Notes under the pieces: generated by a model
Database searches by the model: none
Seen by the model: only the letters and a program-made list of their open reading frames with translations
Told to the model about the DNA's origin: nothing
In this document: in pieces, positions 1-34,194 of the stretch
Position numbering within the stretch: position 1 is the first letter of the stretch
Layout of the letters: the number at the start of each line of letters is the position of its first letter
Source of the DNA: Verrucomicrobiota bacterium
GTDB taxonomy: Bacteria > Verrucomicrobiota > Verrucomicrobiia > Limisphaerales > UBA9464
DNA length: 34,194 nucleotides
Assembly (NCBI GenBank): GCA_947471985.1
Contig: CANIZL010000074.1
Location: forward strand, 1-34,194
Reading direction: 5' to 3'
Translations under genes and position numbers: made by a program

Positions 1-692
1 CCCCGACCGGTCTGCCGTCGTCGCCACGAATCCAGCTGGCGCTGCAGAACGCGGAGATCCGTCGAAGAAAATGTGAGTGGCTTCATTCCCGCCGCTCACC
101 CTGCCAGCCACGCCCCTCTCACGTCCCGCATGCTTGCCGAAGGGACACCTTCGTCAGCTTCTTTGGGCGTTCGAGAATCCGCACGAGGTTCGGATCGCTG
201 GAGAGTCTTGGTGGAGGCGAATTTGGAGATGGTGGACAGCCTGATGACAGCCAGGACTCAGGCGAATTTGGCCGGACGCTGAGGGTGTGATTTTCGGTGG
301 GCGGCGGAGTGGCCGACCGGCTGCTCGATTGGGCGAGGGAGCGATTGAAGGAGGGGGCCTATCGGGAGACTATTTCGGCGGCGGGGTTGGTGGGGATTCA
401 CGGACTCGCATTGGCTGAATGCCCCAAGGTGCTTTCCAAGTATTTCCGATCCGCGTTCATCCTTCCTTCCGCGGTTCAGGCTCCGGGTCCGAAATTCAAC
501 CCCTGCAGGGTTGTTGAATCCTATCGACGATGACCCGGGGTAACCCGTGACGGGTAACCCCGGGCAGCTTGATGGTATCCCGTTGGGATGGGGGGCGAAA
601 TCGGGCGGAGAAGCCACGCCTCCCCTCGGCGTAGCCGCCCGCGTGTCGGCGGTGATGCCAGAGGTATGGTGACCGGGATTTCCCGCCTCCGA
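1..692. other. Left-edge region without a convincing gene
   Basis: No reading frame here shows recognisable domains or a convincing start. Two open frames (73-282 and 297-533, plus strand) and overlapping minus-strand frames translate to low-information Arg/Pro-rich peptides. A gene tail could enter from the left (a plus-strand frame runs from base 2 to a TGA at 74-76), but it is too short to identify. A 12-base direct repeat (aggcgaatttgg) occurs at 215-226 and 260-271. A strong inverted repeat lies at 534-564. The minus strand around 490-515 reads as FNNPAGVEF, a peptide style I associate with dispersed non-coding repeats in planctomycete and verrucomicrobial genomes. The region is also the 3' flank of the M56 sensor gene. 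Confidence 0.5.
534..564. repeat. 14-bp inverted repeat with 3-nt loop
   Basis: The left arm at 534-547 (cccggggtaacccg) and the right arm at 551-564 (cgggtaaccccggg) are complementary at 13 of 14 positions around a tga loop. There is no U-tract on either side, so this is not an obvious intrinsic terminator. A second near-palindrome around ctgcag lies just upstream at about 498-514. Together they look like a dispersed repeat unit rather than a gene part. The hairpin lies about 130 bases past the stop codon of the minus-strand M56 gene and could also block 3' exonucleases. Confidence 0.6.
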
Positions 693-3600
693 TCAAAGTG
701 GCTTGAGTTGGATGGCCAGCGGTGCCGGCCCTTCCAGCTGTTGTTGGGAATAGAGTTCCGAGGGCCCGTATCCCAAGGCCTCGACGCGATAATATAGGGG
801 AGTACCTCCAGCCTCCGTGGCCGTGACCCGGAGCACACCGTCCCGGCCCACGCCGACGGGTTGCAGTTTTTTCCCGGGCGCCAGCTGCTTGGGATCGAAG
901 TCAGCTGTGTAGACCTGGAAAAAGGGAATGTTCCGGCCGGACTTCGCGTCGGTGACCACACCCTTAAGCGTCCGCTCGGGGGTCAGCGCGACGGTGAGAT
1001 TCGTCTGTCCTCCATTCACTCGGTATTGCTGGAAGCCGTACCCGGTACGACTCACCCGCAGCATCATCCCGGTCCGCGGTGCGTGGCGCCATTCGGCGCG
1101 ACCTTTTTCGTCCGACGTCACCGGCGGATCCAGCTCCAATCCATTCGGAGCGCCGCCTTCAATCAACGCATCGGCGATGGCCCGCCCCTTGGTATCGACC
1201 ACCTGAATTGCGATCGTTGAGCCCCGATGCAGGACAATTGCCTGAGTTTCCCGGGCGTCGTCGAGGCTCGTGAGGCTGAGCATCTCCGGGGCGAAACCTT
1301 TGGCGTGAATCAGGAAATTTTGCATCAGCGGACTCGTCTCCGGGATGCGTTGGGCAAACTTGCCCGCGGCATCCGTCGATGTGCCGAGGATGCGCTCGAA
1401 CCGCTGGAGAGCCCGACTCAGCACTTGCGCTCCCGCAATCGGCTGACCGGCTTCATCGGTCACCGTACCCCGCACGATCACGCCCCCCAGAAGCCGCGTC
1501 TCGATGCTCGCCCCCGCAATCTCGGCTTCCGTGAGCTTTCTCGGCGTGGGCGTCGGAATCTCCGGATGCAAGATCCGCAGGGATATCTGGCTCGCGGCCA
1601 GCGACGGGGGCAACTCCGTGCACTGCCAGTTTCCGGCGGCATCCGTGATGGCATACGAATGGGTGAACATCAGAAATTCCTTGGCGTCACCGGCAAAATC
1701 GGGCGGCGGCCCCCGGAGCCGGACCATCGCTCCGGCCACGGGAAGTCCGGCCTCATCCACGACGCGCCCGGTGATCCGTCGCGCCGGCTCGGCTCGATAA
1801 AGGTACTCCGCCGGATACGGTCCGTGCTGACGGCGGGTCCACTGGATGAAGCGGGGCACGTGCCCGGAATGATCCGCCCAGATTGCGAGATACTTCAGAT
1901 CGCGATTCGGATAGGCGAGTTCCGCCCACCCGTCGGCGTCGGTGAAGTGCGTGGCGATGCGCGAATGCACGCCGGTTTCGGCCACCTCCAGGCGCAGTTC
2001 CATATTCGGAATGGGTTTTCCCGTGACTCCGTCCACCGCCCGGAAACGCAGACGTCCCGGCCACGCGACCTCCGGCTCCGTTACGGGTCGATGTTCCTTC
2101 CATTCCGGGGGCAGGGCCTTGCCGCCGACGGCCATTCCGACCACCACCTCGCTGGGAGATTCCCAGGTGCTGACCAAATCGATGGATCGCACCCGTTCCT
2201 GCGGCCGCGGATTCACAAAGGTCGCCAGACAGAGGCGGAGGGAATTGCCGTATTCGGCACGACCGGCTTCATCGCCCGTCCACACCACACGGGCGTCGTC
2301 CGAACTCAAGCGCGTCACCGACTCATAGCGTTGCTGCCAATAATTGAGCGTGTGATCGCCGTAGCGGATCGGTATTTCCGCGGACGTGCCGTTGTCGTAG
2401 TTGAGCCTGGCCTGGGCGATGACGGTGCCCGGAGTTGCGTAGTAAAAGGTCGCGTGAAGCAGATAGAGCCGATCGAAGGTCCGGCCGACCGGAATTCCCC
2501 GCACCTCGGGTCGGAAATACCACTCCTCGCGTTGCGGCGAGGAACCGGCCAGACGGATGAGCCCCGCGACGTTGAAGGGGACGCCCAGGAAGCTTTGAGC
2601 GCCCTTCGGGATCTGGGACCACATTCCGGGATCATCAAAATGGTACAGCAGCGCGGCGGATTGGACGTCCGAGCGGGGGAAATCCGTGTGCCGGCTCAGA
2701 TCCACGGGCTGAATCCAGACCGGGCCCGCGTCATCGGCTCCGCGGGTCAGCGCACCGGCGCTCAAGAGCAGCAGTAGGCCCGTGCCCAGGGCGGTGCTCC
2801 GCCAGAATACCGGACGATTCTTCAGAGCCTGCAGTCGGGTTTTCAGCAAGGCCCCGTTCTCCAGGATCCCGACACTGACGCTGGAGGGACGCCAAATCCC
2901 GGGCTCGACGGAGAGTTTGAGCAGGGTCGCGCCATAGGCCTGGCGCATCGAATCCTCCACCCGGGCGAGGACTGCGGCGTCACAGGCCAATTCCCGATCC
3001 TCCCGCATCCGGCGGATGGCCCACCAAACCAGCGGATTGAACCAATGAACACACCGCACGAGGGACATCCACATGTTGGTCAGTGGATCCCAGCGTTTCA
3101 CGTGGGCGAATTCGTGCAGCAGGATGTTGCGCCATTCGGATTCGTTCAGCGATTCGATCATCGGCGCCGGCAGGAGGATGACCCGGCGGAAGACGCCAAA
3201 GAGACAGGGCCCCGAAAGTTCGGGCACCACGCGCAGCTGAACGCGCGACCGGATCCCCATCTGCGCGCGGCACTTTTCGGCGAGGGACCAGATCGGCCCG
3301 GCTTCCAGCACCGGCCAAAGGTTCAAGCGGCGCCGGAACAGGTACAGGCTCGCCGTCTGTTGGAACACCAAGACCAGCGCGACGATGAACCAGCCTATGC
3401 CCAGCCAGGCGACGCCGGGCCCCTCAGGACGAAGGGCGGGATACTGGAAGGGCGACGGACTCGGCGTCCCGTCGAACGATCCGGTTCCCGGCTCCGGTGT
3501 CACCGATGCCGGTGCGGCAGCGGGTTCCGGGCGGACCGACTTTGATTCCGATTTCCCGCGGGTCGTCGTGGCGGGCCGGCCGGACTCGGCGGTGGCGGCG

Positions 3601-3845
3601 GGTGGGCGCGACATCCGCTCTGACAGCCCCGCCGTCACACTCTGCCAACTCCAGGGACTGACGGGGAGGGACGGCAGGGACAGTCGGACCAGCACCACGA
3701 ACCAAAGGGCGAAGGTCCACGTCGCGCCGAGACGCCGTTTCAACAGGGCCTGAAGCGCGACCACCACGCCGATCAACACGGCCCCTTGCAGACTGGCGAC
3801 GGCGACGTCCGACCAGACGGCGGACAGTTTTGCGGATAGGTTCAT
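693..3845 (-). CDS. BlaR1/M56-family membrane metallopeptidase sensor with carboxypeptidase-regulatory repeats
   Basis: A 1050-residue protein. The start at 3845 is chosen because its ATG overlaps the repressor stop (ATGA); the longer open frame runs into the repressor gene out of frame. The N-terminus has about three membrane segments, then the M56 zinc motif HEFAH at 244-248 in a cytosolic-protease-like context, and a further hydrophobic segment near residue 385. In BlaR1/MecR1 relatives this protease triggers loss of the BlaI repressor. The outside part is not a penicillin-binding domain. It holds an unassigned beta-rich region (about 400-595), followed by roughly five carboxypeptidase-regulatory-like repeats to the C-terminus, such as GRVVDEAGLPVAGAMVRL. 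The ligand is therefore unknown and unlikely to be a beta-lactam. The domain assignments come from motif reading. Confidence 0.9.
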   Translation of the reverse strand: MNLSAKLSAVWSDVAVASLQGAVLIGVVVALQALLKRRLGATWTFALWFVVLVRLSLPSLPVSPWSWQSVTAGLSERMSRPPAATAESGRPATTTRGKSESKSVRPEPAAAPASVTPEPGTGSFDGTPSPSPFQYPALRPEGPGVAWLGIGWFIVALVLVFQQTASLYLFRRRLNLWPVLEAGPIWSLAEKCRAQMGIRSRVQLRVVPELSGPCLFGVFRRVILLPAPMIESLNESEWRNILLHEFAHVKRWDPLTNMWMSLVRCVHWFNPLVWWAIRRMREDRELACDAAVLARVEDSMRQAYGATLLKLSVEPGIWRPSSVSVGILENGALLKTRLQALKNRPVFWRSTALGTGLLLLLSAGALTRGADDAGPVWIQPVDLSRHTDFPRSDVQSAALLYHFDDPGMWSQIPKGAQSFLGVPFNVAGLIRLAGSSPQREEWYFRPEVRGIPVGRTFDRLYLLHATFYYATPGTVIAQARLNYDNGTSAEIPIRYGDHTLNYWQQRYESVTRLSSDDARVVWTGDEAGRAEYGNSLRLCLATFVNPRPQERVRSIDLVSTWESPSEVVVGMAVGGKALPPEWKEHRPVTEPEVAWPGRLRFRAVDGVTGKPIPNMELRLEVAETGVHSRIATHFTDADGWAELAYPNRDLKYLAIWADHSGHVPRFIQWTRRQHGPYPAEYLYRAEPARRITGRVVDEAGLPVAGAMVRLRGPPPDFAGDAKEFLMFTHSYAITDAAGNWQCTELPPSLAASQISLRILHPEIPTPTPRKLTEAEIAGASIETRLLGGVIVRGTVTDEAGQPIAGAQVLSRALQRFERILGTSTDAAGKFAQRIPETSPLMQNFLIHAKGFAPEMLSLTSLDDARETQAIVLHRGSTIAIQVVDTKGRAIADALIEGGAPNGLELDPPVTSDEKGRAEWRHAPRTGMMLRVSRTGYGFQQYRVNGGQTNLTVALTPERTLKGVVTDAKSGRNIPFFQVYTADFDPKQLAPGKKLQPVGVGRDGVLRVTATEAGGTPLYYRVEALGYGPSELYSQQQLEGPAPLAIQLKPL

Positions 3846-4249
3846 GATTGTTTGGGATCGGTGTTTTCGTCGAGGATGCGTTTCATTTCCCGCACCTCTT
3901 CGGGAGACAGACGCTGACGGGAGGCGAAGTGCAGCAAGGCGGGACGCAACGCCCCACCAAAGACCCGCTCCAAAAAGGAACCACTCTCGGCCGCCACATA
4001 TCTCTCCCGGCTCTGCAACGCGGAATAGAGATAGAGATTCTTGTACGGTTCGACGCCCACCACGCCTTTGCGGACCAAACGCGCCAGCATCGTGCGGATC
4101 GTGTTGGGATGCCATTTCTCCCGGGGCGCCAGGGTCTCGATCAAATCGTAAGCCGGCTGCGGCGACTTCGCCCAGAGGAGATCCATCAACTTCCACTCCT
4201 GAGCACTCAACGTGGGCGGGAGTTTGCTGGAGGGTGGTTTTTTACTCAT
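3842..4249 (-). CDS. BlaI/MecI-family winged-helix repressor
   Basis: A 135-residue protein of normal BlaI length. The N-terminal half is the winged helix: LSAQEWKLMDLLW, then a recognition region around HPNTIRTMLARLVRKGVV, then the wing with aromatic YKNLYLYSAL. The C-terminal half (SGSFLERVFGG onward) matches the dimerisation region that the partner protease inactivates in the family. The gene is first in a two-gene operon and its TGA overlaps the ATG of the M56 sensor. It very probably represses its own operon, because a BlaI-type dyad sits 16-29 bases upstream of its start. Family confidence is high; the regulon beyond this operon is unknown. Confidence 0.93.
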   Translation of the reverse strand: MSKKPPSSKLPPTLSAQEWKLMDLLWAKSPQPAYDLIETLAPREKWHPNTIRTMLARLVRKGVVGVEPYKNLYLYSALQSRERYVAAESGSFLERVFGGALRPALLHFASRQRLSPEEVREMKRILDENTDPKQS

Positions 4250-4264
4250 GTGTTATGATTTGTA

Positions 4265-4278
4265 ACTACACTAGTAGT
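4265..4278. promoter_or_regulatory. BlaI-type operator dyad
   Basis: ACTAC-acta-GTAGT is a perfect 5+5 inverted repeat with a 4-base spacer. It has the same half-sites and spacing as the known BlaI/MecI operator (TACTACATATGTAGTA). It lies between the repressor start (4249) and the likely -35 element, so binding would block the promoter. It is the only site I identified by eye in the window. Confidence 0.82.
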
Positions 4279-4292
4279 CAGTATGACGTCAA
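4265..4292 (-). promoter_or_regulatory. Probable sigma-70-like promoter of the blaI-M56 operon
   Basis: On the minus strand TTGACG (4292-4287) is followed after 16 bases by TGTAGT (4270-4265), which matches 4 of 6 bases of the -10 consensus. The -10 candidate lies inside the BlaI dyad, giving a simple steric repression model. The -35 is good and the -10 is weak, so the exact start point is uncertain. Confidence 0.5.
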
Positions 4293-4458
4293 TGGAATTA
4301 ATTTGATCTTTCGGCGGTGGATGAGGTGATTCCGCGGGCGTGCGGAGCACCCGACGGGCTGGAATCGAAGCCCCAACCGACACCGATATCCGGCGTCGTT
4401 ATTTTCTGTGCTACAGCGACTTAAACATCATTGACTCCCCCGGGGCCGGGCGCCCAAG

Positions 4459-4761
4459 ATGCGCGAATTCTCCATGCTGGCCGTCACCCGCCCACAACTC
4501 GCTGATTGGACTTTGGACCCTCTCGCGGTGTCCAGCGTGGCCTCCGCCTGGTTGGGGTGGTCCCAGTTGGCCGGGGTCCGGGCAACCCGCACCTGCCGAT
4601 TAATATGGGAAGTCCGCTTTGAGGGATTTCCCGAAACTCTAGTTCAAGAATTGGAAATTCGGTTGCGGGATTCCGCGAGCCGGGCCGGCCTGCCGGTGAC
4701 ATCCGTACGACGGGCTGAACCGGATGCCTTGTTGTCCAGGGCCCTTCGGCGGAGGGCGTGA
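4459..4761 (+). CDS. Hypothetical protein, 100 aa, coupled to the downstream membrane protein
   Basis: I do not recognise this protein. It contains a beta-strand-like stretch CRLIWEVRFEGFPETL followed by a charged helix (VQELEIRLRDSASRAG), suggesting a small alpha/beta fold, and it has no signal peptide or membrane span. The main support for its being real is that its TGA (4759-4761) overlaps the GTG start of the next gene in a GTGA junction, the usual sign of translational coupling. The start is uncertain: ATG 4459 has no clear ribosome-binding site, and a second in-frame ATG follows at 4474. It probably works with the product of the next gene. Confidence 0.5.
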   Translation: MREFSMLAVTRPQLADWTLDPLAVSSVASAWLGWSQLAGVRATRTCRLIWEVRFEGFPETLVQELEIRLRDSASRAGLPVTSVRRAEPDALLSRALRRRA

Positions 4762-6125
4762 ACGAGCACCTGCTGAAGCCGCTGGGCGATTGGATCCGCC
4801 AGCCCCCGCTGCCCCATCTGACCCTGCGTCTCCGCTTCACGGCGGTTGGTGTCACCGATGCCGCGGCAACCCTGACGCTCTTTGGACTCCTCCTACCCGG
4901 GGAATTCCGGGTGCGAGCCGCCTGGACGGGCGGGCTCGAAAACAGTGCGCTCGCGGAACACGCTCCCACCGCGGATGAAGCTCTGCTGTTGGAACACCTG
5001 CAGCACTATCTGGAAGTGGATCGCCACATCGCCGGTGAGCGCATGCCCGGGGCCCGCTGGAGTCGGATTCCCTGCCGCTACACGCTGGAATCGGAAGCGG
5101 CCGCCGCGGGCGTTCTGGAGAAGCTCCGGCGGTTGACCGGAAACAAGGGTGGATCCCTCGCTGGGAGCACCGTCTCGGTGACCGCCAGCGTGGCGGAATT
5201 GGCCCAGGCCATCACGGAGACCCGACGCCCGCGGCAGCTGGTGGTCCCGCTCACGCGACGGCAGGAACGTTGCGCCCATCAGTTGGTCTGGCTTTTGTTC
5301 GGCGACCAACAACGCCGTTCCTTGTCGGATTTCCACCGCCGCTTAAGCGTCATGATCCTGGCCACGTCCATCGGCTGGCTCGGCGCGCATTACCTCGCAG
5401 GACTGGTGCACTGGCTCTTCCTCGCGCTGGCCGTCGGGAGCGCACTGGGAACCCTCTGGATTCTGGCCTATCACGCCGTGATTTTGCGCATGTATAAGAC
5501 CCAGATGAGCCGTGGTCTGCGGGAAACCGCGCATCGGCCGGCGGGCATTGTGGAAGTCTCCTTTGAGGATGCCGGCCTGGCCAACGACCCGGCCGTCCGC
5601 AAACACTCGATCGATTTGGTCGATGCCGGAGGAGTCCTGCACGCGGAGATTCGATTGGAAAGCGTGAAGACGCTGACCGGGGCGAACCGAATCTATCTGT
5701 TTCCGGACGACGCGACCGTATTTTCCCTGTGCGCCATGACGGGTTTGCCCAAGCAGTCGATCTTTCCGGCCCGCGTCACGTTCCACCTCGAGACCCGTTT
5801 CACCGACGGACTCCGACTGGTCAGTGCGAATCTGGGCATGGGCTATCGCAAGCCCCTGCCGTCGTCGCGCCACATCCCCCGCTACTGGCCCGAGGCCCGA
5901 ACCGCCCCGACCATTCTGCGGCAGCACCGGGCGGTGATTCAGCGTTTGATCCGGGAAGGCCGGCAACTGGCGCCCCTCGATCCCGCGGATATCCTGCCCC
6001 GCATGGACCGGGAGCACGGATCGGATCGCGTCGAGCGGGACCAGGTCGGCTGGTATTCCTGGAGCGACGCCGGCCACGAGGTCTTCGACCGGGTCCGCCC
6101 GGAATATCGCGAAGCCCGCTGCTGA
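4758..6125 (+). CDS. Hypothetical membrane protein, 455 aa
   Basis: I recognise no family. A GTG start is used because it overlaps the stop of the upstream gene. Residues 1 to about 190 form a soluble region. Two adjacent hydrophobic segments follow (about 196-236, LSVMILATSIGWLGAHYLAG and WLFLALAVGSALGTLWILAY), forming a membrane hairpin. The C-terminal 210 residues are soluble and rich in beta-like patterns (AGIVEVSFEDAGL, ARVTFHLETRF). Both soluble parts would face the same side, probably the cytoplasm. An ECF sigma factor lies 161 bases downstream on the same strand, but nothing shows a functional link. The protein could be a scaffold or sensor; no catalytic motif is evident. Confidence 0.75.
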   Translation: MNEHLLKPLGDWIRQPPLPHLTLRLRFTAVGVTDAAATLTLFGLLLPGEFRVRAAWTGGLENSALAEHAPTADEALLLEHLQHYLEVDRHIAGERMPGARWSRIPCRYTLESEAAAAGVLEKLRRLTGNKGGSLAGSTVSVTASVAELAQAITETRRPRQLVVPLTRRQERCAHQLVWLLFGDQQRRSLSDFHRRLSVMILATSIGWLGAHYLAGLVHWLFLALAVGSALGTLWILAYHAVILRMYKTQMSRGLRETAHRPAGIVEVSFEDAGLANDPAVRKHSIDLVDAGGVLHAEIRLESVKTLTGANRIYLFPDDATVFSLCAMTGLPKQSIFPARVTFHLETRFTDGLRLVSANLGMGYRKPLPSSRHIPRYWPEARTAPTILRQHRAVIQRLIREGRQLAPLDPADILPRMDREHGSDRVERDQVGWYSWSDAGHEVFDRVRPEYREARC

Positions 6126-6286
6126 AGGTTTGAAAAATCCGCCTGCCGGCGGGCGAACCTACAGTATATGCAGGACTTTTTACGGTTCGTTGGGCCGCAG
6201 ATTCTCCGGGGATCCGCGGTCGGCACCTGATTACAGCTCTATCGCGGCGACCCTCGCTGGGCCAGTCGCACCCCTGCTGAAGCACC

Positions 6287-6925
6287 ATGGAATCCGCACC
6301 GTTGAAACCAGATCCCCTGCCCACGCGGCAGAGCCTCCTTTCGCGGCTGCGTTCCTGGGATGATCACGACAGTTGGCGGGACTTCTTCGACACGTACTGG
6401 CGGTTGATTTTCGACGTCGCCCGCAAGGCCGGATTGGATGAAGCCGCCGCGCAGGATGTGGTGCAGGAGACCGTGCTGAGTGTCTCGCGGGAAATGCCCG
6501 GCTTCCGGTATGATCGCACCCGGGGTTCGTTCAAGAGCTGGTTGCGGCAGGTGACCCGCCGTCGCATTGCGGATCAATGGCGCAAACATTATCGACAGGC
6601 CGGGAGCCCGGGAATCAGCACGGAGGATCCGGAGACGGCCGCCGAGATCGCTGCGACCACCGCCTCCTCGGAGGGAACGTGGGAGACCCTCTGGGATGCG
6701 GAATGGACCGAGCATGTGACGCGCACCGCGTTGGAGCGCGTCCGCAAGGAAGTCACCGCGTTGCAGTACCAGATGTTTGAACTATACGGCGTCCGCGGTT
6801 TGCCGGTGGGCGAGGTGGCCAAGGCGTTGGGCACCTCCAAGATGCAGGTGTACCTGGCCAAACACCGCGTCGGCGCGGTGCTGCGGAAGGAATTGGATCG
6901 GGTGCGACGGGACGATTCGCAGTGA
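6287..6925 (+). CDS. ECF-type RNA polymerase sigma factor
   Basis: A 212-residue sigma-70 family protein. Region 2 spans about residues 25-95: WRDFFDTYWRLIFDVARKAG, then the DVVQETVLSV core-binding helix and the promoter-melting stretch GSFKSWLRQVTRRRIADQWR. A Gly/Ser/Thr/Glu-rich linker follows. Region 4 at about 150-205 contains the helix-turn-helix VGEVAKALGTSKMQVYLAKHRV. It directs RNA polymerase to a dedicated promoter set. No anti-sigma gene adjoins it: the downstream gene is convergent and the upstream gene is the unknown membrane protein, which could in principle take that role. The extended linker and absence of a classical anti-sigma partner resemble ECF groups common in planctomycetes and verrucomicrobia. 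ATG 6287 starts just before the conserved part. Confidence 0.92.
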   Translation: MESAPLKPDPLPTRQSLLSRLRSWDDHDSWRDFFDTYWRLIFDVARKAGLDEAAAQDVVQETVLSVSREMPGFRYDRTRGSFKSWLRQVTRRRIADQWRKHYRQAGSPGISTEDPETAAEIAATTASSEGTWETLWDAEWTEHVTRTALERVRKEVTALQYQMFELYGVRGLPVGEVAKALGTSKMQVYLAKHRVGAVLRKELDRVRRDDSQ

Positions 6926-6949
6926 TGCGGCGTTCCCCGGTTCCGCCGT

Positions 6950-8728
6950 TTACAGCGCCGGATTGCGCGGGAATTTGGCGTAGGGCAGGCGCGCCGCCCG
7001 ATAGGCCAAGCGGTCGGCCCGGATCGCCGGCGGCGATGGAAACGCCTCCGCGGCGCTCGCCCCCACCAGATCATCCTGGTCAATGCCATCGCCCGAAACG
7101 CCCACCGCGCCGATGAGAACCCCGTTGCGGTACAAGGGAAATCCACCGGGGAAGATCGTGATGCCGTTGGGCAAATTCCCGTTGATGGCCGGGCCGGGTT
7201 TCACGAGGCCGGGTTCATCGAAGGGATCCGCGGGAATCCCCACTCCCACCGGCGTCGGCGTGAGGGCGCCATTCAGCGGATTTTCCACTCCGTAGGCCAA
7301 GCGGGAAAAGCGCTCCTGCAGGCCGTGAAAAATCCCCGGAGAGGTATTGCGAATTCCCGGCGGAAAGAGGCCTTGGGCCAAAAAGCCCACGGTTCGCGAA
7401 CTGAACGCCCGCGTGTCGTCGCTGAAGAACAGGGCCGTCCGCGCTTTCTGCACGGCCACGTCCCACGAGAACCGCGTCGTATCCGGCGAGGTACAAATCA
7501 CCCCCAGCACCGGCGGCGCAGCCCCGTCCTGATCGGGGTTGCCCACCACGGCGATGAACACCTGCACGGGCACGCCCCGGGGCAGTCGGATACCCGCGCG
7601 CGTGGTCCGGGCCCGGGCCGCGCCCCGGGCGAGAATGTCCCGCACTTCCTCGGCCTTCAGCCGAAGCTGTCCGCGAATGGTGTCGTTGGCCGTCGGCGCA
7701 TCCAGCAAGGCGGGGTCGGACTGAATCGGCTGCCGTTCCTCGCCCTGGACGCCGCCAATCTGGAGGGTCGGAAACGCGAGTGCCGGGGGTGCGACGAGGG
7801 GGAACTCACTCAAGGCGGCCCCCAATTCCGGGCCCAAGGCGGGCATTCGTGCCGCGGGTCGGATCGGGCTTTCGATGTAGGCCAACGCCACGCCACCGGC
7901 GAAGACCTTCGACCCGAGAATGCGGGACGCCGGGGCAAACCCAATTTGTCCGGCGAGGGCCACCTCCTCATCCACATCGGACGCCCGCACCAACTCCGGT
8001 GAAATCGCCAACTCGTAGAGATACAACCCGCCCGTGATCGCATCCGCCACGGGGACGCGGCTGGTCCCCAGTTGCAAGGTCCGGGTCCGCTCGGGCAACG
8101 GGGCGCCCACTTCCTCGTCGCCCGCCACGCCGAGTCCGCCCACCAATTCGCCGTTCTTGTAAAGCGGAACACCGCCGTTGGCTCCGGCCAATCCGCCGGT
8201 GAAGGGGATCGGTACGGGACCGCCATTCAAACCGTTGGTGAGACCCGCGACGTATCCGGCGGGATCCTTGAACCGATTGACGTCGGAGAACTGAAAGTTG
8301 CTGAAGTTGACGCCCACCAACGGGCCCGGCGGTTTGTTGGCCACGCCCGGTGGGAAATTCTGCTGCACGATGAATCCGGCGGTGCGCGTGCTGAACGCGT
8401 GCTGGGAACTCGAAAGAAAGCTCGCCGTGCCCGCTTTGCCGATGGCATTCCGCAACGCCGCCCGAAACTTCGCGTCCCCGCGATCGGGCGCGGGATTCAC
8501 GGACCACACCCCGCAGAGGTAACCTTCGCGATCCGCCACGGCGATCACCGCGTTGGTCTGGATCGGGTTGCCCGCGTACTCCACCGCCCGTGCGGCCGCC
8601 TGCCGAACGACCTGCTGAATGTCCCCCACGGTCAATCGCTCCGCCGCGGAAAGCCCCAACGCCCCGGCGCCGAAGCCCGCGATTGCCGCGAGTGTCCGCC
8701 CGACATTTTGGTCCCAGCGTCGTTTCAT
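6950..8728 (-). CDS. Exported tandem GlcG/HbpS-like (haem-degrading/haem-binding fold) protein
   Basis: A 592-residue protein starting at ATG 8728, chosen because a signal-like stretch follows (MKRRW, then AAIAGFGAGALGLSAAE) and gagg lies 3-4 bases before it. Two GlcG/HbpS (DUF336) type units are visible. Unit 1 (about 28-270) has DIQQVVRQAAARAVEY, VIAVADREGYLCGV and GGVPLYKNGELVGGLGVAGD. Unit 2 (about 320-590) has VRDILARGAARAR, VFIAVVGNPDQDGA and GGFPLYRNGVLIGAVGVSGD. In the family, PLY-NG-L-IGG-GVSGD is the hallmark, and HbpS members bind haem and sense redox state. Large insertions separate the core strands. The gene is divergent from the porin-cytochrome operon across only 44 bases, which suggests a shared periplasmic redox role; that role is inference. 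Confidence 0.85.
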   Translation of the reverse strand: MKRRWDQNVGRTLAAIAGFGAGALGLSAAERLTVGDIQQVVRQAAARAVEYAGNPIQTNAVIAVADREGYLCGVWSVNPAPDRGDAKFRAALRNAIGKAGTASFLSSSQHAFSTRTAGFIVQQNFPPGVANKPPGPLVGVNFSNFQFSDVNRFKDPAGYVAGLTNGLNGGPVPIPFTGGLAGANGGVPLYKNGELVGGLGVAGDEEVGAPLPERTRTLQLGTSRVPVADAITGGLYLYELAISPELVRASDVDEEVALAGQIGFAPASRILGSKVFAGGVALAYIESPIRPAARMPALGPELGAALSEFPLVAPPALAFPTLQIGGVQGEERQPIQSDPALLDAPTANDTIRGQLRLKAEEVRDILARGAARARTTRAGIRLPRGVPVQVFIAVVGNPDQDGAAPPVLGVICTSPDTTRFSWDVAVQKARTALFFSDDTRAFSSRTVGFLAQGLFPPGIRNTSPGIFHGLQERFSRLAYGVENPLNGALTPTPVGVGIPADPFDEPGLVKPGPAINGNLPNGITIFPGGFPLYRNGVLIGAVGVSGDGIDQDDLVGASAAEAFPSPPAIRADRLAYRAARLPYAKFPRNPAL

Positions 8729-8772
8729 CCTCGCTAGCGTTAGGAATTTGCTGCTACAACAGCCAGCACAAA

Positions 8773-11379
8773 ATGAAGTCCGGTCGCTACCAGGCGCCCT
8801 TCCGGTTGTTCCGTGCCGCCGTCCCGGCGGGTCACGATCGAGGGATCTGGTGGCTTTGGGGCACGGGTGTCGTGGCCCTGACCCTGCCGGCGACCGCACT
8901 GGCCGACGCGGAAACCGGCCCTCCGGTCACCCAACGTCGAACGGTGCTGGCGCCGACGGCCGGCGCGGCCCGGATCCATGCCCTGCACGCTCAGCGCACG
9001 GTGCGCCCGACATCGACGCTCCCACCGACGCTCGCACCGACGCTCCCACCGCGGGACCCGGCCGCTCCGCACGCCCATCAACGCGTGCATTCCGGATCGC
9101 CGCCGATCTCGCCCGCCGAACGCAACATTGAAGGCGGCCGACTACCCGTCGCGCCGCATCCGGAGCGGGAACCCGAAACCGTGTGGCGTCGCCAGCGCTG
9201 GATCAGCACCAACACACCCGCCTTGCCGCCGGGGACTTTCAATCCCGATCCCGGTGGACGCGCCCCGGCGACGACGACCGCTGAGGCGCCGTTCTTTCAG
9301 TCTCTTCCCGCCCCGCTCCCGGAATACCGCGGCCCCGAGCTCGGCGAGGCCCGTCCGGTCGGTGCCGGGCTTGTTCTGCCGTGGTGGCGGCGCGACACTC
9401 TGGTTCCCACGCCCCTCGCCGATCCCACCACCCGCGCCACGGATGCGGCGCCCTATGAATCGGATCCAGTCACGGGCCAACTTGCCCTGCCCCGTCACGG
9501 CGTGCGGGCGAACGAGAAATTGGAATTCCAAAGCCACGGCACTCCGGAGTATCCGCTGTCGGGAAATCCGGCGAACTGGCCACCGAACACCCGTGCCGTG
9601 CCGGACCGCTATCGCGAGGTTGGTTTCGGCATCCCGGACGGGCGCGGTGGCTTCACGCCCTGGCGACGCTATGACCGGGGTGAGACCAGCGAAATTCCCT
9701 TCGCCCAAAACACGCCGCACCTCTGGCATCCCTATCAGCAATCCCGACTGAAGGGCGATCTGCCGGTTTGGGGTCAGGACAAATTCCTCAACCTCACCGC
9801 CACCGCCGACACCATCGCCGAGTTCCGCCGGGTCCCCGTGCCCGCGAACGTCAGCACTGCGCAGCCCGATGCCGCGGAATTCTTCGGCCGCCCGCGACAG
9901 TTGACCCTGCAGCAGTATCTCGGCTTCAGCGCGGAACTCTTCGCCGGCGAAACCGTCTTCCAACCCCCGCATTGGACCTTCAAGGTCATGCCGGTCCTCA
10001 ACGTCAACTACAACCTCGTTCAGGAGAACAATCTCCTCGGCCCCGATCCGCGCGGCATCGACGGCGGCCCCAATTCACCGGCCCCGCCCAACGGGTTCGT
10101 CACCCATCCCCACGACGTCGGCACCTTGTTGAACGGCCAGCTCACCCATCTGCCCAGCGATCTGGCCGGCACCCGCTACACCGACCGCACCCGCGTGGAT
10201 ATCGCGTTGCAGGAATACTTTTTCGAATACCACGTGGCGGATCTCAGCGACAATTACGACTTCATGGCGATCAAGGCGGGTAATCAAGCGTTCAATCAGG
10301 ACTTCCGTGGATTCCTCTTCAACGACGTCAATCTCGGGGGACGGTTTTTCGGGAACTACGACAACAACCGCTGGCAGTACAACGTGCTCGGTTTCGATAT
10401 GCGGGAGAAGGACACCTTCTCCGGGCTCAACTCCTTTGATCAACGCGATCAACGCGTTTTTCTCGCGAATGCCTACCGACAGGATTTCCTGACCCCGGGC
10501 TACACCGCGCAGTGGAGCGTGGCTGCCAACCTCGATGCCGGAGGCACACAGTATGACCGCTCCGACAGCATCGTCCGCCCGGAACCTTTCGGCACCGTGC
10601 GGCCCCACGGCTTGGAAGCGTTTTATCTCGGCTGGGCCGGCGAAGGGCACATCGGGCGCTGGAACATCAGCCACCAGTTCTACCAAGCCCTCGGGCACGA
10701 CGAATTCAACCAACTCTCGGGCCACGCCGTGGACATCAATGCCCAGATGGCGTCACTGGAAGTCAGCTTGGACCGGGATTGGATCCGTTATAAGGGCTCG
10801 TTCTTCTGGGCCAGTGGTGACGGAAACGTCGACGACGGGACGGCGCGGGGGTTCGACACCATTCTGGACAACCCGAACTTCACCGGCGGGCCGTTCAGCT
10901 ATTATGTGCGCCAGGGCATCAACCTCGCGGGCACGGACGTCGCCCTAAAGCAACCCGGATCCCTGGTGCCCAGCCTCCGCACCAGCAAAACCCAGGGCCA
11001 GGCCAGCTTCGTCAATCCGGGCATTTTCATCTTCTCCGCCGGGGTGGATTTCGATGTGACCCCGAAGGTGCGATCCTTCCTGAATTTCAGTTACCTCCGC
11101 TTCCAGGAAACCGAGCCGCTCAAGACCGCGCTCATGCAGGACCGCATTCGCAACGAGCTGGGCTACGACCTGAGCCTCGGTTTTCAATACCGCCCGTTCC
11201 TCACCGAAAACATCGTCATCACCGCCGGCTTCGGCGTGTTGCTGCCCGGCGAGGGTTTCCGGGATATCTATCGGCGCACCGCGGACCCGGTGTTGTCGCT
11301 GGCCCCCGGTTCCGTGCGCGCCGGCCGGGTGGAGACCTTTTTCTACAGCGGCGTCATCGCCTTGAACTTCACCTACTGA
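8773..11379 (+). CDS. Putative outer-membrane beta-barrel (porin-like) protein of a porin-cytochrome operon
   Basis: An 868-residue protein starting at ATG 8773; the upstream open extension overlaps the divergent gene and is not used. The N-terminus has a basic region and a hydrophobic core (GIWWLWGTGVVALTLPATAL) ending ADA, a signal peptide. Residues about 55-330 are Pro/Arg-rich with a PTLPPTLAP repeat. From about residue 380 the sequence alternates aromatic and polar residues in amphipathic strands (WTFKVMPVLNVNYNLVQEN, FLNFSYLRFQ, LSLGFQYRPF) and ends in ALNFTY, the terminal aromatic signature of outer-membrane barrels. No CXXCH motif is present. A decaheme cytochrome starts 5 bases after its stop. 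The barrel could sheath that cytochrome, as in known porin-cytochrome conduits. An alginate-export-type or other porin is the alternative. Confidence 0.78.
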   Translation: MKSGRYQAPFRLFRAAVPAGHDRGIWWLWGTGVVALTLPATALADAETGPPVTQRRTVLAPTAGAARIHALHAQRTVRPTSTLPPTLAPTLPPRDPAAPHAHQRVHSGSPPISPAERNIEGGRLPVAPHPEREPETVWRRQRWISTNTPALPPGTFNPDPGGRAPATTTAEAPFFQSLPAPLPEYRGPELGEARPVGAGLVLPWWRRDTLVPTPLADPTTRATDAAPYESDPVTGQLALPRHGVRANEKLEFQSHGTPEYPLSGNPANWPPNTRAVPDRYREVGFGIPDGRGGFTPWRRYDRGETSEIPFAQNTPHLWHPYQQSRLKGDLPVWGQDKFLNLTATADTIAEFRRVPVPANVSTAQPDAAEFFGRPRQLTLQQYLGFSAELFAGETVFQPPHWTFKVMPVLNVNYNLVQENNLLGPDPRGIDGGPNSPAPPNGFVTHPHDVGTLLNGQLTHLPSDLAGTRYTDRTRVDIALQEYFFEYHVADLSDNYDFMAIKAGNQAFNQDFRGFLFNDVNLGGRFFGNYDNNRWQYNVLGFDMREKDTFSGLNSFDQRDQRVFLANAYRQDFLTPGYTAQWSVAANLDAGGTQYDRSDSIVRPEPFGTVRPHGLEAFYLGWAGEGHIGRWNISHQFYQALGHDEFNQLSGHAVDINAQMASLEVSLDRDWIRYKGSFFWASGDGNVDDGTARGFDTILDNPNFTGGPFSYYVRQGINLAGTDVALKQPGSLVPSLRTSKTQGQASFVNPGIFIFSAGVDFDVTPKVRSFLNFSYLRFQETEPLKTALMQDRIRNELGYDLSLGFQYRPFLTENIVITAGFGVLLPGEGFRDIYRRTADPVLSLAPGSVRAGRVETFFYSGVIALNFTY
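9013..9048 (+). repeat. Three 12-bp tandem repeats in the porin-like gene
   Basis: Units at 9013-9024, 9025-9036 and 9037-9048 (ccgacgctccca with one or two changes) encode repeated S/P-T-L-P/A. They lie in the Pro-rich segment just after the signal peptide and are a likely site of length variation by slippage. They keep the reading frame. Confidence 0.8.
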
Positions 11380-11384
11380 CGACC

Positions 11385-14300
11385 ATGGAGAATCGATCCA
11401 TCCGTAATCCACCAGGCTTCCGCCCCTCAGCGGGCGCGGGACGGTTCGGTTGGCTGATCGCCGTCTGGATCGCTCTCATCGCCGCGCTTCCGCTGAAGGC
11501 CGCCGCGCCGCGGGACACGGATCCCGGAACATCGGGTCCGCGGATCTCCGTGCCCGTGTCAGACCCGCTTCCCGCTCCCCCGCCGAAATCCGCCTCAGTC
11601 ATCGATCAATCCCCGGAAACGGCCCTGCGCAATAGCCGCGGGTGTCTGGAATGCCACCGAACCACCGACGCCCATTCGATGCATCTTTCGCCCAACGTGG
11701 TGTTGAGCTGTGTGGACTGCCATGGCGGCAATCCGGCCCCGGGTCTCACCCAGCGCCAGGCGCACGTGCCGCCCCGCAATCCGATCTTCTGGGAATCCTC
11801 CGCCAATCCCAGCGAATCCTCCGTGCTCCTGAATCACGAATCCGCGGAATTCATTCAGTTCGTCAATCCCGGGGATCTGCGCGTTGCGGATCGGGCCTGC
11901 GGCACGTGTCACGGTGATTCCGTGGCGCACGTGCGTCACAGTATCATGCGGCACGGGGCCATGCTCTGGGGCGCGGCGCTATACAACAACGGCGCGTCCG
12001 CGGAGAAGAACTATCGCTACGGCCAGGCGTACGGCCTCGACGGCGTCCCGCTGAGGCTGACGAGTCCGGTGCCCGTCACCCCCGAGATGACCCGCACCTA
12101 CGGCATCCTGCCCTACCTCGAACCCCTGCCCCGTTTCACCATCGGTCAGCCATCAAACCTGCTGCGCATTTTCGAAAAGGGCGGCGAACGCCAGCTGCCC
12201 CTGGGCATCCCCAATCCCGCGGAGCCACCAGGAAAACCCGCGCGCCGCCTCAGCGAACGCGGGCTCGGCACGCTGAATCGCATCGATCCCGTCTATCTCA
12301 ATCTGCAGAAAACCCGCCTTCACGATCCCCTGCTGGATTTCATGGGCAGCAACAATCATCCGGGCGATTACCGCTCCAGCGGCTGCTCGGCGTGTCACGT
12401 CGTCTACGCCAATGATCGTTCCCCGGTGAATTCCGATTACTGGAGCAAGTACGGTCATCAAGGCCTAAGCTTTTCCCTGGACCCCACCATCCCGAAGAAC
12501 GAGCGCGGGCATCCGATCAAGCACGTGTTCACGCGGGCCATCCCCACTTCGCAGTGCATGAACTGCCACATGCATCAGGGCAATCTCTTCGTAAATCCCT
12601 TCCTTGGTTACACCTGGTGGGATCAGGAATCCGACGCGGAATTCATGTATCCCCACCCGGCGAATCCCCTGGCCGACGACGCCCATTTCCGGGGCCAACA
12701 GACCCGGGACGCGCTGTTGAAACAACGGAACCCCACCGAGGCCCAGATCGCCGCGTCGAACCGCGAAAACCCCGAGGCCGCCGCCACGCGCGGGTTGTGG
12801 AGTGATCCTGATTTCCTCGATAAATCCGCCGAGCTGAATCCGCGCCTGAAGCAGACGCAGTTCGCCGATTACCACGGACACGGCTGGATGTTCCGCGCGG
12901 TCTTCAAGAAGGACAAACACGGAAATCTTCAGGACCTCAACGACGACCTCATCCCCCACGATGATGCGCACAAATGGGAGAAGGCGGTGCATTTGAAGGA
13001 CGTGCATCTCGCCCGCGGCATGCACTGTGTGGATTGCCATTTCCTCCACGACATGCACGGCAACGGCCTGCTCTACGGCGAGCCCCGCACGGTCACCTCC
13101 ATCGAATGCGTCGACTGCCACGGCACCGTGAAATCGCGGCCCACGCTGATCACCAGCGGTTCCGGCGGAACCTACGATGCCGCCACCCGAACCCAGAAGG
13201 GCATCGATCTCCTCAAGGACAGCAACACCTCATGGGGACCGCGCTTCTACTGGGAAGGCCGCAAACTCTTTCAACGCAGCTCGCTCGCACCGGATCGAAT
13301 CTGGGAAATTCCGCAGACGGTGGACACCATCGACCCGAAGAGTTCCCGATATAACGCCAAGTCGGCGTACGCGAAGACCCTCCGCCGCGACGGTCGTTCC
13401 TGGGGCGATGTGCCCGGCGGGGTGGTCAACGCCGGTCCGGCAGACCGGGGTCCGTTGAAGGAGGATCGCAACACGGAATGCGCGCGGGAACTGGCCCACG
13501 ACAACTCGAGTGTCAGTTGTCAGGTTTGTCACACCAGCTGGGCCACGAGCTGCTTTGGCTGCCATCTCCCGATGCGCGCCAATCAGCGCGTGGCGGGGAA
13601 CAAGTTCGAGGGCGTCATGACCCGCAATTACACCACCTACAATCCCCAGGTGGTTCGCGATGACGTGTTCCAATTGGGCATCGATGCCTCGTACAAGGGC
13701 CACCGGCTGGGCGTGCTGCGGTCCTCCAGTGCGGTGATCGTCGGCTCACAAAACGCGAACCGGGAGTGGATCTACAGCCAACAACAGACGGTCAGCGCCG
13801 AAGGCTTCAGTGGCCAGGCGTTCAACCCGCACTTCCCGCATACCACCAGCTCAGTGGGCACCACCAAGAACTGCACCGATTGTCATCTAAGTCAGGACAA
13901 CGACAACCATGCCTGGATGACGCAGTTGCTCGGGCTGGGCACGGGCACGGTGAATTTCTTCGGTCGCCACGCCTACGTCGGCACCGGCACCGGGGGCTTT
14001 GCCGCGGTCGTGTGGACGGAACGTGAGGAGCCGCAGGCCGCGTACGGCAGCCATCTGCAGCGGTACGCGTATCCGGACAACTACCGGCGCCACGTCGAAC
14101 AGGAACGCGGCGAATTGCGCGAGGCCCACGAACATCACGCCCGCGAGATTCTCGATCTAACCCTGCGCGGAGAATATCTCTACACCGCCAACGGCGCCGA
14201 TGGGTTTGAGGTCTTCGATGTGGCCAACATCGATCAAAAGGGTTTCAGCGAACGCATCGTTACGGCCCCGGTTTCGCCGCTGGGTCAACGCACCTGGGTG

Positions 14301-15482
14301 CGCACCAAGTATGCCACGAGCGTCATTCTGCCGAGCACGCTGGGCATCGATCCCCTGCGCAAACACAATCCCCCAACCACACCTCATCCCGAACACGGCG
14401 CGGTCTCCACCGACAACGAGGAGCAGGACGTGAGCGCGCTGTACGCCTTCGTGTTCATCACGGACCGCGAGGAGGGCCTGGTGATCACCAGCGTCGGCAC
14501 GCTGGTCGATGGCAATCCGGCGAATAATTTTCTGTCCGGCCCGGGATCCACGGAGACCACCCGTCGCTTTGATGCGGAGGGTCGACTGCACGGAGCCGAG
14601 CACGGCTACCTGGCCGGCAATCATCTCTGGGTGGTCGGGGAAAACGGACTCTTCAATGTCCGCATTCTGAATGAAAAAAAGGAACTGGCACCGCGCGTCG
14701 TTGGTTCATTGACCGCCGGGCTCAATCATCCGCGCGCGATCGCCGTGCAATTCCGCTACGCGTACATCAGCGATGCGGACGGCCTGAAGGTGGTGGATAT
14801 TTCCGAACCGGAGAATCCCCGCCTGATCTCCGAGGCCACGATACCGCTCGCGCATGCCGGACGACTCTATGTCGGGAAGACGTACGCCTATGTTCCGGCC
14901 GGGGCGGACGGTCTGGCCATCATCGACGTGGAGAATCCGGCGCGTCCACGGCTGCGGCAGAAATTCACGGCGGACGGCGCCATCAACGATGCCCGCGCGG
15001 TGCAGGTGGGGAGCATCAATGCCTCCATGTTCGCCCTGTTGGCGGATGGCCGCAACGGACTGCGGGTGATCCAGTTGGTCTCGCCTGATACCGTGCCGGG
15101 TCACATGGGCTTCAGTCCGCCGCCCGCGCCCCGACTCATCGCGACGTATCCCTCCCACACGCCCGCGGTGGCCGTCAGTCGCGGGCTGGATCGCGATCGC
15201 GTGGTGGATGAATCCGGCAATCAGACGGTGGTCTTCGGCCGACGCGGCAGCCGGCCCTTCAATGAAGCCGAATTTGCGCAATTCATCCGGCACTTCGACC
15301 GCGCCACCGGTGGACACACCGGACCCGAATATCGCGTGGCGGATGTCCAGGGCGGCCCCGGCCCGCTGCGCACCAAAGGCGGTGAGGCCTTGAAGCCGGA
15401 TCGGGAATTCCGGGGCGAACCTCCCATCCAATATGGCGCTCCCCGACAAGGCGAACGTCTGGTGCGAAGGGGCCGCGAATGA
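11385..15482 (+). CDS. Exported decaheme c-type cytochrome with C-terminal LVIVD-repeat region
   Basis: A 1365-residue protein starting at ATG 11385. The signal segment is WLIAVWIALIAALPLKAAA. Ten CXXCH haem-attachment motifs have their first Cys at about residues 87, 109, 172, 334, 391, 548, 575, 712, 723 and 830, so ten haems c are expected after periplasmic maturation. From about 926 to 1245 the protein carries LVIVD-type repeats (EYLYTANGADGFEVFDVANI, YAYISDADGLKVVDISEP, YAYVPAGADGLAIIDVENP), which form propeller-like domains in other secreted proteins. A charged tail follows. The gene lies between a porin-like gene (5-base gap) and an NHL gene (ATGA overlap), so the three are surely cotranscribed. 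Electron transfer across or at the outer membrane is the best hypothesis. A periplasmic oxidoreductase for a nitrogen, sulfur or metal substrate is also possible. Confidence 0.92.
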   Translation: MENRSIRNPPGFRPSAGAGRFGWLIAVWIALIAALPLKAAAPRDTDPGTSGPRISVPVSDPLPAPPPKSASVIDQSPETALRNSRGCLECHRTTDAHSMHLSPNVVLSCVDCHGGNPAPGLTQRQAHVPPRNPIFWESSANPSESSVLLNHESAEFIQFVNPGDLRVADRACGTCHGDSVAHVRHSIMRHGAMLWGAALYNNGASAEKNYRYGQAYGLDGVPLRLTSPVPVTPEMTRTYGILPYLEPLPRFTIGQPSNLLRIFEKGGERQLPLGIPNPAEPPGKPARRLSERGLGTLNRIDPVYLNLQKTRLHDPLLDFMGSNNHPGDYRSSGCSACHVVYANDRSPVNSDYWSKYGHQGLSFSLDPTIPKNERGHPIKHVFTRAIPTSQCMNCHMHQGNLFVNPFLGYTWWDQESDAEFMYPHPANPLADDAHFRGQQTRDALLKQRNPTEAQIAASNRENPEAAATRGLWSDPDFLDKSAELNPRLKQTQFADYHGHGWMFRAVFKKDKHGNLQDLNDDLIPHDDAHKWEKAVHLKDVHLARGMHCVDCHFLHDMHGNGLLYGEPRTVTSIECVDCHGTVKSRPTLITSGSGGTYDAATRTQKGIDLLKDSNTSWGPRFYWEGRKLFQRSSLAPDRIWEIPQTVDTIDPKSSRYNAKSAYAKTLRRDGRSWGDVPGGVVNAGPADRGPLKEDRNTECARELAHDNSSVSCQVCHTSWATSCFGCHLPMRANQRVAGNKFEGVMTRNYTTYNPQVVRDDVFQLGIDASYKGHRLGVLRSSSAVIVGSQNANREWIYSQQQTVSAEGFSGQAFNPHFPHTTSSVGTTKNCTDCHLSQDNDNHAWMTQLLGLGTGTVNFFGRHAYVGTGTGGFAAVVWTEREEPQAAYGSHLQRYAYPDNYRRHVEQERGELREAHEHHAREILDLTLRGEYLYTANGADGFEVFDVANIDQKGFSERIVTAPVSPLGQRTWVRTKYATSVILPSTLGIDPLRKHNPPTTPHPEHGAVSTDNEEQDVSALYAFVFITDREEGLVITSVGTLVDGNPANNFLSGPGSTETTRRFDAEGRLHGAEHGYLAGNHLWVVGENGLFNVRILNEKKELAPRVVGSLTAGLNHPRAIAVQFRYAYISDADGLKVVDISEPENPRLISEATIPLAHAGRLYVGKTYAYVPAGADGLAIIDVENPARPRLRQKFTADGAINDARAVQVGSINASMFALLADGRNGLRVIQLVSPDTVPGHMGFSPPPAPRLIATYPSHTPAVAVSRGLDRDRVVDESGNQTVVFGRRGSRPFNEAEFAQFIRHFDRATGGHTGPEYRVADVQGGPGPLRTKGGEALKPDREFRGEPPIQYGAPRQGERLVRRGRE

Positions 15483-16750
15483 AAGGGGTTGTCCCTACCA
15501 TTCTGCTCGCGTGGCTGGGCACGACGTTTGTGGTGACGGCGCAGGAGAGCGTCCGGACCCTCGCGGGACGGGCCGCGGAAACGGGCGCGCAGAATGGCCC
15601 CGGAGCGATCAGTCGCTTCAACGATCCCGCCGGTCTGGCCGTGGATGCCGCGGGCATCCTCTATGTCGCCGACTCCGCCAATCACTGCGTGCGGCGCATT
15701 GGCCTCGACGGCCTCGTGACCACGGTGATCGGCCGGGCTGGCGAGGCCGGTGCCGCGGATGGCACCACGGTGACCGCCCGTCTGGATTCGCCCTCGGCGG
15801 TGGCGGTGGGAGCGGACGGAACGTTGTTTATCGCTGACACCGGCAACCACACACTCCGACGATTTCGTCAGGGGCTACTCACCACGCTGGCCGGTGTGGC
15901 GGGCGATCCCGGTCCCACCAATGGCGTTCCCGGTACCGCCCGGTTCAATACCCCTTTAGGCCTGGCGGTCACCACCGCCGGAGACGTGTGGGTGGCGGAT
16001 TCCGGGAATCATTCGATCCGACGCGTCTCGCCCGCCGGAGTGGTGGAGACGTTGGCGGGCGCGTCCGGGGAGTGGGGTGCTGTGGACGGAACGGGCAGTT
16101 CGGCGCGCTTCAATGGTCCGGTCGGCGTCGCCCTCGCGGCCGACGGAGCTCTGGTGGTCGCAGATTCTCTGAACCACGCCGTGCGAGCCGTAACGCCCGC
16201 GGGGGTCGTAACCACAATTGCCGGTCAACTGGGCTCCGACGGTTGGCAGGACGGTCCGGTCACCGTCGCCCGCTTCTGCCAACCGGCCGAACTTCAATTC
16301 GATGCCTTCGGAAATCTCTTCGTCGTGGACGCTTTTTATCACCGGCTCCGCCGGCTCGATACCAAGGGTCTGGTGACCACCGTCGCCGGACATGTGGGTG
16401 AGGAAGGCAGCGCGGACGGAGCGAATGGACGCGCCCGCTTTTTCAATCCTTACGGCGTGGCGGTCCGCCCGAACGGCGCGGTGGTCGTGAGCGACACCTA
16501 TAATGCCACCGTGCGGGAAGTGATTCCGCCCTTCCAGCAGGGCTTGGTCCGCCACCCGGAAGGGCCCGTGCTCCACTGGGAATCGGTGGTGGGTCTGACG
16601 TATCAAGTGATGCAGTCCACGGAACTGGGCGGGCCGTGGCAGCCCCTCACCGCCCCACGGGTCGCGACGGGACGCATCTCGCAGTGGCCGATGGCCGGCT
16701 TCGGAACCACCTCGGGTTCGACTTGGCTGCGGGTGCAACGGGCGGAATAG
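15479..16750 (+). CDS. Secreted NHL-repeat beta-propeller protein
   Basis: A 423-residue protein whose ATG overlaps the cytochrome stop (ATGA), showing coupling. The signal peptide is at the N-terminus (VVPTILLAWLGTTFVVTAQ). About six NHL repeats follow, each with a pattern like FNDPAGLAVDAAGILYVADS plus VTTVIGRAGEAGAADG, at about residues 35-350; they would close a six-bladed propeller. The last 75 residues (WESVVGLTYQVMQSTELGG) form a small beta domain I associate with secreted verrucomicrobial proteins. NHL propellers usually bind proteins or RNA or act as scaffolds. Here an outer-surface or periplasmic scaffold for the decaheme protein is plausible. No catalytic residues are evident. Confidence 0.88.
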   Translation: MKGVVPTILLAWLGTTFVVTAQESVRTLAGRAAETGAQNGPGAISRFNDPAGLAVDAAGILYVADSANHCVRRIGLDGLVTTVIGRAGEAGAADGTTVTARLDSPSAVAVGADGTLFIADTGNHTLRRFRQGLLTTLAGVAGDPGPTNGVPGTARFNTPLGLAVTTAGDVWVADSGNHSIRRVSPAGVVETLAGASGEWGAVDGTGSSARFNGPVGVALAADGALVVADSLNHAVRAVTPAGVVTTIAGQLGSDGWQDGPVTVARFCQPAELQFDAFGNLFVVDAFYHRLRRLDTKGLVTTVAGHVGEEGSADGANGRARFFNPYGVAVRPNGAVVVSDTYNATVREVIPPFQQGLVRHPEGPVLHWESVVGLTYQVMQSTELGGPWQPLTAPRVATGRISQWPMAGFGTTSGSTWLRVQRAE

Positions 16751-16807
16751 AACTACGGCCACCGCGGGCGCCCCACACCCGCCGCGGCGCATTCGATCCA
16801 ACCGGCG

Positions 16808-17137
16808 TCAATCGAGGTGAAAGACCTCTTCCATCGTGGTCCACCATTCGCCGGGCTGACGATCCGTCCGCGGAACCTGCAACGGCTCCGTGACCGCCCA
16901 CCATTCCCGCATCCGGGGCGCATCGGCGAGCACCTGCATCCGGGAAGCGAATTCCTCCTCGGGCCCGACGTATTCGAAATAGGAAAACAGCATTCCATCG
17001 TGGTGGTAGATGGAAAAATTCTGCAATCCCGCGGTGTGAATGGCGCCCTCGATTTCCGGCCAGAGCTTTACGTGGATGCGTCGGTACTCGTCCAAACAAC
17101 CGGGCCGCAAACCCAGGGTCATGCCTAAGCGTTTCAT
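16808..17137 (-). CDS. rhaM: L-rhamnose mutarotase
   Basis: A 109-residue protein, close to the usual 104. It interconverts alpha and beta anomers of L-rhamnose so that rhamnose isomerase gets its substrate. Family landmarks are MTLGLRPGCLDEYRRIHVKLWPEI with the catalytic-type His, then NFSIYHHDGMLFSYFEYVG, and the C-terminal WWTTMEEVFHLD. The start at 17137 (MKRLG) is chosen; an internal ATG before TLGL (17122) would also fit the family start. The gene stands alone: no rhamnose kinase, isomerase or transporter is nearby, so it probably serves a distant pathway. It is convergent with the NHL gene, 57 bases apart. Confidence 0.93.
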   Translation of the reverse strand: MKRLGMTLGLRPGCLDEYRRIHVKLWPEIEGAIHTAGLQNFSIYHHDGMLFSYFEYVGPEEEFASRMQVLADAPRMREWWAVTEPLQVPRTDRQPGEWWTTMEEVFHLD

Positions 17138-17613
17138 GTCGTCGTTGGTCCTAACCCGATCCTCGCAGGCGAAACCGGTGACTGGCAATCCGGCATCGCG
17201 CTTCCGCGGCTGAGGGAAGGCAAACGCCGGGTTCCGGGAATATCCGCGTGAATTTATCCTCAGCGCGCCCGTCTGGCCCTTTGTTGTTATGAGCCGCCGT
17301 CTTTGGCCATTAATTCTCCTCACTGCTGTCCTGGCGGTTACCGCATTGGTACGAACGTTGCAGTCGGAGAATCAGCGGTCGCGGTTGATGATCGGCCAGG
17401 ATCCGGTCGATGAAGTGGCCTCATCCCGGCGATAAATTTCCTCCCGATCCGGTGACTGGCGGGTGTCGGAGAGGGTGTCGAAGCTGATGGTGGGAGGGTT
17501 TTGCCATGAAATTCCCCGTGCGGACGGCGGAACAGCTTGGTCGAAGTTTGCAAATCCGGGCTTGCTCTGGTGGTTTGGCCCCATAGTGTTCCGAAGATTT
17601 CACGAAATCCTTT
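17138..17613. other. Intergenic stretch with one small ORF and no other recognised feature
   Basis: This 476-base gap separates the divergent rhaM and lipoprotein genes. The only element with some support is the 48-codon membrane ORF at 17289-17435. Between 17436 and 17613 I see no clear promoter match, hairpin or RNA gene. Promoters of both flanking genes must lie here. Confidence 0.5.
17289..17435 (+). CDS. Possible small membrane protein, 48 aa
   Basis: ATG 17289 opens a 48-codon frame ending TAA at 17433-17435. Residues 6-22 (WPLILLTAVLAVTALVR) make one hydrophobic helix preceded by Arg-Arg, with a polar tail, so it reads as a single-pass or signal-anchored small protein. There is no Shine-Dalgarno sequence, but most genes here lack one. 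No family is recognised. It could be chance coding in an intergenic region; conservation would decide. Confidence 0.33.
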   Translation: MSRRLWPLILLTAVLAVTALVRTLQSENQRSRLMIGQDPVDEVASSRR

Positions 17614-18039
17614 ATGCGTTCTCATCTGTTGCCTATCGCAGCCGTGACCCTCGTGGCCGCCGTTTTGACCGGCTGCACTGCCGCCGAGAAGAAACTCGGT
17701 CGCGGTATTAACAATTTCACGGAGCCAACCCGAATGGGCGAATTTCAGCGCTCGTACGAGCAGGCGGTGCTGTTTGATGGCCCCGGCTCTGGAACCGCCG
17801 GCATCATCCGGGGCGTCAACCGCACCATCGGCCGTACGGTCACTGGCGCGTTTGAAATCATCACGTTCCCGATCCCGAGCGATCCCTACGTGATGCCGAA
17901 CACTCTGGTCCACACCGACGCCTACACGCCGCGGCGCCACTCGGCCACGGTCATGGGTCAGGATTCCAAGATGGGCTTCGATGCGTCCAGTGACGTCGCC
18001 CCGTGGTTCCCGGGCAGCCGTTTCAGCGTCTTCGAATAA
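17614..18039 (+). CDS. Exosortase-system-associated lipoprotein, TIGR04073-like
   Basis: A 141-residue protein with a lipoprotein signal: hydrophobic AAVTLVAAVLTGC with the lipobox LTGC, cleaved before Cys21. The mature part has KKLGRGINNFTEP, GIIRGVNRTIGRTVTGAFEI and ITFPIPSDPYVMP, matching the family known as 'exosortase system-associated protein, TIGR04073' (LGRG-N, RG-RT-GR-GA-E, TFP-P). The function is unknown; the family occurs with PEP-CTERM/exosortase sorting systems, and no exosortase or PEP-CTERM protein is in this window. Transcription ends at a strong terminator 18 bases past the stop. Confidence 0.8.
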   Translation: MRSHLLPIAAVTLVAAVLTGCTAAEKKLGRGINNFTEPTRMGEFQRSYEQAVLFDGPGSGTAGIIRGVNRTIGRTVTGAFEIITFPIPSDPYVMPNTLVHTDAYTPRRHSATVMGQDSKMGFDASSDVAPWFPGSRFSVFE

Positions 18040-18057
18040 GCGGCTCACGCCCCTTAC

Positions 18058-18094
18058 AAACGCGCCCGCCAATCCGGAGGGCGCGTTTTTCTTT
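18058..18094 (+). terminator. Rho-independent terminator after the TIGR04073 lipoprotein gene
   Basis: A perfect 10-bp stem (aaacgcgccc at 18058-18067, gggcgcgttt at 18079-18088) with an 11-base loop runs into tttttcttt. It ends only 6 bases before the ATG of ispE, so the ispE leader overlaps it. Confidence 0.88.
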
Positions 18095-18100
18095 GTCGCC

Positions 18101-18979
18101 ATGCTCCGCCGCGAATCGCCCTGCAAGATCAATCTCCTGCTCAACATCCTGGGCCGGCGACCGGATGGTTTCCACGAACTGGAGACCCTGTTCCATCACG
18201 TTCCGCTGACGGATGAACTTCGTTTTGCACGCGCCGAGGCCGAGGTGGTGCTGACGTGCAACGATCCCGCCCTGCCGGTGGACGGCACCAATCTGGTGCA
18301 CCGGGCGGCCACGCGATTTCTGGCGGCGGCCGGTTTGGAGGGAGCGGGCGTGCGCCTGCATCTGGAAAAACGACTCCCGCTCGCGGCCGGTTTGGGCGGC
18401 GGATCCGCCAATGCCGCGCACACGCTGCTGGGACTCAACGAACTTTTCGGTCACCCGCTCAGCGCCGAGGTGCTGGACACCCTGGCCGCCGGGCTGGGGT
18501 CCGATGTGAATTTTTTCCTGCAGGACCGGCCGGCACTGGCCACGGGTCGCGGGGAGCAAGTGATCTCCCTGGAACCGTTTGCCGCTTTGAAAGGCACCGG
18601 GATCCTGCTCGTCCACCCGGGATTCGGCGTCGCCACACCCTGGGCGTTCGCCGAGTTGAAGAAATATCCGGCCGCATTGGCGGGACGACCCGGCCGCGCC
18701 GCGGAACTCGCCGAGCTGCTGCGGCAGGGCGATCTGACCGCCGCGGGAAACGCCCTGTACAACTCACTCGAGGCTCCGGTCCTGGACAAATATCCGGTCC
18801 TCCGGCTCTATCAGGAGTTTTTCCGCCGCCACGGGGCTTGGGGCTCATTAATGAGCGGGAGCGGTTCCACTACCTTTGCCCTGTTTGCCACCCCGGACGC
18901 CGCCCAGGCAGCCGTCGAGCCGTTTCAACGAGAATTTGGGCCGGCCGGCTGGCTGCGGACGACGGCTCTGACGTCCTGA
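18101..18979 (+). CDS. ispE: 4-diphosphocytidyl-2-C-methyl-D-erythritol kinase
   Basis: A 292-residue GHMP kinase, normal in length. It phosphorylates CDP-methylerythritol in the MEP route to isopentenyl diphosphate. Visible landmarks are the N-terminal CKINLLLNILGRRPDGFHEL with the catalytic Lys, the ATP-binding glycine loop LPLAAGLGGGSANAA, GSDVNFFLQ with the active-site Asp, and the C-terminal LMSGSGSTTFALF motif. ATG 18101 is chosen because the family begins here; the longer open frame runs through a terminator. No ribosome-binding site precedes it. It is convergent with squalene-hopene cyclase, the downstream consumer of the isoprenoids it helps to make, 27 bases away. Confidence 0.95.
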   Translation: MLRRESPCKINLLLNILGRRPDGFHELETLFHHVPLTDELRFARAEAEVVLTCNDPALPVDGTNLVHRAATRFLAAAGLEGAGVRLHLEKRLPLAAGLGGGSANAAHTLLGLNELFGHPLSAEVLDTLAAGLGSDVNFFLQDRPALATGRGEQVISLEPFAALKGTGILLVHPGFGVATPWAFAELKKYPAALAGRPGRAAELAELLRQGDLTAAGNALYNSLEAPVLDKYPVLRLYQEFFRRHGAWGSLMSGSGSTTFALFATPDAAQAAVEPFQREFGPAGWLRTTALTS

Positions 18980-19006
18980 CGAGCGAAACTCCCACGGCGG
19001 TCCGGC

Positions 19007-20989
19007 TTACGCCAGCACGGCCCCGGCGGCCTGGCCCAGGATCATCCGACGGTAGGTCGCCATGGCCAAAAGGGGCCAGGCGTTCCGGTACATGTCGTAT
19101 TTCAGATAGAAGACGCGGGGAAAACCGGTGCCCGTGATCTCTTCCTCGGTCCAGGAGCCGTCGGCGTTCTGGTTCTTGACCAGCCAGTCCACGCCCCGTT
19201 GCAGGGCCTGGTCCTGCAGATCGCCCATGGCACACAAACCCATGACGGCCCAGGCCGTTTGGGACGGCGTGGCCGGTCCCGCGCCCTTGAACACCGGGTC
19301 ATCGTAGGTATTGCAGCGTTCGCCCCAGCCGCCATCGGGCAGCTGCACGCTGCGCAACCAATCCGCCCCACGGCGCAACCAGGCTTCCTGCATATCCCAA
19401 CCCAGCGCCTTCATCCCGCGCAAAACCTGCCAGGTCCCGTAAATGTAATTCACGCCCCAACGACCGTACCAGGAGCCATCGTCCTCCTGCTGGGAGCGCA
19501 GGTATTCAATCCCCCGCACAATCTGGGGATGGCTCCGATCCCAACCCTCGTATCCCAGCAACTCCAGAATCCGCGCCGTAATGTCGGCGCATTCCGGGTC
19601 CAGCATCGCGTTGTGGTCGGCAAACGGCACCTTCTCCAAAATCGATTTCGTGCAGTCCTTGTCGAAGGCCGCCCAGCCGCCATCCCGGCACTGGAAGGTC
19701 ATCATCCACTTGATGGCCCGATCCCGGCACTCGTTGCGCCGGGCGGGCGGGTTCGTCGCGGTATGCCGCAGCGCCAGGATCACCATCGCGGTGTCATCCA
19801 CGTCGGGATTCCACTTGTTCGCGAATTCAAAAACCCAACCGGAGGCATCGACAGGCGACGGGTTCTTATGAATCCAGTCACCCCGGAAACGGATCTCGCG
19901 ATCCATGATCCAATCGGCGGACCGCTGGAGTTTTGGATGAGCCTCGGGCACGCCGGATTCCCGGAGGCAAATGTGCACGATGGCGGAGTCCCACACCGGC
20001 GAGAAGCACGGTTCGATCCGGACGGAATCCGGCTCGAAATGCATGAGCTTCTGCAACTCATAATGCGCCCGGACCACCTGCGGATGATCGTCCGGATACC
20101 CGAGGGCAATCAACGCGATCAGGGCATTGAGCATGGCGGGGAAAATCGCCGCCAGACCATCACTGCCCTCAAACCGTTCCAACATCCAGGCCTCCGCCCG
20201 CTTGAGGGCGCGGGGACGAAAGGGATGCAGCCCCGAACGCGCGACGGCTTCCGCCACCTTGTGCAGGCGATCCAGCCAGAGGAACGCATTCCGCACGGAG
20301 AAATCGAAGTACCGCGGACGCAGCGCCTCGTCGAGTTCGAACTTCCCCTGGGGATACAGCTCGTCCAGATGGATGTCCTTGCTGAGCTTACGGGTCGGCC
20401 GGAAATGGTTGATGATCGCGAGCGGGATGAGCATGGCGCGCGACCAGTTGCTCATTTCCCAAAAGTTGACGTGGAACCATTTGCCGATGAGCAGGACCTC
20501 GCACGGGATGGTGGGGACGTGATTCCAGCCCACCAGGCCGATGAGGGCGAGGTAGAGCTTGGAGAACGTGTTCATCCGGGGCACGCCGCCGAGGGCGTTC
20601 ACCATGGCCCGCGCCTGGAGCATGCGCGGCTCGTTTACCGGCACGCCGGCCAGCTTCAAGGCCAGGTAGGCCTTGATGGTGGCATTCACCTCGGCCGGAC
20701 CATTCGGGTAGATGTTCCAGCCGCCATCGGCCAGCTGCTTGCCGAAGATATGGTTGATCGACTTGCGTTCGAACTCAGCATCGACCTTCCCCCACCAATG
20801 ATAGAAAACCACCATGTCCGCCACGAGGGTGACGTCCACGAGCAGCTCGCCGACCCAATAGCCTTCGGGCTTTTGTTCGGAGAGGAGATAATCCTGGGAC
20901 CGCTGGATGGCGGCCTCCAACGGGGCGAAACCGGGAGCGGTTTCCGACCCGCGAGCGCTCATCAGCCGGTCCGCGACAACCTGCGACAT
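19007..20989 (-). CDS. shc: Squalene-hopene cyclase
   Basis: A 660-residue triterpene cyclase that folds squalene into hopene or hopanol at the membrane. The catalytic acid motif DVDD (DXDD class) is at residues 396-399. QW repeats are scattered through it: KQLADGGWNIYP, CRDGGWAAFDKD, EDDGSWYGRWGVNYIYGTW, LPDGGWGE and NADGSWTEEE. The family C-terminus YDMYRNAWPLLAMATYRR is complete. ATG 20989 is chosen; a GTG at 21043, one base after the rimO stop, would add 18 residues. The gene follows rimO at short distance and is probably cotranscribed with it. Hopanoids are expected in this organism. No hpn cluster genes are adjacent, so hopanoid tailoring must be encoded elsewhere. Confidence 0.96.
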   Translation of the reverse strand: MSQVVADRLMSARGSETAPGFAPLEAAIQRSQDYLLSEQKPEGYWVGELLVDVTLVADMVVFYHWWGKVDAEFERKSINHIFGKQLADGGWNIYPNGPAEVNATIKAYLALKLAGVPVNEPRMLQARAMVNALGGVPRMNTFSKLYLALIGLVGWNHVPTIPCEVLLIGKWFHVNFWEMSNWSRAMLIPLAIINHFRPTRKLSKDIHLDELYPQGKFELDEALRPRYFDFSVRNAFLWLDRLHKVAEAVARSGLHPFRPRALKRAEAWMLERFEGSDGLAAIFPAMLNALIALIALGYPDDHPQVVRAHYELQKLMHFEPDSVRIEPCFSPVWDSAIVHICLRESGVPEAHPKLQRSADWIMDREIRFRGDWIHKNPSPVDASGWVFEFANKWNPDVDDTAMVILALRHTATNPPARRNECRDRAIKWMMTFQCRDGGWAAFDKDCTKSILEKVPFADHNAMLDPECADITARILELLGYEGWDRSHPQIVRGIEYLRSQQEDDGSWYGRWGVNYIYGTWQVLRGMKALGWDMQEAWLRRGADWLRSVQLPDGGWGERCNTYDDPVFKGAGPATPSQTAWAVMGLCAMGDLQDQALQRGVDWLVKNQNADGSWTEEEITGTGFPRVFYLKYDMYRNAWPLLAMATYRRMILGQAAGAVLA

Positions 20990-21044
20990 AGGGCGGAGAA
21001 TGCCGTGCGGGTGGGGAGCAGCAAGGGGTTTTGGCACCGCCACC

Positions 21045-22802
21045 TTAGCTCAGCGGTTCCGCAATCAGGTCGTAATCGGTGTGCCCGATGATCCGGACCC
21101 GGGCGAACTCGCCGATCGGCAGCTTGCCCCGCAGGTACACCCGGCCGTCAATGTCCGGCGCGTCCGCCTCACCCCGGGCGATGAGATACTTCCCCTTGGT
21201 ACCGAGCACACTGTTCCCGGAATCGTCGCCGCGAATGAGTCCGTGTTCCCAGGAACTCACGTTGGCCTTCTGCAACTCCTTCGCCGAAGCCTCGCCCTCC
21301 ACGAGGACCTGAAGTGTTCGTCCGACAAACGATTCACTCACCGACTTGGCCACGGCATGTTGGGCCGCCATCGCCTGTTCCCGCCGCTTCTGCCGCGTCG
21401 CCGGCGCCAACTGTTTCTCCATGCGTCCGGCCACGGTTCCGTCCTCCTTGGAATACGAAAAAATCCCCAGCCGCTCGAATCGGGTCTCCGTGATGAAATC
21501 CGTCAACGTATCAAAGTGGGCCTTGGTTTCACCTGGAAAACCCACAATGAACGTGGTGCGAATGGCAATGCCCGGAATGCCGGCCCGGATCTTGGCGATG
21601 AGATCCCGGATGTATTGTCCGCTCGTCTCACGCCGCATCCGCGCCAGCATCTCATCGTGGATATGCTGCAAGGGCATGTCCACATAGCGGGCGACCTTGG
21701 GACATTCCGCGATGGTGCGGATCAATTCGTCGGTCCAATGCGCCGGATGCGTGTAGAGCAAGCGGATCCAGAAATTGCCCGGCAACGCATTCAACTCGCG
21801 CAGCAGCGAACACAGCGTGGTCGCATCCGCCGCCAACGCCCGCGTCGCCGCCTTGAACTTTTCCGGCGAGGCAATCGCCCGCGAGTGATTGGGCCGGAGA
21901 TCCAGACCGTAATAGGTGGAATCCTGCGAAATCAGGTTCAACTCCTTCACCCCGTCGGCAATCAACGCCCGCGCCTCTGCGACCACATCCGATTGCGTCC
22001 GACTGCGATGCGTCCCGCGCATCCGCGGGATGATGCAGAAGCTGCAGGTATGATTGCAGCCCTCGGCGATCTTGACGTACGCAAAGTGTTTGGGCGTAAG
22101 CCGGAATCGCGGGGTTTCGAAGGCCGGAATGTAATTCGGCCGCAACGTCACATTGACGCTCGGCGCGTCCGCCTCCGCTTTCAGCTGGAGAACCTGCTTG
22201 GTCTGGCCGAACTTCGACGTCCCCCGGACAGTCTCCTCGTGGTCGTGCTCCGGACCGGCTTCCCGATCAATCTCCGCCAACCGGGCCTTCACCGCCGAGC
22301 GACCCGTCGGCTTCGATACCGGCACGGCGATCCGGGCGGCCCGTTTGGCGATGGCCAGGTCGACCAATTGGCCCACCTGTTCCACCTGATCAATGCCCAT
22401 GAAGACATCGACTTCCGGCATCAATTTGGGCAATTCCTCACGAAACCGTTGCGGCAGACAGCCGGAAACAATCAACGCCTGCCCGGGACGAACCCGACCC
22501 CGCAGCGCCGAATGCTCCAGAATGGTGTCCACGGACTCCTCTTGGGCGGCATCGATGAACGAGCACGTATTGACGATCACCGCATCCGCCTGGCTGGCGT
22601 CGTTAACGATCTCGACCCCTTCCTTAAGCAGGGAACCGAGCATGATCTCGGCATCCACGAGATTCTTGGCACAACCCAGGGAGACGATGCCCACCCGGCG
22701 CCGGGTGTTTCCCGGATCGGTGGGGCTGGCGACGGCAGATTTACTCACAGCCAACGAACTTAGCCCGAGGCCGGCCGCCGGAAAGGAGGGATGTGCAAAC
22801 AT
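21045..22802 (-). CDS. rimO: Ribosomal protein S12 methylthiotransferase RimO
   Basis: A 585-residue radical SAM enzyme that adds a methylthio group to Asp of ribosomal protein S12. The N-terminal UPF0004 domain has Cys in SLGCAKNLVDAE, NTCSFIDAA and SGCLPQRF for the second iron-sulfur cluster. The radical SAM triad is in EGCNHTCSFCIIPRMRG, MPLQHI follows, and a TRAM-like RNA-binding end closes it. GCAKNLVDAE favours RimO over MiaB. It is about 130-140 residues longer than typical RimO. The extra sequence is a linker before the radical SAM domain (GPEHDHEETVRGTSKFGQTK) and an insert (NHSRAIASPEKFKAATRAL). ATG 22802 is used; a GTG at 22748 is also possible and would avoid crowding the divergent gene. 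Confidence 0.95.
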   Translation of the reverse strand: MFAHPSFPAAGLGLSSLAVSKSAVASPTDPGNTRRRVGIVSLGCAKNLVDAEIMLGSLLKEGVEIVNDASQADAVIVNTCSFIDAAQEESVDTILEHSALRGRVRPGQALIVSGCLPQRFREELPKLMPEVDVFMGIDQVEQVGQLVDLAIAKRAARIAVPVSKPTGRSAVKARLAEIDREAGPEHDHEETVRGTSKFGQTKQVLQLKAEADAPSVNVTLRPNYIPAFETPRFRLTPKHFAYVKIAEGCNHTCSFCIIPRMRGTHRSRTQSDVVAEARALIADGVKELNLISQDSTYYGLDLRPNHSRAIASPEKFKAATRALAADATTLCSLLRELNALPGNFWIRLLYTHPAHWTDELIRTIAECPKVARYVDMPLQHIHDEMLARMRRETSGQYIRDLIAKIRAGIPGIAIRTTFIVGFPGETKAHFDTLTDFITETRFERLGIFSYSKEDGTVAGRMEKQLAPATRQKRREQAMAAQHAVAKSVSESFVGRTLQVLVEGEASAKELQKANVSSWEHGLIRGDDSGNSVLGTKGKYLIARGEADAPDIDGRVYLRGKLPIGEFARVRIIGHTDYDLIAEPLS

Positions 22803-22880
22803 TGCGATTCCCCAGCGAGATCCGGTCAATCGCCATTTCCTGCGCGAGGATTGGGCGCGGTTCCGGTCCAATTGCGCGTG

Positions 22881-23561
22881 ATGACTCCGGCATTGCCCGT
22901 GGGACCGATCCCCGTAGCTTCCGCGCCAGTGGATATTGCGCCGTCACACACCGCCCGTCGGGCGAATCTGGAAGACCTCCCGGGCCTGCTCTCGCTCTGG
23001 GAGAAATGCCACCTTCCCGGGACGCAGTTGGAAAAGTTCCTCACCGAATTCCAGGTCGTCACTTCGCCGGAAGGCCAATTGATCGGCGCGATCGGGCTCC
23101 AGATCGACGGCGACGAGGCCCTCATCCACAGCGAGGCGCTGGAGTCCGAGGTGGACGGCGACGAATGCCGACTCGCCTTGTGGACGCGCATGCAGATCGT
23201 TTTGCGGAACCAGGGGGTGCAGCGGGTGTGGACGCTGGAGGATGCGGACTATTGGCAGGGTGTTTTCCAACCCGCCGATCCACGGGAGGCCGCCTCCCTG
23301 CGGGCGGCCTTTGCCGATCCGACGGCCAGTTGGATGATGATCCGCCTGCTGGATGACGCCCGGGTGCACAAGTTGGTGAGCGAACAGGTCCTGCTGCGGG
23401 GCGGCTCGCTGGATGGGGATCGCGAGGCCTTCGCCGAAACCATCCGCCGCGCCCGCATCTTCGCCTACAGCATTGCCACGGTGGTCATTCTGCTGTTGGT
23501 GGCCTTCGCCGTCTACCTGTTGGTCCACCGCGAAGCCCTGCAGCGCGCCATCCGTCACTAA
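22881..23561 (+). CDS. GNAT-like acyltransferase fold protein with C-terminal membrane anchor
   Basis: A 226-residue protein from ATG 22881. Residues about 20-160 read like a GNAT acetyltransferase: a first helix with DLPGLLSLWEKCHLPG, central strands GQLIGAIGLQIDGDEALIHS, and RLALWTRMQIVLRNQGVQRVWTL. The classical acetyl-CoA loop (R/Q-x-x-G-x-G/A) is not clear, so activity is uncertain. The last 50 residues contain one hydrophobic helix (FAYSIATVVILLLVAFAVYLLV) that would anchor it with the catalytic part in the cytoplasm. An upstream ATG at 22791 immediately follows gaaaggaggg; it would add 30 residues, but the spacing is too short for normal initiation. The gene is divergent from rimO. The substrate is unknown. 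Confidence 0.68.
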   Translation: MTPALPVGPIPVASAPVDIAPSHTARRANLEDLPGLLSLWEKCHLPGTQLEKFLTEFQVVTSPEGQLIGAIGLQIDGDEALIHSEALESEVDGDECRLALWTRMQIVLRNQGVQRVWTLEDADYWQGVFQPADPREAASLRAAFADPTASWMMIRLLDDARVHKLVSEQVLLRGGSLDGDREAFAETIRRARIFAYSIATVVILLLVAFAVYLLVHREALQRAIRH

Positions 23562-23677
23562 CTTCTTCCCACCCTTCGGGGCCATCGACCGGCCCCGGAA
23601 CCCCACCGTGAACAACTCGCGGTGAATTGCGCTTTTCCTCCGCGCCCCACCCGCTAACTCCCCCGCTCGCTCCGCTG

Positions 23678-25993
23678 ATGAACGAAATCTATTTCGCCCG
23701 CCTTGCCGCAGAACTGCAAATCCACGAGCGCCAGGTCGCGGCCACCGCCCACCTGCTCGGCGAGGGTGCCACCGTGCCCTTCATCGCCCGGTACCGTAAG
23801 GAAGTCACCGGCCAGCTCGATGAGGTGGTGATCACCGCCGTCCGCGATCGCCTCGCCGCCCTCGTCGAACTCGACGCCCGCCGCGAAGCGATCCGCAAAT
23901 CGCTCGTCGAACGCAATCTGCTCACCGAGGCACTCAAGGCCGGGATCGACCAGGCCGATTCCCTCACCGCGCTGGAAGATCTCTACGCGCCGTACCGGCC
24001 GAAGCGCCGGACCCGCGCCATGATTGCTCAGGAAGCCGGGCTCGGTCCGCTGGCCGAGATCCTCTTCGCACAGGTTCCCACGACGGATCCGGCCGCCGAA
24101 GCCGCCCGTTTCATCGCTCCGGACAAGGGCGTGGCCGACGCCAACGCGGCCTTGGCGGGAGCGCGGGACATCGTGGCGGAACGGGTCAGTGACGACGCCA
24201 CCGCCCGCGGTCAACTCCGCGAATTGTACCGCACCCAGGCGACCGTGCGCTCGAAGGTGCTGACGGAAAAGCAGACCGAAGGCGCGAAATACAAGGACTA
24301 CTTTGAATGGTCGGAACCCGTGGCGACGATTCCCAGTCACCGGTTGCTCGCCATCCGGCGCGGTGAAACGGAGGGGGTTTTGCTGTGCCGCATCAATCCC
24401 CCGGAGGAAGCGGCGCTGGCACTGCTGGAACCCCTGTTTGTCCGCGGCGCCAGTCCCGTCGCCGAACAGGTGCGGCTCGCCGTGAAGGACGCGTACAAGC
24501 GGCTGCTGGGCTTCGCCCTCGAAGCCGAACTCCGGATGGAATCCAAAAAGAAAGCCGACGCAGAGGCCATTCGGGTTTTTGCCGACAACCTGCGCGAACT
24601 GCTCCTCGCCGCGCCGCTTGGACGCAAGAATGTCCTCGCCATCGACCCGGGCTTTCGCACGGGCTGCAAAGCTGTCGTCTTGGATCGCCAGGGCAAACTC
24701 CTGCACCAGGACGTCATTTATCCCACCCATTCCGACGCCCGCAGCCGCGAGGCCGGTGAGGTAGTGAAGCGGTGGGTCGCACATTATCAGATTGAAGCCA
24801 TCGCCATCGGCAACGGCACGGCCGGACGCGAGACCGAAACGTTTTTCCGCAGCCTCGGACTACCGAAGGAGTTGCCCATCGTCATGGTCAACGAATCCGG
24901 CGCTTCCATCTATTCCGCCAGCGAGGTGGCCCGGGCCGAGTTCCCCGATCAGGACATCACCGTGCGCGGAGCCGTCAGCATCGGGCGCCGTTTGATGGAC
25001 CCGCTGGCCGAATTGGTAAAGTTGGATCCCAAATCGATTGGCGTCGGCCAGTATCAACACGATGTGGATGCCGGGGCGCTGAAGCGAAGTCTCGATGACG
25101 TCGTCGTCAGTTGCGTGAACCGCGTCGGTGTCGAACTCAACACCGCCAGCGAACAACTGCTCTCCTACGTGTCCGGCATCGGTCCGGTGTTGGCGGCCGG
25201 CATCATCAAGCACCGGGATCAGCATGGGCCCTTTCGCAGCCGGGCGGATCTGAAGGAGGTTGCCCGGCTGGGACCGAAAGCTTTCGAGCAATGTGCCGGC
25301 TTTCTCCGGGTACGCGACGGCGCGCATCCCCTGGATGGCAGCGCGGTACATCCGGAAAGCTACCAGTGGGTGGACGTGATCGCGCAGGATTTGAAGTGCG
25401 GCGTGGCCGATCTGCTGCGCGACGCCAGCCTGCGAGCCCGGATCCAGTTGACGAAATACGTGACCGAAACCGTCGGCCTGCCCACGCTGCAGGACATCGT
25501 CGCCGAACTGGCCAAACCCGGACGCGATCCGCGCCGTCAGTTCGAGGTGTTTTCCTTTACCGACGGGGTCAATCAGATGTCGGACCTGAAGCCCGGCATG
25601 AAACTCCCGGGCATCGTCACCAACGTGACGGCGTTCGGGGCCTTCATTGATATCGGCGTGCATCAGGACGGTCTGGCCCATGTCAGTCAGCTGGCCGACA
25701 AGTTCATCAAGGATCCGGCGGAAGCCGTGAAGGTCGGACAACGCGTTCAGGCCACCGTTCTGGAGGTCGATCTTGAGCGGAAGCGGATATCGCTGTCGCT
25801 CCGAGCCAAACCCCAGTTGCCCGCCGCCCGACCCGCCGGATCGGATCGCGGTCCAGTCCGCCCGGGAGGTCCGGTCGGCCCCCGTCCACCGGGCGGGCGA
25901 CCGGGATCCGGCCAGAGGATGATGGAGGAACCGCCGACCCTGGATTGGTTCAGTGCCGCATTGGAAAAAGGTCAAAAACGCACAGGCTCCTGA
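23678..25993 (+). CDS. tex: Tex-family S1 RNA-binding protein
   Basis: A 771-residue protein, standard for Tex, a transcription-associated nucleic-acid-binding protein related to eukaryotic Spt6. Domain order matches the family. An N-terminal helical region comes first (VPFIARYRKEVTGQLDE, LEDLYAPYRPKRRTRA). The YqgF/RNase H-like domain starts near 316 with AIDPGFRTGCK at about 322-332 and NESGASIYSASE. Helix-hairpin-helix repeats follow at about 485-560 (SYVSGIGPVLAAGIIKHRDQ). The C-terminal S1 domain is at about 637-710 (GIVTNVTAFGAFIDIGVHQD). A Pro/Gly/Arg-rich tail of about 60 residues ends the protein. ATG 23678 is the family start; the longer upstream frame is rejected. It is likely monocistronic. 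Confidence 0.96.
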   Translation: MNEIYFARLAAELQIHERQVAATAHLLGEGATVPFIARYRKEVTGQLDEVVITAVRDRLAALVELDARREAIRKSLVERNLLTEALKAGIDQADSLTALEDLYAPYRPKRRTRAMIAQEAGLGPLAEILFAQVPTTDPAAEAARFIAPDKGVADANAALAGARDIVAERVSDDATARGQLRELYRTQATVRSKVLTEKQTEGAKYKDYFEWSEPVATIPSHRLLAIRRGETEGVLLCRINPPEEAALALLEPLFVRGASPVAEQVRLAVKDAYKRLLGFALEAELRMESKKKADAEAIRVFADNLRELLLAAPLGRKNVLAIDPGFRTGCKAVVLDRQGKLLHQDVIYPTHSDARSREAGEVVKRWVAHYQIEAIAIGNGTAGRETETFFRSLGLPKELPIVMVNESGASIYSASEVARAEFPDQDITVRGAVSIGRRLMDPLAELVKLDPKSIGVGQYQHDVDAGALKRSLDDVVVSCVNRVGVELNTASEQLLSYVSGIGPVLAAGIIKHRDQHGPFRSRADLKEVARLGPKAFEQCAGFLRVRDGAHPLDGSAVHPESYQWVDVIAQDLKCGVADLLRDASLRARIQLTKYVTETVGLPTLQDIVAELAKPGRDPRRQFEVFSFTDGVNQMSDLKPGMKLPGIVTNVTAFGAFIDIGVHQDGLAHVSQLADKFIKDPAEAVKVGQRVQATVLEVDLERKRISLSLRAKPQLPAARPAGSDRGPVRPGGPVGPRPPGGRPGSGQRMMEEPPTLDWFSAALEKGQKRTGS

Positions 25994-26011
25994 GGTAAAC
26001 TGACGCTTTTT

Positions 26012-26042
26012 GCCCAGAGCCACCCGATTATCGGCTCCGGGC
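26012..26042 (+). terminator. Hairpin 19 bases after tex, possible terminator without U-tract
   Basis: gcccagagcc (26012-26021) pairs with ggctccgggc (26033-26042) at 9 of 10 positions, with an 11-base loop. The bases after it (acatcgatttt) are not a clean U-tract, so termination would be inefficient. It could equally stabilise the tex mRNA end. Confidence 0.35.
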
Positions 26043-26246
26043 ACATCGATTTTCGTCAGAAAGCGGCGCCGTCAGAGCTTGGCAAGGCACTTGCTAAAAC
26101 CGCAGTGTGGAAAACACCCTGTATGACAGTTCGCTGAAGTACGGCGGTGCCCGCCGCGACGGCCCTCATGGCCGAAGCATCCTGCATCGAGCCCCACGAC
26201 CATTGCTGGCGAACAGGTCGGCAATGTGACTTCTATAGATATCTGG

Positions 26247-26277
26247 CCCCGCAGCCCTTCCACGGCTGCGGGGTTTT
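26247..26277 (+). terminator. Strong rho-independent terminator, plus strand
   Basis: ccccgcagcc (26247-26256) and ggctgcgggg (26264-26273) form a perfect 10-bp stem with a 7-base loop followed by ttttctattt. It lies about 250 bases past the tex stop, so it ends either a long tex 3' untranslated region or a separate small transcript. Confidence 0.85.
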
Positions 26278-26377
26278 CTATTTCCGGGCGGCCGGTTCCC
26301 CACAGCTGGTGGAAAAACCGGTGTTGCGAGTACCGCTGACTTTCCCGTTGGGGCGGTGGTCTCCAGGTCCGGGCCAT

Positions 26378-26410
26378 AAAAACGAAAACGCTGATCGGAA
26401 CCCGATCAGC
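26378..26410 (-). terminator. Rho-independent terminator of the RRM protein gene
   Basis: gctgatcgg (26390-26398) and ccgatcagc (26402-26410) form a perfect 9-bp stem with a 3-base loop. Read on the minus strand it is followed by gttttcgttttt. It lies about 60 bases past the stop of the minus-strand RNA-binding protein gene. Confidence 0.85.
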
Positions 26411-26468
26411 GCCTGTGACTCTGAAGGGCTTGGACACTGGGTCCGAAGCCGCCTTCTGAGTTAATGAA

Positions 26469-26942
26469 TCAATAACGGTCGCCGCCGCCGCCGCGATCAC
26501 CGCGCCAGCCGCCGCCGCCACCGCCACCGCCACCACCACCGCCGCCGCCACGGTCGCCGCGATCACCGCGCCAGCCACCGCCGCCGCCGCCGCCGCCACC
26601 ACCACCGCCACCGCCGCGGTAGCCACCACCGCCGCCGCCGCCACCGCCGCCGCCGGAACGGGGACGGAATTCACGGGGAGCGCGCTCTTCGCGAGGACGG
26701 GCCACGTTGACGGTCAACGCGCGACCACCCAGATCTTTGCCCTGGAACAAATCCACGGCTTTCGCCGCTTCTTCCGCAGTGGCGAACTCGACGAAGGCAA
26801 ATCCGCGGGATTTGCCGGTAAACTTGTCGAGCATCAGATTCACATTCACCACCACACCGGCGGCGGAGAAGTGCTCTTGGATCTCTCGCTCCATCGTGGT
26901 GAAGGACAAATTGCCCACGAAGAGCCTTGTTTCGGTACTCAT
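26469..26942 (-). CDS. RRM RNA-binding protein with glycine-rich tail
   Basis: A 157-residue protein. Residues 1-82 are a single RNA recognition motif with RNP2 LFVGNL and RNP1 KSRGFAFVEF, both with the aromatic residues that stack on RNA. Residues about 95-157 are almost pure Gly broken by Arg, Trp, Tyr and Asp, including two copies of GGGWRGDRG. It resembles bacterial Rbp and plant glycine-rich RNA-binding proteins, which act as RNA chaperones, often in cold. The glycine tail is encoded by GGN-rich DNA prone to slippage, so its length may vary between strains. It is monocistronic with its own terminator. The 5' region is over 350 bases, long enough for regulation in the leader. Confidence 0.93.
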   Translation of the reverse strand: MSTETRLFVGNLSFTTMEREIQEHFSAAGVVVNVNLMLDKFTGKSRGFAFVEFATAEEAAKAVDLFQGKDLGGRALTVNVARPREERAPREFRPRSGGGGGGGGGGGYRGGGGGGGGGGGGGGWRGDRGDRGGGGGGGGGGGGGGWRGDRGGGGDRY

Positions 26943-27329
26943 ACTACTTCTACTGGTTCAAAACCGCTCGAACACTGCCTGGGATCCACCCACTTGGAGG
27001 ATCAGGATGAGGGTCCCGAAACAATTGCGAACGAGGCCACTGCATACCGTCATCGTGACACCAGCACTGCATCCAAAACGGACGGCACACAGCGAACCAC
27101 AACCAGCCGGAGAGGTCAACAACTGATTTTTGAGGAGATTTCGGCGGAATTCCGATCCTTCCCCCACCCAATCTCCGATTATTTTTGAGCGAGACTTTTC
27201 TGGTGGATCGGTGTCTCCTCCTCCAATCCCTTCGGCTCCGCCACCGGAAGGCACCCGCTGGGATAATGGTTTCACGAAGACTCCCAACCCTCGAACCCGA
27301 TGCTGACGCCACCCATGACCACCCTTGGA
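26943..27329. other. 387-base divergent intergenic region, nothing recognised
   Basis: It lies between the RRM protein gene and the S74-like gene, which point away from each other. I see no clear promoter consensus, tRNA or riboswitch. An A/T-richer block at about 27165-27190 (cgattatttttgagc) is the likeliest promoter site. Plus-strand open frames here have no domain. Confidence 0.4.
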
Positions 27330-28007
27330 ATGAATCGCTCCTTCGCCACCCGCACCCGGCTCTTCGCCCTCGCCGGGTGGCTCACCGTCGCCTTGGTCCA
27401 AGCCGCCGACGGAACCCCCGCCGCACCGGCCGCTCCCCCGACTCCCGCGCCGGCGCCGGCGGCGCCCGAAGCCACCGATCGCTTGCCGGTCTGGCTTCCC
27501 AATCTCGCCCCCGCGGACTTTCGCCTCGTGACCCAACCGCGACCGCTCGACAAAGGCGTCGGTCTGATCAGCCGCCTGCGACCGAAACGCTTTTTGCTGC
27601 ATTCCGGCCACCTCGACAGCCAGGGACGAACCGTGCTGGATCCCGATCCCATTCCCACCGTCGGCTTGATCGCCCAGGAAGCCCTACCGGTGATTCCCGA
27701 AGCGGTCTACCGGCCCGTCGACGAGGCCAAGGAGTTCTGGCTGCTGGATCACGCCCGGTTGGTGCCGGTGCTCGTTCGCGCCGTGCAGGAACAACAATCG
27801 GATCTCCAATCGCAAGCCTCCCGCATTCAGGCGCTCGAGGCGCAAGTCGGCGGCTTGGAGTCGGAGATCCTAAAACTGAAGGAAATCACCCGTATCATTG
27901 ATGACGCCACGCGGGCCGCCGTGGCACAACTCAGCAGCGATCTGAACAGCTTAAAAACGCGGGTGACCGGCACGGAGGGACACACCAGCTGCACGTGCAG
28001 CAAGTGA
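27330..28007 (+). CDS. Secreted protein with peptidase S74/endosialidase-chaperone-like domain
   Basis: A 225-residue protein. Signal peptide: TRTRLFALAGWLTVALVQAA. A Pro/Ala linker follows (about 30-48). The main domain resembles the intramolecular chaperone at the C-terminus of phage tail spikes: RFLLHSGHLDSQG, then PTVGLIAQEALPVIPEAVYR, WLLDHARLVPVLVRAVQEQQ, then a long coiled coil (QSQASRIQALEAQVGGLESE). The usual start of that domain (S-D-x-R-L-K) is not evident, so self-cleavage is unlikely. There is no phage gene nearby and no tail-spike body in front of it. The end is CTCSK. ATG 27330 is chosen by the signal peptide; ATG 27300 or 27315 would lengthen it slightly. The role is unknown; trimerisation or assembly of an envelope protein is possible. 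Confidence 0.7.
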   Translation: MNRSFATRTRLFALAGWLTVALVQAADGTPAAPAAPPTPAPAPAAPEATDRLPVWLPNLAPADFRLVTQPRPLDKGVGLISRLRPKRFLLHSGHLDSQGRTVLDPDPIPTVGLIAQEALPVIPEAVYRPVDEAKEFWLLDHARLVPVLVRAVQEQQSDLQSQASRIQALEAQVGGLESEILKLKEITRIIDDATRAAVAQLSSDLNSLKTRVTGTEGHTSCTCSK

Positions 28008-28132
28008 GCTCCCTTTCCCGACCCGATACCAGTTCGGGTTGCGGCCGCAGCGCCCGCAATTGAGCCCTGTACGGCCCCGGGGAAGATTCCTTGGCCCCGT
28101 GCCGCACTTCCCGCAGAATGGCTGCTGATCGA

Positions 28133-29305
28133 ATGAGTACGGCCACCCTTGTTGCCCCAGCCCCGAACGCGCCGACCCGCGTGGCGGACGATATGTCCCA
28201 GTCGGTCGCGCGTCCGAAGAAGTCGTTTTTCAACCTGGTCGGTGAAGTCTTCGCCAACGGGGGGCCCGGGTACCTGCAGTTCGCCATCACCAATCTTTGC
28301 AACGCCGATTGCGGGTTTTGCGGCTTCGCCCGTTCGAAGTTCGACCCCAAGGCCCGGCGCAGTGTCACGCTGAACGAAGCGCTGGATGTCATCGACATCG
28401 CAAAACGTAATCATATCGGCTACCTGCTGTTCGTCGGCGGCGAGCCACTGGTTCACAAGGAGCTTCGCGCCATGGTGCGCTACGCGGCCCGCGCGGGGAT
28501 CAAACCCATGATCTGCACCAATGGCGGCTTGTGGACCGAAGCCAACATGGCGGCGCTCGCGAGCGACGGGCTCAGCAGCGTGATCATGTCCATCGACGCC
28601 CATGACGTCGCCAAGCACGAGACCAATCGCGGCCTGCCCGACGTCTGCCGCAAGATCAAACGGGCCAACGAATATTTCCGCAGTGTCGGCATTCAGACCA
28701 CGGCCAGCATCACCGCCAGCCGCCTGATTGAGGACTACACCAAGCTCCCGCAGTTTCTCAAGGACCTCGGCTTCGAGACCTGCACGTTCAGCTACCCGTT
28801 GACGAATCTGGCCTCCAGCTACCTGAGCTTCAGCGAAGGCGGCCTGGTCAGCTTCACCAAGGACGAACTGATCCAGGTGTTTGAGAACATCAAACACCTG
28901 AAGCACACCAGCGGCTACCCGGTCGTCAATCCCACGGAATCCCTGAACGAAATGCAGCGGCATTTGCGCGGGGAGAAGGAGAAGTTCGGCTGCCTGGGCG
29001 GCCACAAGTACTTCTATCTCGACTGGCACCTGAATTTGTATCGCTGCCATTTTTGGGAGACGCCGATGTGCAACGTCTACGAGTGGGACGATTCCAAACT
29101 CATTCGCGACGGCTGTCAGCGCTGCATGATCGACTGCTATCGCGACCCGAGCGTGCTGCAGCACATTGCCATCAATGCGAGCGACAGCTGGCAGGCGCTG
29201 AAGAAGGGCCGCCTGATCAAGGCCGCGCGTCACGTCTTCGATTCGCGCAATCTCACGTCCCTGCGGGCAGTGGCGGAAGATTTCAAATGGGTGACCAAGG
29301 TGTAA
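28133..29305 (+). CDS. Radical SAM protein with C-terminal cysteine cluster
   Basis: A 390-residue protein. The radical SAM motif CNADCGFCGF has Cys56, Cys60 and Cys63 to hold the 4Fe-4S cluster; GGEPLVHKEL is the SAM-binding GGE motif. The C-terminal third has FGCLGG, LYRCHFWETPMC and GCQRCMIDCYRD, a SPASM/twitch-like auxiliary cluster region. It looks somewhat like HpnH-type and MoaA/SPASM enzymes, but the N-terminus differs from HpnH, so I give no symbol. The substrate is unknown. The next gene, ybeY, begins inside its last 19 bases. A shc gene lies 7 kb away, too far to argue for a hopanoid role. ATG 28118 is an alternative start, five codons upstream. Confidence 0.85.
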   Translation: MSTATLVAPAPNAPTRVADDMSQSVARPKKSFFNLVGEVFANGGPGYLQFAITNLCNADCGFCGFARSKFDPKARRSVTLNEALDVIDIAKRNHIGYLLFVGGEPLVHKELRAMVRYAARAGIKPMICTNGGLWTEANMAALASDGLSSVIMSIDAHDVAKHETNRGLPDVCRKIKRANEYFRSVGIQTTASITASRLIEDYTKLPQFLKDLGFETCTFSYPLTNLASSYLSFSEGGLVSFTKDELIQVFENIKHLKHTSGYPVVNPTESLNEMQRHLRGEKEKFGCLGGHKYFYLDWHLNLYRCHFWETPMCNVYEWDDSKLIRDGCQRCMIDCYRDPSVLQHIAINASDSWQALKKGRLIKAARHVFDSRNLTSLRAVAEDFKWVTKV

Positions 29306-29793
29306 AACGGCCTTCCGCCGGCCGAACCCCGTCCACCCCGCCGCCGCCGGCGGCGACGCTCATCCAGATCGAGAACCGGCAGCGGATCCAACCCGTCGCC
29401 CGTCCGGCGGTCGCCGCCCTGGTGGAAGCGACCCTGCAACGACTTCACTGCACCGGCGAAATTGGGGTCCACCTCGTGGGCCCCAAGGAAATGGCCCAGG
29501 TGAATTGGGACTATCTTCGTCACGAAGGCAGCACCGACGTCATCACCTTCGATCACGGCTCCACCGCGGAGCATTTGTACGGGGAATGTTTCATCTGCGT
29601 CGCCGACGCGATCGCCCAGGCCCGGGACTGGCAGACCGCGTGGCCGGAGGAACTGGGGCGGTACGTGATTCACGCCCTCTTGCACCTGGCCGGGCATGAC
29701 GATCTGGAACCGGCGGCCCGCAAAGTGATGAAGCGGCGGGAAAACGCCCTGACCCGGGCGTTGGTGGTGGAGTCGCGGTGGCTGCGGCGCTAG
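29287..29793 (+). CDS. ybeY: Endoribonuclease YbeY (rRNA maturation factor)
   Basis: A 168-residue protein. YbeY is a zinc-dependent factor for 16S rRNA 3' maturation and ribosome quality control. The metal motif is at 129-139 (HALLHLAGHDD). The first two His are standard; the third position is Asp, not His, as in several non-proteobacterial YbeY proteins that have K/H-D there. MAQVNWDYLRHEGSTDVITF is the conserved core (usually N-x-x-x-R-x-x-D-x-x-T-D-V-L-S-F). ATG 29287 has ggaag 9-13 bases upstream and overlaps the radical SAM gene by 19 bases. The first 25 residues are Pro-rich and atypical. The usual neighbour phoH is absent. Confidence 0.88.
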   Translation: MGDQGVKRPSAGRTPSTPPPPAATLIQIENRQRIQPVARPAVAALVEATLQRLHCTGEIGVHLVGPKEMAQVNWDYLRHEGSTDVITFDHGSTAEHLYGECFICVADAIAQARDWQTAWPEELGRYVIHALLHLAGHDDLEPAARKVMKRRENALTRALVVESRWLRR

Positions 29794-29840
29794 CCCGCGC
29801 ACACCGAAATCAATTGGGGAGTGCCAGCCTCCCGCGAGAC

Positions 29841-31187
29841 CTACGGGGAGATCACCAGCTTCCAAATCAAGCCGAGCCCGCCGGCTCCCAACACCACGGG
29901 GATGATCCCCCATTTCCCGCGCACCATTCCGACGAACGCAAGGGCACAGGTCACCAGGCCAAACCAGTTCACCGGATTTCCCACGGGAAAGAGCACCTGC
30001 AGCCCGAACCAGACGGCCAGGTTCAAAATCACGCCCACCACCGCGGCGGTGATCGTCGACAGCGCCGCGGAGAGTCGCTGATTGCCGCGCAACTGTTCGA
30101 TGTGGGGCGCTCCCAGAAAGATCCACAGGAAGCAGGGGAGAAACGTGGTCCAAGTAGTCATGAGCGCCCCCCATGTAGCCATCCCCAAGGGCGAAAGCGG
30201 TTGCGGAAACTTCCATCCGCCGAGGAAACCGACGAACTGCAAAACCATGATCAACGGTCCCGGCGTGGTCTCCGCCAATCCCAGCCCGTCGAGCATCTGC
30301 CCGGCAGTGACCCAGCCGTAGTTCTCAACGGCCTGTTGCGAAACATACGGCAGCACCGCATACGCCCCGCCGAAGGTGACCATGGCCGCTTTGCTGAAGA
30401 AGAGCCCCTGTTGGACGAGCAGATGGTCGAACCCCAACCAAAGACCCGTCAGCAGGATGGGAATCCACCAGAGCGAGAGACACACCGCGGACACCTTAAG
30501 CGCCCGGCTCCAGGAGGGCCTCGCGTGGTCGGGCACAGTGTCCCCGTCGCCTAGGACGCTGGGGCCGTCTTTCTTGGAACCGTGTCCCGTGAGGACCACA
30601 AACTTCGCGGGCCACAGCTTTCCGCCCAGGAAGCCGAGGATGCCCGCTCCCAAAATGATCGCCGGAAAGGGAACGTGGAATACGAAGATCAGAACGAACG
30701 CGACCAGGGCCAATCCCCACAGGACGGTATTTTTCAAAGCCCGGTTGCCGATGCGGAAGAGGGCGGCGACGACAATCGCCAGCACCGCGGGTTTCAGTCC
30801 GTCGAATACCCCGGATAGCCACTTCACGTCACCGTACAACGCGTAAACGACGCTCAATCCCCAAAGAATGAGCGCGGAGGGAAGCACAAAAAGCGCCCCG
30901 GCGACAATGCCGCCCCAGGTCCGATGCAGCAGCCACCCGACATAGATGGACAGTTGTTGCGCCTCGGGGCCGGGCAAAAGCATGCAGAAGTTCAAGGCGT
31001 GCAAGAAACGCGCCTCACTGATCCAGCGCCGCTTTTCCACCAGCTCCGTGTGCATGATGGCGATCTGGCCGGTTGGCCCACCAAAGCTGATGAATCCGAG
31101 CTTCAGCCAAAACCGGAAGGCCTCCTGGAAGCTGGGAGGCTGCGGCGGTGGTTCGCCTTGGGCCGAAGGAGGCGGTTCTGGATTCAT
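29841..31187 (-). CDS. chrA: Chromate efflux transporter ChrA (long, two-domain form)
   Basis: A 448-residue inner-membrane protein of the CHR family with about 10-12 membrane helices, which pumps chromate out of the cell. The duplicated halves are visible. Half 1 has FWLKLGFISFGGPTGQIAIM and LNFCMLLPGPEAQQL. Half 2 has FFSKAAMVTFGGAYAVLPYV and GLGLAETTPGPLIMVLQFVG. The FGG and PGP motifs are family hallmarks. ATG 31187 overlaps the chrB stop (ATGA), so it is second in a chrBA operon. Length and motif content are complete. Confidence 0.96.
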   Translation of the reverse strand: MNPEPPPSAQGEPPPQPPSFQEAFRFWLKLGFISFGGPTGQIAIMHTELVEKRRWISEARFLHALNFCMLLPGPEAQQLSIYVGWLLHRTWGGIVAGALFVLPSALILWGLSVVYALYGDVKWLSGVFDGLKPAVLAIVVAALFRIGNRALKNTVLWGLALVAFVLIFVFHVPFPAIILGAGILGFLGGKLWPAKFVVLTGHGSKKDGPSVLGDGDTVPDHARPSWSRALKVSAVCLSLWWIPILLTGLWLGFDHLLVQQGLFFSKAAMVTFGGAYAVLPYVSQQAVENYGWVTAGQMLDGLGLAETTPGPLIMVLQFVGFLGGWKFPQPLSPLGMATWGALMTTWTTFLPCFLWIFLGAPHIEQLRGNQRLSAALSTITAAVVGVILNLAVWFGLQVLFPVGNPVNWFGLVTCALAFVGMVRGKWGIIPVVLGAGGLGLIWKLVISP

Positions 31188-32122
31188 GGCCGGAGTGAGC
31201 GGTACAGCGCTTCAAAACAATCACCGCCCCGCGCCAGCAATTGTTCGTCGGAGAGTCCCGCCTTGGCCCAGCCCTGGAGCAGGCGTTCGAGACCGACACA
31301 TTCCGTGGTCTGGAACTTTCCATCCGCGAGGTCACTGTCGTGCACCATCTCGGCCATCCGGAGCACGGCTTTATCCAGAATCCCGAAGCGCTTCACCAGC
31401 GTCTCGAACGTGCAGTCATCACCGTGGTGCGAAAACTCCACCTCAAACATATCGTAGGGAATCGCCGTCGGGTGCCGTTTCGGATCGGTGCCGAATACGA
31501 ACGTGGCTTTGGGATCGATGAACTTGCGGATCAGCCACGCGGAACCCACGCGGTCAATCTGCGGACGCGGCCGGGTCAGCCACGTGCGTCCCAAAAACTT
31601 CTTAACGGACAGCCGGGCTGCCGCGCTGCCTTTGGCTCCACCTAATGCGGCAGCGCGTTGCAGCAGCATCTGCGCGTCCTGCGCCCGGGGACAGTCGAAG
31701 AAATCGATCTTCCGAATCTCTTCAAACTGTCGGCGATGTTTTTCCAGCTCGGCCGGAAAGGCAGCGGTCTTCCTCCGCTTGCTCCCGGCCACCAGTTTGG
31801 TCAGTTCGCTCGCCAGGGCAGCGTAATCGTTCGCCCGGATCTCATGGAACTGACCGACGATGTCCGCCCGTGCCAGGCCCTCAACGTCAGTGACCCGGAG
31901 GAGTGTGGCTTCACCGCCGGAGTCACGCACCTGTTGGGCCAGCCATTGGAAACGTTCGTAGTGATCGGAGGTATCGGGCAGGAGCGAGGCGGACGTCTTG
32001 AAAGGCAGGGCACCGGATTTCTTGAGCTGCCGCCAAAGGCTCACACGGGCGGACGTTCGCCGGGCCGGGAGCGAATACAGAAGGAGCAGCCAGGGATCCT
32101 GACCTGCTTTTGTTGTTGTCAT
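31184..32122 (-). CDS. chrB: Chromate resistance protein ChrB
   Basis: A 312-residue protein. ChrB acts as a chromate-responsive regulator of chr operons in several bacteria. The N-terminal domain has WLLLLYSLPARRTSARVSLW. The C-terminal ChrB domain has IDFFDCPRAQDAQ, then RTWLTRPRPQIDRVGSAWLI and FVFGTDP. The His/Cys-rich stretch FSHHGDDCTFETLVKRF is conserved in the family. ATG 32122 is chosen over an upstream GTG at 32137. The gene is first in the operon and divergent from the DUF1259 gene. A GTAA-N6-TTAC dyad just upstream may be its binding site. Confidence 0.93.
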   Translation of the reverse strand: MTTTKAGQDPWLLLLYSLPARRTSARVSLWRQLKKSGALPFKTSASLLPDTSDHYERFQWLAQQVRDSGGEATLLRVTDVEGLARADIVGQFHEIRANDYAALASELTKLVAGSKRRKTAAFPAELEKHRRQFEEIRKIDFFDCPRAQDAQMLLQRAAALGGAKGSAAARLSVKKFLGRTWLTRPRPQIDRVGSAWLIRKFIDPKATFVFGTDPKRHPTAIPYDMFEVEFSHHGDDCTFETLVKRFGILDKAVLRMAEMVHDSDLADGKFQTTECVGLERLLQGWAKAGLSDEQLLARGGDCFEALYRSLRP

Positions 32123-32130
32123 AACGTTCC

Positions 32131-32144
32131 GTAACACATATTAC
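32131..32144. promoter_or_regulatory. GTAA-N6-TTAC dyad in the chrB promoter region
   Basis: gtaacacatattac is a 4+4 inverted repeat, 9-22 bases upstream of the chrB ATG. The minus strand contains TAATAT (32143-32138), a possible -10, with a weak TTCACT 15 bases before it. A repressor here would cover the promoter. A 14-base dyad can arise by chance, so this is a candidate only. Confidence 0.35.
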
Positions 32145-32361
32145 ATGCAGCGTTGTGAAGTGAATAACGCCTTGGGTCAAACCAATAGCGAAATCCGTCA
32201 TGAATTCACCCGCCTATTCCCCGGACACCCCGTTCGCGGGCGATGTCCCCGGTCGCCGCCTTGCCAGCGCGGCCCGGATTCCCGGCGGTGGAGGCCGGCC
32301 GTCGCCCGCCGGGCAAACGCCAGTTTCACCGCCTTCGCGGTTCTTAAAATCCATCCCTGCC

Positions 32362-33258
32362 ATGAAATTCCCCGCCCTTCTCGCCTTTCTTGTGGCGACG
32401 TGCCTCCCGCTTTCCGCCGCTTCGCTGGACACCAACCAGTTGGAACGAATCACCGGACTGAAGGGAACCTTCAACGCCGCGGAGGGCGTCTTCAAAGTCA
32501 CGGCACCGCGCAACGATGTGAAGATCGCGGTGGATGGGTGGAACATGCCCCCGTTCATGGGCCTGACTACCTGGGCCGCGTTCGTCGAGGGCAAAAAGGC
32601 GGAGGCCATGGTCATGGGCGATCTCGTGCTCTTCCCGGACGAGGTGAACCCGGTGATGAGCGTGCTCTTTATCAACGGCATCGGCGTCACCGCATTGCAC
32701 AACCACTTCTTCTTCGATGAACCCAAAGTCTTCTTCCTGCACATCGACGCGGAGGGCACTTTCGAGCAACTCGCGACGGGCGTGAAACTGGCGATGGCGA
32801 AGACCCGGGAAATCCGCGCAGCCAACCCGACGCCCGGAAAGCTGTTCGGAAACGGATTTGCTCCCGCGACCAACAGCATCACTGGCAAGGCCCTTGAGGA
32901 ACTGCTGGGCGTCAAAGGACAGGCCAAGGATGGCATGTTCAAGGTGGTCATCGGGCGCCCGGCGAAAATGTCCTGCGGCTGCGACGTGAACAAGGAGATG
33001 GGCGTGAACACCTGGGCAGCGTTTGCCGGGACCGATGATAATGCCCTGGTGGACGGAGATTTCGCCGCCACCGAATCCGAACTGCAAACCGTGCTCCAGA
33101 CGTTGCGGGCGGAGGGCATCAACATCGTCGCCATCCACCACCACATGATCGGGGAGACCCCGCGTTACCTCTTTCTGCACTATTGGGGGAAGGGCCGCGC
33201 CGCCTCGCTGGCTGGGAGCCTGAAGCGAGCTTTGGATGCCCAGAAGGCCGTGAAATGA
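32362..33258 (+). CDS. Exported DUF1259 (LpqO-like) protein of a chromate-resistance locus
   Basis: A 298-residue protein with signal peptide LLAFLVATCLPLSAA. Two homologous halves are visible. Half 1 has TTWAAFVEGKKAEAMVMGDL and LHNHFFFDEPKVFFLHIDAEG. Half 2 has NTWAAFAGTDDNALVDGDF and IHHHMIGETPRYLFLHYWG. The repeated H-x-H...L-F-L-H pattern suggests a metal site in each half. DUF1259 genes commonly accompany chrB and chrA, so a role in handling chromate or its oxidative damage in the envelope is likely, but the mechanism is unknown. The ATG of the next gene overlaps its stop (ATGA). ATG 32362 is fixed by the signal peptide. There is no Shine-Dalgarno. Confidence 0.88.
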   Translation: MKFPALLAFLVATCLPLSAASLDTNQLERITGLKGTFNAAEGVFKVTAPRNDVKIAVDGWNMPPFMGLTTWAAFVEGKKAEAMVMGDLVLFPDEVNPVMSVLFINGIGVTALHNHFFFDEPKVFFLHIDAEGTFEQLATGVKLAMAKTREIRAANPTPGKLFGNGFAPATNSITGKALEELLGVKGQAKDGMFKVVIGRPAKMSCGCDVNKEMGVNTWAAFAGTDDNALVDGDFAATESELQTVLQTLRAEGINIVAIHHHMIGETPRYLFLHYWGKGRAASLAGSLKRALDAQKAVK

Positions 33259-33899
33259 TTCCGCGGCTCGGCGGCGCCGTGAAGCCCTTCATCCAACTGG
33301 GTCGGTTGGCTCAACTCGTCGCGACCGGCGCGTTCGCTGCCACCGTTGATTTTGACGATGCTCCAGTGGGCGAGGCGCCCGCCGGTTGGTCCGCCACCAA
33401 GACCGGAACCGGTCAACCGAAATGGACGGTCGTGTCCGACATTTCCGCCCCCAGCCAGCCCAACGCGCTCCAGCAGTCGGGTGAGGCCGCGTATCCGATC
33501 TACCTCAAAGACGACACGTCCCTGAAGGACGGATTCGTCGAGGTGAAGTTCAAGGCTGTCTCCGGCAAGGAAGACCAGGCCGGTGGCGTGGTCTGGCGGG
33601 CGAAGGACGCCAACAACTATTATGTCGCCCGGGCCAACGCGCTCGAGGACAACGTGACGATTTATCACACGATCAAAGGCCAGCGGGTGTCGTTCAAGAA
33701 TGCCAACACCCAGGTCATTCGCGGTGCGTGGCACACGTTGCGCGTGGATTTTTCAGAGAACCACTTCACGGTGACCTTTGATGGAAAAAGGCTCATTGAG
33801 GCCGCGGACGACTCTTTGCCGGATGCGGGGAAGGTCGGAGTCTGGACGAAGGCGGACAGCGTGACGTTGTTTGACGATTTTAAGTACGGCAGCAAGTGA
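33255..33899 (+). CDS. LamG/DUF1080-like beta-sandwich protein, coupled to DUF1259 gene
   Basis: A 214-residue protein. The N-terminus (about 1-29) is weakly hydrophobic and ends GAFAATVDF, a possible poor signal peptide. The rest reads as a concanavalin-type beta-sandwich: GFVEVKFKAVSGKEDQAGGV, VVWRAKDANNYYVARAN, RGAWHTLRVDFSENHFTVTF and AGKVGVWTKADSVTLFDDF. This order is that of 3-keto-disaccharide hydrolase (DUF1080)/LamG-like domains. No catalytic residues can be assigned. It overlaps the DUF1259 stop by 4 bases, so the two are one transcription unit. Similar proteins accompany chromate loci, but their job is unknown. Confidence 0.85.
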   Translation: MIPRLGGAVKPFIQLGRLAQLVATGAFAATVDFDDAPVGEAPAGWSATKTGTGQPKWTVVSDISAPSQPNALQQSGEAAYPIYLKDDTSLKDGFVEVKFKAVSGKEDQAGGVVWRAKDANNYYVARANALEDNVTIYHTIKGQRVSFKNANTQVIRGAWHTLRVDFSENHFTVTFDGKRLIEAADDSLPDAGKVGVWTKADSVTLFDDFKYGSK

Positions 33900-34063
33900 C
33901 GCGAAACGAGGTCCGTCGCCTTGCCCTCCTCGCCGACACGGTGGATCCGTGCGCCGAGTTCCGTTTGGACAACCGGTGTTGCGGGTTCTGGTGCCGGCTC
34001 TTTCGGGGACTTTGACTCAGGGGGACAACACCGCCTGGCTGTTGTTGCGTATTCCGACGCATC

Positions 34064-34182
34064 TCGGACACCGATTCCGATTTTGGTCGGACAGCAGAAC
34101 GGGGAATGTCGGACAGGGTTACGATTTTGGCCGGACAGGGTTCCGGCAGCATCCGGACAGGGTTCTGATCGGCGTCGGACAG
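34064..34182. repeat. 22-bp-period direct repeat array, probable insertion-sequence end
   Basis: The motif t/ccggacag(ggtt) starts at 34087, 34109, 34131, 34153 and 34175, exactly 22 bases apart, and a degenerate copy is at 34064. The three central copies share ggacagggtt. Exact spacing of two helical turns suggests a protein bound repeatedly on one DNA face. Multiple phased terminal repeats of this kind are typical of IS21-family ends, where the IstA transposase binds. The element itself would lie beyond the right edge; no transposase is visible here. Confidence 0.72.
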
Positions 34183-34194
34183 TCGTCCGATTGC

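Follow-up and report, generated by a model that had tools for sequence, protein, structure and literature searches.

The window, by which we mean the whole 34,194-nucleotide stretch of Verrucomicrobiota DNA that was analysed, carries an outer-membrane barrel gene (BAR) at 8773..11379 on the + strand, encoding 868 aa from the ATG at 8773, with no Cys residue and the C-terminal end ...IALNFTY; the longest listed open reading frame for this gene starts at a GTG at 8590. After 5 bases it is followed by CYT (11385..15482, + strand), encoding an exported decahaem cytochrome of 1365 aa with a C-terminal beta-propeller, whose stop overlaps as ATGA (15479-15482) the start of a gene for a secreted NHL-repeat protein (15479..16750, + strand; Pfam NHL 118.8 bits, five NHL stretches). 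This arrangement had been proposed in a sequence-only reading of the window, and its coordinates were confirmed. Divergent from BAR, a gene for a secreted HbpS-like protein (6950..8728, - strand; PF03928 53.3 bits, two stretches) probably starts at the ATG at 8728, as judged by eye, with the longest open reading frame running from a GTG at 8899. A six-frame scan of the window located one further CXXCH at 18877, where its reading frame overlaps ispE, and a scan for promoters and terminators returned an uninformative 0 promoter-like sites and 4 terminator-like sites, compared to 7.5 expected. The ECF sigma, rhaM and ispE genes were rejected as linked genes, since a search of the 80 named loci with a cut-off of E 1e-15 gave zero matches.

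The BAR protein comprises an apparent signal peptide, a conserved Pro-rich N-terminal extension (aa ~45-290) and a barrel (aa ~337-868). The AF2 model (mean pLDDT 74.6, and 84-98 in most barrel blocks) has 18 strands of at least 10 residues in the barrel and aligned with the alginate exporter AlgE (5d5d) at Z 27.6 and rmsd 2.8 over 361 residues, bearing out the barrel assignment made from the letters alone. AlgE resembles BAR in barrel fold only, as the two share 12% identity and BAR has a long N-terminal extension and a cytochrome partner. Membership of the alginate export family by sequence was rejected, since no Pfam family matched BAR at E up to 1, and a PDB sequence search with the 67-row BAR alignment returned nothing useful. 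The nearest folds to the barrel are exporters and substrate porins (AlgE/OprD-like, narrow bore), an observation that counts against reading the locus as an electron conduit. The C-alpha diameter of an 18-strand barrel is ~33-34 A, compared to ~47 A for the 26 strands of the solved Mtr-type barrel, so a haem wire threaded through BAR may not fit.

The CYT protein contains exactly ten CXXCH motifs, at aa 87, 109, 172, 334, 391, 548, 575, 712, 723, and 830, which start at 11643, 11709, 11898, 12384, 12555, 13026, 13107, 13518, 13551, and 13872 within a stretch spanning 11643..13886 (+ strand). All ten are invariant across a 63-row alignment and all of them also line up in a homologue from Sphingobium and another from Sphingopyxis, indicating that the ten-haem pattern is more than chance; 20 more His residues are conserved in at least 90% of the alignment rows. 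Pfam gave an LVIVD match in CYT (54.3 bits, cut-off 20.2). The propeller domain (13947..15134, + strand; aa ~855-1250), delimited from the AF2 model and a structure match, has model blocks mostly of 74-94 with a few lower, and in VIA-align it matched the YVTN surface-layer propeller 1l0q over 259 residues at Z 25.7 and rmsd 2.3. Over the haem region, the model is of low pLDDT and low confidence, and this region was left without a fold match because the matches listed were propeller proteins, which is not evidence of a new fold. Identity with ExtM (NF040943) was rejected at 46.5 bits (72.8 bits for the IMCC26134 protein) against a curated cut-off of 800, and phages gave no CYT match.

The distribution of the two genes tracked closely. 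Among 145 relatives, BAR was present in 32 of the 33 CYT-bearing genomes, the sole exception beginning at a contig end, and no BAR match was found in genomes without CYT. In a draw of 387 genomes from the phylum, BAR and CYT occurred in the same 11, as neighbours on one contig in 11/11. The genes were adjacent in 66 of the 80 named loci, while the upstream sequence was absent in 9; among the remaining 5, the pair in L123 is adjacent but cut off at a contig end, and the genomes of L117, L125, L128 and L131 carry BAR at another place. The BAR and CYT distance matrices were correlated (r 0.87, 54 pairs), and shared phylogeny makes these co-occurrence tests less than independent. BAR and CYT are thus near-obligate partners, and the refuting condition set by the sequence-only reading, orthologues that never co-occur with the barrel gene, did not hold.

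Their neighbours recurred less uniformly. A gene order with all three genes had been put forward, with the NHL protein as third core part; the barrel-cytochrome order recurs in other genomes, but the NHL gene lies directly downstream of CYT in only 30/80 named loci, and the protein was set aside as a core component and is optional or accessory. The HbpS-like gene was the commonest neighbour among those tested, found in 39/80 named loci and upstream and divergent in 36 of those 39, and homologues adjoin the barrel gene in plasmid clusters of Sphingobium (pMSHV) and Sphingopyxis (pMC4). This divergent gene is part of the conserved neighbourhood.

CYT probably does not act alone. A different contig of the source genome carries a module consisting of an NADH/FAD/2Fe-2S reductase, a cNMP/4Fe-4S protein, a dihaem-b-type membrane protein, an inner-membrane decahaem cytochrome and a tetrahaem cytochrome. 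The claim that a distinct pair of cytochromes, one periplasmic and one at the surface, is lacking was not supported, as an inner-membrane-anchored decahaem that co-occurs with BAR-CYT is encoded here beside a tetrahaem. That these input genes lie on another contig than BAR-CYT counts against a chain joining the outer and inner membranes. Module genes adjoin BAR and CYT in IMCC26134 and others, and the FAD/NAD/Fer2 reductase lies within the module in both IMCC26134 and the source genome. The inner-membrane decahaem was present in 31 of the 33 CYT-bearing relatives, with 3 matches in genomes without CYT; in the phylum draw, its haem part matched the same 11/387 genomes as CYT, whereas, as a point against the conduit, its N-terminal part matched 6 genomes without CYT. 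The b-type protein contains two WX3HX13H stretches in 18/18 sequences and SGXXG in 16/18, both motifs appearing together in 0/2000 shuffles. Even with E allowed up to 10, Pfam gave it only weak matches (DUF4405 in 15/18, best E 0.001; Ni_hydr_CYTB in 12/18; Ferric_reduct in 2/18), and a PDB sequence search gave chance rows only. The gene directly upstream, in IMCC26134 and the source genome, encodes the cNMP protein, which contains PF13247.

Sphingobium herbicidovorans encodes a fusion of the cNMP-4Fe-4S protein with a pyridine-nucleotide oxidoreductase whose Pfam family differs from that of the module reductase, so that one and the same chain is linked to NAD(P)H flavoproteins of two kinds. 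On plasmid pMSHV of strain MH, this NAD(P)H/cNMP/FeS gene is B6S01_RS18455, with CYT at RS18425, BAR at RS18420 and the HbpS-like gene at RS18415. A 5-haem cytochrome replaces the 4-haem one in the two sphingomonad clusters, and no 5-haem frame was found in 20 kb of the source genome's module contig or in 22 kb of IMCC26134. Neither the inner-membrane decahaem nor the b-type protein was seen in Sphingopyxis pMC4, which counts against reading the locus as a conduit.

Given how the genes are ordered, their haem motifs, the folds of barrel and propeller, the joint occurrence of BAR and CYT with the inner-membrane decahaem, and the domain content of a module present in the source genome, we favor, at a probability of roughly 0.6, an electron conduit across both membranes that draws on NAD(P)H in the cytosol and has BAR and CYT as its outer-membrane end. 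Electrons would pass from NADH to the FAD and 2Fe-2S centers of the membrane-anchored reductase, then to four 4Fe-4S clusters of the cNMP-domain protein, and on to two b haems held by the two WX3HX13H stretches of the small membrane protein. From there, they would reach the inner-membrane-anchored decahaem and the periplasm, perhaps through the tetrahaem, and BAR/CYT would deliver them to humics, Fe(III) or another oxidant, either on the cell surface or outside the cell. This scheme presumes that the parts assemble physically, that they are exposed at the surface, that flow is outward, that NADH is the donor used by this organism in life, and that the acceptor is of this kind. A more specific version, which we hold tentatively and at somewhat short of even odds, would have NAD(P)H drive electrons across both membranes while bypassing quinone, by way of flavin, FeS, two b haems, the inner-membrane decahaem and the barrel-associated decahaem-propeller. 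Such a line would be scattered among Verrucomicrobiota and carried on large sphingomonad plasmids, would dump NADH reducing power outside, and would count the secreted HbpS-like protein among its core parts. Sphingomonads are mainly aerobes, which weakens a role in anaerobic respiration.

The same parts could run in reverse, with Fe(II) or another extracellular donor oxidised at CYT and electrons passed inward, either by way of the b-type protein into the quinone pool or on to NAD+. The gene content resembles PCC4, which He et al. modelled as donor-oxidising and inward to quinones (available text of PMC5566968), and the b-type protein carries the PCC4 inner-membrane signature; the chain nonetheless has NAD(P)H flavoproteins from two distinct families attached to it, and passage from Fe(II) to NAD+ would be uphill in a module with no recognised coupling device, making inward flow unlikely. 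The AlgE/OprD-like fold and narrow bore would also suit a BAR that serves as a substrate or solute channel and forms no wire across the outer membrane, with CYT as a multihaem enzyme of the periplasm or cell surface that reduces or oxidises what passes through. The CYT profile does weakly match eight-haem nitrite reductases (best at profile positions 479-530, E 2e-4), but ten of ten CXXCH together with 20 conserved His are ample for bis-His ligation, no catalytic signature was recognised in CYT, and a separate inner-membrane decahaem co-occurs, so we consider a channel with its enzyme quite improbable.

The HbpS-like protein, as the commonest tested neighbour and one recurring in sphingomonads, and the ferric-reductase-like haem-b signature would fit an assimilatory system in which HbpS-like, BAR and CYT serve iron uptake, by reducing ferric iron outside the cell or by handling haem. 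Against this, Pfam identified neither a TonB receptor nor an iron regulator in 20 further open reading frames of the window, none is named in the annotated Sphingobium stretch, which has several hypothetical proteins, and 20 c haems per chain would be lavish, leaving iron assimilation very unlikely.

If the NAD(P)H-fed conduit operates as proposed, its consequence would be metabolic. The outer-membrane conduits known to us are fed from quinol, whereas the BAR-CYT chain is linked to NAD(P)H flavoproteins of two separate families across two phyla, which would allow cells to balance redox externally, independently of the respiratory chain. An entire cluster lies on a plasmid of Sphingobium herbicidovorans MH, which makes the conduit question directly testable. 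Verrucomicrobiota are known from soils and humic lakes, and some of them would gain a second electron-transfer route besides an octahaem cluster already proposed for the phylum.

That cluster, a porin with an octahaem cytochrome of ~260 aa, was proposed for Verrucomicrobia by He et al. 2017 (mSphere, PMC5615132, as far as its available text goes). It shares with our locus a porin and a multihaem cytochrome in Verrucomicrobiota, and IMCC26134 holds a cluster fitting the octahaem type as well as BAR-CYT. The equation of BAR-CYT with this type was ruled out by haem count (eight haems in ~260 aa versus ten CXXCH in 1365 aa), by the porins, which had no detectable similarity (hhalign probability 0.1, a weak test of a profile against one sequence), by an apparent octahaem-porin pair on a separate contig of the source genome, with an NrfD-cNMP protein, and by an unlinked distribution (9/33 CYT genomes versus 33/112 others, p 1.0). 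No paper recognised as describing the present system was found in the open PMC literature, a scope outside which most subscription papers and all bioRxiv preprints fall.

MtrCAB, MtoAB and PioAB likewise place a barrel and a decahaem at the outer membrane. Their MtrA-type cytochrome is small and Mtr-type systems take quinol input, whereas the module linked to BAR-CYT is NADH-type. Their barrels have 28 predicted strands (PMC4245776, available text), compared to 18 in the BAR model, which falls within the 18-22 predicted for the Geobacter Pcc porins (OmbB-OmaB-OmcB) in the same source. Geobacter Pcc differs in pairing an 8-haem periplasmic with a 12-haem outer-membrane cytochrome, versus 10 + 10 haems here, and the available text mentions neither a propeller nor an NADH module for it. 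The lack of a separate surface cytochrome would by itself be nothing new, as the Pcc clusters listed in the available text of Shi et al. 2014 (PMC4245776) include some without one.

The closest counterpart by gene content is PCC4, a candidate system of neutrophilic Fe(II) oxidisers that He, Barco, Emerson and Roden 2017 (PMC5566968, available text) report in Proteobacteria and Planctomycetes. It is described there as a porin, an inner-membrane protein of five TM segments that carries SGXXG and two WX3HX13H, and periplasmic cytochromes with 4, 5, and 10 haems, the tetrahaem lying beside redox genes; in subgroup II, a 4Fe-4S (pfam13247) gene precedes the inner-membrane protein. Its 5-haem cytochrome was not found in the source-genome module and the IMCC26134 stretches, where the 4- and 10-haem ones are present, and the available text describes no 1300-residue decahaem-propeller for PCC4. 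Judged on published gene content, both systems have a porin, a tetrahaem and a decahaem, the motif-bearing inner-membrane protein, and a PF13247 gene directly upstream of it as in subgroup II. A conduit of broadly porin-cytochrome type is supported, and on our best reading, drawn from gene content, the system probably works like porin-cytochrome systems and stands nearest PCC4, suggesting a link between that loosely defined candidate, a propeller-bearing decahaem and an HbpS-like protein.

The gene set described by the sequence-only reading, a barrel (BAR, 8773-11379, + strand), a decahaem cytochrome (CYT, 11385-15482, +) and an NHL protein (15479-16750, +), was recovered from open-reading frames, CXXCH counts and Pfam searches of the window, which spans all of contig C74 and whose source genome (6.38 Mb, 180 contigs) is 96% complete. 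Ten CXXCH motifs lie within the single exported 1365-residue CYT, Pfam confirms LVIVD in CYT and NHL in the third protein, and searches of Pfam and NCBIfam with E values as high as 1 assigned BAR to no family. The BAR model has 18 strands, each of at least 10 residues, and its top fold match was AlgE (5d5d, Z 27.6, rmsd 2.8, 361 aligned, 12% identity), followed by OprD-family porins; its N-terminus, ~250 Pro-rich residues (18% Pro) modelled at low confidence, contains a conserved FNPDPG stretch. In the CYT model (mean pLDDT 63) the C-terminal part forms a beta-propeller (259 aligned to 1l0q, Z 25.7, rmsd 2.3), and there is no reliable haem domain. By geometry, the C-alpha diameter is 33-34 Å for 18 strands versus ~47 Å for 26, so a haem wire may or may not thread BAR. 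Elsewhere in the window, chromate genes encoding a ChrB-like protein and a ChrA transporter lie side by side (29844-32137).

BAR and CYT are near-obligate partners in a system that is uncommon in the phylum. At E 1e-10, CYT matched 39 of 145 relatives, 33 of them in the haem part and six (G010, G023, G075, G087, G114, G132) in the propeller part alone. BAR was present in 32 of these 33 genomes and in none of the remaining 145 relatives outside that set; in the lone exception, G033, CYT begins at contig base 1. Both genes share a contig in 30 of the 32 (exceptions G030 and G052). A scan of named genomes found 146 relatives, the best 80 of which were retained as named loci, and BAR was scored as adjacent when it lay on the same strand with its end within -700 to +1500 bases of CYT. 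By this measure 66 of the 80 were adjacent, nine had too short an upstream sequence and five failed; in one of the five, L123, BAR is in fact adjacent and truncated by the contig end, and in L117, L125, L128 and L131 it is elsewhere in the same genome. A gap of ~720-870 bases separates the genes in L036, L038, L050 and L051, with a small unrelated reading frame in at least three of these gaps. An even draw of 387 genomes from the phylum contained CYT in 11, with BAR neighbouring it in the same 11. The BAR and CYT distance matrices correlate (r 0.87 over 54 pairs, against at most 0.17 in 500 permutations), a value to which shared phylogeny contributes.

All ten haem motifs of CYT are invariant across a 63-row alignment, in which another 20 His are each kept by 90% or more of the rows. 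CYT from five genomes is 58-64% identical to that of the window (best segment), and the identity of the housekeeping protein Tex in these genomes is 61-66%; Tex was not found in a sixth genome with a compared CYT. Record titles of the named loci are mostly Verrucomicrobiota, with two Proteobacteria (L066, L119) and three plain "bacterium" (L077, L116, L122). Some public MAG titles look doubtful for loci lying this near to other Verrucomicrobiota ones: the two Proteobacteria, four Akkermansia muciniphila (L081, L101, L126, L127) and Methylacidimicrobium fagopyrum (L093).

Directly upstream of BAR in nine of the best 80 loci (L085, L087, L094, L097, L099, L100, L101, L103, L136) is a second decahaem protein that has a single hydrophobic helix and is Cys-rich at its N-terminus; relatives of it lie farther from BAR in other named loci. 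The run in the complete genome of Verrucomicrobia bacterium IMCC26134 (L103) starts with a divergent tetrahaem, an NADH/FAD/2Fe-2S reductase and a cNMP plus 4Fe-4S protein, and continues with a 275-residue membrane protein, the inner-membrane decahaem, the barrel and the decahaem-propeller. Next, 3′ of the conduit (L103 12919-18297), come DsbD-like and FixG-like genes and a COX1-FixO fusion of the cbb3 type, which hint at its use at low oxygen. Module genes occurred within the fetched flanks of 20-24 of the best 80 loci, varying by gene, and in the source genome this module lies on contig C9. Of the 33 CYT genomes, 31 have the inner-membrane decahaem and the two lacking it are 57% and 66% complete; it also matched three relatives without CYT (one strongly, in a 54% complete genome; two weakly and partially). 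Its haem-part matches in the 387-genome draw were the same 11 genomes as CYT, eight full-length and three starting at profile position 96, 99 or 189 (Fisher p 1.6e-21). Six further genomes (G225, G271, G272, G276, G305, G469) matched solely within positions 7-248, in the N-terminal part, and the Cys-rich region therefore occurs in other proteins; counting these gives p 2e-17. Across 22 sequences the cNMP protein retains 16 Cys, enough for four 4Fe-4S clusters, and the reductase 2Fe-2S Cys are retained in 18/18 sequences. The 275-residue protein has two WX3HX13H motifs in 18/18 and SGXXG in 16/18, the combination by which He et al. (PMC5566968) recognise the inner-membrane dihaem-b protein in PCC3 and PCC4.

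A plasmid search found CYT homologues in 12 Sphingobium records and one Sphingopyxis record (40-43% identity over ~90%), with BAR homologues at ~36% identity; four other plasmid records matched the propeller alone. The 13 records with the barrel were typed as two conjugative and 11 non-mobilizable, the conjugative ones being those of Sphingobium herbicidovorans (pMSHV, cluster at L173 5036-21325) and Sphingopyxis indica (pMC4, L174 12415-22114). On pMSHV, the one Sphingobium cluster examined, the order is 5-haem c554-type, HbpS-like, barrel and decahaem-propeller; nearby are the inner-membrane decahaem, a dihaem-b protein and an 825-residue protein that combines a pyridine-nucleotide oxidoreductase domain with a cNMP and a 4Fe-4S domain. 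All 12 Sphingobium records carry the inner-membrane decahaem and five the b-type protein. The Sphingobium inner-membrane decahaem has an FHA/YscD-like N-terminal domain (L173 16150-17949) where the verrucomicrobial counterpart is Cys-rich. The four genes from the c554-type one to the decahaem-propeller are also present on pMC4, for which inner-membrane genes were neither annotated in the 30 kb examined nor matched by decahaem and b-type searches of the record. In the pMSHV and pMC4 homologues, all ten haem sites line up with those of CYT, as do 14 of the 19 free His that were compared. The HbpS-like protein, encoded divergently from BAR in the window (6950-8728, -), is common to both phyla; the NHL protein was neither annotated nor Pfam-matched among the sphingomonad cluster proteins scanned.

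IMCC26134 and the source genome each also carry an octahaem cytochrome (seven CXXCH and one CX4CH) directly 5′ of another porin-sized frame. This pair fits, and we infer it to be, the eight-haem porin-MHC described by He et al. 2017, for which they report homologues in IMCC26134 (PMC5615132). In the source genome this cluster (contig C5, 2674-9550) continues with a tetrahaem and with an NrfD that carries a fused cNMP-binding domain, and it is likely a quinol-linked counterpart. Octahaem-type porins were present in 76 of the 145 relatives (E 1e-10), 42 of these scoring above 300 bits, with no association with CYT. Another multihaem protein, with eight CXXCH in a 731-residue frame, is encoded on contig C78 (L163 5053-7245).

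The BAR-CYT system would work like a porin-cytochrome conduit, as a putative complex that may be exposed at the surface. We favour a reading in which electrons would flow outward from NAD(P)H through the FeS/b-haem entry, because two NAD(P)H flavoprotein families attach to the same entry in two phyla and because NAD+ reduction by an external donor needs energy that no recognised part supplies. In the main rival reading electrons run inward to quinone, the direction proposed for PCC4, the candidate conduit of Fe(II) oxidisers and the nearest known system by gene content. The BAR-CYT system was filed under none of Mtr, Geobacter Pcc, octahaem verrucomicrobial PCC, ExtM or AlgE. Because the stretches searched in the source genome and IMCC26134 lack the 5-haem cytochrome of PCC4, and because the comparison covers gene content, we call the BAR-CYT system a variant rather than a PCC4 member.
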